DNA of 64,000 nt, taken from NCBI GenBank assembly GCA_039801085.1, contig JBDRTY010000001.1:757538-821537 (forward strand), given 5' to 3'. The first letter of the stretch is position 1; each line of letters opens with the position of its first letter. The DNA comes from a candidate division WOR-3 bacterium. GTDB lineage: Bacteria; Hydrothermota; Tepidihabitantia; Tepidihabitantales; Tepidihabitantaceae. The notes beneath the pieces are model-generated. The model saw only the letters and a list, made by a program, of their open reading frames with translations, was not told the DNA's origin and ran no database searches. The position numbers and the translations under genes are program-made. Shown in pieces: positions 1-64,000 of this stretch.

Positions 1-306
1 GGAACAGATGCAGAATTGGAGGCTATGGCGATTAAAAATGCACTTTCGATTGGTGCGGGGCACGCTTTTATTCTGATTCTTGGCAATGCTTTTCCGGTAA
101 ATGTTCTTAATGCACTGAAACAAGTTCAGGAAGTTTGTACAGTTTTCTGTGCAACCGCGAATCCGGTTAAGGTTATTATTGCTGAAGATGAATCGGGTGC
201 CGGGATTCTGGGGATAATCGATGGTGCAAGACCTCGTGGGGTGGAAGGAGAACAGGAGACAATGGAACGGAAGAGTTTTCTTCGGAGGATCGGTTACAAG
301 ATGTGA
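1..306 (+). CDS. Adenosine-specific kinase-like protein (COG1839), 3' part
   Basis: The reading frame is open from the first base, so the 5' end lies outside the window; 101 codons remain before the TGA at 304-306. The visible part carries signatures of the small COG1839 family (described as adenosine-specific kinase): a cysteine-containing ATANPV stretch, the DESGAGILGIIDG block, a PRGVEGE motif and the C-terminal FLRRIGYKM tail. The family is only about 160 residues long, so roughly a third is missing. The cellular role of the family is poorly defined. Identification is by motif memory only. Confidence 0.75.
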   Translation, partial: GTDAELEAMAIKNALSIGAGHAFILILGNAFPVNVLNALKQVQEVCTVFCATANPVKVIIAEDESGAGILGIIDGARPRGVEGEQETMERKSFLRRIGYKM

Positions 307-375
307 TTCGGGACATGATATCCGTTCCCTGGTTGTAGGTGAAATTTAGGGGATAGATATTCAGGAGGCATACTT

Positions 376-1212
376 ATTAGAGGCAGTTATAATCTTTATC
401 GGGGTCTTTATCACTTACAGATTTTAACACTCGTTCTGTTAATATCCCAGTGCCGAACGGTGATTCCAGAAAGATCGAGCGGCGCTCAACGGGTTGAGAC
501 AATCAGACCAATAAAAACAATCTTTTTAAGTACCGAGGTACAGGATTTCTGCCGCGATGGGAACAATTTCTTGCTGCTTGAACAATCGGGGGCAAGAATT
601 AGAGCCTATGATTCGGAATTTACTGTAGCCGAAACAATTCCAGTAAGCATTTTGTCCCCCAAGGGAATTTACGCCGACCGTTTCTATATTTATTTATACA
701 ACGAACAAACTATCTATCGTCTGTCTAAAGATTCACGGCTGATCCAACCTTTGGTAAACAATGTGCGGGTTTCTGGACTTATCCAATATGCTCCCGGAGA
801 GCTGCTGATCAGTGACAAGGAACGAAAACAGGTTTGGTTGAAGACCCTTTTTGGTGAAAGCAGGGTTTTTCTTGATCGTTCGGATGTTAAAAACCCTGGG
901 GCTTTGACACTATTTTCCGATGGGAGTTATGGTCTTATTGCTAATGGCGAGAGGTTACTAAGGATCAATCGTGCAGGTATCATCACTGGGGATTGGAGAA
1001 TTCCCCAGTCGGTTGATTTGCTGACATCCGACTTCAAGGACAGAGCGTTGCTGATGCGAAGAGGAAAAAGTATGCTATTGGTTCTTTCCGGTAGTCTGGT
1101 CGAGTATTCGCTTCATGATGTTTCCAATCCAGTTCAAATTCAATGCTTGGGCAACCGGATATTTGTTTTGGACAATTACCGACAGATAGTGGTTTATCCT
1201 TTACCTGATTAA
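376..1212 (+). CDS. Putative propeller-like lipoprotein with possible ATT start
   Basis: The first conventional start in this frame is GTG at 460, which gives 250 residues without a signal peptide. The frame is open back to 343. An AGGAGG at 363-368 lies 7 nt before an in-frame ATT at 376, and the extra codons encode a basic tip, a hydrophobic run (ILTLVLLIS) and then QC, resembling a lipoprotein signal with an atypical residue before the cysteine. The mature part is beta-rich with repeated short strands of the type GNNFLLLE, NGERLLRI and GNRIFVLD, suggesting a small beta-propeller. It ends 3 nt before the next gene, so the two are probably co-translated and may act together at the outer membrane. 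Specific function unknown. Confidence 0.6.
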   Translation: MRGSYNLYRGLYHLQILTLVLLISQCRTVIPERSSGAQRVETIRPIKTIFLSTEVQDFCRDGNNFLLLEQSGARIRAYDSEFTVAETIPVSILSPKGIYADRFYIYLYNEQTIYRLSKDSRLIQPLVNNVRVSGLIQYAPGELLISDKERKQVWLKTLFGESRVFLDRSDVKNPGALTLFSDGSYGLIANGERLLRINRAGIITGDWRIPQSVDLLTSDFKDRALLMRRGKSMLLVLSGSLVEYSLHDVSNPVQIQCLGNRIFVLDNYRQIVVYPLPD

Positions 1213-1215
1213 CTG

Positions 1216-4200
1216 ATGCTGGTAAGCTGCCAGCCGTTAATTGTTTTTTTCCTGTTAGCAGGCGGAATTGGGGAGAGGTATAACTCGGTTCTTGTAGCCG
1301 AGAACTGGAAACTTAAATACCAACTAGAACCAGTGGAGGAGATGGTTGATACTCGATTTGCAAGAATATTTATTCACAATAGTGATTCAGTATGGGTAGA
1401 CGGCATTCTGCTCAACAGAACTGCATATACAGTTGAACCCAATCGGCGCGAAATAATTTTTTTTCAGCCCCTGCCCGAGTTTGCTGTTATCCGAGTAATT
1501 TACTCAACTCTGGTAATGAGTCCGCTTCAGTTTAATGGCAGAACAGCTGAAGCGGAGTCGGTTCAGTTATCGAAGAGAGACACTATCCAGGTGATAGCGC
1601 GGTTTGATTCAACACAGGACGTTTCTCGAGATGATTGGCAAATTTCCGGAGCTAAGTCGGTAGGATTTTCCTTGAACAATGAAGCGGGATTAGGGATTAA
1701 TCAAACTACGAGGCTGTCGCTCAAGGGTCAGGTTGAGAATTTGGAGATTGAAGGCGAACTTTCTGACCAGAGATTACCGATTCCTGCTACGGGGACAACT
1801 CTGGAACTTGAGGAAATTGATAAGATATCAATAACCGTTAAGGGAAGAAGCTGGAGTGGTCAGTTCGGCGATGTGGGACTGACAGTAGATGCAGGCGGGT
1901 TTGGTACTTTTCCCAGAGAAGCAAGCGGAGGGATTTTGAAGACAGAAAATAAAGTTATCCGGGGTTCTTTCACATATGCTCGTTCTAGGGGAGAGTTCGG
2001 AAAAGTGATATTGAAAGGCATTGAAGGTATTCAGGGACCTTATACACTGACTGTTGATGGTCAATCCATACAGATTGTACCTGGCAGCGAAAATGTATAT
2101 TTAAATGGCCGGAAAATGACCCGAGGTTGGGATGCAGATTACATCATCGATTATTCTACTGGCGAACTGGTGTTTACTAATCGAAATATAATCACCGCCC
2201 GCTCAAGAATTGAGGTGGAATTTCAATTTTATGCTTTTGATTATGAAAGAACGCTCATAGCTAGCGGAATGAAAAATACAGAGGGCCCATTGCAATTGCA
2301 ATTAATGCTGTTTCAGGAAAGAGATGATCCTAATAGGATGCTGAATTATACACTGACCGAGGAAGCAAAACAGAAGCTCGCTTTTTGGGGACGAGATACG
2401 GGTCGTTGTTGGATTTCCGGAGCCGAGTATGTAGGAGATGGACAGGGGGATTATGTCTTGGAAGACGGTCATTACCGTTTTGTTGGAGCTAAATCTGGTG
2501 ACTACCGGGTAAAATTCACTTTTGTTGGTGATTCTCAGGGTTCGTATAATTATAATTATTATTCTGGCGGATTCGAATTTGTGGGGTATAAGGCGGGTGA
2601 TTATATTGATAGCATTAATGTCCAGCTTCCAAGAATGGGGCAGATAATATATAGCAAAGCCGGGTATTGTTATCAGGGATTAGGTGTGTTCGTTGAAGGC
2701 GCCTTTCTGCGCCGAAATGTAAATCTATTTGCAGGGGAAAATGGGGTAATTAATGCCGGAGCTTGGAATTACGGTTTTACTTGGACGAAAAATTTTATCA
2801 GTTTTCAATATCAGCATAAAGTAAGGGGGGGGAGTTTTAGTCTTTCTACGAAATCAGGGGACATTGAATTTCCTTATCACTGGGGGGGAGTAAGTGAGAC
2901 GGGATATATTGGAATTGATGAATTGAAGATCCAAGCATTACCGGACAATAATACCGGGCTAAATGTTGAAGTCGGGAGGTTAAAACGAACAGGGGGGCAG
3001 TATATTGAGCGCTGGGGCGCGGACGGGCGAATCCGCTGGTTGACTTTAGGAGCACATCGAGCCGGAAATTTTTCCCGTATGAATGCCGGTATTGCTCCTC
3101 GGATTCTAATATTTAGCCCGTTGTTTACATTGGGGTTGGAGGAAGATAGTGCGGAACGCAGCCAAAGTTGGCAAACTGGTTTAAGGGTAGAACCGTGGCA
3201 AAATACTACACTGAGCGCAGATTTACAGGTTTGCGGATATGCAGCAAAAAATTCTTCTGCTACAAATGCATGGGAAGAAACAGGTAGATCACAGTTGCTG
3301 CAGCTGAAATGCCAACAGAACTTCAAGGATTTTTTCCGGTTCGATGGAATATGTGGCTCTCAATATTATAATACTATTAATTTCAGTGACAACACCGGAG
3401 GACGAAAGTTCTTCGGCGGTATAAATGGCGGGCTGGCACCAACGAAGGGCATAAGATTAAACTTTGATGTAAGCCAGATCAATCGTCAGTTACAGTTAAA
3501 GGATGAGATTTTTCGCTATGTCGGTCCCAATAAAGGCACTTATCGACGGGATACCTTAACCGGTAGTTATATTTCCGATCCCCATGGTGATTATGAACGG
3601 GTACTCGTCTATCAGGGGAAATTTACAGATGTCAGGGATTTTTCGATGTCAATAAACACCAGCGTGACCGACATTCAAGTGTTGGAATTTACAGGAAGTT
3701 ATACTCGAAATTTAACTTCATCAGACACTAGCCAGCTGACAGTCAACAATTCTTATGACTTTCGCCTACAATGGAAGGGCATTGAGCCGTTAGTTCGAAT
3801 TTTAACAGGAGTTCAGGGAAATATAGCTTGTGACCGTACACTTCTGATATCCGGCCGACAGTTCAGCCAGAATAGTCAGTTTATCGAAATATCTGTAGAT
3901 CCGTCAGCTGAGTTGGAGTTGTTCGTTCGTGGGGAGCGAAAAAAAATAATACGCTGGTTGTACTCGGGCGAGCTGGAATATGACGGAGAAAGCAGAAGAC
4001 TGGAACTGGCACCGATCTTAGAGTCGAAATTGAAGGCGGAGCTGGGTGTATTCGGAGAGTTGGGTTGGATATCCGAACCTCTGTTTTATCGCGAACTGGG
4101 GAAGTTCAGGCTAAACGCAGCGGGATTGTGGTTGACGCAGTCATTTACCTTCGGGCAACGGATTAAATTTCAGCCCCGGGTTGAATTAACATATCGTTGG

Positions 4201-4389
4201 GCCAATGTTGCATATTTGCCCTTTGATGTTGAACTTACGTCCCCATTGGGATTTACACCCAAGGTTCAGCTAAAAGTGGACTATCTCTGGAGTGATGTTT
4301 TAAGTTTAAGTGGGGAATACATCTTTTGCGATCAACCGAATCGAATTCCTCAACATACCATTTCATTGATCCTTCGAGCAAATTTCTAA
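1216..4389 (+). CDS. Large outer-membrane beta-barrel-like protein
   Basis: A protein of 1057 residues with a short N-terminal signal-like segment (residues 5-17) and beta-strand-rich sequence throughout. Around residues 290-335 it has the block VYLNGRKMTRG, DYIIDYSTGELVF and SRIEVEFQF, a pattern seen in large outer-membrane proteins of FCB bacteria and loosely reminiscent of SprA segments. Two zones (about 405-475 and 765-810) carry repeated G-D/S-Y motifs followed by aromatic strands. The last residue is phenylalanine (LRANF), as in many barrels. The upstream lipoprotein gene is 3 nt away. A role in surface transport or cargo display is inference; no enzymatic motif is visible. Confidence 0.6.
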   Translation: MLVSCQPLIVFFLLAGGIGERYNSVLVAENWKLKYQLEPVEEMVDTRFARIFIHNSDSVWVDGILLNRTAYTVEPNRREIIFFQPLPEFAVIRVIYSTLVMSPLQFNGRTAEAESVQLSKRDTIQVIARFDSTQDVSRDDWQISGAKSVGFSLNNEAGLGINQTTRLSLKGQVENLEIEGELSDQRLPIPATGTTLELEEIDKISITVKGRSWSGQFGDVGLTVDAGGFGTFPREASGGILKTENKVIRGSFTYARSRGEFGKVILKGIEGIQGPYTLTVDGQSIQIVPGSENVYLNGRKMTRGWDADYIIDYSTGELVFTNRNIITARSRIEVEFQFYAFDYERTLIASGMKNTEGPLQLQLMLFQERDDPNRMLNYTLTEEAKQKLAFWGRDTGRCWISGAEYVGDGQGDYVLEDGHYRFVGAKSGDYRVKFTFVGDSQGSYNYNYYSGGFEFVGYKAGDYIDSINVQLPRMGQIIYSKAGYCYQGLGVFVEGAFLRRNVNLFAGENGVINAGAWNYGFTWTKNFISFQYQHKVRGGSFSLSTKSGDIEFPYHWGGVSETGYIGIDELKIQALPDNNTGLNVEVGRLKRTGGQYIERWGADGRIRWLTLGAHRAGNFSRMNAGIAPRILIFSPLFTLGLEEDSAERSQSWQTGLRVEPWQNTTLSADLQVCGYAAKNSSATNAWEETGRSQLLQLKCQQNFKDFFRFDGICGSQYYNTINFSDNTGGRKFFGGINGGLAPTKGIRLNFDVSQINRQLQLKDEIFRYVGPNKGTYRRDTLTGSYISDPHGDYERVLVYQGKFTDVRDFSMSINTSVTDIQVLEFTGSYTRNLTSSDTSQLTVNNSYDFRLQWKGIEPLVRILTGVQGNIACDRTLLISGRQFSQNSQFIEISVDPSAELELFVRGERKKIIRWLYSGELEYDGESRRLELAPILESKLKAELGVFGELGWISEPLFYRELGKFRLNAAGLWLTQSFTFGQRIKFQPRVELTYRWANVAYLPFDVELTSPLGFTPKVQLKVDYLWSDVLSLSGEYIFCDQPNRIPQHTISLILRANF

Positions 4390-4403
4390 TAAAATAATTT
4401 TGC

Positions 4404-4432
4404 TTGACATTAATCTTTTACAGCATCATAAT
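4404..4432 (+). promoter_or_regulatory. Predicted sigma70-type promoter, leadered
   Basis: TTGACA at 4404-4409, a 17-nt spacer, and CATAAT at 4427-4432 (five of six matches). Transcription would start near 4439, about 40 nt before the ATG at 4480, which is preceded by a GGGAGG ribosome site at 4470-4475. This unit has a conventional leader, unlike several others in the window. Confidence 0.6.
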
Positions 4433-4479
4433 ATAGAGGATCATGCCTAGACGTAAAACCAAAAGGAGCGGGAGGTATT

Positions 4480-5061
4480 ATGATGTCCTCTGGTAAAACC
4501 GGGTCATCAGGAATGCGTGTTCCACGCCGGTCACCGCCGAAGCAGGGAAAAGCACAATACATAATGTTTGCAGTCGTAGCTATTCTAGTTATTACCATCG
4601 TTCTTGTTGTAGCCTTTGGCGGGAGGAGGGGGACTTCAGCGAAAGCACCGCAACGAACAAAGAGTGTAGCAACAAGGCTGACAGAAACAGGTAGTGCAGC
4701 ATCCAGGGGTTCACGAGAACAACTTGCCTCTCGAGCTTCCCGGCGCGATCGCAGTAAAAAGGAATCGACAAGGGATTTCCGGGACCGGCGACGTCGTGAA
4801 CGTGCAGAGCGTCGGACGGTGACCCGAACGAGTACCAGAAGTAGCCGTGGAGGATATACTGCCAGACGTAGCGGAACGCCGGTACTGCAAGCCATTATAT
4901 CTCAGCCGGACGGTGAAAGGGTCGCAGTGGTCGGGAACCGCCAGGTTAAAAAAGGTGATCTAATAGAAGGGAGGAGAATTACGGAAGTCGGTCCGGATCG
5001 GGTAAAGGTAGAGTACTTTACTAAGACTTATGAAGTCAGACTTAACCAGCCAATTTATTAA
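4480..5061 (+). CDS. Single-pass membrane protein with GspC/PilP-like C-terminal domain
   Basis: The 193-residue protein has a short cytoplasmic N-terminus, one transmembrane helix at about residues 27-46 (IMFAVVAILVITIVLVVAF), a very arginine/serine-rich linker (about 50-135) and a compact C-terminal domain (about 138-193). That domain has the pattern AIISQPDG, AVVGNRQVKKGDLIEGRRI, GPDRVKVEY, YEVRL, as in the periplasmic homology region of GspC, GspB and PilP, which contacts secretins. No secretin gene is in the window, so a role in type II secretion or type IV pili is only inferred. The start is fixed by GGGAGG at 4470-4475. The next gene begins 2 nt downstream. Confidence 0.6.
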   Translation: MMSSGKTGSSGMRVPRRSPPKQGKAQYIMFAVVAILVITIVLVVAFGGRRGTSAKAPQRTKSVATRLTETGSAASRGSREQLASRASRRDRSKKESTRDFRDRRRRERAERRTVTRTSTRSSRGGYTARRSGTPVLQAIISQPDGERVAVVGNRQVKKGDLIEGRRITEVGPDRVKVEYFTKTYEVRLNQPIY

Positions 5062-5063
5062 TA

Positions 5064-5651
5064 GTGTTTCCTACGAGAATTAGGCGATCCTGTTTGTTCA
5101 TTACCATGATATTTTCCTTGATTTCCGCACGAGACTTGATCTATAACGGAAATTTCGAACTCCCTCCGGATTCTGGTTGGCAGATTATACGGTGGGGAGA
5201 ATTTCCCGACACTGGTAATTGTCGGGTACGGTGGCGACATAGTTATCATCCTGACCGTGATTTTGAAGTCATGCTCCACAAATTACTTCATCAAGGAATC
5301 AAACTGTTCCAAAAAGTCAGCATTTCTACCTTGGATCTTGAATTCCGTGTATCCTGTCGTTTGACAGCAAAAAGTGAGAGTGACAGTTTATTTGCAGCCG
5401 CGGCTGTCGAAATGGAGTATTTAGATAACAACGACTCGATACTAGGTGAAACAAGAATTGTCTACGCGACTGCCGGTTGTAACTGGCAGAATAGTCCAAC
5501 TCTGCATTTAATAAGAGTTCCAGACACGGTCAACTGGTATGACTATCACATTAATATTTCAAGCGAACTGGAAAGTTTGCCTGGCATTCAACGGAGTGAA
5601 ATCAAATCCATTAAAGTAACCTTGCTTGGTTTCGTTAGTGGTAATTCTTGA
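5064..5651 (+). CDS. Secreted protein, N-terminal fragment (carbohydrate-binding-like), ends at in-frame TGA
   Basis: A GTG start 2 nt after the previous stop gives a signal peptide (RRSCLFITMIFSLISA) and then a jelly-roll-like domain beginning LIYNGNFELPPDSGW, typical of extracellular carbohydrate-binding modules. The frame stops at TGA 5649-5651, but the same frame stays open from 5652 to 7022, and the codons just after it encode a continuation ending in ADDISIY, the usual last strand of this domain. The stop therefore interrupts one gene of about 653 codons. It may be a nonsense mutation, a sequencing or assembly error, or a recoded codon; see the hairpins at 5649-5683. Confidence 0.65.
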   Translation: MFPTRIRRSCLFITMIFSLISARDLIYNGNFELPPDSGWQIIRWGEFPDTGNCRVRWRHSYHPDRDFEVMLHKLLHQGIKLFQKVSISTLDLEFRVSCRLTAKSESDSLFAAAAVEMEYLDNNDSILGETRIVYATAGCNWQNSPTLHLIRVPDTVNWYDYHINISSELESLPGIQRSEIKSIKVTLLGFVSGNS

Positions 5652-5683
5652 GGGATTTATCCCTCAGCGAAGGTCTTCGCTGA
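5649..5683 (+). other. Tandem perfect hairpins at the in-frame TGA (SECIS-like geometry)
   Basis: The TGA at 5649 forms the start of an 8-bp perfect stem (5649-5656 with 5659-5666, 2-nt gap). It is followed by a second perfect stem, GCGAAG at 5667-5672 with CTTCGC at 5675-5680, extendable to 9 bp if it competes for the shared TCA. If only five pairs close, the apical loop is GGTC at 5672-5675, starting 20 nt after the TGA. There is no T-run, so it is not a canonical terminator. Confidence 0.6.
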
Positions 5684-7022
5684 TGATATCTCAATTTACA
5701 CATTGGACGCACCATCAGTGCAATACAGTTCTTTCATTGTTAACGACAGTGGAGCGATTTTCAATCGGAAACTTGATCGCGGCGAAACCGTAGATCTCAT
5801 TTTATTATTGAGGAATGCCGGTTCTCGAGTGGGGTCTTTCTGTGGGCAGCTCCAAACAGATGATCCCTATATTGATATTATCGATAATATTGGGACCTTT
5901 GACTCTGCTGGGCCCGGTGAGACAACTTTATCACGATGGGATTGGTTTCGTATCAGGGCGCGCTCCGATGTTCCAGTTGAAACAAAACTGAGGTGTGAAT
6001 TGGTTATTTCGGGATCTCAATATCAAGATACAATTGAAATACCTTTAATTGCTGGCGATTCGATGAATCTCCCTGTTGGCCCAGATAATTATGGTTATAT
6101 GGTTTATGACTGGACCGATTCGTGTTATGAACAAATTCCCCGATTTCAATGGAAAGAAGTAAGGGGTATAGGGCAGCGGGTTGTAATTGGTGATGATGAA
6201 ACTGCCTGGTTCGAATTGCCGTCATCTTTTGGCTTCTGGCGTTACTATAGTATCCCTTATCGCTTTATTTCCATCTGCAGTAATGGCTGGATCGCTGCCG
6301 ATACAACAAGGCGATGTGATTTTACAAATGTTCAACTTCCCTATACAGGGGCACCTCCCAATATTGTGGCTTTTCTCTGGGATGATTTAGCACCGACAAG
6401 ATATGGTTACATCTGGTATTATTTTGATACAACTCAATCGAGAATCATCGTCGAATTCGATTCGATTCCATACTTCGGTTCACCTGACAAATGGGAGACA
6501 GTGCAGATCCAGATTTATGACACAAGTTATCTGGGAGCAAATCATAATAATCCCATCGGGCTTTTTTTCCGCACAGTTAACGATTACACTTCGGTAACAG
6601 TAGGGCTGCAAAACCAAGACGGAACTTCGGGGTTAACTTATTATTGGAACGGTAATTATCCTCGAACCGCAGCTACTCTTTCACCTTTGCATGCCCTTTG
6701 GGTCCAGTCTGATGTATGTATCAGTGTTGAAGAATCGTGTTCCCGATCTTCAGCTTTCACGTCTTCCGGCACAAGTATCGTCAGTCGCAAGAGAGGTGTA
6801 CATCTGGGTGATTTGCCCAATGGGGTTAGATCAGTGGAAATTTTCGGACTAGATGGCAGACAGGTCTGGCGGTCTATTGTTCCATTTTTCTCCCGAAGAG
6901 AAATATTCTGGGACGGAACGGACCTTAATTATCACAAGGTGGAATCCGGAGTGTATTACCTGTTGGTAAGAAGCAGTAATGGCGTCTTTCGCCGTAAATT
7001 AATTCTTTTGAGTGAAAATTAA
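5652..7022 (+). CDS. Secreted protein, C-terminal fragment with T9SS/FlgD-like sorting domain
   Basis: This is the in-frame continuation of the 5064-5651 fragment; the first possible independent start is TTG at 5703, which has no ribosome site. After the end of the carbohydrate-binding-like domain there is an Ig-like region (about 5703-6060) with KLDRGETVDLILLLRNAG. Then comes a domain starting YGYMVYDWTDSCYE and containing ISICSNGWIAADT and IVAFLWDDL, a pattern common in secreted proteins of FCB-like bacteria. The last 75 residues (VEIFGLDGRQVW, ESGVYYLLVR, RRKLILL) form a C-terminal sorting-domain signature. The product probably functions only if the upstream TGA is bypassed. Confidence 0.65.
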   Translation, partial: GIYPSAKVFADDISIYTLDAPSVQYSSFIVNDSGAIFNRKLDRGETVDLILLLRNAGSRVGSFCGQLQTDDPYIDIIDNIGTFDSAGPGETTLSRWDWFRIRARSDVPVETKLRCELVISGSQYQDTIEIPLIAGDSMNLPVGPDNYGYMVYDWTDSCYEQIPRFQWKEVRGIGQRVVIGDDETAWFELPSSFGFWRYYSIPYRFISICSNGWIAADTTRRCDFTNVQLPYTGAPPNIVAFLWDDLAPTRYGYIWYYFDTTQSRIIVEFDSIPYFGSPDKWETVQIQIYDTSYLGANHNNPIGLFFRTVNDYTSVTVGLQNQDGTSGLTYYWNGNYPRTAATLSPLHALWVQSDVCISVEESCSRSSAFTSSGTSIVSRKRGVHLGDLPNGVRSVEIFGLDGRQVWRSIVPFFSRREIFWDGTDLNYHKVESGVYYLLVRSSNGVFRRKLILLSEN

Positions 7023-7039
7023 ATTATTAAGGTCTAAAC

Positions 7040-7067
7040 TTGACACTGAATTAGAAATGATTAAATT
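7040..7067 (+). promoter_or_regulatory. Predicted promoter of the exbB-exbD-exbD-tonB operon
   Basis: TTGACA at 7040-7045, 16-nt spacer, TAAATT at 7062-7067 (four of six). The predicted start near 7074 leaves a leader of about 35 nt that carries AGGAGG 8-9 nt before the exbB ATG at 7110. No iron-box-like operator was recognised by eye. Confidence 0.5.
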
Positions 7068-7109
7068 ATTATTGCCGTAGATAAAAAGGCAAATAAGGAG
7101 GATTAAAAA

Positions 7110-7733
7110 ATGATACAGGAATTCAAAGACGGCGGCGGAATAATGTGGTTCCTTTTGGTCTGTGCCGTTCTCGGTATCGCTTTAACCTTGGAACGGCTAT
7201 TTACCCTTTTTATCAGAACAAGGGTAAATGTGAAGAAGTTCAGTCAGAAACTTCTTCAGACAGTAGACAAAAACGGTATCCAGGCAGGGATTGAATTATG
7301 TGATCAGACACCGAGTCCGGTAGCCAAGGTGCTGCGTGCTGCGTTGCTCAAGGCGGAAGCAGACCGGGCGGTAATGGAGGATGCCATCGTTCGTGCAGGG
7401 GCTACTGAACTGGCGTTTCTTGACCGGGGTATGGCATTACTCGCTGGTTTGACAACTGTGGCTCCATTTTTTGGATTCTTGGGGACGGTCACGGGAATGA
7501 TCGGTGCTTTCAAGGCGATTGCAGCAGTAGGTGAGGTCGATCCAACAGTAGTATCAAGCGGTATTGCTGAAGCACTTATTACAACTAAGTGGGGGTTAAT
7601 AATTGCAGCACCGTTAGCAATCGTTCACATTCTATTTACCGGTAAGATCAACGGCTATCTCCGGGATATGGAAACCGCTTCCAGTGAGCTGATTGATTAT
7701 CTCGTGCTCAAACGCGGTGCCTGCAAGGAGTAG
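7110..7733 (+). CDS. exbB: MotA/TolQ/ExbB proton channel family protein
   Basis: A 207-residue inner-membrane protein that conducts protons with ExbD to energise TonB. Membrane segments are visible at about residues 11-33 (MWFLLVCAVLGIALTLERLF), 110-135 (GLTTVAPFFGFLGTVTGMIGAF) and 150-175 (TKWGLIIAAPLAIVHILF). The conserved block APFFGFLGTVTGMIGAF and the GIAEALITTKWGL motif are diagnostic for the family. Length is typical. It has a strong AGGAGG ribosome site and is followed after 2 nt by exbD. The downstream tonB makes ExbB more likely than TolQ or MotA. Confidence 0.92.
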   Translation: MIQEFKDGGGIMWFLLVCAVLGIALTLERLFTLFIRTRVNVKKFSQKLLQTVDKNGIQAGIELCDQTPSPVAKVLRAALLKAEADRAVMEDAIVRAGATELAFLDRGMALLAGLTTVAPFFGFLGTVTGMIGAFKAIAAVGEVDPTVVSSGIAEALITTKWGLIIAAPLAIVHILFTGKINGYLRDMETASSELIDYLVLKRGACKE

Positions 7734-7735
7734 CG

Positions 7736-8167
7736 ATGCCACTTAGTCTGCGGCCCAGAAGCAGAAGTTCAGTTGAACCCAATATTCCCACTGCTTCCAT
7801 GGGCGACATTGCGTTTCTCATCATTATCTTTTTTATGACCACGAGTATCTTCAGCCGCGAGAAAGGTTTAAAGATTGTCCTTCCTGAGAAGGGAGCGGAA
7901 ACTAAAATAAAATCAGAGAATATCCTCACTGTGGCGGTTAATCAGACTGGTCAGGTGCTAATTGGTGATCGGGTGGTAAATATTCCTGAAGTCAGCACAC
8001 TGGTCCGCGAGGAATTAGACAAGAATCCGGAGCTGGCAGTCGCACTTAGAGTAAGTCGTAAGGCACCTTATCAGACGATGATCGAAGTTTTCGATCAATT
8101 GAAGGTGGCTAAGGCAGAACGGATCAGTTTGATGCCGGTTCAGGAAGAAGAGGGTGGTGGGCAATGA
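7736..8167 (+). CDS. exbD: ExbD/TolR family biopolymer transport protein (first copy)
   Basis: 143 residues with one N-terminal transmembrane helix, preceded by the family signature PNIPTASMGDIAFLIIIFFMTTS. The conserved aspartate in GDIAFL is the proton-carrying residue of ExbD. The rest is a periplasmic domain. It forms the stator with ExbB. Its stop overlaps the start of the second exbD (ATGA at 8164-8167), indicating translational coupling. Confidence 0.92.
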   Translation: MPLSLRPRSRSSVEPNIPTASMGDIAFLIIIFFMTTSIFSREKGLKIVLPEKGAETKIKSENILTVAVNQTGQVLIGDRVVNIPEVSTLVREELDKNPELAVALRVSRKAPYQTMIEVFDQLKVAKAERISLMPVQEEEGGGQ

Positions 8168-8586
8168 GACGGATTGGCTTGAAAAAGGCGACAACTCCCA
8201 ATATTCCAACTGCCTCGACAGCTGATATTGCATTTCTCCTGATAATATTTTTCATGGTATCAACACATTTCCGAACAGAAAAAGGGCTTAAGGTAAATCT
8301 GCCGAAAGCTGAGATGACGGAACGAATACTCAAACGGCGCAATGTTGCTGCGGTATGGATCGATGCTACTGGTAAGATGACGGTTAATGATAATTTGGTG
8401 ACACCTTCCTCAATAACCGCGTTAATGACTGAAAAGGTGATTGAAAATCCAGAGCTGGTAGTGCTTCTCCAGGCAGACAAGGATGTAAAATACGGATATG
8501 TGACCGATGTCCTCGAAGCATTAAAAGATGCCCGAGCATTGAAGGTGACTTTTGCCACCAGTTATGGTAAAGGAGGGGGCGGATGA
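8164..8586 (+). CDS. exbD: ExbD/TolR family biopolymer transport protein (second copy)
   Basis: 140 residues, a tandem paralogue of the preceding gene with the same layout: a PNIPTASTADIAFLLIIFFMVSTHF membrane segment with the conserved aspartate, then a periplasmic domain. Two adjacent exbD genes after one exbB are common in Bacteroidetes-like TonB systems and may give a heteromeric ExbD pair. It overlaps exbD1 upstream and tonB downstream by 4 nt each, so all four proteins are probably made in fixed proportion. Confidence 0.9.
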   Translation: MRRIGLKKATTPNIPTASTADIAFLLIIFFMVSTHFRTEKGLKVNLPKAEMTERILKRRNVAAVWIDATGKMTVNDNLVTPSSITALMTEKVIENPELVVLLQADKDVKYGYVTDVLEALKDARALKVTFATSYGKGGGG

Positions 8587-9212
8587 GTAATCGAATGGGA
8601 AACATTGCTTCTCTTGAATGGGAAGAAAAGTATTATGCAGTGGCAATCAGACTGGGTTTAATTGCCTCGCTGGTAATCATCATTGCTGCCTTTCTTTTTC
8701 TCCCTAAAGAGTTCTTGGTTAAGCCTTATCAGCTGCGTCGTTCGGTCGAGATGGTGATGGAAGCTCTGCCTCCAGAGCTTGAGAAGATAGCTGAGCCTCC
8801 GAAAGCGGCTAAACCGTCGGTTCCGGTAGCTGCAGCCAGCGAACAGGAAGTTGAAGCATCTACGGTTGAGGCGACTACGTTTACCGAAGTTACGCGGAAA
8901 GTGGATGAAACAGAGATTCCCATTGTTCCCTTCTGGAAAGTGGAGAAAAAACCTGAGCCAGTGAGCATTCCTAAACCTGTTTATCCCGATCTTGCGCGTA
9001 ATGCAGGTATTGAAGGCAGATGTGTGGTGGAGGCACTGGTAGACGTTGATGGATCGGTCATCGATGCTAAAATTATCAAGAGTTCGGGAAATCAGTCCTT
9101 GGATGCAGCGGCAATAGAAGCTGCTTTCAAGGCAAAGTTCACTCCGGCAATGCAGCGGGATAAGCCGGTGAGGGTTTGGGTGTCAATTCCCTACCAGTTT
9201 ACGCTGCAGTAA
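8583..9212 (+). CDS. tonB: TonB family energy-transducing protein
   Basis: 209 residues. One membrane anchor at about residues 23-42 (AIRLGLIASLVIIIAAFLFL) is followed by a periplasmic spacer with only moderate proline content (about 55-120) and a canonical TonB C-terminal domain (about 128-209): PKPVYPDLARNAGIEGRCVVEALVDVDGSV, IKSSGNQSLDAAAIEA, PVRVWVSIPYQF. It transmits the ExbBD proton-motive energy to outer-membrane receptors; one such receptor is encoded at 12225-15035. The start overlaps exbD2 by ATGA. Confidence 0.92.
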   Translation: MSNRMGNIASLEWEEKYYAVAIRLGLIASLVIIIAAFLFLPKEFLVKPYQLRRSVEMVMEALPPELEKIAEPPKAAKPSVPVAAASEQEVEASTVEATTFTEVTRKVDETEIPIVPFWKVEKKPEPVSIPKPVYPDLARNAGIEGRCVVEALVDVDGSVIDAKIIKSSGNQSLDAAAIEAAFKAKFTPAMQRDKPVRVWVSIPYQFTLQ

Positions 9213-9271
9213 GCCGGAGATGTAAAACAGATGAAGGCATCAAGTAAGCCAAAACAAAAAGGAGGATGCTG

Positions 9272-11017
9272 ATGCGCAGCATGTTATGTCTGTTTGCCCT
9301 GTTACCCGTTTTGGTATTTGCGGGTAACTCGGTGCCGATTACGGCTCTGCCCGAGGAAAATGCCGTAATCAAGACGAAGAATGTACAGTTACCTCCGGCA
9401 ACGGTGAGGTTCCTTGTCGGACAGGTGGATACCATCGGGGGAACAACCTATGACTGGCAGTTCAACGGACCTGAGTATCGCTTGCTGGTAAATTCGTCAG
9501 ACTACGGGTTACATGCCGGCTGGATGTTTTCTGCAGAACCTGGTAGTCCTTGGAGCGACCGTAATCAGCGCTACAACTTTTTCGACTTTGCGGCTGGTGC
9601 TTGGAACTGGATTGATCCGGATTTCATGGCATCAGGAGTGAGTGTATATACTGAGCGGAGTGGCTTCGGGATGCTGGATGCGGATCCGGTAACAGGCGTG
9701 GCAATGTTTACTACCCATCAGTCACCCGGTGGCGGAGCGATCAGACCCGTTCTCGGAAGAGATATGGCACCTGGTGGCGGAATTTTTGAATATTGTGATG
9801 GCTCCCCCAATGCTGAAGGGTACCTCTGGCCCCCGATTAGCATTGATGCGCAACAGGTGGTGCATTGTGCGCTCAACGATGATGCTACGAGAGATCAGCT
9901 CTACTACACTAAAGTTGCAACTTGGTGCAACTGGGAGTCGCCTGTCAGTATTGTGGCGCCCCAGCCCGAGCCGATGTTTCCCACACAAAACATCGCAGCA
10001 TCCAAAGTCAGTCAGAAGGTCTGCGTAGTCTGGGTTTATTCGGAAGGCACACCTTATGAAGCTGCCTATTACCGAATTTCTACAGATGGCGGAACGACTT
10101 GGGGAGATGCAACTGAGCTTACCCCACCACCGGCTTACGGTGGAGATACAATTGCGTCCTTCCATATTACATCGTTATTCCCCTGGTATGATGATCAGGA
10201 CCGTTTACATATAGTAGCCGGAATTATACCGAGTGTGCATGATACCCTATATATCATCCCAGCAGAAATCTGGCATTGGTGTCCGGATAATACCCCAGCT
10301 TGGAGCAAAATTCACCGGGCGGGATGTGATCCAGTCAATCTACAGGCTTCGGTTGGATACAATGCAGCCTATGCCTGCCGGCCCAGCATCGGACAGGATG
10401 ATCGTGGCAGATTGTATGTCGCTTGGGAGCAGTTTGATTCGGCCAACGTTGAACCGGTAACCAACCTGTTGCGGGCTGATATTTTTGCTGCTGCTTCTGA
10501 AGATGGCGGTAATAGCTGGTTGAGTGCGGTTAAGCTTACAGAAGCTGGCACAGCATCATGCCGTTTCCCCTGTGTAGCTGATAAAATGGTGAGGTTGGGC
10601 GGTGAGCTCTACGTTCCTGTTATCTATGAAATCGACCAGCAGGCAGGGTTCATCGTGCAGGGCCAAGGGTCCAGCACAAACAACCCGTTTGTTGTCCAGT
10701 GGGTTCCCGCAACAGCGCTGGGGGTTGGTATAGCAGAAGGACAGCAGCAACTTCCAAAGCGTATTGAAGTTAGAGCTTCACCCAATCCATTTATGAACCG
10801 TACTACCATTTCCTATGCGTTACCCTATAGTAGTCATATTTCGCTGATTGTTTACGATGCAGCAGGTAGACCCGTTCAAACTTTAGTGAATGGCGAACGA
10901 CAGCCGGGATATTACGCTATTAATTTCAATGCTACCGGTTTAGCGAAGGGTGTGTACTTCTACACGCTGACTGCTGGCACTGCCTCGATAAACGGCAAGT
11001 TGACGTTGGTCCGGTAA
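9272..11017 (+). CDS. Secreted sialidase-like (BNR) repeat protein with T9SS-type C-terminus
   Basis: ATG at 9272 lies 6 nt after GGAGG and is preferred over ATG 9266, which abuts the ribosome site directly. A signal peptide (MRSMLCLFALLPVLVFA) is followed by a region of propeller-like strands with STDGGTTWGDATELT and SEDGGNSWLSAVKLT, which are Asp-box-like (BNR) elements of sialidase-fold proteins. No catalytic arginine triad was identified, so hydrolase activity is not claimed. The last 80 residues (ASPNPFMNRTTISYAL, IVYDAAGRPVQTLV, GVYFYTLTAG, KLTLVR) match the T9SS type A/FlgD-like sorting domain. Likely surface-exposed or secreted. Confidence 0.8.
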   Translation: MRSMLCLFALLPVLVFAGNSVPITALPEENAVIKTKNVQLPPATVRFLVGQVDTIGGTTYDWQFNGPEYRLLVNSSDYGLHAGWMFSAEPGSPWSDRNQRYNFFDFAAGAWNWIDPDFMASGVSVYTERSGFGMLDADPVTGVAMFTTHQSPGGGAIRPVLGRDMAPGGGIFEYCDGSPNAEGYLWPPISIDAQQVVHCALNDDATRDQLYYTKVATWCNWESPVSIVAPQPEPMFPTQNIAASKVSQKVCVVWVYSEGTPYEAAYYRISTDGGTTWGDATELTPPPAYGGDTIASFHITSLFPWYDDQDRLHIVAGIIPSVHDTLYIIPAEIWHWCPDNTPAWSKIHRAGCDPVNLQASVGYNAAYACRPSIGQDDRGRLYVAWEQFDSANVEPVTNLLRADIFAAASEDGGNSWLSAVKLTEAGTASCRFPCVADKMVRLGGELYVPVIYEIDQQAGFIVQGQGSSTNNPFVVQWVPATALGVGIAEGQQQLPKRIEVRASPNPFMNRTTISYALPYSSHISLIVYDAAGRPVQTLVNGERQPGYYAINFNATGLAKGVYFYTLTAGTASINGKLTLVR

Positions 11018-11029
11018 ACATTCGGATGA

Positions 11030-11065
11030 TGTCGGGGCAGGCAGATCGATCTGCCTGCCCCGACA
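11030..11065. repeat. Perfect 36-bp palindrome
   Basis: Eighteen bases (11030-11047) are followed without a gap by their exact reverse complement (11048-11065); the core is GGCAGATC/GATCTGCC with GGGG/CCCC flanks. No T-run follows. It starts 13 nt after the stop of the secreted protein gene. It may form a strong hairpin that protects or ends the upstream mRNA, or be a binding site for a dimeric protein. Confidence 0.8.
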
Positions 11066-11078
11066 TGAATTGACGCAA

Positions 11079-11106
11079 GGAGATGGTAGCTACCAGCTCC
11101 TTTTTT
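11079..11106 (+). terminator. Rho-independent terminator upstream of the receptor operon
   Basis: GGAGATGGTA at 11079-11088 pairs with TACCAGCTCC at 11091-11100 across a GC centre, with one A-G mismatch, and six Ts follow at 11101-11106. It ends the exbB/secreted-protein transcript. It lies only 20 nt before the ATG of the next gene, leaving no room for a separate promoter, so it may also act as an attenuator. Confidence 0.75.
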
Positions 11107-11125
11107 GTTAGCGGAGGGGGTGGGT

Positions 11126-12214
11126 ATGAAACCGTGTTTTACTGGAGTTGGGCTGAGTAAGTTCAGTTTTTCCTTATTAGTTATTATTGTAAGCTGGGCT
11201 TTTGTCGTGAACTGCGGTAGGGTATCACCGCCCCAATGGCCCTGGTGGACGAGTGAGGATTCGTCATCTGTCCGTCATGAACTGGAAAAATGGCAGGATT
11301 ATTTAAATCTCGCCAGAGCATGGCAAGATACGTTTTGGCTTGATTTCAATGCCGGCTTGAATTATGCCGACAGCAGTTCTCGCAGTGGAGATACTCTCTA
11401 TAAGATTGCACACCTAATACGGGTATGGGTTGAACCAGGAATGAACTTCCGGAAAGACATCTATCAGTTTGGGGTCACTGTAGATACAGTTGTTATGTCT
11501 GATACTTTCTGTCAAGTTATTTTTCGGGATTCGTTTAGTTCCGGAATCATGCATATTGAATTTGATACCCTTTGGATTATCGGTTTTAGGCCTGATACGA
11601 TCATTGATACTACCAAAATACCCCCCGAAACAACCGTTGTTTACAAAGTGAGTTCAGTCGAGAAGCGCGATTTTCCCGTAACTAATTTTGAAACAAAGGA
11701 GTTCAACTGGATTTCCAATCGTTGGCTTTATTTGCGTCGATTAACCAGCGGAGATACATTTAGGTATACGGCACGAAAAATAAGCGGCGGCTATGCATTT
11801 ATACCTTCGTCCGGAGAGGCACCGCAGATTTCCCGGGTGATTTTAAGAAAACCGGGAAGGGTAGATACAATTTATTTTGCACCCCGCAGCGACGGCAAGG
11901 GTTTGACTAATTTGAAGCCCATGGATTCACTTTATTCAATTCATCCAAATGAAGAAGTAACTGTATCTATCTATACCACCACGCCACAAGATACAGTTGT
12001 TGATCGTAACAGGTTTTTTGTTACCGTTCGAGGGTATACAATAGATGTAACGGCGGGACCAAAAATAGGACAAGGAACGGTTCGCTTTAGTTCTATGGAT
12101 ACAGGCTATCAGCACATTTTTATTGAGGTTTTGCCGACATCAAATCTGCTTTACCCACACGCTACATTTACCGCAACCATTTGGGCAATTCCGATTCGGA
12201 TTGTTAGTGAATAA
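11126..12214 (+). CDS. Putative lipoprotein of the TonB-receptor operon
   Basis: ATG 11126 is chosen because GGAGG lies 8 nt upstream; the frame extends upstream only into the terminator. The 362-residue product has an N-terminal hydrophobic segment (FSFSLLVIIVSWAFVVNC) ending in a cysteine, compatible with lipidation although the residue before Cys is an atypical Asn. The body is beta-rich and Asp/Thr-rich without a recognised family motif. It ends 10 nt before a TonB-dependent receptor, so it may be a surface lipoprotein partner of that receptor, in the position of SusD in other systems but without visible SusD similarity. Confidence 0.6.
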   Translation: MKPCFTGVGLSKFSFSLLVIIVSWAFVVNCGRVSPPQWPWWTSEDSSSVRHELEKWQDYLNLARAWQDTFWLDFNAGLNYADSSSRSGDTLYKIAHLIRVWVEPGMNFRKDIYQFGVTVDTVVMSDTFCQVIFRDSFSSGIMHIEFDTLWIIGFRPDTIIDTTKIPPETTVVYKVSSVEKRDFPVTNFETKEFNWISNRWLYLRRLTSGDTFRYTARKISGGYAFIPSSGEAPQISRVILRKPGRVDTIYFAPRSDGKGLTNLKPMDSLYSIHPNEEVTVSIYTTTPQDTVVDRNRFFVTVRGYTIDVTAGPKIGQGTVRFSSMDTGYQHIFIEVLPTSNLLYPHATFTATIWAIPIRIVSE

Positions 12215-12224
12215 GGAGGCGAAC

Positions 12225-15035
12225 ATGATGTTTTTAAGAAAGATTTCAAGTTTTCCTTTAGTTGCCAGTATCATCGGGGTTGTTCTGGTCGTAAACCCGT
12301 TATGGGCGGGTGAGACCGGAAGGATAAGAGGTAAAGTTACTGATGCCAGGACCGGTGACCCCCTGATCGGCGCTAATGTCGTCGTTGAAGGTACGATGCT
12401 CGGAGCAGCTACTGATGCTATTGGGGAGTATTTGATCAACAATGTGCCGGCAGGCAAGCAGACGTTGATTATTTCTTATATCGGTTATCAGACCCAGCGA
12501 CGAACTGATGTTCTGGTTATTGTTGATCAGACGATAACACAGGACTTCAAACTTGCACCAGCGACAGTTGAAATCGGGGTTGTGGAGATAAAGGCAAAGC
12601 GAGAGGCGATTGTGAGAACCGATCCGACAACTAGCCGTTATATGACCACTGAAGAATTTGCCAAAATGCCGGTTGCGACTTTAGCAGATATCATTAGATT
12701 GCAGGCGGGTATCGTAACCAGTCCGGCTTACGGCCAGCATCTGCGTGGTGGGCGTCCGGACGAAGTGATGTACTATGTAGATGGTGTTGCCACGTCTGAT
12801 CCGTTGTTTGGTTATCAGGCTGCAAGAGTTAATCCCGAAGCTACAGCAGAAGTTGTTGTGATATCAGGAGGTTTTGATGCGGAATATGGAGAGGCGATGT
12901 CTGGCATCATTCAAGTGATTACTAAAGAAGGAAAGGAACAAACTCAAGGACGATTCCGAGTGGTTACAGATGAAGTTTTCCCTGCATCACTTAATTTTGG
13001 AGATAACCGATACGAAGCGTCCCTCGGGGGGCCGGTACTCGGTTATAAATCACTGCGCTATTTCCTATCTGGTGAACTATATTTTGCCGACGATTACAAT
13101 CCGATGCGATATAAACTTCCACATCAGAATCGGCAGGATTACAAGGTTACAGGCAAGTTGACATATTTTATTCCGGTGGGACAGGGAATGAAATTGACTT
13201 CCGATGGATATATTGCCCGGGAACAGTATGAACTTTATCCATACGATCGTGAAAATGAAAATCATCTTGGTTTCAAGTATAACCTTGACCATTTTCTTTC
13301 CCGAAGAGAACGAGTTAAGAAATTCAATGTTGCGACAAATTATATGCAAACCAAGTCTACGGTGTACACTCTACGTGTAAGTTATTTCGGAAATGAACGG
13401 ATGATCGGGGTGCGAGATCTCGAGCGTGAAGCCAAGGAACGGAACTACTCTTTGCGTTTCTGGGAAGATTATATCTTCAAAGCTGAAGATACAGTCCGCA
13501 AAGATAATTCGGTAATCTTTCATCCAATGCCCGGATATGTGGAACAGTCTAAGTCTAATACTAATAATCCTTGGGGTGTTTACAACCTGTTTTACGGGTA
13601 TGGAGATTACCGGTATTTTCAACTGCACTGGGCAGATGTCTGGACGCTAAAGGGGGATTGGACCCATAATGTTGGCAAGATTCACGAGTTTAAAGCCGGG
13701 GGAGAATTACGTCAGAATTTCTTACACCGACGTTACAATTCTCTGCCTTGGGATCCAAATCCATTTGTGGATCTTTATGATGTCAGTCCTATTGGTACTG
13801 CTTTATTTGTTCAGGACCGGATGGACTTCGAAGATCTGATCGTCCGCCTTGGGCTACGTCTTGATTATCTTGATCCCAAGGCATACAAACGGGTAAATCC
13901 AGCAAATATCGAGGATACATCAACGGTACGTGCCTCAGTCAAATATAAATTGTCCCCCCGGATCGGCATCTCTTTCCCAATTACGACCAAGACTAAGTTT
14001 AGGTTCAGTTACGGCCACTTTTTCCAGACCCCTGCTTATCACTTTCTCTATGATAACATTTCCTCTGCAGCCTATGCTCGAGGTAATCAGATTATCGGTA
14101 ATGTTGATCTGCGGGCGCAACAGACCATAGCCTACGAACTTGGGGTTGAGCAACAGATTGGTGATATTTTATTGGCAGATGCAACTGCTTATTACAAGGA
14201 TGTGTATGACTTGATGGGAGTTCGATATCAGCCAGCAGTTCCTATGGGCTATTATCCAATAGTCAATGAGGAATACGGTAATATCCGGGGATTTGAAGTT
14301 GGATTACAGAAGCTCGAATATGGGTACTGGACAGCGCGGATTTCATATGCTCTATCAATTGCCCGGGGTACAGCATCATATGCATACGAATGGTATTATG
14401 AGCGCTATCGTTACGGGGTTGATCCAGTTACTGGCGAAGAGATGGAACCGCCACGACGAGATTACGCACTGGAATTTGATGAGCGCCACAATGCAAAAGT
14501 TTCGATTGGCTGTGATTTCCCGGCGGATTTTGCCTTTGTTCCTTTACGCCAATTTAACTTTTCCCTTTTGTTAAACTATGGCTCCGGTTTACCTTATTCG
14601 CCACGCGAGGTGGGACGGTTGAATGCAGGGAGGCTAACAGGAGAAAGAAATTCGGCACGCATGCCACCGCGCTTTACAGCCGACCTCAATGCCGCCCGAT
14701 ACTTTAACTTGGGCAAAGTGAAAACCGGCTTGACTTTAGTAGTGACAAATTTGTTTGGTGCGGAAGTCGTACAATGGGTTTATGGACATACTGGTCGACC
14801 AGATGATGATGGATATATTGCCGGATATTCACCGGCAAACTGGGTTTTGGATCCGGATGTAACGCTCTTGAATCTAAACAAATATAATCCCGTACGAGAC
14901 ATTAATCATGATGGTTACATTACCGACGAAGAAGAATATGTAGCTTACAAGCTGGCATATCTTGATTTTGTCAATAATCCGGCAAACTTCGGGCCACCAA
15001 GACAAATAAAAGTCGGGGTTGTGTTTGAATTTTGA
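12225..15035 (+). CDS. TonB-dependent outer-membrane receptor with carboxypeptidase-regulatory-like N-domain
   Basis: GGAGG is 5 nt before the ATG. A signal peptide (about 1-27) is followed by a CarboxypepD_reg-like domain (about 30-115: GRIRGKVTDARTGDPLIGANVVVEGT, TDAIGEYLINNVPAG). A plug domain (about 140-235) has LADIIRLQAGIVTSPAYGQHLRGGRPDEVMYYVDG and GFDAEYGEAMSGIIQV, then a 22-strand-type barrel ends in phenylalanine (VGVVFEF). A calcium-loop-like stretch DINHDGYITDEE lies near residue 890. The substrate is unknown. It is probably energised by the ExbBD-TonB products encoded 3 kb upstream. Confidence 0.9.
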   Translation: MMFLRKISSFPLVASIIGVVLVVNPLWAGETGRIRGKVTDARTGDPLIGANVVVEGTMLGAATDAIGEYLINNVPAGKQTLIISYIGYQTQRRTDVLVIVDQTITQDFKLAPATVEIGVVEIKAKREAIVRTDPTTSRYMTTEEFAKMPVATLADIIRLQAGIVTSPAYGQHLRGGRPDEVMYYVDGVATSDPLFGYQAARVNPEATAEVVVISGGFDAEYGEAMSGIIQVITKEGKEQTQGRFRVVTDEVFPASLNFGDNRYEASLGGPVLGYKSLRYFLSGELYFADDYNPMRYKLPHQNRQDYKVTGKLTYFIPVGQGMKLTSDGYIAREQYELYPYDRENENHLGFKYNLDHFLSRRERVKKFNVATNYMQTKSTVYTLRVSYFGNERMIGVRDLEREAKERNYSLRFWEDYIFKAEDTVRKDNSVIFHPMPGYVEQSKSNTNNPWGVYNLFYGYGDYRYFQLHWADVWTLKGDWTHNVGKIHEFKAGGELRQNFLHRRYNSLPWDPNPFVDLYDVSPIGTALFVQDRMDFEDLIVRLGLRLDYLDPKAYKRVNPANIEDTSTVRASVKYKLSPRIGISFPITTKTKFRFSYGHFFQTPAYHFLYDNISSAAYARGNQIIGNVDLRAQQTIAYELGVEQQIGDILLADATAYYKDVYDLMGVRYQPAVPMGYYPIVNEEYGNIRGFEVGLQKLEYGYWTARISYALSIARGTASYAYEWYYERYRYGVDPVTGEEMEPPRRDYALEFDERHNAKVSIGCDFPADFAFVPLRQFNFSLLLNYGSGLPYSPREVGRLNAGRLTGERNSARMPPRFTADLNAARYFNLGKVKTGLTLVVTNLFGAEVVQWVYGHTGRPDDDGYIAGYSPANWVLDPDVTLLNLNKYNPVRDINHDGYITDEEEYVAYKLAYLDFVNNPANFGPPRQIKVGVVFEF

Positions 15036-15046
15036 TGGAGGTGTAG

Positions 15047-18010
15047 ATGAAACAACGGTTGTTACTGGGGTTAGTGATATTTAATACAATAATACCTATG
15101 GTTTGGGCACGCACAGCAATCCCTCAAACACGACCAGCAAGGATTTACGATTTTCAGTGGTATCAGAAAAACCAGTGGAGGCTTGCGGTTACAAATTATG
15201 GTGTATTTGGTAATGGAATAGGAAGATCAGGCGGAGAATGGCCTGCGGGTTCAGGTGATATGTATATTTATGGTGCCGGTGTCTGGATCGGGTGTATTAA
15301 AAAAAACCCTGCAGGTCCTGACACTTTTGTTTCCAATGGATACAATCCTAATTCGGGCAAGTCTGAGATGACTCCGGGGTGCTACGATAATGCTGGCGGT
15401 GGCTATGGCACACGCTCTTATGAACGTATATATATTACCCCCGATTTTCCGCCTAATCCGGCTGACTTTCCATCTGCTTTGCAGGATTCGGTTTTAACAC
15501 CACTTAGAATTCCCAAAGGTAACGAAACCATTCCCAGCTATTTATATTACATACCTCGAACAGCTATTTCCAGCGGCGACGGCTGGGCAGTATTTAATGA
15601 TGCTGATCCGTCAAATCATACTGCTGGTAGAACACCTCGTCCAATAGGAATCGAGGTTTATCAGTCAATATATTCATGGAATCTTCCGTGGAATCGAGAT
15701 ATCGTCTTCTTTAAGTATGATATTCGGAACCGCAGCAATGATACTTTGAAAGATCTGTATCTTGGAATTGCCTGTGACGCCGATGTTGGTAATGCCGCTG
15801 ATGACTGGTGTGGCTTGTGCCTTCACAAATATATCAAAAATGCTTCCGGCACCGATTCTGTTTTTGCTGATAATCTTGGATATGTCTACAGTGATGACGC
15901 CTCACCCAGTGGATTTGTCGGATTCGATTTTTTGCAGAGTCCATTTGTTAAAAATCCTGACGGATCGGTTGATGGTTTTGACGGCATTGATAATAACGGC
16001 AACGGTCTAATTGATGAGCCGGCCGAAGGCAAGCAGGTGGGGATGAGTTCTTTCCAGATTTTTATCCTTGCAGGGGACCCCAAGAATGACTTTGAACAGT
16101 ATTTAGGGCTTGCAGGTTATGACTGGAACGATCCAACCTACCCATATGTTCCTTATGACTCAAATGATGCTGCGCCAGATGATAAAAGATTCCTTCAGGC
16201 GACCGGGCCTGTTACCCTTGCGCCCAATGAATTAACAACTGTTACGGTTGCAGTTATCGCCGCTAAGTCCGATCGAAGTGGTTCACCTTCAACTTGGCCT
16301 TATTATTTGGCAGTAGCTTCTCGGGCAGCGCAGCAGGCTTACGATAACAACTGGATTATGCCCGAACCACCTCCGGGACCTAATGTAACAGCCATTCCTG
16401 GTGATGGCCGGGTAACGCTTGTCTGGGATGATATTTCCGAATCAGCACGTGACCGATTTTTCCCTCTTGCCCCTGCTTTACAAAACCCTTATTATGTTGA
16501 ACAGGATTTTCAGGGCTACAAAGTTTACCGGAGTCGGTCGGGTCAACCTGGCGACTGGCAGTTGCTTGCGCAGTTTGATAAAAAAGACGGGATAAAATTT
16601 GAGGATACAACTGTGGTTGAATCACTTCGGACCAGAGCTACAGATAACGGCCTTGTTTACTGTTTTGTTGATTCGGCCAATTTACGTCTTGGATTCCCGT
16701 ATTATTATGCTGTTACTGCATACGATATTAATTACCTCGGAGGTGACCCTAACCAGACTCCTCCAGTTCCTCCAGATACGCTTACGCTCGAGTCCGGAAT
16801 AATCGGTGTTCGGGCTGTTCCCAGAACGTCTCCGTCAGGTTATGTCCCCCCTTCCAGTGACTGGAGGCAGGTATCTGGAAATCGCCGTCTTCACATTGGA
16901 ATCGAACCAATGGGAATCGTTCATTATGCAGTAAAACCGGATACCTTTTGGCTAAAGTTCCTACCGCCTATTTATGATCCGGCTCTTAGACAACCTCGAT
17001 ACCGGTATTTCGTCGTCAATTCTACTGGCGAGACACTGCAACCAGTAACCGAATTACCGGTTAAACTGGATTCAAGATCTGAGACTTTGAAGACTGTGGT
17101 TACAATATTCGATTCAGTCATAACAAAGATTGGAACCAAGGAAAGTTATATAGAAACTACTTATTCTTGGATGCCAGCTTTACAGATTACTATAAAGTTA
17201 CACATGGATTCCATTCCCTATCAGTTCTTTGATCGGGTTAGAATTACAGGATCTTATCCGGTGGATTCTATTGCATTTCTTGATGATGGGACCAACAATC
17301 GTGCCTTCTGGGCATATCGAGGTTCCCACTACCGGATCGTCTGGAAAAACAAAGGAGCTGGTAGAACTGTTGAAGTATATGATGTAGATAATGAAGTAGA
17401 GGTGCCTTATCGTTATATGAGATTTCGCCGTGACCCTGATTCAGCCGATGGATGGTGTTTTCAGACAGTTAATTCTGCCGCTGATACCGTGGTATTAGGC
17501 CAGACGCTGTATCTCTCATTATGCGGCGGTCAGATAATGTTCCGGCCACGTTCCGGGAGCCCGATTCTCCAGTTGCCCGATGATGGTGACACATGGTATG
17601 TTTATTCTAAGCCTCTCTCACCTGCTCCGTATAATACGCTCATACAAATTACATTTGCACCCGGAGAAATACGAACAGATGGGGAACTGCTAAAGGTAAA
17701 GGTTGTTCCCAATCCCTATCTTGTGCGGAATGAATGGGAACGGCACCGTGATTTCAGAAAACTGAAATTCATTAACCTTCCACCACACTGCAATATTTAC
17801 ATTTATAACCTCGCTGGTGATCTGGTAAAGGTAATTAGACATGATGATACACGATCTGATCTCGGTAGTGTACCCAGCCAGTACGGTGGGGATGAAGATT
17901 GGGATTTGTTGAATGAAGCACATCAGAAGCCAGCTCCCGGGACATATATTTTCCTTGTCGAATCCGATGACGGACGGTCACAAACCGGCAAATTCGTGGT
18001 AATTTACTAA
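15047..18010 (+). CDS. Large secreted protein with FnIII-like region and T9SS-type C-terminus
   Basis: 987 residues starting with a signal peptide (MKQRLLLGLVIFNTIIPMVWA). The N-terminal half contains IYSWNLPWNRDIVFFKYDIRN and a calcium-loop-like DNNGNGLIDE segment near residue 320. A fibronectin-III-like region follows at about 440-570 (GPNVTAIPGDGRVTLVWDD, GYKVYRSRSG, FPYYYAVTAYDINYLGGDPN). The C-terminus (about 880-987) has LLKVKVVPNPYLV, NIYIYNLAGDLVKVI and PGTYIFLVESDDGRSQTGKFVVIY, the T9SS/FlgD-like sorting pattern. It lies between a TonB receptor and a PorV-like gene with 11-13 nt gaps, so it is probably exported and surface-attached with them. Enzymatic role not evident. Confidence 0.75.
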   Translation: MKQRLLLGLVIFNTIIPMVWARTAIPQTRPARIYDFQWYQKNQWRLAVTNYGVFGNGIGRSGGEWPAGSGDMYIYGAGVWIGCIKKNPAGPDTFVSNGYNPNSGKSEMTPGCYDNAGGGYGTRSYERIYITPDFPPNPADFPSALQDSVLTPLRIPKGNETIPSYLYYIPRTAISSGDGWAVFNDADPSNHTAGRTPRPIGIEVYQSIYSWNLPWNRDIVFFKYDIRNRSNDTLKDLYLGIACDADVGNAADDWCGLCLHKYIKNASGTDSVFADNLGYVYSDDASPSGFVGFDFLQSPFVKNPDGSVDGFDGIDNNGNGLIDEPAEGKQVGMSSFQIFILAGDPKNDFEQYLGLAGYDWNDPTYPYVPYDSNDAAPDDKRFLQATGPVTLAPNELTTVTVAVIAAKSDRSGSPSTWPYYLAVASRAAQQAYDNNWIMPEPPPGPNVTAIPGDGRVTLVWDDISESARDRFFPLAPALQNPYYVEQDFQGYKVYRSRSGQPGDWQLLAQFDKKDGIKFEDTTVVESLRTRATDNGLVYCFVDSANLRLGFPYYYAVTAYDINYLGGDPNQTPPVPPDTLTLESGIIGVRAVPRTSPSGYVPPSSDWRQVSGNRRLHIGIEPMGIVHYAVKPDTFWLKFLPPIYDPALRQPRYRYFVVNSTGETLQPVTELPVKLDSRSETLKTVVTIFDSVITKIGTKESYIETTYSWMPALQITIKLHMDSIPYQFFDRVRITGSYPVDSIAFLDDGTNNRAFWAYRGSHYRIVWKNKGAGRTVEVYDVDNEVEVPYRYMRFRRDPDSADGWCFQTVNSAADTVVLGQTLYLSLCGGQIMFRPRSGSPILQLPDDGDTWYVYSKPLSPAPYNTLIQITFAPGEIRTDGELLKVKVVPNPYLVRNEWERHRDFRKLKFINLPPHCNIYIYNLAGDLVKVIRHDDTRSDLGSVPSQYGGDEDWDLLNEAHQKPAPGTYIFLVESDDGRSQTGKFVVIY

Positions 18011-18023
18011 AAGAGGAGGAGAA

Positions 18024-19043
18024 ATGAGGAGAGTTTTGTATATCGTTCCTGTTATTGTGTTAATTATGCCTGGATATTCGGCATTTACAAAGGTGGGAAT
18101 GTCAGGCCTGCCGTTCCTGAAAATAGGTGTTGGCAGATGCACAGGTATGGGGGAAGCTTTTGTTGCAATTGCAGATGATGCTACAGCGTCCTACTGGAAC
18201 CCGGCTGGTCTGGCACTGCTTATGCGCAACCAAGTAATTCTTAATCACATCGACTGGGTTAGCGATATCAATCACGAATTCATTGCGACTGTGCTTAATA
18301 CGAAGGTTGGTAACTTCGGGATTTCAGTTGTTGCACTCTCACTTGGCAGATTTGAGGAAACTACGATTGACCAATACCAAGGGACAGGGCGTACCTTCAG
18401 TGGCAACGATATAGCATTGGGAATATCCTACGGTCGGATGTTCACGGATAAGCTCGCTTTCGGTTTAACAACCAAAGTAATATCAGAAAAAATCTGGAAT
18501 GTGGGAACGACCGGAGTGGCATTTGATTTCGGTGTCCATTACAATACCGGATGGCGTAACTTACGACTGGGGATGGCAATCGCTAATTTCGGACCCGACC
18601 TCCGTTATTCCGGTAGTCAACTCAATTTCACTTATGACCCGCCTTGGGAATGGCCTTGGACACGAGAACCTATTCCCGCGACACTGCTTACGGAAACCTT
18701 TCCTCTTCCGATTCTTTTCCGGTTTGGAATTGCCTATGATTTCTTTAGTTATGAGAATTCAGCATTGACTGCTGCAATAGACTTGAATCACTTTAATGAT
18801 GTGAATGAAAAGTTGAATTTGGGCGTAGAGTATCATATCAGTGGTTTCTATCTACGTGGTGGTTATATCCTTAATATGGATGTGAATTACGCATCCGATA
18901 TCGGGTGGGGTACAGGTATTTCTCTTGGAACTGGTTTTCGGTTCAAACCAGTAAACGCAGTGTCATTGGGGATTGATTATGCTTATCGCAATCTTGGTAG
19001 ATTGGGTCTTTCGCATCGTTTGACACTGTGTCTTGAATTCTGA
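18024..19043 (+). CDS. PorV/PorQ family outer-membrane barrel protein
   Basis: 339 residues with a signal peptide (about 1-20). The N-terminal signature GVGRCTGMGEAFVAIADDATASYWNPAGLALL is diagnostic of the PorV/PorQ (UPF0164-like) family, related to FadL-type barrels. Alternating beta-strands continue to the C-terminal phenylalanine (LTLCLEF). In T9SS, PorV carries cargo from the translocon to the attachment complex, so this one may serve the neighbouring protein with a sorting domain. GAGGAG lies just upstream of the ATG. It is the last intact gene of the receptor cluster. Confidence 0.85.
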   Translation: MRRVLYIVPVIVLIMPGYSAFTKVGMSGLPFLKIGVGRCTGMGEAFVAIADDATASYWNPAGLALLMRNQVILNHIDWVSDINHEFIATVLNTKVGNFGISVVALSLGRFEETTIDQYQGTGRTFSGNDIALGISYGRMFTDKLAFGLTTKVISEKIWNVGTTGVAFDFGVHYNTGWRNLRLGMAIANFGPDLRYSGSQLNFTYDPPWEWPWTREPIPATLLTETFPLPILFRFGIAYDFFSYENSALTAAIDLNHFNDVNEKLNLGVEYHISGFYLRGGYILNMDVNYASDIGWGTGISLGTGFRFKPVNAVSLGIDYAYRNLGRLGLSHRLTLCLEF

Positions 19044-19130
19044 TATTTAATATCGCGGCCCAACAGGTGATTTATACTTCGCATGGTAGAAACGCATTTA
19101 TGCTGTGAATAAAGGAGGAGATAAGAAGCC

Positions 19131-20609
19131 ATGTGTGAGGTACTGTTTTTGGCGATCTGCCATCTGTATCTTGAAGAGAATGTTCAAAAGATGTGCGAAC
19201 GTCAGATAATATTTACTCAGTACCGGACTGCCGGTAATTTGCTGTGGAGTTTTCTTGCAATTGACGACGTAGAGTGTGTTGAACCATTTTGGGATGTCAA
19301 TGGCGACAGCATTTCTGAAGTTTTAGTTGAATCTTTTGACACTGGTGCAAACGGTCCCGCTCATTTTTTCTGTCTATCGGGGAGAACCGGGGATACAGTT
19401 TGGGCAGTTTGGCCCACTGGGGGTGTCAGCAACAGTGGTGGCTGGGGAGATCAATGTGTAGCATCGGTTCCTGATCTTAATGGGGATGGTATTGGTGATG
19501 CTCTGTTGGGAACGGCATGGGGGGGAGAACGGTATTTGCCATTAGTGGTCGTGATGGAACGACGATCTGGTCCTATGATACTTACAACGACTCGATTGGT
19601 TCGGGGTGGGTTTACTGTGTTACCTCATTGCCTGATATTGATGGTGATTTGGTGCCTGAAGTGCTGGCGGGAACCGGAAGGTATTGTCAAACTGTTTTCT
19701 GTTTTTCCGGTGCAACTGGCCGGATTCTTTGGCGGTTCTATGGTCAGGATGCATTCGGTTCGGTGTGCAGAATTCCAGATGCAAATGGAGACGGTTTTGC
19801 AGATGTAATTGCCGGTACTTGGGGAAACAGTCAGGATCGGCATTAGCGGTAACAGTCGGGGAAATCAGCCGATACTTATCTGGTCATTTTACGCAGGCGG
19901 TGATATTTATTGCGTTCGTTCTTTTGTCGATGTAAATGGCAATGGTGTTCACGATGTTCTGGCATCATCTTGGAATAACTACATTTACTGTCTTGAAGGG
20001 AGTTCAGGTGAATTGATCTGGGCGGCTAATATTGGCGCTTACGGAATGAGAATAGAAACATTAGATGATCTCAATCACGATTCTATACCCGAAGTCATTG
20101 TGGGTTCATGGAATAATTCAGTAATTCTTTTAGATGGAAGAAATGGTAACCAACTCTGGCAGACCCCGGTCGGGAACGATGTCTGGACCGTAAACCCAAT
20201 TGCCAGCGTGAATGGTGACAGTCAATCGGATGTAATTGCCGGGAGCGGCGATGGAAATGTATACTGTTTGGATGGATTGTCTGGTTCTATTTTCTGGAGT
20301 TATGCAACTGGAGGATGGGTAAATTCCGTTCGAAGTATTAATGATGTCAACGGTGATTGTCTCCAGGATGTTATCGCTGGAAATCAGTTTTCAGCTTCTC
20401 CGGGAATAGTGTGTTGCATAGAAGGTGATACCTTAATGGTCGCCACGAAAGAAGACAGAGGTTGTTCGAGAAGGAGTACAGCTATTTCTGAGTTGAAGAT
20501 ATTCTCGGCAGATGGAAGAAGAGTTTCCGCACCACATCAAGGTGTTTATTTCATTGTAATGCAAAAAGGAGGATGGCTGGAGCGGAAGAAGCTGTTGATT
20601 TTGCGATGA
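19131..20609 (+). pseudogene. FG-GAP/PQQ-like beta-propeller protein, disrupted by two compensating frameshifts
   Basis: One propeller protein is spread over two frames. The frame at 19131 runs through DVNGDSISEVLVE and PDLNGDGIGDALLGTAW, then the homology moves to another frame at a run of seven Gs (19519-19525), where VFAISGRDGTTIWSYD and PDIDGDLVPEVLAG continue. Between about 19815 and 19860 it returns to the first frame (DVNGNGVHDVLASSWNNYIYCL and onward). Each repeat combines a D-x-N-G-D calcium-like loop with a GxxIW blade. The tail (LKIFSADGRR, GVYFIV, RKKLLILR) is a sorting domain. The N-terminus lacks a convincing signal peptide. It may be a decaying gene or a homopolymer sequencing error. 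AGGAGG precedes the start. Confidence 0.75.
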
Positions 20610-22939
20610 ATCGGAAAGTTCGAATCGCGGTTGATCAGACTGTTAACCTTGATATCTCTCTTTTAAACCAACTTCAAATCATAAATTTACCAATTCATAT
20701 TACCAATCTGCCGGATGAAATGGAAGATGCGTTGAAAAATCAGGATTTGGTATCCTTTTATCGATTGCTTGAGTCGTATAACAAAAATCCTCCACCAGCG
20801 ACCAAGGCAGGAAGTCCTTTTGAAATTAAGGAAATCCTTGAACGTGCAATTATTTCCGAAAATTGTGATATAATTTGTTTTGTAGTTGGAAGACATTTGT
20901 CTGCAATCTATAATAATACCTTATACGCAGCTCAGGAACTGATGCGGATTTATACCAGCCGCATAGCTGTTATCGGTGAACAGGCATTTCTGTCGCTTGA
21001 AATTCTGGCAGAAAGGACCGCCGAATTAGTTCGGATGGGAAAAGAATTTGATGAAGTTCTGAATTTTATTGAGCAACATCGGCATAGAATATTTGTATTG
21101 GGAACGGTTCTGGATATCCGCCGTCTGCGTCGCACTGGTAGGGTGCTGATACCAAATTTATTCACAAATGTGCTTCAGGCGTGTTTCAAGCTATTTGGGG
21201 TCTTGCCATTTTTTATTCTCGAGAGTGAGCGACCAAGATTGCAGAGTTTGGTTGCTCGCCGGAATATTACCAGGTTTATCCTTCGCGCAATTGAGGCCCG
21301 CGTAGGATTTAAGGAGCCGTTGATCATTAAAATTAGTTATACTGGAAGCGATGTCCCTGCAGATGCCCTTTATATCAAAAGTGTTCTAACTAAACAGTCT
21401 AATTTTAAAATTGCCAAGCCCATAGAGGTGAATCCTGCCAGCCCAGTTATCGGTATTCATACCGGTCCAGCGTTAGTGGCAGTGGGGGTAATGGGGCTTG
21501 GGTATGATGCAATTACAACCGAAATACTGATCAAAGTGTTTCTTGAAGCGCAAATAGAGCTTTCGACTTTACGCACAGTGGTAAATGCAATTAATGTTTT
21601 CCCAGTACAGGATGGCGATACTGGGACGAATCTACTTTCTCCGTTAATTGGAGTGACTTCCAACATCGATCCTAATTTACCGTTGAGTGAAGCGCTTAAT
21701 CAGATTGTAATGCGCATAGCCCATCGAGGCGGAGGATATTCGGGTGGAGCATTGGCAGCGTTTTTTCTCGGGTTCAATTCCTGCGTGCGTGAACAGGAAA
21801 CCTCCAGCGAATTGCATCTTGATACTTTCGTTACCGCACTGGAAAAGGGTGTGGACCAATGCTATAGATATTTCGGTGATGATGCAAAGGAGGGAACAAT
21901 TCTTTCAGTAATGCGGGCGTGTTCCCTGGCAGCAAAACAGGCGTTTGAAGATCATCCTACATTCCGCAATGTTCTGATAAGAGCTTATTTTGCCGCTACA
22001 GACGAGTTACTTAATCCTAGATTGCAGGAGGTTGAAATTCTACGCAAACAGAAACTTGTTGATGCCGGAGGATTCGGATTTACACTTTTTCTTTGGGCGG
22101 TACTTCGGACTTTAGGGCTACATCGGGAGCAACAAATTTACGACCGCTATCAGTATGTGCTACATGAAGTTCGAAGCCAGGCGTATCACGGTCAGAGACT
22201 AATTTATCGTCGACAACCCGAATCTCTGCGGGGATATTGTATTGAGGGATGTGTCAATGGGCAAGTCGTTGAGGAGTTGCGAGCTGAATTTTTGAAATTG
22301 GACAATCGACTGCCAAATCCTAAGATGACCTTCAATGTTGTTGATAACACGACTCATTTTCACATCCATGTTTCAGAGGGATTAGAGGAACAAGTGTTGC
22401 GTATCGCCAGTCGCTACGGATATGTCATTCCTCCTAGGAGTCCTACCCGACTTGCTAAACGCCGGGGAGAGATTTTCCAGTTCCGCTTGATCAATTTTTT
22501 CAGCAACATTAGCCGGCTTACCAGCACTTTGGCTACTTTTTTCGGAAACTGGTTTCTTTATATAATTTTTTTTCCGATAATGTGGGAGCGGTACCAACAG
22601 CGCTTGAAGAAACTTTTACGAGAGTTTGAATATTCGCGGCTGATTTCTATGGCAATGGATTTTCTTGTCCAAAGTGAATCATGGCAGACAAGTGTGATTG
22701 ACGCTGATTTGACTGTTGTTTTTTTGAGTGGGAAACACAGAGGAAACAGACCACTGGCCTTGGAACAGGTCTTCCCATGGGATGTTGCGCAGGAACTTAG
22801 GAGTCGATTGATTCAGATGTCTGAACAACAACGTTTATTAATCCGGTTTGAGTATAATGGATACAGATTTGAAGCGGTTCTGCTTGCCTCTACTGAACGT
22901 GTGGGCTATCTACTTAGATATTATCAAGAGCGCGTGTGA
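20606..22939 (+). CDS. FakB-FakA fusion: DegV-type fatty-acid-binding domain fused to DAK2-type fatty acid kinase
   Basis: ATG 20606 (ATGA overlap with the previous stop) gives MNRKVRIAVDQTVNL, a canonical DegV start; ATG 20573 abuts its ribosome-like site and is less likely. Residues about 1-275 resemble FakB: GSPFEIKEIL, LRRTGR and IGIHTGPALVAVGV. Residues about 310-505 resemble the FakA kinase domain: NAINVFPVQDGDTGTNLL (nucleotide/Mg binding), EGTILSVMRA and VDAGGFGF. Residues about 540-610 match the FakA middle domain (YCIEG, HFHIHVSEG). A further C-terminal part has a hydrophobic helix (about 630-660) and a PAS-like fold. In known systems FakA phosphorylates fatty acids bound to FakB, giving acyl-phosphate. 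The next gene is a PlsY-like acyl-phosphate user. Confidence 0.8.
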   Translation: MNRKVRIAVDQTVNLDISLLNQLQIINLPIHITNLPDEMEDALKNQDLVSFYRLLESYNKNPPPATKAGSPFEIKEILERAIISENCDIICFVVGRHLSAIYNNTLYAAQELMRIYTSRIAVIGEQAFLSLEILAERTAELVRMGKEFDEVLNFIEQHRHRIFVLGTVLDIRRLRRTGRVLIPNLFTNVLQACFKLFGVLPFFILESERPRLQSLVARRNITRFILRAIEARVGFKEPLIIKISYTGSDVPADALYIKSVLTKQSNFKIAKPIEVNPASPVIGIHTGPALVAVGVMGLGYDAITTEILIKVFLEAQIELSTLRTVVNAINVFPVQDGDTGTNLLSPLIGVTSNIDPNLPLSEALNQIVMRIAHRGGGYSGGALAAFFLGFNSCVREQETSSELHLDTFVTALEKGVDQCYRYFGDDAKEGTILSVMRACSLAAKQAFEDHPTFRNVLIRAYFAATDELLNPRLQEVEILRKQKLVDAGGFGFTLFLWAVLRTLGLHREQQIYDRYQYVLHEVRSQAYHGQRLIYRRQPESLRGYCIEGCVNGQVVEELRAEFLKLDNRLPNPKMTFNVVDNTTHFHIHVSEGLEEQVLRIASRYGYVIPPRSPTRLAKRRGEIFQFRLINFFSNISRLTSTLATFFGNWFLYIIFFPIMWERYQQRLKKLLREFEYSRLISMAMDFLVQSESWQTSVIDADLTVVFLSGKHRGNRPLALEQVFPWDVAQELRSRLIQMSEQQRLLIRFEYNGYRFEAVLLASTERVGYLLRYYQERV

Positions 22940-23586
22940 GGTTAATTTTCTTTGGCTTTATTACTGGTTATTTGTTAGGCTCTATTCCTTTCGCTTGGAT
23001 TGCAGTTTGGTTGTTTAAACGCATAGATATGCGCAATTATGGTACTAGGACAGTATCGGCGACAATGGTGGGGGTACTGATTTCCAAACCTATTGCGGCT
23101 GTAATTGGCTGTTTGGATATTCTTAAAGGATTGATACCGGTTTACTTCGGAAAAATTTTTTTTGAAAGTAGTAGTTTTTTCGCCTATGCTGCGGGAATTG
23201 GCGCTCTTCTCGGGCACAACTGGCCTATATGGCTACGCTTTCAGGGGGGAAGAGGAGTAAGTGTTGTTCTTGGCGTTTTGACCGTTCTGTTCCCTTTTGG
23301 TGTGGTCTATCTTTTGTTAATGCTCGGGTTAGGTAAGCTTTTCCGATTAGGGGCGATTATGGTTATAATTGCTTTAAGTACAATGCCAGGACTTGCTGTT
23401 TTATTTCATAAGCCCCTGCCTTTTATCATTTTTTTGTTATCAGTTTTTCTAATCTGTTTAACCAAGAGAATAGAAGCAAATCGGGAGTCACTACCTGATG
23501 TCAACAAAAGGGCTGTTATATTACGCCGGATATTTTGGGATCGTGATGTTCCTGATTATCACTATTGGCTTCATCGTCAACTCTGA
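22936..23586 (+). CDS. PlsY-like glycerol-3-phosphate acyltransferase family membrane protein, divergent motif 1
   Basis: GTG 22936 overlaps the previous stop by 4 nt. The 216-residue polytopic protein keeps PlsY features: GYLLGSIPFAWI at the N-terminus, LDILKGLIPVYFGK (motif 2) and GHNWPIWLRFQGGRGVSVVLG (motif 3). Motif 1, normally YGSGNxGATNV, reads YGTRTVSATMV here, so SGN and the final Asn are replaced. PlsY transfers acyl groups from acyl-phosphate to glycerol-3-phosphate in the membrane. Its overlap with the fatty-acid-kinase fusion fits an acyl-phosphate route, but the altered motif leaves the acceptor uncertain. The following 219 nt (23587-23805) hold no recognised feature. Confidence 0.75.
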   Translation: MRLIFFGFITGYLLGSIPFAWIAVWLFKRIDMRNYGTRTVSATMVGVLISKPIAAVIGCLDILKGLIPVYFGKIFFESSSFFAYAAGIGALLGHNWPIWLRFQGGRGVSVVLGVLTVLFPFGVVYLLLMLGLGKLFRLGAIMVIIALSTMPGLAVLFHKPLPFIIFLLSVFLICLTKRIEANRESLPDVNKRAVILRRIFWDRDVPDYHYWLHRQL

Positions 23587-23805
23587 GTAAGGCGATTTTA
23601 TAGAAGTAAAGTTTTGCTTGTGATATGTTGTAAAAACTATCGTTATGAATCGAAATTGGCGCGCCCGCAGTTTAAAAAAAGACCAATGAGGATCTATTCA
23701 GGCAGGGATGAGCAGTTTAATTGGTTGGGTTTGTAAATCAGTTCCGTGAACATTAAAATTACCAAATAAACAAGCGGAGTTTGAGCTATACGAGAGACAG
23801 CAGTA

Positions 23806-24840
23806 TCATTGCTGGTCACAATTTTGAAATCTGCTGGCTAGCTGTCCACAGCCGGCAAGTACCTGACTGCCGCGAGATTTCCTAATAGTAACAGCGGGGA
23901 GATGAGGGAAGAGAAGTTTAGCGAATTTCGAAACATTATCTGGATGCGGGGGAGAGAAATCTGCGCCAGGGAAGGAATTGAAGGGAATAAGGTTGATTTT
24001 GCAGGGAATATTTCTGAGCATTTTAATCAGTCGTTCGGCGTCGGCAATCAGGTTATTGATTCCATCTAGGAGAACATATTCAAATGTCAATCTTCGGCCA
24101 GTGGTTATTGTATATTCATGTGCCGTTGCCAGCAGTTGGTTTAGGGGATACCTGTTATTGATTGGCATCAGTTTTGAGCGGAGAGAATCAGTAGTAGCAT
24201 TCAGCGAGATTGCCAGCCGAACCTGAATTGAAAGTGCAGCAAGTTTCTTTATACCTTCCGGTATACCAGCGGTAGATACTGTGATACGTCTGGCTCCAAT
24301 TCTTAGACCATAATCAGAATTAATGGCGACAATTGCCCTGAAAACCTCATCTGTGTTCATAAACGGTTCCCCCATACCCATGAAAACAATATTCGTTGGT
24401 GAAATCTCAGTGTAGTTAATTATTGCCTGAATCTGTTCCACAATTTCGTGCCAGCGAAGGTTGCGTATGAATCCCATTCGGGCGGTAGCACAGAAACGGC
24501 ATCCGAGCGCACAACCAACTTGCGTAGAGACACAAATTGTACGCCGGTTCTGTTCAATAATTAGTACTGCTTCGATTACATTTTGATCCTCAAGTTCAAG
24601 TGTAAATTTGGTGGCACCATCGTTGCTGGTTTGAATCTGGCCCAGTTTGAGCCGGCTGATATAAAATTGTTCTGCCAATTGGGCACGAATTGTTTTGCTA
24701 AGGTTGGTCATCTGGTCAAAACTTTCAACGTTCTTCTGCCAGAGCCATTGATAAATTTGAATTGCACGGTATTTTTCCCATTTCATCTGGGATACAAAAT
24801 TAAGCAGTTGGTCCAAGTCGAGCGTTTTGATATCAGTCAT
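23806..24840 (-). CDS. rlmN: Dual-specificity RNA methyltransferase RlmN
   Basis: Radical SAM enzyme that methylates C2 of A2503 in 23S rRNA and A37 of some tRNAs. The cluster motif CxxxCxxC is seen in GCRFCATARMGF preceded by VGCALGC (about residues 110-125). FMGMGEPFMN (SAM binding), ITVSTAGIP and the C-terminal catalytic cysteine in QVLAGCGQL are present. 344 residues is the usual length. It is the last gene of the mre/rod operon, 4 nt after rodA; a small CAGCA/TGCTG hairpin after the stop lacks a T-run. Confidence 0.95.
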   Translation of the reverse strand: MTDIKTLDLDQLLNFVSQMKWEKYRAIQIYQWLWQKNVESFDQMTNLSKTIRAQLAEQFYISRLKLGQIQTSNDGATKFTLELEDQNVIEAVLIIEQNRRTICVSTQVGCALGCRFCATARMGFIRNLRWHEIVEQIQAIINYTEISPTNIVFMGMGEPFMNTDEVFRAIVAINSDYGLRIGARRITVSTAGIPEGIKKLAALSIQVRLAISLNATTDSLRSKLMPINNRYPLNQLLATAHEYTITTGRRLTFEYVLLDGINNLIADAERLIKMLRNIPCKINLIPFNSFPGADFSPPHPDNVSKFAKLLFPHLPAVTIRKSRGSQVLAGCGQLASRFQNCDQQ

Positions 24841-24844
24841 CAGT

Positions 24845-26020
24845 TTATTCAGAATTCATTGCAACATTGAGTGCAAAACCAATCATTGTCATGGTTACTA
24901 CCAACGATGAACCGCCATAGCTGATTAGGGGCAGCGTTATGCCAGTCACGGGCAGAATGCCGAGTAGCATCCCGATATTGACAAATACATGATAGCCGAT
25001 GATGGCGGCAAAGCCGATAGTTATTAGTGCGCCGTTTTGATCGCGAGTTTTGTATGCGATCAGCAGAAGTCGGTAAATAAGCAGACCGAATATTACTAGC
25101 AGGATTATGCTGCCAATTAAACCAAATTCTTCTGCAATGCATGAAAATATGAAGTCTGTATGGCGGTTGGGAAGAAATCCGAGCCTCTTTTGACTACCAT
25201 TAAGGTAGCCTTTGCCGAAAATTCTGCCTGAACCGATGGCAATCTGAGACTGAATTATGTTCCAACCCATTCCATGAGGATCTAACCACGGTGCGAAAAA
25301 ACTCTTAATTCTAGCACGCTGGTAATCTTTAAGCAGGGAAAGAAATACCGGTGAAAGTAATCCGAAGAAGGAACTTGTGGCAATAGCTGCGAGTGCTTGG
25401 AAAAACCGAAGGCGCAGAAAGACAATTATAGAGATGATAGTAAAAAAAGGGATCCAGAAATAAAGCGAGAACCCAGCGATAAAGGATAACACTGGTATAA
25501 AAAGTAACAGGATATAAAGCGGTCGTAGTCCCTGCCAGTAGAGCAGAGCTGCGTACATCGGCAGAAATGAAATCGATGTGCTTAAATCCGGTTCCAAAAG
25601 GATCAGAGTTACTACGGGGATAATAATCGCGGTCGGTCCAGCAAGAGTTTTAAAATCAAAATCCATCTTCCGGCGATAACTGAGATACTTAGCGAGAATA
25701 ATTACAGTTGAGATCTTTGCTAGTTCAGATGGTTGAAAATTGAATATCCTTATAGCAAACCATCGATGGGCACCTGGGCCACTTCCGAAAATCAATACTA
25801 GTATCAGTAAAAGTAAAGTCAAACCGTAGAAAATTTCGGCCATACCGTAAATCAGTCTTCGAGGTGTGAAGCAAGCAATTAAAAGACTGGTAATTCCGAT
25901 GGATAGAAATATCAGCTGGCGAAACAGATACTGGCTGCTGGCGGAAGAGTAAATAGCAAGTAATCCGATAATGACCAAGAGACAGGTTGTTCCGAGGAGG
26001 GTAATATCTATCTTTTTCAC
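24845..26020 (-). CDS. rodA: Rod-shape-determining peptidoglycan polymerase RodA (SEDS family)
   Basis: 391-residue integral membrane protein with about ten hydrophobic segments. SEDS family signatures are visible: FSIGITSLLIA-like early helices, GAHRWFAI, FQPSELAKISTVIILAKYLS, LLEPDLSTSISF, and the C-terminal GILPVTGITLPLISYGGSSLV. RodA polymerises glycan strands with PBP2 during lateral wall growth. Its start overlaps the stop of the PBP2 gene by 4 nt, which fits the functional pair. Confidence 0.95.
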   Translation of the reverse strand: MKKIDITLLGTTCLLVIIGLLAIYSSASSQYLFRQLIFLSIGITSLLIACFTPRRLIYGMAEIFYGLTLLLLILVLIFGSGPGAHRWFAIRIFNFQPSELAKISTVIILAKYLSYRRKMDFDFKTLAGPTAIIIPVVTLILLEPDLSTSISFLPMYAALLYWQGLRPLYILLLFIPVLSFIAGFSLYFWIPFFTIISIIVFLRLRFFQALAAIATSSFFGLLSPVFLSLLKDYQRARIKSFFAPWLDPHGMGWNIIQSQIAIGSGRIFGKGYLNGSQKRLGFLPNRHTDFIFSCIAEEFGLIGSIILLVIFGLLIYRLLLIAYKTRDQNGALITIGFAAIIGYHVFVNIGMLLGILPVTGITLPLISYGGSSLVVTMTMIGFALNVAMNSE

Positions 26021-27747
26021 GGGAGGGTTCGTTTTGTGAAATAATAGCGAACGAGTTCGCCTACTATCGGAGCTGCAACGGCACCGCCATGTCCGGCATT
26101 TTCAATGATAACCGCAATAGCAATTTCGGGATTATCAGCGGGAGCATAACCGACAAACCACGCGTGGTCAGGATTAGGTGGATTCTGAGCGGTGCCGGTT
26201 TTCCCGGCGATCGTAATTTCCTGTAGCTGGGCTGCCTGACCCGTACCATATTCAACTACACGGGTAAGTGCATTCTTTATCCAGTTAAGATTAGTCTGAT
26301 TTATTTCAACTTCGAATCGCTGCGGTTTGTTAATTAGAATTGTCCGGCCAGCTGATTCAATCTTTGCTACCAGATATGGTCGAAAGTAGAATCCACCATT
26401 GGCGAAACACGAGTATAATTGAGTTAGCTGTAATGCGGTTACAAGGACTTCTCCTTGCCCGATACAGTAATTTAGCATGAACCCTTGCGTCCATTTATTT
26501 TTTCCGTAACGCCGATCCAGAAAATCATGGTCAGGAATATTCCCGGCGTTTTCCCCAGGAATGTCAATGTTCGTATATTTGCCTAGACCAAACTTGTGAC
26601 AAAATTCCGCCAGCGTATCAACTTTAATTTTTGTTCCCAGCTGGTAGAAAAAAACATTACATGACTGCTCTATTGCACCAATTAAATTCAATCTGCCATG
26701 AGCAGACCAGCATTTGAATTTACGATTACCATATTGAAAGATACCATTGCAGGGGAGAAGTTGAGTGTGCGGAGTAATCAGGTGTTTCTCTAATGCTAAC
26801 AGAGCAACAAGGGGCTTAAATGTACTGCCCGGGGGATAAGCTGAGGAAATGGCGCGATTATAGAATGGTTTTGATTTATTGGATATCAAGGCATTCCATT
26901 GTAAAGGATCAAGTGGAGCAAGAAATATGTTGGGATCAAAATCGGGGAACGAAACAAGACAAAGAATTTCTCCGGTATTGATTGCGATTGCAACTACAGC
27001 TGCGCGCTCGTACTTGCTTATCAAGTTATATGCAGTCTGCTGAAGGTTGTGGTCAATTGTCAGGTAGATATCTTTTCCGGGAAGATAGGGTTCGGGTCTT
27101 TTTTCCGTAAGCGGTCCAATTTCCCGCCCCCGGGCGTCCACTTCGACATACTTGTAGCCATCGCGTCCACGCAGGAATCTTTCATAACAAACTTCGATTC
27201 CGGTCTTACCTATATAATCGAGAAGACGATAGGAGGAATCACGTGAAAGTTCTTCTTCAGTTATCTCGCCGACATAACCAATGACATGTGAATACAAATT
27301 GCGAAAAGGATAATTACGGATGTGGTCTACTCTAACGATAACTCCCGGAAGACGAAAATTGTTTTCTTCGATTTTGGCAATTACATCGAAAGATACATTC
27401 CGCAAGATATCGATCGGAGCTGGAACTTCTGAGACCGGTTGAAGGCGACGTAGCAATTCGTTTTGCGGCCTGTTAAGCAATATGCTCAGTAATGCTAGGG
27501 CGCTGTCATTAGTTTCTGTAGGGATGATTGCTATGGTCCAAGTGGGACGAGTGTCGGCAAGCAATATACCATTACGATCGAAAATTCTCCCCCGGGGTGC
27601 GGGTACGACAATTTTTCTTATACGGTTACGGTCGCTTAGACGGGCATAGCGTTTTCCCTGAACAATTTGAAGTTGGATGAGTCTTGCTCCGAGAATCAGT
27701 AGGAGAGTTGTTAAGATAAAGCAGAGTCGCTTCAGGCGATCTTTCAT
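26017..27747 (-). CDS. mrdA: Penicillin-binding protein 2 (elongasome transpeptidase)
   Basis: 576 residues: one N-terminal membrane anchor (about 8-24), a PBP dimerisation domain starting PAPRGRIFDRNGILLADTRPTW, and a transpeptidase domain. Catalytic motifs are SxxK in PPGSTFKPL (about residue 309), SxN in IEQSCNVFFY, and KTG in IAGKTGTAQNPP. It cross-links new peptidoglycan in complex with RodA, MreC and MreD. It overlaps mreD upstream and rodA downstream by 4 nt each, so translation of the three is coupled. Confidence 0.95.
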   Translation of the reverse strand: MKDRLKRLCFILTTLLLILGARLIQLQIVQGKRYARLSDRNRIRKIVVPAPRGRIFDRNGILLADTRPTWTIAIIPTETNDSALALLSILLNRPQNELLRRLQPVSEVPAPIDILRNVSFDVIAKIEENNFRLPGVIVRVDHIRNYPFRNLYSHVIGYVGEITEEELSRDSSYRLLDYIGKTGIEVCYERFLRGRDGYKYVEVDARGREIGPLTEKRPEPYLPGKDIYLTIDHNLQQTAYNLISKYERAAVVAIAINTGEILCLVSFPDFDPNIFLAPLDPLQWNALISNKSKPFYNRAISSAYPPGSTFKPLVALLALEKHLITPHTQLLPCNGIFQYGNRKFKCWSAHGRLNLIGAIEQSCNVFFYQLGTKIKVDTLAEFCHKFGLGKYTNIDIPGENAGNIPDHDFLDRRYGKNKWTQGFMLNYCIGQGEVLVTALQLTQLYSCFANGGFYFRPYLVAKIESAGRTILINKPQRFEVEINQTNLNWIKNALTRVVEYGTGQAAQLQEITIAGKTGTAQNPPNPDHAWFVGYAPADNPEIAIAVIIENAGHGGAVAAPIVGELVRYYFTKRTLP

Positions 27748-28178
27748 TTATTTTGGGAAAAAAGTTTATTCATGATTCTCTCTACAGGCAAACTGAAGGA
27801 TAAGGTCAAGAGAGTGGTAATAAGAAGAGAGGAAAGTGATAATGGCATCCCGTTAATAAGAAGAAAAGCGTTTTTAATTATAATTCCCACAAGAGCAAAA
27901 AAAATTGGTTGCCAAAGACTTCGATAAAAGAAGTTTCGCATTATATTTACGAAATAACCGATGATACTGAGGCTGAGCATATTGACCCCGAGTTTATAGG
28001 GTACGATGAGGTCGAAACAAAGCCCGATCAGAAAACCCGCAAGTGTCGACGTAACTTTATCATTATAAAGAGCTAACGTTATAAGTATTAATAGAGATAA
28101 GTCCGGTCCCCCCAATAATATGGCAGTTTGAACGATAAATGAGCAGTATAATAGCAGAATCATGAATAATCGGCGCAT
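27744..28178 (-). CDS. mreD: Rod-shape-determining protein MreD
   Basis: A small (144 residues) very hydrophobic protein with about five membrane helices: FMILLLYCSFIVQTAILLG, LSLLILITLALYN, LAGFLIGLCFDLIVPYKLGVNMLSLSIIGYFVN and so on. The CFDLIVPYKLGVNML segment matches the MreD pattern of an aspartate followed by a Gly-containing helix. Its identity rests on these features and on its place between mreC and the PBP2 gene. It is a scaffold of the elongation complex in the inner membrane. Confidence 0.88.
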   Translation of the reverse strand: MRRLFMILLLYCSFIVQTAILLGGPDLSLLILITLALYNDKVTSTLAGFLIGLCFDLIVPYKLGVNMLSLSIIGYFVNIMRNFFYRSLWQPIFFALVGIIIKNAFLLINGMPLSLSSLLITTLLTLSFSLPVERIMNKLFSQNK

Positions 28179-28184
28179 GATGAA

Positions 28185-29006
28185 CTATTCTGGCAAGTTA
28201 AGTTCAAAAGGTAAGCTTTCCAATGATGAATTAGTATCTGGTGAATAGGGATTATGGACAATGATGTAAATATTTTCGACTCTCGAGAGCGTAACAAACG
28301 GTTTGACAAATACTTTTTTAAACACATCTTGCACAGCGGGGGTTTCAATTACAATCCCAATTTTCAGACCTTTTGGGAATATGCCTCCCAATCCGGAAGA
28401 AAGAATAGTGTCTCCGATTTTAAAATCGGCATTGGGATTTACATAATCAAGAACCAATAGGTCCTCATTATTATATTTTGGTCTGCAGATGGCTAATTCA
28501 CCACTACGGCTATTAAGTACTGCTATTCTAAAACCGGGTTCAAGGATTGTCTGAACAAGTGATTGGTGGGGAGAAACTGCAATAATGCGCCCGACTATTC
28601 CTTCAGGAGTGATGGCAGTCGCTCCGATTTGAATTTTATGTACAGTACCCCGGTTAAGCAATAGAAACCTTTTGAGAGTATTCATATCTCGGGCAATGAC
28701 CTGGGAGGAAAGTAAATTAGTGTTGCCTAATGATAAGGTGGAAGTGTCATTTCTAGTAGATTTAAGTCGAGCGTTTTCTACAGCAAGCTCGCAGGCAATT
28801 TGGGTCAGTCGTTGAGTTAGATTTCGGTTTGCGGCAATGAATGTTTTGAGAAACGATATTGCGCGATTGGGAAGCAGAAGTGTTTCAGTCAGTGGATGGG
28901 TAAGCTTTAGTTTGGAGGTTGGGGGAATAAAATTGACGAGCAGTGCAAGAATAATTATCCCCAATGAGATACGGTCATATTTTGAAACAGCTGCTTTATA
29001 GGGCAT
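28185..29006 (-). CDS. mreC: Cell-shape-determining protein MreC
   Basis: 273 residues with one N-terminal membrane helix (about 10-27), a short coiled coil (about 45-85), and two beta-domains. Typical MreC elements are VIARDMNTLKRFLLLNRGTVHKIQIGATAITPEGIVGRI, HQSLVQTILEPGFRIAVLNSRSG and GDTILSSGLGGIFPKGLKIGIV. MreC links MreB filaments to PBP2 in the periplasm. It follows mreB by 27 nt and precedes mreD by 6 nt. Confidence 0.93.
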   Translation of the reverse strand: MPYKAAVSKYDRISLGIIILALLVNFIPPTSKLKLTHPLTETLLLPNRAISFLKTFIAANRNLTQRLTQIACELAVENARLKSTRNDTSTLSLGNTNLLSSQVIARDMNTLKRFLLLNRGTVHKIQIGATAITPEGIVGRIIAVSPHQSLVQTILEPGFRIAVLNSRSGELAICRPKYNNEDLLVLDYVNPNADFKIGDTILSSGLGGIFPKGLKIGIVIETPAVQDVFKKVFVKPFVTLSRVENIYIIVHNPYSPDTNSSLESLPFELNLPE

Positions 29007-29033
29007 TGCCGGTTTGCAAAAGCACAGTGTAAA

Positions 29034-30077
29034 TTATTTAGAGCGCAGGATCAATTTTTCATGAAGTCCGATATTTTCCAGAATCCTGCCGGCACCCCGT
29101 ACTACACTTTCAATGGGATTTTCGGCAACATATACTGGCAGATTAGTTTCTTCTTTGATCAATAAGTCCAGCCCCCTCAAGAGGGATCCCCCGCCGCACA
29201 TGTATATGCCACGGTCAACAATATCAGCAGCGAGCTCAGGCGGTGTTTTTTCTAGCGCCAATCGCACAGCATCTATAATAAGAGATACCGGTTCCTCCAA
29301 GGATTCACGGACCTTTGTAGATGTAATCCTAATCGTTTTGGGAATACCAGAAACAAGATCCCGGCCTTTAACTTCCATATTTTCCTCTGTACCTGTTGCA
29401 TAAGCAGAGCCAATGGTTATTTTTATACTTTCAGCTGTTTGCTCACCAATAATAAGATTATAATTCTTTTTAATGTAGTTTATAATTGCCTCATCCATTT
29501 CATCACCGGCAACGCGTATTGATGCAGCATTTACCACTCCGCTTAATGCTACAACTGCGATTTCTGTAGTACCTCCACCAATATCGACAATCATATTGCC
29601 AGTTGGAGCGTCTACTGGTAAACCGGCGCCAATTGCTGCTGCAATCGGTTCTGAAACCATATAAATTTCTCTAGCACCCGAAGCTTCGATAGAATCGCGT
29701 ACAGCCCGTTTTTCAACTTCGGTTATCCCTGATGGCACGCAGACGATTACCCGTGGTCGGACAAAGAGTTTCTTTCTTTGAACCATACTGATGAATGACT
29801 TCAGCATGATTTCTACCATGCTAAAGTCTGCAATTACTCCATCTTTCATCGGTCTTACTGCCCTTATACCTTCTGGTGTTCGGCCAAGCATTCGTTTGGC
29901 TTCAGTTCCAACGGCAACTACCTCATGAGTCACTTCATCAACTGCCACTATAGATGGTTCACGAAGTGCTATCCCTTTGCCTCGAACATATATTAAGGTT
30001 GATGAAGTTCCCAAGTCGATGGCGATGTCATTTACAAACCTTTCGGTAATATTCTGAATGATCGAATTTAGAATCAT
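29034..30077 (-). CDS. mreB: Rod-shape-determining actin homologue MreB
   Basis: Actin-fold ATPase that forms membrane-bound filaments guiding wall synthesis. Motifs: IAIDLGTSSTLIYVRGKGI (phosphate 1), VCVPSGITEVEKRAV, SEPIAAAIGAGLPVDAPTGNMIVDIGGGTTEIAVV (phosphate 2) and GIYMCGGGSLLRGLD (adenosine). ATG 30077 (347 residues) is chosen because a TTGACT/TATTCT promoter ends 6 nt before it; the ATG at 30083 and the TTG at 30101 lie at or upstream of that -10 box. It heads the mreBCD-mrdA-rodA-rlmN operon. Confidence 0.95.
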   Translation of the reverse strand: MILNSIIQNITERFVNDIAIDLGTSSTLIYVRGKGIALREPSIVAVDEVTHEVVAVGTEAKRMLGRTPEGIRAVRPMKDGVIADFSMVEIMLKSFISMVQRKKLFVRPRVIVCVPSGITEVEKRAVRDSIEASGAREIYMVSEPIAAAIGAGLPVDAPTGNMIVDIGGGTTEIAVVALSGVVNAASIRVAGDEMDEAIINYIKKNYNLIIGEQTAESIKITIGSAYATGTEENMEVKGRDLVSGIPKTIRITSTKVRESLEEPVSLIIDAVRLALEKTPPELAADIVDRGIYMCGGGSLLRGLDLLIKEETNLPVYVAENPIESVVRGAGRILENIGLHEKLILRSK

Positions 30078-30083
30078 TTTCAT

Positions 30084-30112
30084 AGAATAATCCCAAATCA
30101 AACAAAAGTCAA
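30084..30112 (-). promoter_or_regulatory. Predicted leaderless promoter of the mreB operon
   Basis: On the minus strand TTGACT occupies 30112-30107 and TATTCT 30089-30084, with a 17-nt spacer. The -10 box ends 6 nt before ATG 30077, so transcription should begin at or next to the start codon. The -10 box has four of six matches, so the call leans on the perfect spacing and on similar promoters elsewhere. Confidence 0.5.
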
Positions 30113-30237
30113 GTTTAGAATGTATTTTTGCGCTGCATACGGCAGAATATATCAGTGTAAAGTGAATTTTTTCAATTAGTTATATTATTACCCGAACAGG
30201 AATCTTTAAGTGTCTGTAAACTGTGGCAAATTGGTGC

Positions 30238-30265
30238 TTGACCGTCGATAAATTAATGCTATATT
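30238..30265 (+). promoter_or_regulatory. Predicted promoter of purM, nearly leaderless
   Basis: TTGACC at 30238-30243, 16-nt spacer, TATATT at 30260-30265 (an overlapping TATTAT at 30262-30267 is also possible). The ATG of purM is at 30276, leaving at most about 4 nt of leader and no ribosome site. No purine riboswitch-like structure is present between promoter and start. Confidence 0.6.
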
Positions 30266-30275
30266 ATATTATTCT

Positions 30276-31274
30276 ATGCTTTATCGTGACGCCGGCGTGG
30301 ACGTAACTAGGATGCAGCAGGTTAAACAGTGTATTGCCCATATGGTCACTTCTACCTTTTCCCCATATGTAGTTTCGGAGATCGGGCATTTCGCGTCACT
30401 TTGCAGGTTGCCTAAAATGGAAAACCCGCTGGTAGTTGCAAGCTGTGATGGAGTAGGGACGAAGTTATTAATCGCTAAAATGATGCGTAAGTTTGATACA
30501 GTAGGTGTGGATCTTGTAAATCACTGTGTTAACGATATTCTAACTTTGGGAGCTAAGCCACTTTTCTTTCTTGATTACATTGCTCACGCTGATTTATCCA
30601 ATGAGCAAATCGCTCTCATTGTCAAGGGAGTGGTTCGCGGATGTAAATATAATGATTGTGCTCTAGTCGGTGGAGAAACTGCGATGATGCCTGATGTTTA
30701 CAAAACTGGTGATTTTGACTTGGTGGGGTTTATTGTCGGTGTCGTTGAACAGAATTCGGTTATTGATGCTAACCGGTTAAAACCTGGTGATCTGGTTATA
30801 GGGCTTCCTTCTTCCGGCCTCCATACAAACGGTTATTCACTGGTCAGAAAGATTTTTTTCCAACAACATAAATTTACGCTGAATTCCCGGCTAAAAGGGT
30901 TAAAAAAGTCACTTGGAGAGGAACTTTTGCGTCCGCATCGTTCATATTATAAAAAAGTTTACCCCCTGTTAGGAGAAATTAAGGCGATTGCTCATATAAC
31001 AGGGGGCGGGTTTTATGAGAATATCCAGCGACTTTTACCCCCAGAACGGTCCTGCGTTATTAAGAAATCTGCTTGGCCAGTACCCCGGCTTTTTCGTTAT
31101 ATACAGATGCTCGGAAGTATTCCGGATACAGAGATGTTCCGTACCTTTAACATGGGTATTGGGATGGTAATTTTTGTTGAACCATCCAGACTTGATAAAA
31201 TAATGTCTACAATCGGGCGAGTCTACATCATTGGTAAGATTGTAAGAGGTAATTTTGGCGTAGAACTTATTTAA
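30276..31274 (+). CDS. purM: Phosphoribosylformylglycinamidine cyclo-ligase (AIR synthetase)
   Basis: ATP-dependent closure of FGAM to aminoimidazole ribonucleotide, step five of purine synthesis, in the cytosol. The start MLYRDAGVDV matches the family N-terminus. Diagnostic motifs: VVASCDGVGTKLLIA, GVDLVNHCVNDILTLGAKPLFFLDYIA, ALVGGETAMMPDVY, GLPSSGLHTNGYSLVRK, HITGGGFYENI and FNMGIGM. 332 residues is a normal length. It stands alone as a plus-strand unit between divergent mreB and convergent xerC/D, with 30 nt to the latter's end. Confidence 0.95.
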   Translation: MLYRDAGVDVTRMQQVKQCIAHMVTSTFSPYVVSEIGHFASLCRLPKMENPLVVASCDGVGTKLLIAKMMRKFDTVGVDLVNHCVNDILTLGAKPLFFLDYIAHADLSNEQIALIVKGVVRGCKYNDCALVGGETAMMPDVYKTGDFDLVGFIVGVVEQNSVIDANRLKPGDLVIGLPSSGLHTNGYSLVRKIFFQQHKFTLNSRLKGLKKSLGEELLRPHRSYYKKVYPLLGEIKAIAHITGGGFYENIQRLLPPERSCVIKKSAWPVPRLFRYIQMLGSIPDTEMFRTFNMGIGMVIFVEPSRLDKIMSTIGRVYIIGKIVRGNFGVELI

Positions 31275-31304
31275 CGATGAGGTGAGTGCAAATTTTATCC
31301 CATG

Positions 31305-32231
31305 CTAACCGCGAGGATGAAAGGTTTTATATACATCTTGCAGATAAGAAGTATCAATGTGAGTATAAACTTGCGTGGTTGCGATATTAGCATGACCGAG
31401 CATCTCTTGGACCGCTCTCAGGTCAGCACCTCCTTCCAAGAGATGAGTTGCAAAAGAATGACGAAGGGTATGGGGTGTGATACGTTTAGAAAATCCAGCG
31501 AGTCGAACACAAATTCCCAAAATCTTCCAAATACCCATTCGACTTAGCTTTCCTCCCCGATGGTTAACAAAAAGATATGGTGATGGCGATTTATTATTAG
31601 ACCGGCGTCGGAATATCAAATAATCTTTCACAGCTCTTAATGCGTGTTTCCCCAAGGGGACAATACGTTCTTTAGATCTTTTGCCGATAATGCGCACAAA
31701 TCTTTCGTTGAAATTAATATCACTTAATGTAAGGTTTGATAGTTCCGATACGCGCAAGCCTGCTCCATAAGCAATTTCCAGTAGCGCTTTTGCACGCGTC
31801 GATGCAAAACGGTCGGGTATTTTCTCCGTTGATTTAATTAAGTGGTTAATTTCCATCTGTGTCAACACAGTTGGTAAACGTCTTGTCTGTCTTGGTGTTT
31901 TCAAGCTCTCTATTCCCGGAACAGTTATATTGTATTCTTGTTCAATAAAATTACATAACATTCTGAGTGATATTAGCTTGCGCGCGATAGTTGTTTTCGC
32001 AAGGCCCAATTCGGTAAGCTTCTGAATAAACTGCCGTATTAGTTCGGTTTTCATGAGTGTAGGTTTTTCATCTAGCTGGGGATAGAAACATAGAAATTGT
32101 TTGCAGTCGTTAAGATAACTTATTACAGACAGATGAGTTAGTCCACGTTCAGCAAGTAAATAATGTGAAAATTGTTCCAGTAGCCGGGAGTGCTCAATTA
32201 AATAGCCGAGCTTAGAATTTTTCGAGAACAT
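31305..32231 (-). CDS. Tyrosine recombinase XerC/XerD family
   Basis: 308 residues. An N-terminal SAM-like DNA-binding domain (about 15-100) is followed by the catalytic domain with the full set: Arg in GAGLRVSELSNL, Lys in GKRSKERIVPLG, His-x-x-Arg in TPHTLRHSFATHLLEGGADL, His in LGHANIATTQ and the nucleophilic Tyr in VYTHID. Length and absence of extra domains fit the XerC/D chromosome-dimer resolvase rather than an integrase; which of the two cannot be decided. The start overlaps the nadB 3' end by 20 nt. No phage or integron genes are nearby. Confidence 0.9.
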   Translation of the reverse strand: MFSKNSKLGYLIEHSRLLEQFSHYLLAERGLTHLSVISYLNDCKQFLCFYPQLDEKPTLMKTELIRQFIQKLTELGLAKTTIARKLISLRMLCNFIEQEYNITVPGIESLKTPRQTRRLPTVLTQMEINHLIKSTEKIPDRFASTRAKALLEIAYGAGLRVSELSNLTLSDINFNERFVRIIGKRSKERIVPLGKHALRAVKDYLIFRRRSNNKSPSPYLFVNHRGGKLSRMGIWKILGICVRLAGFSKRITPHTLRHSFATHLLEGGADLRAVQEMLGHANIATTQVYTHIDTSYLQDVYKTFHPRG

Positions 32232-33831
32232 TGAATTTATTTACTGAAATAACAGTATCAAGTTCAAACTTTTCATCTGGAAACGGATGATCTTGATTGT
32301 AATGCAGTCCGCGTGATTCTTTGCGTATTTGAGAGCAAATAACTATCAGTTGTGCGACGATAAGCATATTTTGCATTTCCATCACGGGCACCGAATTACA
32401 ACGTGCGATGATAGGAATTTCGTCTTTCAATCGATTTAATTCGCAAAGAGCGGTATTCAATCCTGCATCTGATCGTATTATGCCGGCATATTGCCACATT
32501 ATGTTTCGCAAACGGTTAGCCAGTGTGAGCAAGGTCTGATCTGATATCTCAACAATACGCTTGGGTCTCAGATTATAACTTAACTGCGGCGCTTTAGGTT
32601 TATTTACTGGTGGATATTTCTCAGTCGCGCTTATCGCAGCTCGTTCGGCGAATACTAAAGCTTCCAAGAGCGAATTTGATGCTAGTCGGTTCGCACCATG
32701 CAATCCAGTACATGCGCATTCCCCTGCGCAAAACAATCGGTTAATTGAACTTTCGCCCCAGGAATTAACTGCTATTCCGCCACACACATAATGAGCGGCT
32801 GGAACTACTGGTATGGGCGTTTTGGCAATATCAATACCAAGTTTCATGCAGGTTTCATAGATATTAGGAAATCTCTCGACCAAACGCTCACGAGATATCA
32901 TAGTACAATCAAGTAAGACGAATTCATCGCCTCGGCGAAGCATTTCTGCAGCAATGGCTCTTGCGACAATGTCTCGCGGGGCTAATGGGCCGTCAGGATG
33001 ATAGGCACTCATGAATTCTCGTCCGTCACGGGTCTTTAATAATGCCCCCTCTCCTCGTACTGCTTCAGATATTAAAAAAACGCGGTCATTAAGTTTGTGG
33101 CCATAAAGAGCTGTGGGGTGAAACTGTATAAATTCCATGTTGGCTATTAAAGCCCCCGCACGATAAGCTATGGCAATTCCGTCGCCGGTAGCGATTGCAG
33201 GATTAGTAGTGTGGCGATATACTTGTCCCACACCACCAGTAGCCAATAAGCATGCATTTGCCTTGATTTTTTTCAACCGGCCTGTCGATTTTTCTAATAT
33301 AAGCGCACCCGCGCAATTACCATCCTGATCTAACAAAATGTCAACTGTGAAATGTTCTTCTAGGGTATGGATGGTACTCATTGAGCGAACTGCTGCTAAC
33401 AGTCCTTTTTCAATTGCCTGCCCTGTTGCGTCTTGGGCATGGACGATCCTTCGTCGGCGATGCCCCCCCTCCCGTCCGAGATCAAATTTTTTTTGCCCGG
33501 TAGCATCGATTTTGATGGAAAATTCAATTCCTAAATTCCATAATTCATTAACAAGTCTCGGTCCCGCAGATGTTACAATTTCAACGATATCTGGGTGCGC
33601 AAGTCCTGCGCCTGTTCGTATCGTGTCTTCGTAGTGGAGTCGAGGGGAATCATCTTCAGCAATTGCTGCAGCGATCCCGCCCTGAGCATAATTTGTATTC
33701 GATTCGGCACTATCCTTCTTAGTAACGATGAGAACCTCACCGAACTTACCTGCCTTCCAAGCAAACCAGAGGCCTGCTATACCAGAACCTATAACTAGGT
33801 AATCAACTGATAGTTCTTCATCGGCTCTCAT
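32212..33831 (-). CDS. nadB: L-aspartate oxidase
   Basis: FAD enzyme that oxidises L-aspartate to iminoaspartate, the first step of de novo NAD synthesis. The N-terminal VDYLVIGSGIAGLWFA is the Rossmann FAD motif. The substrate and flavin regions NTNYAQGGIAAAI, REGGHRRRRIVHAQDATGQ, ATGGVGQVYRHTTNPAIATGDG, EFIQFHPTALY and CTGLHGANRLASNSLLEALVFAERAA are intact. 539 residues is typical. It starts 1 nt after the preceding gene's stop. NadA and NadC are not in the window. Confidence 0.95.
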   Translation of the reverse strand: MRADEELSVDYLVIGSGIAGLWFAWKAGKFGEVLIVTKKDSAESNTNYAQGGIAAAIAEDDSPRLHYEDTIRTGAGLAHPDIVEIVTSAGPRLVNELWNLGIEFSIKIDATGQKKFDLGREGGHRRRRIVHAQDATGQAIEKGLLAAVRSMSTIHTLEEHFTVDILLDQDGNCAGALILEKSTGRLKKIKANACLLATGGVGQVYRHTTNPAIATGDGIAIAYRAGALIANMEFIQFHPTALYGHKLNDRVFLISEAVRGEGALLKTRDGREFMSAYHPDGPLAPRDIVARAIAAEMLRRGDEFVLLDCTMISRERLVERFPNIYETCMKLGIDIAKTPIPVVPAAHYVCGGIAVNSWGESSINRLFCAGECACTGLHGANRLASNSLLEALVFAERAAISATEKYPPVNKPKAPQLSYNLRPKRIVEISDQTLLTLANRLRNIMWQYAGIIRSDAGLNTALCELNRLKDEIPIIARCNSVPVMEMQNMLIVAQLIVICSQIRKESRGLHYNQDHPFPDEKFELDTVISVNKFNVLEKF

Positions 33832-33832
33832 G

Positions 33833-34489
33833 TTAAAAGTGATAGTTTAACTGCATGCCCAAACACGAAGGAGTGGGGGTAATGTCAATTCTTCGGCTTA
33901 AGTGTGTTTCGGGTAAAAAGAATATGCAATCAATGAAACTGATTATTCGGTTAAGAACAAGTGCGCTAACTAAAAAACTGGCAGCCATGCCGGCGTTTCT
34001 TGCTGATTTCCTGGTTTTCCAGAACGAAAAGATCCTGATCGAATCGGATTGCCATTTCCATTCCCAATGACCATAATAAGCATGACTTTGGAAGTACCGT
34101 CTTTGGGCATCAGGATCGTCGGGGTATAACTCCCGGGCTTCTTTTTTGATGCTTTCATTGTATTCCGATGAACTATTATACCGTTCGAGTGCCCGGTAAT
34201 ATCGCGGATCTTTAGTGGAGATGTTTGCACCTGCATATTGACTGGCAATAAGTAATGCATCTTGTTCGCGATTGGTCCGGTACCATGATAAAGTTGCCCA
34301 ACCTGTCCACAAAATGCCGTCAAGCCACACCATAATTTCCCCGCGTTTTCTTGCATCGGTAAACAATTGTCCACTGCCCGGAAGAAGGGCTGATGCTACA
34401 ATAGCAACTCTTCGACTTGATGGTTTGATTTCGGTCTGATAGGCAGGTGTTGGGATCATTGGCATGGACAGTGACAGAAGAAAAAACAT
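33833..34489 (-). CDS. DUF5683-like membrane protein
   Basis: 218 residues with a GGGAGGAG ribosome site just upstream. The N-terminus is hydrophobic, followed by VAIVASALLPGSGQLFTDARKRGEIM, the pattern of DUF5683-like envelope proteins (LPGxGQ with a downstream membrane helix GILWTGWATLSWY). The middle (about 85-140) is charged and tyrosine-rich, then another membrane helix follows (AGMAASFLVSALVLNRIISFIDCI). Function unknown. It sits between a secreted repeat protein and nadB in a tightly packed minus-strand series. Confidence 0.6.
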   Translation of the reverse strand: MFFLLSLSMPMIPTPAYQTEIKPSSRRVAIVASALLPGSGQLFTDARKRGEIMVWLDGILWTGWATLSWYRTNREQDALLIASQYAGANISTKDPRYYRALERYNSSSEYNESIKKEARELYPDDPDAQRRYFQSHAYYGHWEWKWQSDSIRIFSFWKTRKSARNAGMAASFLVSALVLNRIISFIDCIFFLPETHLSRRIDITPTPSCLGMQLNYHF

Positions 34490-34502
34490 TTCTCCTCCCT
34501 TG

Positions 34503-37307
34503 TTACATTATCACAACTTTGTATATAAAATTACGATTATGTTTGTCTTCGATGTGAAAAAAATAGATTCCGGGTGCTAGATTATCAACACTGATTGAGT
34601 TGATTTTACCAGTAACATCGAGTTTGGACATAAGAGAGCCGCTTATGCTGTAAATACAAATTGTAGATGCATGTCTTAAAGAGAAAGAAACTTTATTTCG
34701 CTGTCTTATAAGAAAAGTTCCTATAGTAGAGGCTCTTTCTGGTTGGTATTCAGGGTCATGGTATGTCAATTCTCGGATACCAATAAGGTTCCAATCTGTA
34801 ATTTTGCAGAAAATATCCCAACCCTGATGACGCCGGTTATCAGTCCATGTAAAGATAATGAATTCACTATTGGCGATGACACTTTGACCGACAGTCCAAT
34901 GGGAATTATTGGGAAATAGATTGGGTTCGTTGATTTTCTGATTATGGCCAATTCTTGTGCCATCTGAACGAAACCTTTGGCAGAATATTTGAGGATTACT
35001 AATATTTTCGATTTCTCCATTAAACATTACTGCCAAACGGCCTGTTTCATCAAATGCACAGCTCGGTGAGTAGCAATCCGAGTACCCAGGAGGATTGTCA
35101 TTAACTCTTTCATTACCGCCTATCAGATTGGAAAGCGAGTCTAGAAGTTGTAAATAAATGTCATACGAGCCGTTACGCTTGTCCTCCCATGCTATTGCAA
35201 TATTCCGATTGTCATCAATTGCACACGTGGGATATGATTGAAGAACATTTTGGCCGTCCAGATTTACTCTTTTGTTCGGTCCGATCTTTTCGCCGCGAGG
35301 TGTAAATAACTGGCAATAGATATCGGGGTCGTTGATGCCGTTCCTGTAATCCATCCAACTAACAACCCAATACCCAGCAGAATTCATCGCTACGCTAGCA
35401 AAAACTTCTGGGATACTGTCGGGTGCGTCACTAACACGAAATTCGGGTCCAGCGGGATTACCATTTTCATCGTATAACCGGGCGTAAATTTTAGAAAAAG
35501 TTTGTCGATAATCCATCCATACAATAACCGCGCGGTTATATGTGTCCATAGCGCAGTATGGATACCATTGAGATGCGCCAATGTTACCTTCGTTAACAAG
35601 AAAATTACCGCCTATTTTACTGCCGTCGTCGTTAAGTATTTGGGCATAGATATCCCCTCCTTGTCGGGAATCATGCCAGCAGACGATAAAACGTTTGCTT
35701 CCGCCTGCACTGCTGGGATAAAAATGCGAGCCGGTTCCAATTGGATCATCGTTGACACGAAAATTTTGTGAAAGGGGGATACCAAACCTGTTGATGACAG
35801 CAGCATAAATATCACAATTCCCATTTCGTTCATCTTCCCAAGCTATTAATATTCCTCGATTAAACCGTTCTTGCCCGATGGAGGAAACTCGTTGGTGAGA
35901 ACTGTTGGAGTCATCATTTACTCGAAAATTGGTTCCTATTTTACTGCCACCTCTTGTAATTCTCTGACAGTATATATCAAAGTTTCCATTACGCGCATCA
36001 GCCCAGGCAATGTAGTAACCACCATCAGATACAGCAATTACTGTGGGAGATGTCTGTGAGCTGTTGCTAATATCGTCATTAATTTTAAATTCACCACCGA
36101 TACGAATTCCAACAGAATTGAATATTTGCGCGTAGATATCATCATTCCCATTTCTTTTATCAGACCAGACAACGATAAACTCGCCGTAACGGTTGATTGC
36201 TACATCTCCTAGTAGTTGATCAGCATCCCCCGCATCACAGTTAACGCGAAAATTAGTATCTACTGGTGTTCCAGATGTATCATAAATTTGGGCATAGACA
36301 TCCCACTGGTTTCTTCTGCGGTCATTCCAAGTAACAACAAAATTTCCAGCAGGTCCGACAGCAATTCTAGGAGACCATTGAATACTTTCCTGAGCTGTTA
36401 CCCGGAAGTTGTTGTTGATGCGTGCGCCATTACAATTAAAACGCTGGCCATAAATATTCCAGTTTCCGTCTCTTCCGTCCATCCAGACAACAACAAATCT
36501 GTTAGAGTCGTCACTGCCGATATCAGGTTCATACTGGTTGCCATAATTCAATGGGTCGTCGTTGATTCTGAAATCATTTCCCATGAGTGAACCATCGGGG
36601 TTAAGAAACCTGCCATAAATATCTCCGGTAATTCCATTACGACGGTCGTCCCACACGATTAGGCTGATGCCATTTGGCACAAAAGAAACAGCGGAGATGC
36701 TTTGGTCCCCTGCGGCTGTTGAATCATTAATCCGGAAATTATCCCCTAATCGATTGCCGTTGCGATCAAATCGCTGGGCAAAGATGTCGGAGTTGCCCAG
36801 TTGGCGACGGTCTTCCCATGTAAATATGAAGTTACCGTTAGGGCTCCCGGCCACTGCAGGATCTCCTTGCCAGTTCATAGTGATATCAGTATTTACTCGT
36901 TGGTTACATCCCAAGGCAACTCCTGAAGAATCATATAATTGATACCAGATATCGGCATCGCCATCCCGAAACTCGTACCAACATATTACAAAGTTACTAA
37001 TGAAGTTTGAAGCAATCTTGGGTGTTCTTTGAGAACACCCGCCCCTTATGTCGTCGTTAAGTATGAAATCATTTTTTATTACACTGTCTGTGTCAAAATT
37101 ATTTGTGATAGTTCGGGGGCTTCTTTTAATAAATTGACCTGTATGTTCTTGGGTATATAGTTGCTGATTAAGATATGATATGATTGTTCGATGACGGGTC
37201 GAATCATGTGCTATGGTCGATTGTCGGGATTGAAGATATTCTGCACTTAAACTGTTAATTGATATTAAAACAGCAGTTAGACTTGTGAATGGTATCAATG
37301 CTATCAT
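34503..37307 (-). CDS. Secreted 14-repeat propeller-like protein with sorting-type C-terminus
   Basis: 934 residues: an N-terminal signal-like segment (about 1-22), then about fourteen repeats of 55-60 residues (about 95-845). Each repeat holds a variant of W-x-D-x-R-N-G-x-x-D-I-Y-x-Q followed by G-x-x-x-G-x-x-F-R-V-N-D-D. The regular W-D-R-N-G blades suggest one or two beta-propellers. The last 70 residues (RHASTICIYSISGSLMSKLD, LAPGIYFFHIED, YKVVIM) look like a T9SS/FlgD-type sorting domain. Its start overlaps the M6 protease stop by 4 nt, so the two are probably co-expressed. Ligand and function are unknown. Confidence 0.75.
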   Translation of the reverse strand: MIALIPFTSLTAVLISINSLSAEYLQSRQSTIAHDSTRHRTIISYLNQQLYTQEHTGQFIKRSPRTITNNFDTDSVIKNDFILNDDIRGGCSQRTPKIASNFISNFVICWYEFRDGDADIWYQLYDSSGVALGCNQRVNTDITMNWQGDPAVAGSPNGNFIFTWEDRRQLGNSDIFAQRFDRNGNRLGDNFRINDSTAAGDQSISAVSFVPNGISLIVWDDRRNGITGDIYGRFLNPDGSLMGNDFRINDDPLNYGNQYEPDIGSDDSNRFVVVWMDGRDGNWNIYGQRFNCNGARINNNFRVTAQESIQWSPRIAVGPAGNFVVTWNDRRRNQWDVYAQIYDTSGTPVDTNFRVNCDAGDADQLLGDVAINRYGEFIVVWSDKRNGNDDIYAQIFNSVGIRIGGEFKINDDISNSSQTSPTVIAVSDGGYYIAWADARNGNFDIYCQRITRGGSKIGTNFRVNDDSNSSHQRVSSIGQERFNRGILIAWEDERNGNCDIYAAVINRFGIPLSQNFRVNDDPIGTGSHFYPSSAGGSKRFIVCWHDSRQGGDIYAQILNDDGSKIGGNFLVNEGNIGASQWYPYCAMDTYNRAVIVWMDYRQTFSKIYARLYDENGNPAGPEFRVSDAPDSIPEVFASVAMNSAGYWVVSWMDYRNGINDPDIYCQLFTPRGEKIGPNKRVNLDGQNVLQSYPTCAIDDNRNIAIAWEDKRNGSYDIYLQLLDSLSNLIGGNERVNDNPPGYSDCYSPSCAFDETGRLAVMFNGEIENISNPQIFCQRFRSDGTRIGHNQKINEPNLFPNNSHWTVGQSVIANSEFIIFTWTDNRRHQGWDIFCKITDWNLIGIRELTYHDPEYQPERASTIGTFLIRQRNKVSFSLRHASTICIYSISGSLMSKLDVTGKINSISVDNLAPGIYFFHIEDKHNRNFIYKVVIM

Positions 37308-40300
37308 CGGACAATTGCCAGTTTAGCGAAGCAAATTTGCCGTCGATTTTCAGTGTTGACTTCAAGCTTTACGACATAGATTCCAGGCGCAAGGTTTTTA
37401 ATATTGAGCCATAATTCATTGTCAACAAAAGGGTTCGTCGGGGTGGCGATTTCCTTAATTACAGGTTCGCCGTTCATGTCTAAAACCGTGAATTGTGCAG
37501 GCGAAGTATTGTGATTCAATCTGAATCTTATGCAGACAGCATTGTTAGCTGGATTCGGATAAAGATAGAATTGACTTATCAATCGACTAGAGTCTGCATT
37601 TGGAAAATACGCAGGTGGATGTGTCAGTCCGGTATGACAGGGATCGTGATAGGCGCAACTCCAGTATTCCTTAAAATCAGAGTTAAGCAGGCTCCAGATA
37701 TAGAATATGCCGCTGTCTGACCCAGCAGCGATTTCCGGTTTGCCATCATTGTTGATGTCTGCATAAAGAGGAGTAGCACTTACAGATGCTGTGGTCATTA
37801 AGGGAAAAAGGTCGAGAAGTGTGCCATCTTTTCCGTTAAACCCAAGAATGCCATGCGCTGGCGAGCCGATGATAATATCTGGTACATTGTCATTATTTAA
37901 CTCGATAATAATGGGCGAGGAATGAAATTCAAATGGCTTCTCGTAGGTAACTATCCAGTTGCCAACAAGTTCTTGGACAGAAAACGTAGACTCGCGACGG
38001 AAAGGAAAGTTCGTAACTAACGTGGCATTGTAGTTAAAAGCAAAAATTTTATTGCGTGCGGCGCAAATAATATCAAGATAGCCATCGTTGTTCATATCTG
38101 CTACTGCCAATGTACCGGTAAAAGGATGTTCTATCAATTCTTGGGATTGATAAATTATAATTCCATTCTGGTTGATTATGTATAATCGATAATCATGTTC
38201 CCCACCAGCAACTACCGCAATTTCATTTTCGCCGTCGCGATTGTAATCTGCCACAACCGGTTGGGCATATGCATAGAACGGGGAATGACCGAGAGTGATA
38301 GGAAACCCTGGGGCAATTGTTCCATTTTGATTTAAAAACCAAACACGGTGATCTGCTGTAAGAACGACGATTCTGGGGTTTTCTGTATCGGTTATTGCCG
38401 CTGGCGCTCTGATTTCTGTACCCAAGCGGACGGGAAAACCTGGCAGTAATTCTCCGGTAGAGGAGACTGCATATATATTGCCATCGGTTGATCCGATTAT
38501 AACATCTTTATATCCATCGTGGTTTAGATCAGCAAGAACTGGTGCTGCTATAATGCGGTCTGATGTTCTGAATGTAGTTTTTAAAAGTCCGGTCATGGTA
38601 TATATTCTAATTCTCCCATCTGTACAGCCAGCCACTATTTCCAGTCCTGACTCAGGTGCTACATCGCCTATCGCTAAATCAGCTGCTATTTGAGATCCTG
38701 TATTTGCAAACGCACCGTTTGGGAAACGGAAACCTTCACCATTATAGCGCCATGCGAATATTTGACCTGCGCTGTCGGCAGTAACAACCTCCAATGTTCC
38801 ATCACAATCTAAATCCACGGCATAGGCCGATTTCAACGGGCTGTTTCTTTGCAAATCCTTGGGAAAGTTCTCGTAATAAAGATCCCAATTAACTTTAATT
38901 GTTATTAGCGTGTCCTTTAAGGAAGGGAGAGTGTCTCTTTCTCCGTATAATTCTACAGAAATAAAACTTTTGCCGGCGTAGGCATCAGAGTTTGGTGTCG
39001 TATAGGCATTAAAGCGGTCGTTATAACCCTGTTTAGAAAAAGGATCAAACTTGTAGCCATATACTTCATATTGATAATTATAAGTCAACCAGTATGGAAC
39101 ATCGAAATCCTGAATACCATCCGCCTCTTCGAGATCTACACCCTTATGCGCTGGGTCAATATTGATAGCATTATAAGGACCATAATCAGCGATAACTTTT
39201 TCATCTATGTGCCAAATAAGGATTCCTGAACCGGGTAAAAAGAAGTCATACTCGTTTGATTCAACCCCAATAACTACACCATCTTCAACATCAACAATGA
39301 TAGTATCCAGTTTGCGGATATCGGTCTGACGATTTTCAATTAAAAAGTACTCTTGTTGGTTTATCGATATTTTAATAATTTTCGGATAGATGCTGTCAGG
39401 GCGACTGGTATATAGACTGGTATCTATCATGCCTGAATAAACTCGAATTGATTCTGTCGGTGAAGAAATAACTTTAGGTGTGATAAAACCTAGAGCAACT
39501 CGGTGATAAGCATCAAGGGAAGCAGGTATTATCCCCGGGGGAGCTCCAGCACTGTAATCGCCTACCCAACCGCCATACCCCATAAGGCTCCAAGCACCTA
39601 CTCCCATTGTCACGCCTGTTACATCATATAAATCATAAGCCCCAAGAAGATGTGCAAATTCATGAGCCAATGTACCAGCCAAACCCACCATTCCTGCGAG
39701 ATTAATTTCTCCTCTTTCGGTGAGTGTATCTTGTCGCATCATTTCCGGCAATACGGTTGCCTGTTCAATACGCGTTTGGCCTTCATCAACTAAAATATAG
39801 GGTACACCTAAATAGGCTTCAATTGCTCCCGGAGGTATTTCACCGGCAAGCAGATCATACGGACTGTCTCGCCTACCATCAGCTGCATAATCTGATTGAA
39901 GGCCACTACCAGCGTGAAAGATAATGAATTCATCATAATCGTGGAAATGAATAGCTGGATCAAGGTCGGCAACCTTAAAAGCATCGTGCATCAGTCGAAC
40001 CAGCCCGTACTCAATGCCTTCATATGAAACGGTATCACCATAAAACTGCATCTCTCTTGGTAATTGGTAACATTCTTTTTCTCCAGAAGGCATAACAGTA
40101 TATTCAATAAATAATTTTCCTTGCGACTGAGCCAGATAATAGTTCCGCAGACCTTCCATCAATCTTTCAAAGTAGCGTTTAAAATGAGGAGGGTCATAAA
40201 AAAGACCTGAATCAGGAGAAAGGAAGCCGAATGTGTCCATTTTGCCGTTGCCGGTAGTCAATGGAGTAGTGTCTTCAACAAATTCTACTCTAAGACAGAG

Positions 40301-40558
40301 TACACGCACAGTATCAGTTGCGCCAGAACGTAGTTTGTTAATTCGAGCCATGTCTTTGCGGGTTGGGTTAAATCGAAAGCGTTGAAAAGGCTCAGTCTCG
40401 TGTTGCCAAAAGTTCACTGAAGGAATAAGTCTTTTAGTAGTCTCAATATTCCAGATGGATCTTTCGGGTTTAGAATTACGAATTAACCGCATGTGTTCTC
40501 CCAAGGCAAGAGAAAATACAGAAATTAATATCAGAAGAGACAATTTTAAATTTTTCAT
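37304..40558 (-). CDS. Secreted M6-family metalloprotease with FG-GAP repeats and sorting domain
   Basis: ATG 40558 is chosen: an AGAGG site precedes it, a signal peptide follows (LKLSLLILISVFSLALG), and any upstream extension would translate through tRNA-Ser. The M6 (immune-inhibitor-A-like) peptidase domain (about 75-480) has the zinc motif HEFAHLLGAYDLYD near residue 300 and the following SLMGYGGWVGDY. FG-GAP/VCBS-type repeats (about 580-960) read SAYAVDLDCDGTLEVVTADS, PVLADLNHDGYKDVIIGS and so on. A T9SS-type C-terminus (about 1000-1084) has FYLYPNPANNAVCIRF and LAPGIYVVKLEV. It is probably an extracellular protease. Confidence 0.85.
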   Translation of the reverse strand: MKNLKLSLLILISVFSLALGEHMRLIRNSKPERSIWNIETTKRLIPSVNFWQHETEPFQRFRFNPTRKDMARINKLRSGATDTVRVLCLRVEFVEDTTPLTTGNGKMDTFGFLSPDSGLFYDPPHFKRYFERLMEGLRNYYLAQSQGKLFIEYTVMPSGEKECYQLPREMQFYGDTVSYEGIEYGLVRLMHDAFKVADLDPAIHFHDYDEFIIFHAGSGLQSDYAADGRRDSPYDLLAGEIPPGAIEAYLGVPYILVDEGQTRIEQATVLPEMMRQDTLTERGEINLAGMVGLAGTLAHEFAHLLGAYDLYDVTGVTMGVGAWSLMGYGGWVGDYSAGAPPGIIPASLDAYHRVALGFITPKVISSPTESIRVYSGMIDTSLYTSRPDSIYPKIIKISINQQEYFLIENRQTDIRKLDTIIVDVEDGVVIGVESNEYDFFLPGSGILIWHIDEKVIADYGPYNAINIDPAHKGVDLEEADGIQDFDVPYWLTYNYQYEVYGYKFDPFSKQGYNDRFNAYTTPNSDAYAGKSFISVELYGERDTLPSLKDTLITIKVNWDLYYENFPKDLQRNSPLKSAYAVDLDCDGTLEVVTADSAGQIFAWRYNGEGFRFPNGAFANTGSQIAADLAIGDVAPESGLEIVAGCTDGRIRIYTMTGLLKTTFRTSDRIIAAPVLADLNHDGYKDVIIGSTDGNIYAVSSTGELLPGFPVRLGTEIRAPAAITDTENPRIVVLTADHRVWFLNQNGTIAPGFPITLGHSPFYAYAQPVVADYNRDGENEIAVVAGGEHDYRLYIINQNGIIIYQSQELIEHPFTGTLAVADMNNDGYLDIICAARNKIFAFNYNATLVTNFPFRRESTFSVQELVGNWIVTYEKPFEFHSSPIIIELNNDNVPDIIIGSPAHGILGFNGKDGTLLDLFPLMTTASVSATPLYADINNDGKPEIAAGSDSGIFYIWSLLNSDFKEYWSCAYHDPCHTGLTHPPAYFPNADSSRLISQFYLYPNPANNAVCIRFRLNHNTSPAQFTVLDMNGEPVIKEIATPTNPFVDNELWLNIKNLAPGIYVVKLEVNTENRRQICFAKLAIVR

Positions 40559-40584
40559 TTTATAGCCTCTTAAGTCACGAGATG

Positions 40585-40673
40585 CGGAGAGAGAGGGATT
40601 CGAACCCCCGATACCCTGTAAAGGGTATACGTGATTTCGAGTCACGCGCCTTCGTCCACTCGGCCATCTCTCC
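40585..40673 (-). tRNA. tRNA-Ser(CGA)
   Basis: An 89-nt cloverleaf on the minus strand: acceptor GGAGAGA/TCTCTCC, D arm GCCGAGTGGACGAAGGC, anticodon stem CGTGA/TCACG with loop CTCGAAA (anticodon CGA, reading UCG), a long variable arm (TACCC/GGGTA) as in type II tRNAs, and T loop TTCGAAT. CCA is not encoded. It begins 4 nt after the tadA stop and ends 26 nt before the protease start, so it seems embedded in an mRNA and freed by processing. Confidence 0.95.
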
Positions 40674-40677
40674 TTAT

Positions 40678-41154
40678 TCACCTTATTTTACGTTTTTTTT
40701 GAAAGAAGTTTTTTAGTAATCTGGCTGCTTCGTCGGCTAATATACCCCCGGTAATTTCAAAACAGTGGTTGAATCGGGAATTTTTAATTAAATTATACCT
40801 TGAACCCAAGCAGCCAAATTTTTCGTCTTGTGTGCCGTATACTACTCTTTTGACCCTTGAAAGAAGAAGGGCTCCAGTACACATTAAACAGGGTTCTACC
40901 GTAACATAAGCCGTGGTATTGAGTAAACGCCAATTTTCTAAAGATCGTGCCGCTGCAGTAATGGCAAGAATTTCTGCGTGTGCAGTTGGGTCTTTAAGCG
41001 ATTCGATCTGATTATGCCCCCTTCCTATTATTGTACCGTTAAGTACTATTATACAGCCAACAGGAACTTCATTTTCTTCAGCGGCACGGTGCGCTTCATG
41101 GAGTGCTATTCTCATCCAATATTCGTCATCAACATTAACTCTATTTTCTTTCAC
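40678..41154 (-). CDS. tadA: tRNA-specific adenosine deaminase TadA
   Basis: Deaminates A34 of tRNA-Arg(ACG) to inosine. GTG 41154 gives MKENRVNVDDEYWMRIALHEA, close to the usual N-terminus; longer starts would run into tRNA-Arg. Zinc and catalytic motifs are complete: TAHAEILAI (His, Glu) and VEPCLMCTGALLLSRV (two Cys), with GRGHNQIE and FGCLGSRYNL of the substrate pocket. 158 residues is the normal size. The gene lies 22 nt downstream of tRNA-Arg(ACG), its substrate, and 4 nt upstream of tRNA-Ser, probably in one transcript. Confidence 0.95.
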   Translation of the reverse strand: MKENRVNVDDEYWMRIALHEAHRAAEENEVPVGCIIVLNGTIIGRGHNQIESLKDPTAHAEILAITAAARSLENWRLLNTTAYVTVEPCLMCTGALLLSRVKRVVYGTQDEKFGCLGSRYNLIKNSRFNHCFEITGGILADEAARLLKNFFQKKRKIR

Positions 41155-41176
41155 TTCTTTTAACTTATGTATTCCA

Positions 41177-41250
41177 TGCGCCCGGCGCGATTCGAACGCG
41201 CAACCTACGGATTCGTAGTCCGGCACTCTATCCAGTTGAGCTACGGGCGC
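41177..41250 (-). tRNA. tRNA-Arg(ACG)
   Basis: A 74-nt cloverleaf on the minus strand: acceptor GCGCCCG/CGGGCGC, D arm GCTC/GAGT with loop AACTGGATA, anticodon loop CTACGAA (anticodon ACG, A34 to be deaminated), variable loop AGGTT, T stem GCGCG/CGCGC with loop TTCGAAT. The first anticodon-stem pair (27-43) is a C-U mismatch. CCA is not encoded. tadA starts 22 nt downstream. Confidence 0.96.
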
Positions 41251-41260
41251 ATCTTTTCTA

Positions 41261-41288
41261 ATTTTAAGTCCTAATATCCAAAGGTCAA
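41261..41288 (-). promoter_or_regulatory. Predicted promoter of the tRNA-Arg/tadA operon
   Basis: On the minus strand TTGACC at 41288-41283, 16-nt spacer, TAAAAT at 41266-41261. Transcription would begin about 4 nt before the mature tRNA-Arg 5' end at 41250. It lies between the holB stop (41294) and the tRNA, so this unit is independent of the ugd-ftsEX-holB genes. Confidence 0.65.
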
Positions 41289-41293
41289 GTTAT

Positions 41294-42370
41294 CTACGTT
41301 TCTGTAGTGCTGTAATTTGATGGTTGAATTTTTTTAAGAGTACAGTAATTGGCAAGCATCGAATTAACATTAAGTGAACTGAGATGATAACGATTATAAA
41401 AGTATGTGAGCCTTTCAATCAATGTTTGAGGGTTTATAAATTTTGTAGGAGGAGTGTTGTAAGATTCAGCAGAATAAGTAGATACACAATCAAACACGCG
41501 TTTGCGTAATACGTGAATGGCAGTATTGATTATACGTGAAGGCTCAGCATGCTTTAATTCCGCAAGAACCGGTAAGATGGGCTGTAGTGATGAGTCTTTA
41601 ATAAAATCCACTAGCGGTGTTACAGCAAATTCAGAAAAATTTTTGTAAATACTGATTGCCCGTCCAAGAGACCCTTGAGCAAGTGTGGCTACGAGCATCG
41701 GGTCAATATTTGTTGATGGGTGTTCTGGTAGTATCTTCTTATTTTGAAGGAATTTAACTATATCTGATTCCTGAATGTTAGCAAACCGGATAATCTGGCA
41801 TCGGGAACGGATAGTCGGGTATAATGCATAATGGTTGACAGTAGTAAGAATAAATATGGTATGATGTTGAGGTTCCTCGAGAATTTTTAAAAGTGCATTT
41901 TGTGCCTCGGCGTTCATTTTGTGTGCATTTAATATTATATAAAATCTCTTATGAGCAGATACGGGATGTTTGGTCATTTCACTTGCAAGCCAACGGATAG
42001 CATTGATTGGTATAGTGTAATTTGCGGGTATAGGAGGTTGAGATTTGCCAAGTGCAAAATCAGGATAATGTTTTACCATTTCAGCAATTACGTCCTCGCC
42101 CTTGGAATCGGCTGAGGGGTTGCGTATCGGAATCACAAGATGGATATCCGGATGAGTAAGATTTGCAATTTTGTTACAGGAAGAACAACCAGAGCAGGCA
42201 AATTCTTTCTGTTTATCGCAGTTAATTGCCTGCGCCAGCTTAATTGCCAATGTACGCTTGCCAATACCGGGTTGGCCAACGAAAATCAATGGAAGAAAAT
42301 GTTTTGCTGCAATCAACCCTTTTAGGATTTTGATGACCTTATCTTGACCGATGATATCCGTGAAGAACAT
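41294..42370 (-). CDS. holB: DNA polymerase III delta-prime subunit
   Basis: ATG 42370 gives MFFTDIIGQDKVIKILKGLI, the usual clamp-loader start. AAA+ features: PLIFVGQPGIGKRTLAIKLAQ (Walker A, intact), the zinc-binding Cys set C-ACSGCSSC, ALLKILEEP and TIRSRCQIIRF (sensor 1/SRC arginine finger). It is part of the clamp loader that places the beta clamp on DNA. 358 residues is typical. It follows the EnvC-like gene by 2 nt. Confidence 0.9.
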   Translation of the reverse strand: MFFTDIIGQDKVIKILKGLIAAKHFLPLIFVGQPGIGKRTLAIKLAQAINCDKQKEFACSGCSSCNKIANLTHPDIHLVIPIRNPSADSKGEDVIAEMVKHYPDFALGKSQPPIPANYTIPINAIRWLASEMTKHPVSAHKRFYIILNAHKMNAEAQNALLKILEEPQHHTIFILTTVNHYALYPTIRSRCQIIRFANIQESDIVKFLQNKKILPEHPSTNIDPMLVATLAQGSLGRAISIYKNFSEFAVTPLVDFIKDSSLQPILPVLAELKHAEPSRIINTAIHVLRKRVFDCVSTYSAESYNTPPTKFINPQTLIERLTYFYNRYHLSSLNVNSMLANYCTLKKIQPSNYSTTET

Positions 42371-42372
42371 TA

Positions 42373-43494
42373 TTATTGAAGCCAATCCTTAGGATTTACT
42401 GGTTGACCATCTTTTCTAATTTCAAAATGTAAATAATCGTTGACCGTACCAATTACTGTTCCAGTTGTGACTGTGGCATTCACAACGGTATTTATTGAAG
42501 TGAGATTCCCGTAAAGGGAAAAGTAACCACTGCCATGATCAACAATGACTAGATTACCATATCCGATAAATCGGTCTGCATATGCTACTTTTCCGGGTGC
42601 GATTGCTTCGACGGGGGAGGGTTGATTTACTTTGATATCTATTCCCCAATTATTTATTTTTGTCCGATAGCGAGGATGAATTTGAACACCAAAGGAGGCA
42701 ACAACATCTCCTGCTACTGGCCAAGGCAATTTTCTTCGTTTCACTTCAAGGTTCTCAGATGATGTTTCAACAATACGTGCTTGGAGCTGACTGAGCAAAT
42801 TGCCTAATTGTTTGGCAGCGGTCTCCAGTTCGGTTTGAAGTGCTTCCTGAGCAGATTTTTGCCGGCGAATCTGGAGCAGAATTAACTTCTCTTGTTCTCG
42901 GTCTTTAAGGAGTTCCTGTTTTTTAAGATGCACCTCGTTTTTTAATCGTTCCTGACTGGCCAATGCTTCCTGGATTGCCGATTCCTTTGCTCTTATTTCT
43001 GTATTCAACCTTCTTGTTTCTTCAATTAGTCGTTGATCAACACGACTTATTACCCGCAAATTTATCAATTTACGATAATACTCTGGCACGTTTTTACTCG
43101 TAAGCAAAGATTGCAATCGATAGAGTTTCGAGTACTTATAAATTACCACTAACCTTTGCCTTAGACGATTCTCGAGTTTGTGCTGTTGTTCCATAAGGCA
43201 GACGAGTTCAGTATTTAATTTACTGATTTCTTGGTTATAAAGATTGACACGATATTCAATTTGTTTTAAAAAATTCTCCGTGAGGGTAATTTTTTCTTGG
43301 AGTAATTCAAGCCGTTGCAATGTTTGGTGTTCGCGCATACCTATTTCACTTAAGATTTGCTCAATTTCCTTTAGTTTTTGTTGGGTCGAATCTAATTGTC
43401 GTTGGATCAAATCAAGCGAGTCTATTAATACTGGAGGTTGAGACAGAAGCATAGCGTAGGAGAGAACAACAAACAGAAGCGTTTTGCTGATCAT
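42373..43494 (-). CDS. EnvC-like murein hydrolase activator (degenerate LytM domain)
   Basis: A signal peptide (about 1-17) is followed by a long coiled coil (about 20-245) and a C-terminal LytM/M23 domain (about 255-373: LPWPVAGDVVASFG, GIDIKVNQPSPVEAIAPGKVAYAD, GYGNLVIVDHGSGYFSLYG, LHFEIRKDGQPVNPKDWL). The zinc ligand His expected before GIDI is Trp here (NNWGIDI), and the H-x-H motif reads YLHF, so the domain is probably not a peptidase. Like E. coli EnvC it would activate amidases under FtsEX control. Its start overlaps ftsX by 4 nt. Confidence 0.88.
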   Translation of the reverse strand: MISKTLLFVVLSYAMLLSQPPVLIDSLDLIQRQLDSTQQKLKEIEQILSEIGMREHQTLQRLELLQEKITLTENFLKQIEYRVNLYNQEISKLNTELVCLMEQQHKLENRLRQRLVVIYKYSKLYRLQSLLTSKNVPEYYRKLINLRVISRVDQRLIEETRRLNTEIRAKESAIQEALASQERLKNEVHLKKQELLKDREQEKLILLQIRRQKSAQEALQTELETAAKQLGNLLSQLQARIVETSSENLEVKRRKLPWPVAGDVVASFGVQIHPRYRTKINNWGIDIKVNQPSPVEAIAPGKVAYADRFIGYGNLVIVDHGSGYFSLYGNLTSINTVVNATVTTGTVIGTVNDYLHFEIRKDGQPVNPKDWLQ

Positions 43495-44378
43495 CTGTTA
43501 CGTATTTGTGGTTTCTCAGAAAGCGAGGAGGGGAGACGATTGAGTGCCAGAAACGATCCGCCTATTCCTAATATTATACCGATAATCAACATTGCCAACA
43601 AAATTAGCAATGCCGGACAGTAGGGTGCAGGTAGTACTGTAACAATTAATCGATAAATCGCGAAAATTAAAAGCAATGCGATTAAACTACCTCCGAGTCC
43701 TTGAAGAGCACCCTGAAGTACGAAGGGAAACTGAATGGCAAAACGTGAGGCACCAACAAGCTCCATAATTTCAATTTCTTGCGAACGCCGGATAATTGAG
43801 TTTTCCACAGTTTGAAATGCAATGAAGATAACGGAAACAGTAACGATTGCCAAGATTACAATGTCCAATAAAAATAGAGTTCTAGCAACCTGGCTGAGTT
43901 GTTTTAGAAGCTCTTTCCCAGACCATACCTCAGTTATACCAGGCAAACGCAACAGTTTTTCTTCGATAAGCGTAAGGTCTCTGGGGGTAGCATATTCAGG
44001 ATCAAGAGTAATACGAAGTGATGCAGGAATAGGATCTTCTCCCAACACGTTAACTAATAAACTATCATTTTCCAGATCAGCCTGTAGTTCTTGTAATGCC
44101 TCTGATTTTGAAATAAATTTTACTGTTGCAATTCCGGCAATGGTCGCGATGCGCTGTAGAAGAGGAGATGGATCATTGGTAATTTCATCAGTTAAAAATA
44201 CATAAATCTCAGTTTGGTTTGTCATCGACTTTGTTAATTTAATTACATTAACTGTTATAACTATAAAGATTCCTAATATTAGCAAACAGATTGATATTAC
44301 TGCACTCGAAAGGAGAAATTGATTAATATTACGTGTGAGAGTCCGGTAAGTTTCCTTAATAAGATAGGAGAGACTCAT
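43491..44378 (-). CDS. ftsX: Cell division ABC transporter permease FtsX
   Basis: ATG 44378 gives MSLSYLIKETYRTLTRNINQFLLSS, the family start; longer forms run into ftsE. 295 residues with an N-terminal helix (about 20-45), a periplasmic domain (about 55-145, with VYVFL-type EIYVFLTD and RDLTLIEEKLLRLPGITEVW), and three C-terminal helices including the FtsX pattern RSQEIEIMELVGASRFAIQFPFVLQG. With FtsE it transmits ATP hydrolysis across the membrane to EnvC-type activators during septation. The gap after ftsE is 7 nt. Confidence 0.93.
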   Translation of the reverse strand: MSLSYLIKETYRTLTRNINQFLLSSAVISICLLILGIFIVITVNVIKLTKSMTNQTEIYVFLTDEITNDPSPLLQRIATIAGIATVKFISKSEALQELQADLENDSLLVNVLGEDPIPASLRITLDPEYATPRDLTLIEEKLLRLPGITEVWSGKELLKQLSQVARTLFLLDIVILAIVTVSVIFIAFQTVENSIIRRSQEIEIMELVGASRFAIQFPFVLQGALQGLGGSLIALLLIFAIYRLIVTVLPAPYCPALLILLAMLIIGIILGIGGSFLALNRLPSSLSEKPQIRNR

Positions 44379-44385
44379 GTGTTTT

Positions 44386-45093
44386 TCACCCCTCATCACG
44401 TATGATTCTGCCGGCATCAAGAATGATTCTCCGGCGGCGACCGCGTTCTGCAAGCTCAGCGTCATGAGTTGCCATTATTACAGTCGTTCCATGGTAATTA
44501 ATATCTTTAAGTATATTTAGAATATCATCTGATGCTTTGGGATCGATGTTCCCTGTGGGTTCGTCTGCCAGAATTAGGTCTGGCGATTTTACAAGAGCGC
44601 GGGCAATAGAAACTTTCTGTTGTTCCCCTCCAGAAAGTTCGTAAGGGAACGAGTTTCTTTTATGGGCAATACCCAGTTGATTCAGTATTTCTTGGATTTT
44701 AGCCGGTATGATATCCCGCTGAGTATTAATTGCCTGCAGGACAAACTCTAAATTTTCATAAACAGTACGGTCCCACAGTAGTTTGAAATCTTGAAATATG
44801 ATTCCAATTCGCCGGCGCAGCTGGGGAATTTGCCGAGAGCGCATCGATAACAGGTCGTAACCCAGCACTTTAATCAATCCTGCATCAGGAAGTTCATGCC
44901 GGTAAAGTAGTCGTAACAAAGTTGTCTTTCCAGCACCTGTAGCACCGAGAAGAAATAAAAAATCTCCAGGATAAACAGTTAGATTGATGTCAGTCAAAGC
45001 AGGCCAATCACCTTGATAATATTTGAACAACCCCGTTAACTCAACCACCGGCTCCAAACTGGTATTTGAGTGACTGTGGGTATTAGCTGACAT
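44386..45093 (-). CDS. ftsE: Cell division ATP-binding protein FtsE
   Basis: 235-residue ABC ATPase: Walker [18 protein letters not shown]-loop [18 protein letters not shown], signature [17 protein letters not shown], Walker [13 protein letters not shown] and switch histidine ATHDAEL. The FQDFKLL Q-loop is typical of FtsE. It is the cytosolic partner of FtsX. It overlaps the upstream glycosyltransferase by 11 nt. Confidence 0.95.
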
Positions 45094-45745
45094 AATACTT
45101 CAGGATGCTCCAGATGGCAATCAGTCCATCTTTCCAGCTAATTTTTTTGCCCTTAGTTCTAGGGGTGTAATTTATCGGAACTTCCAACAGACGAGCCCGC
45201 AGTCTCAAAAGCCTGCAGGTAATTTCCGGTTCAATTTCAAATCCGTTAGCAGTCAATTTCAATTTTCCTAGGGTCTTTTTGCTGATGACCTTATATCCCG
45301 TTTCCATGTCAGTGATTTTCCCCCCAAATAGTGCATTTGTAAGAAATGTCAAAAAGATATTAGCCATTAAGCTGATAATGAGGAAATGATTTCTCTTTTT
45401 AAAGCGAGAACCGAACACCGCATCAACTTTTAGGTTATGAAATGGTTTTATCAGAAGAGCATAGTCGGCAGGATCATACTCCAAGTCAGCATCCTGAATG
45501 AGGATTATATCACCAGATGTATGGGCGATACCGGTGCGAATAGCCGCACCTTTGCCGAGGTTTTTTGTATGCCTAATAAGTGTTATGTCCGGCATTGAGT
45601 TTAGAAGATGAGGTGTTCTGTCCTGAGAACAGTCATCGACAACAATAATTTCCTTATTATTGACTGGTGCTGCTTTAACCCGTTCGATTAATTCAACAAT
45701 TGTATCTTCTTCGTTAAATGCCGGAATTATTACAGATAATTTCAT
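45083..45745 (-). CDS. Family 2 glycosyltransferase (DPM1/polyprenyl-phosphate sugar transferase-like)
   Basis: 220 residues with a GT-A fold: LSVIIPAFNEEDTIVELIERV, KEIIVVDDCSQDRTPHLL, LIRHTKNLGKGAAIRTGIAHTSGDIILIQDADLEYDP (DAD metal motif) and FGSRF. The YKVISKKTL and KGKKISWKDG elements fit the dolichyl/undecaprenyl-phosphate mannosyl- or glucosyltransferase subfamily. It lacks C-terminal membrane helices. It overlaps the oxidoreductase gene by 32 nt and probably belongs to surface-glycan or lipid-sugar synthesis with the three preceding genes. Confidence 0.85.
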   Translation of the reverse strand: MKLSVIIPAFNEEDTIVELIERVKAAPVNNKEIIVVDDCSQDRTPHLLNSMPDITLIRHTKNLGKGAAIRTGIAHTSGDIILIQDADLEYDPADYALLIKPFHNLKVDAVFGSRFKKRNHFLIISLMANIFLTFLTNALFGGKITDMETGYKVISKKTLGKLKLTANGFEIEPEITCRLLRLRARLLEVPINYTPRTKGKKISWKDGLIAIWSILKYYVS

Positions 45746-46607
45746 GATTGTTTATTTTCATTAAATTTTCAATAATTTCAAGACATTCCACAACCTGTTT
45801 GCCGAGTTCGCCATTATTTACTGGTTTAAGGCGTTTTACACAAGCTTCGATAAAATTTTGACACATCTGGGTTAGCGGTAATTCAGTCGCTGGAATGTCA
45901 TTACCAATAGGTTCATGGTATTCGTGAACTTCATTTTTGGTAAAAAGTCTGATGACTCGTTGAAAAGGTTGGTTTGTCCATTCAGCTTCCCCTGCGAAAG
46001 TTAAACCATTTGCAAATTCAAGTTCATATCGACACAATTTGGGGTTGTTTACTGAGCATGAAAAATACAGTGGCTTTCCTAATAACGATACTGCAATTGC
46101 AATATCATGCGAAGCGAGATCCCATAGGGGACTGCTGGTGTTTTCTCTTCCCCTGGAAGTTCGAATCGCTTCGATTCGGATTACATTAATCAACTTTGAT
46201 TTGAGGTATGAGCTTAATCTTTGATAACCAGTTGTAAAAAGAGGGGTGTGGGCGACTGCAAGCACAAGTTTTCTGTTTTGAGCAATTTTAACCAACTCAT
46301 GGGCATCTGAACTTTTCAAGGTCATGGGTTTTTCGACCAACACATCCTTGTCATGAATCAGAGCATCCCGAGCAAGTGCATAATGGGTTTGATCAGGAGT
46401 TGTGATTATTACTGCTTTAATATCTTTACTCTCCATCATTTTGCTATATTCAATTGTAATGTAATTCCTTGAATTTAAATCTTCAATTTTCTGATCGCTG
46501 GTGTCACACAAATATATCGGTCCCGCGTTAAGTTGCTCTAAAGTTTGTAAGTATTTTTCTCCCCACATACCAAGACCGATAATGCCAATCGCAATATTTT
46601 TTTTCAT
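45714..46607 (-). CDS. Gfo/Idh/MocA family oxidoreductase
   Basis: ATG 46607 overlaps the previous stop (ATGA). The 297-residue protein begins NIAIGIIGLGMWGEKYLQTL (NAD(P) Rossmann motif), followed by VIITTPDQTHYALARDALIHDKDVLVEKPMTLKSSDAHELV, the conserved EKP motif of the family with the catalytic Lys. The C-terminal half is the substrate-binding beta-sheet domain. Members oxidise or reduce sugar nucleotides or inositols; next to ugd and a UDP-glucuronate decarboxylase, a UDP-sugar 3-dehydrogenase role is plausible but unproven. Confidence 0.85.
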   Translation of the reverse strand: MKKNIAIGIIGLGMWGEKYLQTLEQLNAGPIYLCDTSDQKIEDLNSRNYITIEYSKMMESKDIKAVIITTPDQTHYALARDALIHDKDVLVEKPMTLKSSDAHELVKIAQNRKLVLAVAHTPLFTTGYQRLSSYLKSKLINVIRIEAIRTSRGRENTSSPLWDLASHDIAIAVSLLGKPLYFSCSVNNPKLCRYELEFANGLTFAGEAEWTNQPFQRVIRLFTKNEVHEYHEPIGNDIPATELPLTQMCQNFIEACVKRLKPVNNGELGKQVVECLEIIENLMKINNHEIICNNSGI

Positions 46608-47572
46608 CGAATTTGCAGATTCTTTTTGAACCATTTAATAGTCAGCAAAAGTCCTTTTTCCAGTTCTACTTTCGGAGTCCAGCCAAGTAATTTCATAGCT
46701 CGCGTTATATCCGGATTTCTACGCTTAGGATCATCGGCAGGAGCAGGCAAAAATTTGTAAGGGCTGTTTGAGTGCGTTAATTTTTTTATTGACTGTGCCA
46801 ATTGTAGGATAGTAACTTCGTGGGGGTTCCCCAAGTTAAATGGATTAGGGTCGGAACATCGTAGTAATCGATAAAGTCCAATGATCATGTCACTTACATA
46901 ACAGAAGCTGCGTGTCTGCCTGCCCGTTCCGAAAATTGTAAGTGGCTGATGTGTTAACGCTTGATAAATTAAGCTGGGGATAACCCTTCCATCATCAAAT
47001 TTCATTCTGGGGCCGTAGGTGTTAAAAATTCGGGCTATTCGAACAGGCAGTGTGTAAATGCGATGATAGCTCATTGTTAGTGCTTCAGCGAATCGCTTGG
47101 CTTCGTCGTAGACAGACCGGGGTCCAATAGGATTAACATTACCCCAGTAAGATTCTGGTTGAGGATTTACTAGAGGGTCTCCATAGACTTCTGATGTAGA
47201 AGCCAGCACAAAAATTGCGTTATTTGTGCGTGCTATTTCTAACAGATTTAAAGTGCCCTGAGATCCTGCTTTGAGTGTTTCAATTGGGTAAGTGTAGTAA
47301 TCTTTTGGGGATGCGGGCGAGGCCAGATTGAAAATGATATTGGGTGCAAGCTTGGTTAGAGTTCTGATTTTATAAAAATCAGCGATATCAGCTTCTATGA
47401 ACTCAAAATCTGAATGTCTGTGCAAATGTGAAATATTATTATAGTTACCTGTTAATAGATTATCCAGACAGATGACTTTAAAATCTTTTTTTAACATAAA
47501 TTCACACAAATGAGAACCAAGGAAACCCGCCCCGCCGGCAATCAGCACCGTGCGTTTCTTCAGACGGTTCAT
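46604..47572 (-). CDS. UDP-glucuronate decarboxylase-like (UDP-xylose synthase) SDR enzyme
   Basis: 322-residue extended SDR: NAD motif VLIAGGAGFLGSHLCEF, then FNLASPASPKDYYTYPIETLKAG, ASTSEVYGDPLVNPQPESYWGNVNPIGPRSVYDEAKRFAEAL (catalytic Tyr-x-x-x-Lys) and VRIARIFNTYGPRM. The SPASPxxY and YWGNVNPxGPRSVYDEAKR blocks are characteristic of UDP-glucuronate decarboxylases. It would convert the UDP-glucuronate made by the upstream dehydrogenase into UDP-xylose. It overlaps ugd upstream and the oxidoreductase downstream by 4 nt each. Confidence 0.88.
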   Translation of the reverse strand: MNRLKKRTVLIAGGAGFLGSHLCEFMLKKDFKVICLDNLLTGNYNNISHLHRHSDFEFIEADIADFYKIRTLTKLAPNIIFNLASPASPKDYYTYPIETLKAGSQGTLNLLEIARTNNAIFVLASTSEVYGDPLVNPQPESYWGNVNPIGPRSVYDEAKRFAEALTMSYHRIYTLPVRIARIFNTYGPRMKFDDGRVIPSLIYQALTHQPLTIFGTGRQTRSFCYVSDMIIGLYRLLRCSDPNPFNLGNPHEVTILQLAQSIKKLTHSNSPYKFLPAPADDPKRRNPDITRAMKLLGWTPKVELEKGLLLTIKWFKKNLQIR

Positions 47573-48858
47573 CGGCCGACACCAATATATATAAAGCCGA
47601 GGTTTTCCAAAAATTTCCTTTCGAGCATATTTCTTCCGTCAGCAATAATTGGAATGCGCATTCGCTCTTTAATTTTCTGCCAATCAAGTTTGAGAAATGT
47701 GTCCCATTCAGTGAGAATAGCAATGAGATCGGCATTATCAGCTACCATTTCTGGTTCGGGACAAAATTCGACTTTGGGCAAGATTTTCCGAGCATTTTCC
47801 ATTGCTTGGGGGTCGTAGGCACGGATTACCGCACCTTCCGAAAGTAAGGCATTGATGATATCGACCGAAGGGGCAAAGCGCATATCATCGGTATTAGGTT
47901 TGAATGATAATCCCAGTATGCCAATGGTTTTGTCTTTTAAGTTCCAAAGAGTATTTTTGATTTTGCGGACAAATCTTGCTTTTGCATCTTCGTTAATTTT
48001 TTCTACTTCACGGAGCAATCTAAAGTCATAGCCCAATTCTTGGGCAATTCTGATGAATGCTTTTAAATCTTTTGGAAAACAAAATCCTCCATAACCTATG
48101 CCGGCGTTAAGAAACTGTCGGCCGATTCTATGGTCCATGCCAATACCTTTAGCGACCTCAGCAATATCTGCGCCTACTGCTTCGCATATAAAGGAAATTG
48201 CGTTTATAAAGGAAATTTTCATTGCAAGAAATGCATTGGATGCGTGTTTTATCAATTCAGCTGAAGCAAGATCGGTGATAATTAATGGGGCATTCAGGGG
48301 ACGATAAATGTCTTCCATTAGGCTTCGAGCGCGCTCGTTTTCTACCCCGATTACAATCCGGTCAGGATGAAGAAAGTCGTAGACGGCGCTACCCTCCCGT
48401 AGAAATTCTGGGTTGCAAGCAACATCAAAGTCTACATGATTACGATTATAACGTTCGACAGTGGTTCTAATCCATTTAGCGGTTTGAACCGGAACAGTAG
48501 ATTTTTCAACGATCAACCGGTATCCATTCATCCAACCGGCAATTTGGCGAGCCACGGCTTCAACATTGGTTAAATCCGGTTCGCCGGTTTCCAAAGGAGG
48601 GGTTCCGACGGCGATGAAACACACGATACTATTCTCAATTGCCTCCTTAATATCAGTTGTAAATGTCAGTTTTCCGCAACTGACTGTTTCTGCGATTATT
48701 TCTTTCAACCCGGGTTCATAAATTGGTAAGTTGCCATGGATAAGTGTTTCAATTTTAAATGAGTCATTATCAACACATATTACTTTGTGTCCGATTTTAG
48801 CAAGACAGGCGCTGGTTGTTAACCCTACATATCCCGCGCCAATTACCGAGATATCCAT
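47569..48858 (-). CDS. ugd: UDP-glucose 6-dehydrogenase
   Basis: Oxidises UDP-glucose to UDP-glucuronate with two NAD. Motifs: ISVIGAGYVGLTTSACLAKIGHKVICVD, IVCFIAVGTPP, VEKSTVPV, CNPEFLREGSAVYDFLHPDRIVIG, ELIKHASNAFLAMKISFINAI, and the catalytic cysteine in GIGYGGFCFPKDL. The C-terminal domain has GILGLSFKPNTDDMRFAP. 429 residues is typical. The ATG lies 6 nt after a -10 box and no ribosome site precedes it, so a leaderless message is predicted. It heads a nucleotide-sugar series of four genes. Confidence 0.95.
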   Translation of the reverse strand: MDISVIGAGYVGLTTSACLAKIGHKVICVDNDSFKIETLIHGNLPIYEPGLKEIIAETVSCGKLTFTTDIKEAIENSIVCFIAVGTPPLETGEPDLTNVEAVARQIAGWMNGYRLIVEKSTVPVQTAKWIRTTVERYNRNHVDFDVACNPEFLREGSAVYDFLHPDRIVIGVENERARSLMEDIYRPLNAPLIITDLASAELIKHASNAFLAMKISFINAISFICEAVGADIAEVAKGIGMDHRIGRQFLNAGIGYGGFCFPKDLKAFIRIAQELGYDFRLLREVEKINEDAKARFVRKIKNTLWNLKDKTIGILGLSFKPNTDDMRFAPSVDIINALLSEGAVIRAYDPQAMENARKILPKVEFCPEPEMVADNADLIAILTEWDTFLKLDWQKIKERMRIPIIADGRNMLERKFLENLGFIYIGVGR

Positions 48859-48864
48859 AAAATT

Positions 48865-48892
48865 ATTATGGTTGACAGGTGCACAAAGTCAA
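48865..48892 (-). promoter_or_regulatory. Predicted leaderless promoter of ugd
   Basis: On the minus strand TTGACT at 48892-48887, 16-nt spacer, CATAAT at 48870-48865 (five of six), then 6 nt to the ATG at 48858. It lies in the 49-nt gap after mutS, so ugd and the genes behind it form a separate transcription unit. Confidence 0.65.
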
Positions 48893-48907
48893 TACTGATA
48901 TGTCTGG

Positions 48908-51496
48908 TTAAAGATGGAATTCTTGGACAAGTTTTTTCAATTCGGCTAGCAGATTAAGGGCTTGAAGGGGAGTAAGCGATTCGATTTCAAGCTGCTGAAG
49001 CCGTTCAATTACCGTTCTGATATGATTTTGATCAGCGAGCGGCGTTGTAAGCTCCGAATCATCCCGGGGAAAATTTGTTTGGTTGTTACAGTTAAAATAA
49101 ATTAATAGTTCTTTTGCGCGCTCCAGCAATCTGGAGGGTAAGCCTGCGAGCTTAGCTACGGCTATACCATAACTCTTGTCAGCTGGTCCGGGATGAATTT
49201 TACGGAGAAAGATCACCTGATCTCCTCTTTCCCGCACCAAAAAGCTATAGTTTTTCACACGAGGTAACTGGCGAGTAATTTGAGTAAGTTCGTGATAATG
49301 AGTAGCAAAAAGAGTGCGCGGACAGAAGTCATTAGATCCATGCAGATATTCAACAGTTGCCCAAGCAATTGCTAGTCCATCTTTAGTAGCAGTTCCCCGT
49401 CCTACTTCATCAAGAATAATCAGGCTGCGTGTAGTGGCATTATTTAGGATATTGGCGGTTTCGAGCATTTCTGCAAGAAATGTCGATACGCCGCGGGCGA
49501 CGTCATCAGAAGCTCCAATGCGGGTGAAGATTTTATCGACGATACCGATTCGGGCAGAATCAGCTGGTACAAATGATCCCATTTGTGCCATTATTACAAT
49601 TAACGCTACCTGACGCAGATAAGTTGATTTTCCTGCCATGTTTGGGCCGGTGATAATGAGAATTTGTTCATCTGTAGAATTGAGGTAAATATCATTTGGG
49701 ATAAAAGGTTCTTTTAGCATTTTTTCTACTACCGGATGCCTGCCGGCTTTAATGTCAATAATACCTGATTCGTTGATTTCCGGGCGGACGTAATTTTCAT
49801 TGATTGCCACCTGCGTAAGACTGGCAAGTACATCGAGTTCGGCAATAGTTCCTGCTAACTCAAACAATTGTTCTGTGTATCGGGCGACCTTGTTGCGGAG
49901 ATTAATAAACAGCTCAGACTCGATAGTCTTTATTCGTTCCTCGGCATGTAATAATTTATCCTCCAACTCCTTCAACTCATGGGTAATAAACCGTTCTCCA
50001 TTTACTACCGTCTGTTTACGGATATAATCCCGGGGAACGTTAGCAAGATAGGATTTAGTAACTTCAATGTAATAGCCGAATACCGAATTAAAACCAACGC
50101 GAAGATTAGGAATTCCCGTACGCTGGCGCTCCCGTTCCTGAATCCTCGCGATGTATTCTTTGGCATGGGAAGCGAGGCTGCGTAATTCATCGAGCTCACT
50201 ATTTACCCCCGAACGAACGATCCCGCCTTCTGTGTGAGTAACAGGGGGGTCTTCAACCAGTACATTGTTAATTTCGTCCACAACAGGCGACAGATCGGGT
50301 ATTTTCTCCTTTAAAGTTCTTAGTCTTGAGGTGTTAAACTGTTGCAGCAGGTCTTTAATATTAGGAACTATCGAAAGCCATTTTTTCATTATGGCTAATT
50401 CCCGGGGCCCGGCACGACCAAGGGCAATACGGGAACTGATTCTTTCAATATCACCAATCTGTCGCAGTAATGCTTGAAGTTCGTTAAGCTGGAATTGAGA
50501 TTTTTTTAACTCATTAATAGCGTCCAGACGGTGGTTGATATCTTTAACAGATAAAAGGGGGGAAAGAATCCAGCGGCGTAAAAGACGAGCACCCCCCGGG
50601 GTTTTTGTCTGATTGAGAACCCAGAACAGTGTGCCTCTAACATCATTCTTGCTTTCCGTTGAGTGCAGGGGTTCGATGAGTTCCAGGTTGCGCCGGGTGA
50701 TTCGGTCAAGCAGTAAAAAGTTATGAGTAATATAGCGTTGGATCCTCCTAAGATGGGGGAGGGTACCGCGTTGAGTCTGTTCTAAATACTCGAGCAATGC
50801 GCCGGCTGCACAGATACCTTCATTCAAATCATCAATTCCATATCCTGCCAGATTTAATACGCCCAGGTGGTGTGTTAATTTTTCAAAGGCAAATTCTTCG
50901 GTAAAGTAATAATCATCAATTCGAGTAAATCTGGGTTCGGGTGTGATGTTTAACGTTGAGGTCCAGGATTGGGGAATAACAATTTCTGCCGGAGAAATCC
51001 TTTCGATCTCATCTGCTACAGCTTCCGGGGTCACCTCCGCGATAGAAAATTCTCCAGTGGTGAGATCAGCAAAACTGATTCCCCATTTGTTGCCATGGGG
51101 TGAAAGTGCCATAATATAATTGTTCCTGTTAGCATCTAATAGGGAAGTGCGAGTAATTGTACCAGGTGTAATTATTTCAACGACATCACGAGCTACAACT
51201 GGCTTTCTTGGATCCGGTTCTTCAAGTTGCTCACAGATTGCAACTTTCAATCCTTGTGCTACAAGTCGGGCGACATAGGTGTCGAGTGCTTTTACCGGAA
51301 TGCCTGCCAATGGAACACGGATATTAGGACCATGAGGACGAGATGTCAGAGTCAGATTTAGTGCCTGAGCGCCGATTTCTGCATCTTCATAAAACATTTC
51401 GTAGAAATCGCCCACGCGGAAAAGTAATAATGTATTAGGGTGTTTCTGCTTAATACGGTGATATTGACGAAGCAGCGGGGTTAACTTTTCGGTCAC
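48908..51496 (-). CDS. mutS: DNA mismatch repair protein MutS
   Basis: 862 residues starting at GTG 51496. N-terminal mismatch-recognition motif: LLFRVGDFYEMFYEDAEIGA (Phe-x-Glu type, here DFYEMF). Connector, clamp and lever domains follow, with the ATPase domain at the C-terminus: LIITGPNMAGKSTYLRQVALIVIMAQMGSFVPA (Walker A), RIGASDDVARGVSTFLAEM, SLIILDEVGRGTATKDGLAIAWA (Walker B) and TLFATHYHELT. It binds mismatches after replication. It follows lapB by 22 nt. MutL is not in the window. Confidence 0.96.
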   Translation of the reverse strand: MTEKLTPLLRQYHRIKQKHPNTLLLFRVGDFYEMFYEDAEIGAQALNLTLTSRPHGPNIRVPLAGIPVKALDTYVARLVAQGLKVAICEQLEEPDPRKPVVARDVVEIITPGTITRTSLLDANRNNYIMALSPHGNKWGISFADLTTGEFSIAEVTPEAVADEIERISPAEIVIPQSWTSTLNITPEPRFTRIDDYYFTEEFAFEKLTHHLGVLNLAGYGIDDLNEGICAAGALLEYLEQTQRGTLPHLRRIQRYITHNFLLLDRITRRNLELIEPLHSTESKNDVRGTLFWVLNQTKTPGGARLLRRWILSPLLSVKDINHRLDAINELKKSQFQLNELQALLRQIGDIERISSRIALGRAGPRELAIMKKWLSIVPNIKDLLQQFNTSRLRTLKEKIPDLSPVVDEINNVLVEDPPVTHTEGGIVRSGVNSELDELRSLASHAKEYIARIQERERQRTGIPNLRVGFNSVFGYYIEVTKSYLANVPRDYIRKQTVVNGERFITHELKELEDKLLHAEERIKTIESELFINLRNKVARYTEQLFELAGTIAELDVLASLTQVAINENYVRPEINESGIIDIKAGRHPVVEKMLKEPFIPNDIYLNSTDEQILIITGPNMAGKSTYLRQVALIVIMAQMGSFVPADSARIGIVDKIFTRIGASDDVARGVSTFLAEMLETANILNNATTRSLIILDEVGRGTATKDGLAIAWATVEYLHGSNDFCPRTLFATHYHELTQITRQLPRVKNYSFLVRERGDQVIFLRKIHPGPADKSYGIAVAKLAGLPSRLLERAKELLIYFNCNNQTNFPRDDSELTTPLADQNHIRTVIERLQQLEIESLTPLQALNLLAELKKLVQEFHL

Positions 51497-51518
51497 ATTA
51501 TTTTCAGTTTAGAATAAT

Positions 51519-52619
51519 CTAACTGATTGTTTTCAACCAAGATTGGCAATGTGCGCAGTATATTTCATGGTCTTCAAGAATTCTGCCACATTGAGTACAT
51601 GAGTTAATATCTGATGATGCATTGATAATCTGTTCAAGATATTTCTGTGCCTGCTCAGTATTTCCCTTTCGTAGATAAAAAGCAGCAAGGGCAGCTAAGA
51701 TCTGGGTTTCTCCTTTTTTGCTGTGGTTGTTAAGGATATCGATCGCATTTTCGATCTCCTCCTTTTTGGCATATATTTTGGCAACATTTAGCGCCAAGCT
51801 TGTATCGTGAGGTACTCGGTGCAGAAGTTTTCTGTACAAAGCAATAATTTCCTCGTACCTTCCGGACTCGTAATATGCACGTTCGAGCCTTTCCCGAACC
51901 AGATGGTTTTTCTCTGGTGCGAAATCCAAGAGCTTATTCCAGATGTTAATTGCTGAGTTAATATCTCCTTGTGCCAGCAATAAATCACCGAGATAGATAT
52001 GTGCAGGGATTGACTTCGGGCTGAGCTTGAGCGCTTCATGAAGATAGCTCATTCCTGCCTTGGGATTTTCTTTTCCCCGGCAGAATCCAAATCGGGCATA
52101 GAGCCGGGCTGCGCGTTCAGAGTCAGTGCGGGGTAAATTTCTTAAAAGCTTTTCCGCTTTATCCCATTCACCAGTATCGATATAAAGGTTCAAGAGTCGC
52201 TCATGACTGTGGTAATCAGATCGATCCTGTCGCACAATTTCTTCTAAAAGCGGGATCGCCTTTACGTGTCTCCCGAGTGTCAAGTAATCATCTACTAGTG
52301 CCCGATAAATTTTGAGCTCATCTTGCGGCTTCAGATTTCGACGCAGTGCCAGATTCTCGTGGATGCGCAATGCTCGATTGGGATCATTCTGAACCAAAAA
52401 AATCTGTCCCAAACGAATGTAGGCATCGATGTTGTTCGTGTCCTCTTCAACCGCAAGTTTTAATTTGATTTTGGCATCTTCCACTTTGCCGTCGAGCAGC
52501 AGCTGAAGACCCTCGACATAACTGGGCAGAGTGATCTTGCGCTGACGGATGAAATCACGGATTACCGGATATATAGCTACAATCAGCAATGCCAAAATTA
52601 CAATCAGGAGTGGGTACAT
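51519..52619 (-). CDS. lapB: LapB-like TPR protein with C-terminal rubredoxin-type metal site
   Basis: 366 residues: an N-terminal membrane anchor (about 3-17, LLIVILALLIVAIYPVI), TPR repeats (about 30-330), and a C-terminal metal-binding tail CTQCGRILEDHEIYCAHCQSW (two C-x-x-C knuckles). This order is that of LapB/YciM, which regulates LPS synthesis by controlling LpxC turnover. The adjacent lapA supports the call. LPS transport genes lptF/lptG are encoded 6 kb away. Confidence 0.88.
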   Translation of the reverse strand: MYPLLIVILALLIVAIYPVIRDFIRQRKITLPSYVEGLQLLLDGKVEDAKIKLKLAVEEDTNNIDAYIRLGQIFLVQNDPNRALRIHENLALRRNLKPQDELKIYRALVDDYLTLGRHVKAIPLLEEIVRQDRSDYHSHERLLNLYIDTGEWDKAEKLLRNLPRTDSERAARLYARFGFCRGKENPKAGMSYLHEALKLSPKSIPAHIYLGDLLLAQGDINSAINIWNKLLDFAPEKNHLVRERLERAYYESGRYEEIIALYRKLLHRVPHDTSLALNVAKIYAKKEEIENAIDILNNHSKKGETQILAALAAFYLRKGNTEQAQKYLEQIINASSDINSCTQCGRILEDHEIYCAHCQSWLKTIS

Positions 52620-52624
52620 ATTTA

Positions 52625-52978
52625 CTAAGGCTCCTTTTCTTCAATCTTAATAATTCTTTCAGGTTTGGGGTTCGAGCTGGAAGTAGATATTTCATTCAGC
52701 GGCGCATTGCGTAGGATCCGGAGTTCTTCGGTAAGGGCGTCGATTTCCCGGCGTTGCTGAATGATTCGTGTTCTGAGGCGGATTTCTGAGATTACCGTAA
52801 ATATTGCAACGCAAAGTGCCCCAAATGCAAATGAGTAAAGCATGATTAATGCAACCGGGACATCATAAAATGTTTTGAAAAAGACTCTGATTTCATTTAC
52901 CGGGTACTGATTCTGCCAACCGAGAACAAAGAGAATGACAAATGCCAACAGAATCAGAATAATCCGGAAAGTTACCAT
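52625..52978 (-). CDS. lapA: LapA-domain (DUF1049) membrane protein
   Basis: 117 residues with two membrane helices (about 4-21 and 41-63), separated by a short loop NQYPVNEIRVFFKTFYDVPV, then a coiled coil (RTRIIQQRREIDALTEELRIL) and a charged tail. This matches the LapA/YciS layout. It lies immediately upstream of lapB, as in other diderm bacteria, and overlaps the miaB end by 7 nt. Confidence 0.85.
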   Translation of the reverse strand: MVTFRIILILLAFVILFVLGWQNQYPVNEIRVFFKTFYDVPVALIMLYSFAFGALCVAIFTVISEIRLRTRIIQQRREIDALTEELRILRNAPLNEISTSSSNPKPERIIKIEEKEP

Positions 52979-54342
52979 AATTTAACCTCCTGCATGTTGG
53001 TGGGAAAATTGGGCCTAATTTCAGGAGAATCGGGCGTCCTCGCGCTGGAAAAAACGATTTCACCCTTTGGGGTCCAACCTCGAACTTCAACAATCCTCAC
53101 ATTTACAAGACTACCGGCAGGTAGAGATTCGTCAACAACTACCACCTTCCCTTGGGGCGTTTTCCCCATACATCCGGAGCCGCGCGGACTTTCCCCTTCT
53201 ATCAGTATCTCATAAATTTTACCAAGCATTGCCCGATTAGATTCGCGGGTAATCTGGTTCTGCGTTTCGATCAATCGCAGCAATCGTTCTCTAATAACGT
53301 TCTCGGGAACAGTAGGGGTAAGCAAGCTTGCTGGCGTTCCGGGGCGGGGAGAAAATTTGAACATGTAAGCGTAATCAAAGCGTATTGATTTAATCAGTTC
53401 CAGTGTAGCGCAGAATTCGTCCTCAGTTTCAGTTGGAAAACCAACGATAACATCTGTTGTCAGCGAAATTTCCGGAAGATATTGTCGAATCAGTGCAACC
53501 TTATTGCGGTATTCTTCTATTGTATAGCCGCGATTCATCAATTTTAAAATACGGTCAGAACCCGATTGAACAGGTAAATGGAGCTGAGGGCAGATGCGGG
53601 GAAGTGTGGCGATCGTTTTGACAATCCGTTCATTCAGATCCCGTGGATGAGAGGTTAGAAATCTGATCCGGCATACCTTTGAGTGTTTGTGGATTTCAGC
53701 CAGTAATCGACAAAAATCGAAATCATTATAATTGTAGGCTAGAACATTTTGCCCGAGAAGTACTATCTCTCGAACGCCATGTGCGGTCAGCTCATCAATT
53801 TCGGACAAGATGGCTTCAGATGCTCGGAACCTTTCTTTTCCCCTTACATGAGGAACGATGCAGTAAGAGCAGAAATTACTACAACCGCGCATGATGGTAA
53901 CATAGGCACTGACACGGTTTTGTATAACTGGACGAACCCGGTCATAGCATTCATCAGACAATTCTACAGCAATTTGAGGACAGTTAGCGTTCATTGCAGC
54001 ATTTATTAACTCTGGAAGACGCTGATACTGATCTGGGCCGACTACCAGATCGGCATGGAAAGAGTTTACCAGTGTGTCCTGAAGCCGTTGTGCCATACAA
54101 CCCAGTATGCCAACAACTCGGGCGGAACCGGTTTTTTTAAGATTTACCAATTGACGGAGATTTCCGAGCGCTCTTTTCTCAGCATGTTCGCGGACCGCGC
54201 AGGTCATAATCAGAAGGACCTCGGCAGTCGCTGGAGAATTTTTTTCTTCAAAACCAGTCCTGTTGAGAATGTTGCGGACCAGATCCGCTTCATAGAAGTT
54301 CATCTGGCACCCGTAAACCCGCAGGAAGTAAGTAGCACTCAT
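52972..54342 (-). CDS. miaB: tRNA-2-methylthio-N6-dimethylallyladenosine synthase MiaB
   Basis: 456 residues with the three MTTase domains: N-terminal UPF0004 (FLRVYGCQMNFYEADLVRNIL, TCAVREHAEKRALG, GCMAQR), radical SAM core (YVTIMRGCSNFCSYCIVPHVRGKERFR, with CxxxCxxC) and a C-terminal TRAM domain. GQNVLAYN fits MiaB rather than RimO or MtaB. It adds a methylthio group to i6A37 of tRNAs. It is the first gene of miaB-lapA-lapB-mutS; its ATG follows a -10 box by 9 nt. Confidence 0.95.
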   Translation of the reverse strand: MSATYFLRVYGCQMNFYEADLVRNILNRTGFEEKNSPATAEVLLIMTCAVREHAEKRALGNLRQLVNLKKTGSARVVGILGCMAQRLQDTLVNSFHADLVVGPDQYQRLPELINAAMNANCPQIAVELSDECYDRVRPVIQNRVSAYVTIMRGCSNFCSYCIVPHVRGKERFRASEAILSEIDELTAHGVREIVLLGQNVLAYNYNDFDFCRLLAEIHKHSKVCRIRFLTSHPRDLNERIVKTIATLPRICPQLHLPVQSGSDRILKLMNRGYTIEEYRNKVALIRQYLPEISLTTDVIVGFPTETEDEFCATLELIKSIRFDYAYMFKFSPRPGTPASLLTPTVPENVIRERLLRLIETQNQITRESNRAMLGKIYEILIEGESPRGSGCMGKTPQGKVVVVDESLPAGSLVNVRIVEVRGWTPKGEIVFSSARTPDSPEIRPNFPTNMQEVKLW

Positions 54343-54351
54343 TCCTATTTA

Positions 54352-54378
54352 ATTTTAGCGATAATACGAAAATGTCAA
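54352..54378 (-). promoter_or_regulatory. Predicted promoter of miaB-lapA-lapB-mutS, nearly leaderless
   Basis: On the minus strand TTGACA at 54378-54373, 15-nt spacer, TAAAAT at 54357-54352, then 9 nt to the ATG at 54342. AGGA directly abuts the ATG, too close for normal pairing with 16S rRNA. Confidence 0.55.
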
Positions 54379-54415
54379 TAAATAATTATCACTGATAATC
54401 CTGCAATTGTCCGGG

Positions 54416-54443
54416 TTGACTTGCCTTTTGATAATCCTAAACT
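54416..54443 (+). promoter_or_regulatory. Predicted promoter of the saccharopine operon, nearly leaderless
   Basis: TTGACT at 54416-54421, 16-nt spacer, TAAACT at 54438-54443, then 11 nt to the ATG at 54455. It is divergent from the miaB promoter; their -35 boxes are separated by 37 nt. Confidence 0.5.
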
Positions 54444-54454
54444 TACACTGGAAA

Positions 54455-55762
54455 ATGAACACAATTGGTATTCGACGCGAGGACAAGAACATCTGGGAAC
54501 GGCGCGCTCCACTTGCTCCTTTTCAAGTGAATGAGTTGACGTCGGTGTACAGGACAGTATTTTATGTTCAACCGTCTACCCGAAGGATATTCAGTGATTC
54601 AGAATATGCTCGAGCAGGGGCGAAAATCTGTGAAGCACTCGATGACTGTCAGGTTATTTTGGGGATCAAGGAGATCCCGGTTAACTTCTTCCGCCCGGCA
54701 ACAACTTATCTTTTTTTTGCTCATGTTATTAAAGGACAGCCGAATAACATGCCGATGTTGCGTCAGATGATGAGACTCGGATGCTCCCTGATCGATTACG
54801 AAAAGGTAACTGATGATCAGGGACGCCGACTGATATTTTTCGGCCGGTATGCAGGGATCGCGGGAGCAATTGATACCCTAGCCGGACTGGGCAGGCGGTT
54901 GGAACTACTAGGGTACAAAACGCCATTGGTCGAGATTAAACTTGCACACGAATACGACACCTATGCAGTTGCCCGTCGTGAAATTTTTAGAGTGGGTGAA
55001 TTACTGAAAAAAAATGGCTTACCGGACAAACTTGCCCCATTGATTATTGGGGTTACCGGTTACGGGAATGTTGCCCGTGGTGTCGACGAAATTCTAAATG
55101 AACTCGATTGCACTAGAATAGACCCCGCAGAGCTGCCCGAAGTAATGAGTTCAGGAAACACCAAGACAATTTATGAAGTTGTATTTCGCGAAGAGCATAT
55201 GGTAGAACCGGTTACCGAGGGGCATGAATTTGATCTTCAGGAATATTATCAGTATCCGGAGCGTTACCGTTCGCGATTTGAGAGTTACTTACCTTATCTT
55301 TCGGTAATGCTGAATTGTATTTACTGGGACAGTCGATATCCCAGGCTTGTGACCAGGGAATACCTTAAAACTGTCACTGCTACCGATAAACTTCGATTGA
55401 TAATTATCGGTGATATTTCCTGCGACATCAATGGTTCGGTCGAAGTTACCGTAAAGGCAACTGATCCCGGGGCTCCATTTTATGTCTATAATCCAATGGA
55501 CGATACCATTCGAGACGGCATTGAGGGGGATGGGGTAGTAGTAATGGCGGTTGACAACCTTCCGTGCGAACTGGCATCTGATTCATCAGTTGAATTCGGC
55601 CGGGCACTGATGCCGTTTGTGCCCGTACTGCGGGAAACCAATTTCCAGGTTTCGCTGGAGCGATTAAATCTGCCAGCACCGTTGCACCGGGCTTTGATTC
55701 TCCATCGAGGAAAACTTACTCCGCCGTACCAATATCTGGAAAAATTTATAAAGAAAGGATGA
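54455..55762 (+). CDS. Lysine-ketoglutarate reductase domain protein (saccharopine-forming)
   Basis: ATG 54455 gives MNTIGIRREDKNIWERRAPLAPFQV, the canonical start of the AlaDh_PNT-type N-domain of lysine-ketoglutarate reductases; TTG 54407 would place the promoter inside the gene. 435 residues with IKEIPVNFF, TYLFFAHVIKGQP, SLIDYEKVTDDQGRRLIFFGRYAGIAGAIDTL, and LIIGVTGYGNVARGVDEIL (nucleotide fold). It corresponds to the reductase half of the eukaryotic bifunctional AASS enzyme, converting lysine and 2-oxoglutarate to saccharopine. The second half is encoded 7 nt downstream. Confidence 0.88.
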   Translation: MNTIGIRREDKNIWERRAPLAPFQVNELTSVYRTVFYVQPSTRRIFSDSEYARAGAKICEALDDCQVILGIKEIPVNFFRPATTYLFFAHVIKGQPNNMPMLRQMMRLGCSLIDYEKVTDDQGRRLIFFGRYAGIAGAIDTLAGLGRRLELLGYKTPLVEIKLAHEYDTYAVARREIFRVGELLKKNGLPDKLAPLIIGVTGYGNVARGVDEILNELDCTRIDPAELPEVMSSGNTKTIYEVVFREEHMVEPVTEGHEFDLQEYYQYPERYRSRFESYLPYLSVMLNCIYWDSRYPRLVTREYLKTVTATDKLRLIIIGDISCDINGSVEVTVKATDPGAPFYVYNPMDDTIRDGIEGDGVVVMAVDNLPCELASDSSVEFGRALMPFVPVLRETNFQVSLERLNLPAPLHRALILHRGKLTPPYQYLEKFIKKG

Positions 55763-55769
55763 TGATAAT

Positions 55770-57092
55770 ATGAAAAGGGTTCTAATTTTGGGTGCGGGTC
55801 TGGTATCCAGACCGATGGTCCGTTATCTTTTAAGTCTCGACGATGTGGAATTAACGGTGGCTACCCGGACAGTTTCCAAGGCACTGGAATTGATAGGTAC
55901 GCATCCCCGGGGACGGGCAGTTGAGCTGCTGGCTGACGACGAAGCTAACATCCACCGTCTGGTTGGCGGCAGTGATATTGTAGTAAGTCTGTTGCCATAT
56001 ACCTATCACCCTACCGTAGCCCGTCACTGCATCGACCTGAAAAAACATCTGGTCACAACTTCGTATGTGAGTGATGCAATGAGGAAGCTTAATGGCGAAG
56101 CGCAGAAAGCGGGTATTATTCTTCTCAACGAAATTGGTCTGGACCCGGGTATTGATCATATGTCGGCGATGGCGCTTATTGACCGGATCAAGACAAATGG
56201 AGGTCGAATTGTTAGCTTTATATCCTCGTGCGGGGGGCTCCCGGCACCGGAGGCGAATGATAATCCCCTTGGTTATAAATTTTCCTGGAGTCCACGGGGG
56301 GTACTGATGGCTGGTAGAAATGATGCCAGATTTTTGAGAGACGGAAGGGAGATGATAATTCCTGCCAGCCAGCTGTTTGCCTCATGCTGGCGTCAGACAA
56401 TTCCCGGCATTGGTGAACTTGAAGCCTATCCTAACCGGAATTCGCTTCCTTATATTGAACTCTATCGTCTGGAAGGTATTAGAACAATGATCCGTGCAAC
56501 TCTTCGCTATCCCGGCTGGTGCGAAACGATGCAGGCAATCAGCGAACTCGGATTGTTAATAGATGAGCGGGTCCGGAATGACCTTAGCCGGTTGACCTAT
56601 GCACAGTGGTTTAGGGAATATGTACCCGGGACCGGCAGTCTGCAGGAGGATACAGGAGTTCGACTGAACCTGCCGGTAAATCATCCGGTTCTGCAACGGC
56701 TGGAATGGCTCGGGCTGTTTAGTGATACTCCGATTGCGCTGGAATCGGGTTCTAATCTTGATATTTTGGCGAAGGCAATGCTTGAACGTATGAGCTACAA
56801 ACGAGGAGAACGGGATATGATCGTTCTGCATCATCAGTTTGTAGTTGAGTATCCGGGCAGGTTGGAAGGTATTGAATCTACCTTGGTGGATTATGGAGAA
56901 CCAGAGGGTGATACAGCAATGGCGCGGACAGTAAGTCTGCCGGCGGCAGTTGCGGTTAAAATGCTCATTGAAGGCAGTATTAAATTGACCGGCGTTCAGA
57001 TACCCGTTAGCAGCGAACTGTATCAGCCGATAATGACGGAACTTTCAAAAATGGGACTCAGGTTCCAAGAACAGGTGCAACGGCTTGGCTAG
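55770..57092 (+). CDS. Saccharopine dehydrogenase (glutamate-forming type)
   Basis: 440 residues: RVLILGAGLVSRPMVRYLLSL (Rossmann motif), VATRTVSKALELI, DIVVSLLPYTYHPTVARHCIDLKKHLVTTSYVSDAMRKL, LNEIGLDPGIDHMSAM and SSCGGLPAPEANDNPLGYKFSWSPRGVLMA, all typical of the Lys9/AASS C-terminal dehydrogenase. It cleaves saccharopine to aminoadipate semialdehyde and glutamate. With the preceding gene it makes a complete lysine-saccharopine pathway in split form. Its 3' end overlaps the convergent ferritin-like gene by 4 nt. Confidence 0.9.
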   Translation: MKRVLILGAGLVSRPMVRYLLSLDDVELTVATRTVSKALELIGTHPRGRAVELLADDEANIHRLVGGSDIVVSLLPYTYHPTVARHCIDLKKHLVTTSYVSDAMRKLNGEAQKAGIILLNEIGLDPGIDHMSAMALIDRIKTNGGRIVSFISSCGGLPAPEANDNPLGYKFSWSPRGVLMAGRNDARFLRDGREMIIPASQLFASCWRQTIPGIGELEAYPNRNSLPYIELYRLEGIRTMIRATLRYPGWCETMQAISELGLLIDERVRNDLSRLTYAQWFREYVPGTGSLQEDTGVRLNLPVNHPVLQRLEWLGLFSDTPIALESGSNLDILAKAMLERMSYKRGERDMIVLHHQFVVEYPGRLEGIESTLVDYGEPEGDTAMARTVSLPAAVAVKMLIEGSIKLTGVQIPVSSELYQPIMTELSKMGLRFQEQVQRLG

Positions 57093-57610
57093 CGGTTGGT
57101 TTCGAGAGTAAATTCCCTTAAGCCCAACCAGAATCCGGTTTCCTCAATAAAGTCAATTTCTCCCTGAATCAACTGCTGGTGTGCCGATTCCATTTCTGCC
57201 AGACGCTTAAAAAGTAAACGTAAAGATTCTTGTTTGATTTTTCCCGACTGTTCAAGATAAAATTTTCGGGCATTATTTTCTAGTTCCAACGCTATTTGCA
57301 GTGCTGCAAGTGCGGCTGCATTTACCCTGCCGCCACTTAACACATCACGCTGAGTTATTTTAGGAATTAATTTCTCAATTAAAGTCGGAGACACAGATAC
57401 TGGTGTACAACTGCCCTGACGGCGGTATTCATCTATTTTTCCCCCGAGCAAATCCTGATGCATAAGTTCATCCATTGCCAGCCGGATAAACATATTCTTG
57501 CCGGCTAAATCTTCGGTTTGCCATGCAAATTCCAGATACCGCCTGAGACTTTCGGTCTCTGCCACATGCGCAAGGGTTAAAACCTCAATTTCGGTATTTA
57601 ACTCAGGCAT
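57089..57610 (-). CDS. Ferritin-like (rubrerythrin-type) di-iron protein
   Basis: ATG 57610 (173 residues) is chosen because a TTGACC/TATCAT promoter ends 7 nt upstream of it; the TTG at 57658 would lie outside the transcript. Two helix pairs carry metal ligands of a four-helix bundle: AETESL and DELMHQ in the first half, ELENNARKFY and EMESAHQQ in the second (E, ExxH, E, ExxH). No C-terminal rubredoxin domain is present. Likely roles are iron or peroxide handling; the substrate is unknown. Confidence 0.85.
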   Translation of the reverse strand: MPELNTEIEVLTLAHVAETESLRRYLEFAWQTEDLAGKNMFIRLAMDELMHQDLLGGKIDEYRRQGSCTPVSVSPTLIEKLIPKITQRDVLSGGRVNAAALAALQIALELENNARKFYLEQSGKIKQESLRLLFKRLAEMESAHQQLIQGEIDFIEETGFWLGLREFTLETNR

Positions 57611-57617
57611 CAGGTGT

Positions 57618-57646
57618 ATGATAAATGGCTTTTCTGATGAGGTCAA
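57618..57646 (-). promoter_or_regulatory. Predicted leaderless promoter of the ferritin-like gene
   Basis: On the minus strand TTGACC at 57646-57641, 17-nt spacer, TATCAT at 57623-57618, then 7 nt to the ATG at 57610. The -10 sequence is identical to that of the divergent lptF promoter. Confidence 0.6.
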
Positions 57647-57912
57647 TTTCTGCGTCAACGTTGATATTTGCGTAGTGGCGGTAGTTTCAATATCTGCACC
57701 TGTTCAAGTGATGACCAAAATACCAGGAGCGGGCGATAATGCACAAGCCGCCATTTTTGGCCCTGCGGAGAGAACACTTAACCCCGAAACAGTGAACAGG
57801 TATGCCCGGGGCTAGCCCCCATTTTGTAACCGATTGTATCATAAACAGTTAACAAAACACAAACTGGTCTGGATTACAATAACAATAAATAGAGCAGGGT
57901 ATTCCCGGTTTA

Positions 57913-57940
57913 TTGACTTGCCCCGGGGTGGTTATATCAT
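57913..57940 (+). promoter_or_regulatory. Predicted leaderless promoter of lptF-lptG
   Basis: TTGACT at 57913-57918, 16-nt spacer, TATCAT at 57935-57940, then 6 nt to the ATG at 57947. No ribosome site lies between the -10 box and the start. Confidence 0.65.
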
Positions 57941-57946
57941 TATAAA

Positions 57947-59188
57947 ATGACTCTGCTGCAGCGCGAGGCAGTTAAAGAGTTTGTTCTGTATTTCATTTTT
58001 GCTACTGCAGTCCTTGCCTTCATCCTACTGATGGATCGACTGTTCCTTCTCGCTGACCTCTTGGTAAGGAAGGGCGTTCCCGTATCGGCGGTGGTGGAAA
58101 TTTCCATTTTTTCCCTGCCGTTTGTTATCAGTGTCAGCGCACCACTTGCCGGATTAATTGCCGGCGTGATTACCTTCGGACGTATGGCTCAAGATAATGA
58201 GATGGTAGTGGTACGGGCAGCTGGCATTCCGGCCTGGCGACTGTTCATACCGGTTATGTTGCTGGGTATCATAATGGCACCGGTGATGGTTGTTTTTAAC
58301 GGTTATGTGGTACCAGAAGCACAGCACCGGGTTCGTAATTTGTTAACCGATATTGCACGGAAGAAACCGGCGTTGAGAATTCAGGAGCGAATTTTCATGG
58401 ACGATTTTCCCGGATATATGGTATACATCGGGTCAATCAATCAGCGCCGTTCCACCATCAGTAATGCGGTAATTTTTGAGCGCGGGCGAGGCAAGAATCC
58501 ACCGACCTTCGTTACTGCTCCCCGGGGTGAACTGAAATATACGCTGGATGACCGGTATCTGGTGCTGACTTTATATGACGGCGAAATTCATGAATTGCTC
58601 GAAACGGGTAATTACCGCCGGCTGGCATTCCGGGAGCAAATAATTAACGTGCCGAGTGAAGATGTACTGGTGCGGCAGGGGCGGGATTACCGGACTGATG
58701 ACGAGATGCGTTTCAATCATCTGCTAAAGCAAATTCGGGATGTCAATAATGATGTCCGGGAACTTAATCAGCAGCTCGCTGATCTGAGGAGCGCCAGTTC
58801 TGACGATGAGATTATACAGGTACGTGCGGACGAGCTGAAAACCCGGATTCGTTACCGTCGCAGCGAGGCACTCCGATCAATGACCGAATTGCACAAACGG
58901 TTTTCGCTTGCCTTTTCCTGTTTTTTCTTTCTGCTTTTCGGGGCACCGCTGGGGTTAGTGCTGCGGCGTGGTGGTATCGGGACTGGTTTCATCGTCGGGC
59001 TGATATTCTTTGCACTGTATTATGTCCTGTTGCTTGCCGGAGAAAATATGGCCGAGAATGGCAGGGTATCACCGTTTTTCGGCATGTGGCTGCCGAACAT
59101 CCTACTGGTACTGCCGGTTTTGGAACTTTCGAGCCGGGCGTTGTTTGAATTTTCACCACTCCGACTGTTTACGGGGCGAATTAAATGA
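57947..59188 (+). CDS. lptF: LptF/LptG family LPS-export permease (first copy)
   Basis: 413 residues with three N-terminal membrane helices (about 12-32, 55-80, 98-120), a large periplasmic jellyroll domain (about 130-300, ending in a coiled stretch VNNDVRELNQQLADLRSASSDDE) and three C-terminal helices. Family motifs: GLIAGVITFGRMAQDNEMVVVRAAGIPAWRLFIPVM and LFGAPLGLVLRRGG. With LptG and the ATPase LptB it extracts LPS from the inner membrane. Which of the pair is LptF is assigned by order. Confidence 0.88.
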   Translation: MTLLQREAVKEFVLYFIFATAVLAFILLMDRLFLLADLLVRKGVPVSAVVEISIFSLPFVISVSAPLAGLIAGVITFGRMAQDNEMVVVRAAGIPAWRLFIPVMLLGIIMAPVMVVFNGYVVPEAQHRVRNLLTDIARKKPALRIQERIFMDDFPGYMVYIGSINQRRSTISNAVIFERGRGKNPPTFVTAPRGELKYTLDDRYLVLTLYDGEIHELLETGNYRRLAFREQIINVPSEDVLVRQGRDYRTDDEMRFNHLLKQIRDVNNDVRELNQQLADLRSASSDDEIIQVRADELKTRIRYRRSEALRSMTELHKRFSLAFSCFFFLLFGAPLGLVLRRGGIGTGFIVGLIFFALYYVLLLAGENMAENGRVSPFFGMWLPNILLVLPVLELSSRALFEFSPLRLFTGRIK

Positions 59189-60279
59189 AGACAATTGACC
59201 GTTACCTTTTTATTGAACTTACCAAGTTCGCATTTCTAGCATTATTAAGTGTAGTAACGATTTATCTGTTGATCGATTTGTTTGAAGAACTGGGGTATTT
59301 CGTAAGCAGGAATACGCCACTATCAGTGATCTTCAAGTATTATTTCTATACCCTGCCGTCAGCAGCAGTACTGCTCTATCCCGTAAGTCTGATTCTTGCA
59401 GTTTTTGTCGTATACGGCCAGATGACGAGAAATAACGAACTGGCAGCTTTCAAAAGTGCCGGAGTAAGCATCTACCGGTTGTTTCTACCGGCATTGGCGA
59501 TTGGAATATTTACGATATTTGCCTTCATCGCTGGCAATGAATTCATTACCATCCGTTTTAATCGCAAGTTGAATCAGCTGCGCCGTTTTGTAATTGAAAA
59601 ACGGATTCAGCCTCCAGCACATTATCAACATGATATTTATCGCATTGATGGCAACATAGTATTATGGAGCAGGGAGCTGGAGAAACAGGCTGCCGGCGTA
59701 TCCAATGCAGTTCTCCGTAACTTTACATTGCTTAAGCTGGACCGGAACCGCCGGGTTAGTATTCGAGTCGACGGGGACTCGGCAGTTAATCAGAATGGAG
59801 TCTGGAAGGGATACGGCGTGCGGGTTCGTGAATTTGATTCTACCGGCAAACAGAAATTTACTCAGCAGGCACAGCTTGAATTGAAGTTGTTGACCCCCAA
59901 TCTTTTTGAATTTGGCGCACTGGGACAGCCGGTCGAAGAGATGACAGTTTTTGATCTGAATAATTATATCCAGCTGATGCGGGCAAGTGGAGAAAATGTT
60001 GCGCGAGAGGAAGTTGAGTTTCATTACCGGTTCTCTTATGCCCTGATCGGTTTAATAGTAGTGATGCTGGGGTTACCGTTCTCAGTCCGTCTGCGTCGCG
60101 GTGGAGTAATGCTGGGGTTGGGGTTCGGGTTATTTTTCTCGTTTCTTTACTGGGGTGTTATTCAGACCTGTCGTGCCTTTGGAGCTTCGCATGTGATATC
60201 ACCAGTATTTGCCGCCTGGCTGCCCAATGTTATCTTTGGTGTGGTAGCACTGGTGCTGATACTGAAAGTGGAGACTTGA
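59185..60279 (+). CDS. lptG: LptF/LptG family LPS-export permease (second copy)
   Basis: 364 residues starting by ATGA overlap with lptF. YLFIELTKFAFLALLSVVTIYLLIDLFEELGYFV, LILAVFVVYGQMTRNNELAAFKSAGVSIYRLFLPAL and the C-terminal LIVVMLGLPFSVRLRRGGVMLGLGFGLFFSFLYWGV follow the YjgQ/LptG pattern; a periplasmic domain spans about 120-270. It pairs with LptF in the LptB2FG exporter. No lptA, lptB, lptC or lptD lies in the window. Confidence 0.9.
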   Translation: MKTIDRYLFIELTKFAFLALLSVVTIYLLIDLFEELGYFVSRNTPLSVIFKYYFYTLPSAAVLLYPVSLILAVFVVYGQMTRNNELAAFKSAGVSIYRLFLPALAIGIFTIFAFIAGNEFITIRFNRKLNQLRRFVIEKRIQPPAHYQHDIYRIDGNIVLWSRELEKQAAGVSNAVLRNFTLLKLDRNRRVSIRVDGDSAVNQNGVWKGYGVRVREFDSTGKQKFTQQAQLELKLLTPNLFEFGALGQPVEEMTVFDLNNYIQLMRASGENVAREEVEFHYRFSYALIGLIVVMLGLPFSVRLRRGGVMLGLGFGLFFSFLYWGVIQTCRAFGASHVISPVFAAWLPNVIFGVVALVLILKVET

Positions 60280-60282
60280 ACG

Positions 60283-60954
60283 ATGAATCGACTTTTAACG
60301 GTATTACTACTGGCAGTTTCAGTGGGATTTGCAGGTGGAGGAATAATTTGTGATCCGGATAGCGACTGTTTCTATGTACCATCCGCTGTGCGGTTAGATG
60401 AACGGCGGGTTCCGGCGCTGCTTGTTTTCCATTGCAATGGTGCAACCGCAGCTGATCTGGATAGCTTCAGGAAAATCGGTGATTCACTCAACTGGGTAAT
60501 TGCTACCTGCCATCGTGTTCGGAACCACCGAGGCATTTTAACTAACGATTCAGCAGCCGTCCAGACAATTAACAAACTCCTTCGATTCTTTCCGGTAGAT
60601 TCCGAGCAGCTTTTTCTCTTCGGGTTTTCGGCACAGGGAGTTCAGGCACTGGCATCGATGTATCTGCATCCTAGGCTGATCAGAGGGGTGGTAACAGTCT
60701 GTGCCCATACCGGCGCCCAAGTGCTGGCAGAGCCCGGAACGCTGAACAGACATTATGCATATCTAGTGACCCGCACTGGTGACTGGAATCGTGTTGCCAA
60801 TTATGAGCTCAACCGGGATTTGAATCTCTGGGGCGTCAGATGCACCCTTGCCATTACCCCGGGCGAACATTGTGCCGGTTCATGGCAGGAGGTGCTTGCA
60901 GGCTGTCGCTGGCTGCAAAAACAACTAAAAACCCTGACGCAATCGCGTCAGTAA
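60283..60954 (+). CDS. Secreted alpha/beta-hydrolase-fold protein
   Basis: 223 residues with a signal peptide (MNRLLTVLLLAVSVGFAGG). The fold is indicated by PALLVFHCNGATA (strand and oxyanion region), the nucleophile elbow FGFSAQGVQALASMYL (Gly-x-Ser-x-Gly) and a late histidine in TPGEHCAGSWQEV; the aspartate is likely in TRTGDWNR. It resembles small esterase/depolymerase-type enzymes. The substrate is unknown. It follows lptG by 3 nt and its 3' end overlaps the convergent polX gene by 30 nt. Confidence 0.7.
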   Translation: MNRLLTVLLLAVSVGFAGGGIICDPDSDCFYVPSAVRLDERRVPALLVFHCNGATAADLDSFRKIGDSLNWVIATCHRVRNHRGILTNDSAAVQTINKLLRFFPVDSEQLFLFGFSAQGVQALASMYLHPRLIRGVVTVCAHTGAQVLAEPGTLNRHYAYLVTRTGDWNRVANYELNRDLNLWGVRCTLAITPGEHCAGSWQEVLAGCRWLQKQLKTLTQSRQ

Positions 60955-62655
60955 TTTCATCAGCTGAGTGAATGAAAGACAGTTGATGACATCACTTTTG
61001 GTAAGCCAGGCGCGACGCGCTGTCATTACACCATAACGCATCCAGCTGAGGTCGGAAACCGAATGGGCATCAGTATTGATGGCAATCAATACGCCTGCCT
61101 CCTTAGCCCGGCGTGCCCAGACATCATTGAGATCCAGTCGCTCGTAGTAGGAATTGATTTCGAGAATCTTGTGGTTCTGAGCAGCGCATTCAATTACCTT
61201 TTCGAGATTGATGTCGTACCCCGGCCGTTTTCCAATCAGCCTGCCACTCGGGTGGGCAATAATGTGCACTAATGGGTGTTCAATGGCGTTGCAGATGCGT
61301 CGGGTAGCATCACGATTGAACGCCTGATGAATTGAGGCAATTACCAAGTCGAGGCGGGCAAGAACCGAGTCTGGATAGTCAAGTCTGCCATCGGGGGTAA
61401 TGTCTACTTCCGCTGATTTAAGTATCCGGAAGTTTCTCAGGTTCTCATTCAGCCGGTCAATCTCATCACAGCGGGCAAGCAGCCGGTCGGCCGTAAGGCC
61501 GCCAGCATAACCGGCAGATTCTGAATGTTCAGCAATGGCAATGTGAGTATAGCCGAGCTGGCGTGCTGCCCGGATAATTTCCATCAGAGGTGAACTGCCA
61601 TCGGAGGCAGTTGTGTGGATGTGAAGGTCCGATTTTATATCCTCCTGATTTACCAATACCGGTAGCCGGTTTTCCTGGGCGGCTGCTATTTCCCCCCGGT
61701 CTTCTCGGAGTTCCGGTTCAATATAAGGCAGTCCAATTGCCTGATAGACTTCTAGTTCAGTTTTTCCGGCGATGCGGCGTTCGTTTCTGAAAACCCCGTA
61801 TTCAGATATTTTCAGTCCCATTTTCTGAGCCAGCGCACGCAGGGCAATGTTGTGATCCTTGGATCCGGTGAAATACTGGAGGGCGGCACCGAATATTTCC
61901 GGTTCCACTACCCGGAGGTCAATCTGGCGTAAACCGCTTGCACCGGCAATGACTATTGATGCCTTGGTTTCGCCAGCAGACAGCACCTGCCGGGTCATTG
62001 GGAATGTAACAAACCGATGGACGATCTGTTGAGGATTGTTGCCGGTGGCCAGGATATCCAGATCGCCGACAGTTTCCCGACCACGTCGCAGGGAACCGGC
62101 AGCAATTACTTTCTTGGCATCAGAACCTGATTTAATATAACCGATGATCAGTTCGGCGAGTTCAAAAGCTTCGTTGAGATACATCCTGGAACCAGCGCGT
62201 TCAATTTGCTCAAGTCCCTTAAGAATGTTTTCTACCTTCTTTTTGCCCATGCCGGGAAGCTCAGCCGCAGAACCGTCAGCCAGCACCCGCTTGAGGTCCT
62301 CGATGTTCTTTACCCGAAGCTTTTCGTTCAACAGTCTGACGGTTTTTGGTCCAACGCCAGGGATATCGAGCAGGGCAAATAGACCAGGTTCAATTCCCGC
62401 GGTTGCCTCTTCCAGTTTCTTCATCTTCCCAGTAGCAAGATACTCATGGATCTTTTTCGCAATTCCGGAACCGATTCCGGGCACAGTTTCCAGCCGGTTT
62501 TCGCGATCCAGTTCGGCAACATCTTCTGCCAGATCGATCAGAACCCGGGCTGCCTTGCGATAGGCAAGTACCCGAAATCCGGTTTCTCCCTTCAGTTCCA
62601 GGGCATCAGCAATTCTTTCAAAAATCCGGGCAAGCTCCTGATTTTTTATTGCCAT
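60925..62655 (-). CDS. polX: Bacterial/archaeal DNA polymerase X with PHP domain
   Basis: 576 residues: helix-hairpin-helix regions (LETVPGIGSGIAKKIHEYL, LLDIPGVGPKTVRLL, AELPGMGKKKVENIL), a polymerase domain with the metal pair in AAGSLRRGRETVGDLDILATG and a third Asp in QIDLRVVEPE, and a C-terminal PHP phosphoesterase (DLHIHTTASDGSSPLMEII, IAEHSESAGYAGGL, INTDAHSVSDL). This is the usual PolX order for gap-filling repair with 3'-5' exonuclease. Its start overlaps the amidohydrolase stop by 10 nt. Confidence 0.95.
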   Translation of the reverse strand: MAIKNQELARIFERIADALELKGETGFRVLAYRKAARVLIDLAEDVAELDRENRLETVPGIGSGIAKKIHEYLATGKMKKLEEATAGIEPGLFALLDIPGVGPKTVRLLNEKLRVKNIEDLKRVLADGSAAELPGMGKKKVENILKGLEQIERAGSRMYLNEAFELAELIIGYIKSGSDAKKVIAAGSLRRGRETVGDLDILATGNNPQQIVHRFVTFPMTRQVLSAGETKASIVIAGASGLRQIDLRVVEPEIFGAALQYFTGSKDHNIALRALAQKMGLKISEYGVFRNERRIAGKTELEVYQAIGLPYIEPELREDRGEIAAAQENRLPVLVNQEDIKSDLHIHTTASDGSSPLMEIIRAARQLGYTHIAIAEHSESAGYAGGLTADRLLARCDEIDRLNENLRNFRILKSAEVDITPDGRLDYPDSVLARLDLVIASIHQAFNRDATRRICNAIEHPLVHIIAHPSGRLIGKRPGYDINLEKVIECAAQNHKILEINSYYERLDLNDVWARRAKEAGVLIAINTDAHSVSDLSWMRYGVMTARRAWLTKSDVINCLSFTQLMKLLTRLRQGF

Positions 62656-64000
62656 GAATCTGCCTGGTAAATTACCTCACCTGCTCTAAAAGTCGCAATG
62701 ATCCGGGTCTGGATATCAATTCTTGGATCAGCACTGGTAATTACAAGATCAGCTTCCATTCCTGGCTTAAGGCTACCAATTCGATCTTCCATTTTAAGGG
62801 AATAGGCGGCATTTGCTGTGAAGAGGGCCAATGCTTCTGCCGAACTCAGCCTTTCGCTGCTATTAGGCAGCGAAATGGCGGCTTTGATGCCGAACAGCGG
62901 ATTGAGTGGAGTTACCGGTGCATCTGACCCCCCTGCAACGACAACGCCGGATTTGAAAAGCGTTCGGTAGGGGTTGGTCATACGCCAGCGTTCGCCAAGA
63001 CGTTTGGCATACATTCCGCTTGGTCCACCCCAGAGAAGTTCAAACGCCGGCTGGACACAGAGTATCAGCTTCAATTTACCGATACGATTGATCAGTTCCG
63101 GGCTCAGTAGTTCTGCATGTTCTATCCGGTGACGGAAGAATTCTGCAGTTTGCCCGACAAGTTGCTCATGACAGCGCACCAGCTGTTCAATTGCCCGGTT
63201 ACCGATGGCATGAAAAGCGGTTTGAAGGTTCAGACGAGTTGCCTGGCGTAGAAATTCCAGGACCTTGCTATCACTGTGGTAAAGAATACCGCTGAACCCA
63301 GGAACGTCAGCGTACTCTTCGGATAGGGCAGCGGTGTGCGATCCGAACGACCCATCAAGCAGCAAGCACCCTCCGATCCGTGACAATTGGAACTGGCATG
63401 CCAGCTCAACACTCCACGTTTGCATAAATGGCACCATGCGAACTTCAGCACATTCAAGCGCATTCAGAATAATATGCCATTCCGATTCCTCCATTTCCGG
63501 TGTACCCACCATTGCTGCGATTGTAGTGATTCCAGCTTGGGTAGCATCTTTGACGGTCAGCCGCAGGGCAGTTGTGAGTACCTCGGTTGGCAGTTGCCGT
63601 TTCATCCGGCTGGAGAGTAGTTCATAGGCAGGTCCGAAGACCAGGCCGGTTGGATTACCGGCACCATCAAATTCTATGCCTTCCGGCAATTGTAATGAAA
63701 GCATGTGTAATGCGGGCGTGTTTGCGATTCCGGAATGACCATCAACGCGGTAAACGAAAATCGGTTTTGTTCGGGTCAGCCGGTCAAGTTCCCGCCGATA
63801 AAGATGACGGTGTTCCCGGATTTGCTCCGGATCAAAGTTAAACGCCAAAATCAAAGGCAATTCCGACTTGTGATTCAGGGCTTCGGAAAGCAGTTCGAGG
63901 ACTTCACTCACCGAACGGGCAGAGGAGAGGTCGGGAAAGAATTTTGTCAATCCATATTCTATCGGATGAGCATGGCTGTCAATAAATCCCGGCAGTATGA
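62646..64000 (-). CDS. YtcJ-type metal-dependent amidohydrolase, N-terminus beyond the window
   Basis: The frame remains open to the window edge, and the codons before the TTG at 63950 read LPGFIDSHAHPIEYGLTKFF, including the DSHAHP metal motif, so the gene starts outside. Further features match the YtcJ-like amidohydrolase family: VDGHSGIANTPALHMLS, TTIAAM, GSFGSHTAALSEEY, FHAIGNRAIEQLV, RIEHAELLSPELINRI and VVAGGSDAPVTPLNPLFGIKAAI. The C-terminus (SLKPGMEADLVITSADP) is the small beta domain. Substrates are not predictable from sequence. It precedes polX in the same unit. Confidence 0.85.
   Translation of the reverse strand, partial: ILPGFIDSHAHPIEYGLTKFFPDLSSARSVSEVLELLSEALNHKSELPLILAFNFDPEQIREHRHLYRRELDRLTRTKPIFVYRVDGHSGIANTPALHMLSLQLPEGIEFDGAGNPTGLVFGPAYELLSSRMKRQLPTEVLTTALRLTVKDATQAGITTIAAMVGTPEMEESEWHIILNALECAEVRMVPFMQTWSVELACQFQLSRIGGCLLLDGSFGSHTAALSEEYADVPGFSGILYHSDSKVLEFLRQATRLNLQTAFHAIGNRAIEQLVRCHEQLVGQTAEFFRHRIEHAELLSPELINRIGKLKLILCVQPAFELLWGGPSGMYAKRLGERWRMTNPYRTLFKSGVVVAGGSDAPVTPLNPLFGIKAAISLPNSSERLSSAEALALFTANAAYSLKMEDRIGSLKPGMEADLVITSADPRIDIQTRIIATFRAGEVIYQADSWQ

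Follow-up and report, generated by a model that had tools for sequence, protein, structure and literature searches.

The 64-kb window, that is the whole stretch of WOR-3 DNA analysed here, carries a compact set of genes on its minus strand: tRNA-Arg(ACG), tadA, tRNA-Ser(CGA) and a gene for an M6-type metalloprotease, preceded by a putative promoter (Table 1). The best named match to the window is a genus-mate, MAG SKW181 (93% identical). ARAGORN and Rfam were concordant on both tRNAs, which are the sole two RNA family matches in the window, and both programs gave a complete tRNA-Arg cloverleaf with the anticodon ACG in the loop CTACGAA. In the predicted fold of the joint transcript both tRNAs also form their acceptor stems and T arms. 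The promoter motif lies just 3′ of the stop codon of a holB-like gene, and the protease ORF starts 26 nt past tRNA-Ser. The succession given in a preliminary description of this locus (promoter, tRNA-Arg, 22 nt, tadA, 4 nt, tRNA-Ser) thus stands, with ARAGORN, Rfam, protein profile and motifs in agreement. Since tRNA-Arg(ACG) and tRNA-Ser(CGA) each occur only once among the 46 tRNA genes of the genome, the probability that tadA came to lie between these two by chance is negligible. ARAGORN additionally reported a tRNA-Sec (TCA) in the same genome (L411, G000:C2:365664-365953).

Table 1. Features of the tadA unit, with positions in the window
Feature	Position	Strand	Basis
Predicted sigma-70-type promoter, TTGACC-16-TAAAAT	41261..41288	-	Motif match and conservation in relatives
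tRNA-Arg(ACG), predicted TadA substrate, single copy, CCA not encoded	41177..41250	-	ARAGORN and Rfam, 64.4 bits
Leader of 22 nt, tRNA-Arg to tadA GTG	41155..41176	-	Sequence, comparison with nearest relative
tadA, tRNA adenosine(34) deaminase, 158 aa, GTG start	40678..41154	-	NCBIfam profile, motifs
Spacer of 4 nt, tadA TGA to tRNA-Ser	40674..40677	-	Sequence
tRNA-Ser(CGA), single copy, CCA not encoded	40585..40673	-	ARAGORN and Rfam, 57.7 bits
M6-family-like secreted metalloprotease, predicted last member of the unit	37304..40558	-	HEFAH motif, type IX secretion sorting tail

The tadA product scored 183.3 bits against the NCBIfam TadA profile NF008113 (cut-off 150) over residues 7-156. Both zinc-site motifs are intact in the translation, HAE in TAHAEI and PCxxC in EPCLMC, and the solved E. 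coli TadA (1z3a) aligns with it end to end (E=8.7e-44, residues 6-156). By family cut-off and motifs the protein is TadA, and it is predicted to deaminate A34 of tRNA-Arg(ACG). A second TadA-like deaminase, encoded at G000:C1:601568-602002 (L412) and also present in relatives, scored 89.6 bits, below the TadA cut-off. As to the start of tadA, the leader of the nearest relative (TadA 92% identical) differs by a 1-nt indel between tRNA-Arg and tadA, upstream of the same GTG, and this one-base difference makes an in-frame extension of tadA into tRNA-Arg unlikely. No Shine-Dalgarno-like tetramer was found in the tadA leader of 34 tightly spaced WOR-3 loci, the window included. Such a tetramer precedes the first start codon in only 9 of 43 long ORFs of the window; this genome group seems to use these sequences little, so that their absence from the leader is not diagnostic. 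Self-editing of the tadA mRNA at YTACGAA was rejected, the motif being found in only 3 of 101 tadA genes and absent from the window gene.

In the window alone, promoter-type matches were in no excess over chance (4 found, 4.9 expected). Within the 70 nt before tRNA-Arg, a promoter score of at least 9/12 was reached in 77% of 65 WOR-3 loci and of at least 10/12 in 66%, against 17% and 2% in shuffled sequences and 9% and 1% in mid-tadA controls. The usual WOR-3 form consists of TTGAC, a spacer of 16-17 nt and a TAnAAT -10 element 8-21 nt before tRNA-Arg. For the 70 nt that precede tightly spaced WOR-3 tRNA-Ser genes the same two thresholds were reached in 8% and 0%, and with no enrichment at this place a separate promoter for tRNA-Ser is unsupported. 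Several WOR-3 families have gaps of 100-450 nt, with room for separate signals; in tight loci tadA starts 5-22 nt past tRNA-Arg. An alternative is that tRNA-Arg, tadA and tRNA-Ser are independent units with promoters of their own, which have only the look of an operon. Weak promoter-like matches in the region, present at chance level, could be claimed for it, but we hold it to be very improbable: with such leaders, and with gaps of at most 4 nt from the tadA stop to tRNA-Ser, room for a promoter is left only within a tRNA or a coding sequence, and the enrichment seen before tRNA-Arg is missing before tight tRNA-Ser genes. A promoter before the first gene and none between the genes is the pattern of a mixed tRNA-mRNA operon, here recognized from sequence evidence. 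Co-transcription of tRNA-Arg, tadA and tRNA-Ser is well supported by this pattern, and the single transcript predicted in the preliminary description agrees with both the conserved tRNA-Arg promoter and gaps too short for internal promoters.

We then consider the borders of the unit. The holB-like gene upstream is common to members of the genus only. Downstream, 42 WOR-3 loci from 11 families have an M6-type metalloprotease gene in the same orientation (43 hits were listed, one of which lies upstream of the unit and was left out), and none of the 36 loci lacking tRNA-Ser has one. With a conserved promoter, a changing upstream gene and a kept same-strand protease, the unit is best read as promoter–tRNA-Arg–tadA–tRNA-Ser–protease, and the protease gene is predicted to belong to it.

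Matches to tadA were obtained in 112 of 147 WOR-3 genomes, mostly draft metagenome assemblies, at least 3 of these matches being to the paralogue only, and 101 loci were analysed. Of the 101 tadA loci, 65 have tRNA-Arg(ACG) on the same strand no more than 500 nt upstream and 64 have tRNA-Ser(CGA) downstream; both are present in 53 and neither in 25. Both tRNAs flank tadA in 13 of 32 families. Arg only was found in f18 and f25-f27, Ser only in f7, f31 and f33, and neither in f8, f17, f19, f22-f24, f32, f34, f36 and f37; in f13 and f29 Ser is kept and the Arg side is cut off or replaced. As a control, a tRNA within about 500 nt of ftsE was found in 0 of 30 loci. Chance adjacency is ruled out by this control together with conservation in 13 WOR-3 families and in other phyla, and the spread over families and phyla likewise rules out an arrangement limited to the genus. 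On the TadA tree the Arg neighbour changes 9 times and the Ser neighbour 6 times, compared with means of 28 and 30 for shuffled labels; so few changes indicate that the arrangement was inherited, in a count that treats losses and separate assemblies alike. Gene order around tadA is thus kept in relatives, as would be expected from the linkage first described in the window, and a general absence from relatives was not seen.

Some loci depart from this order. tRNA-Lys(CTT) stands directly before tadA in f28 and f29 (L053, L066), in f28 behind tRNA-Arg(ACG), and is an insertion into, or a replacement within, the unit. In class-mates devoid of both tadA and tRNA-Arg(ACG), which might have lost the entire unit in one deletion, synteny breaks beside the site, and the contig of one of them (G091) starts inside tRNA-Ser. 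In G088 a 111 bp direct repeat, 86% identical (L413:5874-5984 and 6760-6870), flanks tadA-tRNA-Ser, and it is at this repeat that synteny with the G086 neighbour (93% identical protein) is lost. Finally, a MAG from another WOR-3 family (G097) carries an ftsE whose protein is 100% identical to that of the window (G097:C38:4389-5093, L371) besides its own, 54% identical copy; the former probably represents a contaminating contig of that public genome.

The arrangement extends beyond WOR-3. For each of the other phyla the sample was the 30 best matches to the window TadA, not random genes. Among these, Arg(ACG) and Ser adjoin tadA in 22 and 24 loci of Omnitrophota (the latter mostly Ser(GCT)), 13 and 20 of Nitrospirota, 11 and 26 of the Bacillota lineage (the phylum of Clostridium sp. 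Cult3) and 4 and 20 of Actinomycetota, respectively; Bacteroidota are mostly without it (3 and 0). The order Ser(TGA)-Ser(GCT)-Arg(ACG)-Arg(CCT)-tadA-Ser(CGA)-Ser(GGA) was found in many Bacillota loci; a similar cluster occurs in a Poribacteria genome, and Arg(ACG)-tadA-Ser(CGA)-Ser(GGA) in an Atribacteria (Atribacterota) genome. Since the arrangement or fuller clusters occur in several phyla, this looks like an old bacterial tRNA-Ser/Arg neighbourhood around tadA, of which WOR-3 would keep a trimmed core. No earlier report of tRNA-Arg–tadA linkage was found in the open-licence literature. The serV-argVYZQ operon of E. coli similarly joins tRNA-Ser and tRNA-Arg(ACG), and TadA editing there depends on the tRNA-Arg2 level, but it is without tadA and has four tRNA-Arg copies instead of one (PMC13170351). 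This operon could be a remnant of the neighbourhood that lacks tadA.

Both partners of the enzyme-substrate pair tend to be present or absent together. Codon reading by tRNA-Arg(ACG) requires inosine 34; TadA acts on essentially a single tRNA, and tRNA-Ser is not among its substrates. A sequence pattern search found tRNA-Arg(ACG) at most once per WOR-3 genome. Across the 147 genomes, which are not independent and in which some absences are assembly gaps, 100 have both tadA and tRNA-Arg(ACG), 35 neither, 3 the tRNA only and 9 tadA only (one tRNA missed by the pattern was added from ARAGORN, and the three genomes with the paralogue only were counted as tadA-negative). In the three WOR-3 genomes with tRNA-Arg(GCG), tadA and tRNA-Arg(ACG) are both absent. 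The enzyme-to-substrate ratio matters, since TadA edits both mRNAs and the tRNA less when tRNA-Arg2 is raised in E. coli (PMC13170351).

Coupling is not the sole way to explain the linkage. tRNA-Ser, although unused by TadA, is conserved beside tadA no less than tRNA-Arg(ACG), especially in Bacillota and Actinomycetota, and an inherited tRNA cluster can therefore account for the linkage without regulation. tadA may thus have chanced to sit in an ancestral tRNA-Ser/tRNA-Arg cluster, followed by descent and compaction with no regulatory coupling, a possibility that we take seriously while giving it somewhat less than an even chance. The fuller clusters of Bacillota and Poribacteria, in which tadA is surrounded by more than one tRNA-Ser and tRNA-Arg gene, speak for it, as do the families that retain one tRNA only and a spacing that ranges from 5 to about 450 nt; it fits less easily with a linkage that outlasts phylum-level divergence despite a changed upstream neighbourhood, or with the strong co-occurrence of tRNA-Arg(ACG) with tadA. 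As regards regulation, the initial proposal that enzyme and substrate supply are coupled thus stays a hypothesis, for the equally conserved, non-substrate tRNA-Ser fits an inherited cluster; regulatory coupling of TadA to tRNA-Arg(ACG) is something that we infer.

The 3′ border of tadA is of particular interest. In the window the tadA stop precedes tRNA-Ser by 4 nt, and the overlap of selB/selC type, with the stop inside the tRNA, does not apply here. Of the 64 WOR-3 loci with tRNA-Ser, 17 (7 families) have the first in-frame tadA stop within tRNA-Ser, a state that changes at least 8 times on the TadA tree. In every locus of f12 and f30 the stop is the TGA at tRNA-Ser positions 12-14, and tRNA-Ser encodes the final residues of TadA (RRDG where translated); the other WOR-3 families with overlap have the stop at position 13, 21-22, 30-31 or 45. 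We observed that the UGA of positions 12-14 ends tadA in L067, L078, L080, L082, L086, L101, L112 and L114, where the final TadA residues are encoded by the acceptor stem and D arm of tRNA-Ser, and also in L199 (Alicyclobacillus). Overlap is not confined to WOR-3: it was also seen in Alicyclobacillus tolerans (at position 12) and other Bacillota, in two Omnitrophota, and in one Atribacteria and one actinobacterial genome.

With the stop inside tRNA-Ser, cleavage by RNase P would strip the tadA mRNA of its stop codon and spoil the message. As this cleavage and translation of the tadA end share nucleotides, each transcript might give either TadA or tRNA-Ser, and tRNA maturation would keep TadA low. 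The overlaps in WOR-3 and in other phyla are consistent with such a switch, and like logic has been proposed for selC nested in selB (PMC8124441). We nevertheless regard it as rather unlikely: the window stop would survive cleavage, translation could come before processing, and the overlap was gained and lost repeatedly, as expected if it is merely tolerated.

Taken together, we consider it likely that the locus is a mixed tRNA-mRNA unit, tRNA-Arg(ACG)–tadA–tRNA-Ser(CGA)–(M6-type protease), a shortened form of the old neighbourhood with one promoter directly before tRNA-Arg, in which tRNA excision sets the tadA ends and the supplies of enzyme and substrate are tied. From the anatomy, conservation, promoter, single copies and co-occurrence seen in the genomes we infer the joint transcript, its processing and a benefit of coupling. 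The primary transcript would contain two cloverleaves with tadA in between; RNase P and 3′ nucleases would excise the tRNAs and free a tadA mRNA with a leader of about 20 nt and a stop 4 nt from the cut. The suggestion made for the window, that the tadA mRNA ends would arise by tRNA processing, is supported by the tight leaders of 5-22 nt and by the predicted independent folding of both tRNAs. Because tRNA-Arg(ACG) depends on inosine 34 and TadA is essentially a single-substrate enzyme, a shared transcript would tie TadA supply to that of tRNA-Arg(ACG), and both would be inherited and lost jointly.

Release of an mRNA from a polycistronic precursor by tRNA excision is known from mitochondrial tRNA punctuation and from the E. 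coli tRNA-tufB operon; unlike these, the present case would join, in a single bacterial unit, an enzyme that modifies tRNA and the very tRNA on which it acts. In the selB/selC (tRNA-Sec) pair, processing has been proposed to result in a non-stop mRNA, so that protein and tRNA are alternative products (Mukai 2021, PMC8124441). There too the gene of a tRNA-acting protein and a tRNA gene adjoin or overlap, including partial overlaps with the stop inside the tRNA (PMC8124441). The overlapping tRNA is then the protein's own partner, whereas in the WOR-3 unit the substrate tRNA is upstream and non-overlapping, and the tRNA that overlaps, in relatives only, is tRNA-Ser. Similarly, a stable-RNA gene adjoins tadA in yaaJ (tadA)-scr-dnaX of Bacillus subtilis, but the genes past yaaJ have their own promoters, and the excerpted account makes no mention of a substrate tRNA-Arg directly upstream (PMC10454642).

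A more ambitious reading, which we put forward as quite unlikely, would make the unit a self-balancing wobble-inosine module: a single transcript would bear the sole tRNA-Arg(ACG) together with its editor's message, and excision of the tRNAs on either side would trim the tadA mRNA to a near-leaderless and often stop-less form, thereby capping TadA per substrate and limiting off-target mRNA editing, a control of the ratio in cis across phyla. In E. coli, off-target mRNA editing by TadA depends on the amount of tRNA-Arg2 (PMC13170351). On the question of how bacteria set the ratio of TadA to its substrate, the conserved, predicted transcript and the recurrent stop in the tRNA provide a concrete cis-acting candidate, which cultured bacteria such as Alicyclobacillus, with the stop-in-tRNA overlap, make testable. 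Ser and Arg tRNAs around tadA would moreover constitute a rarely noted, old gene neighbourhood.
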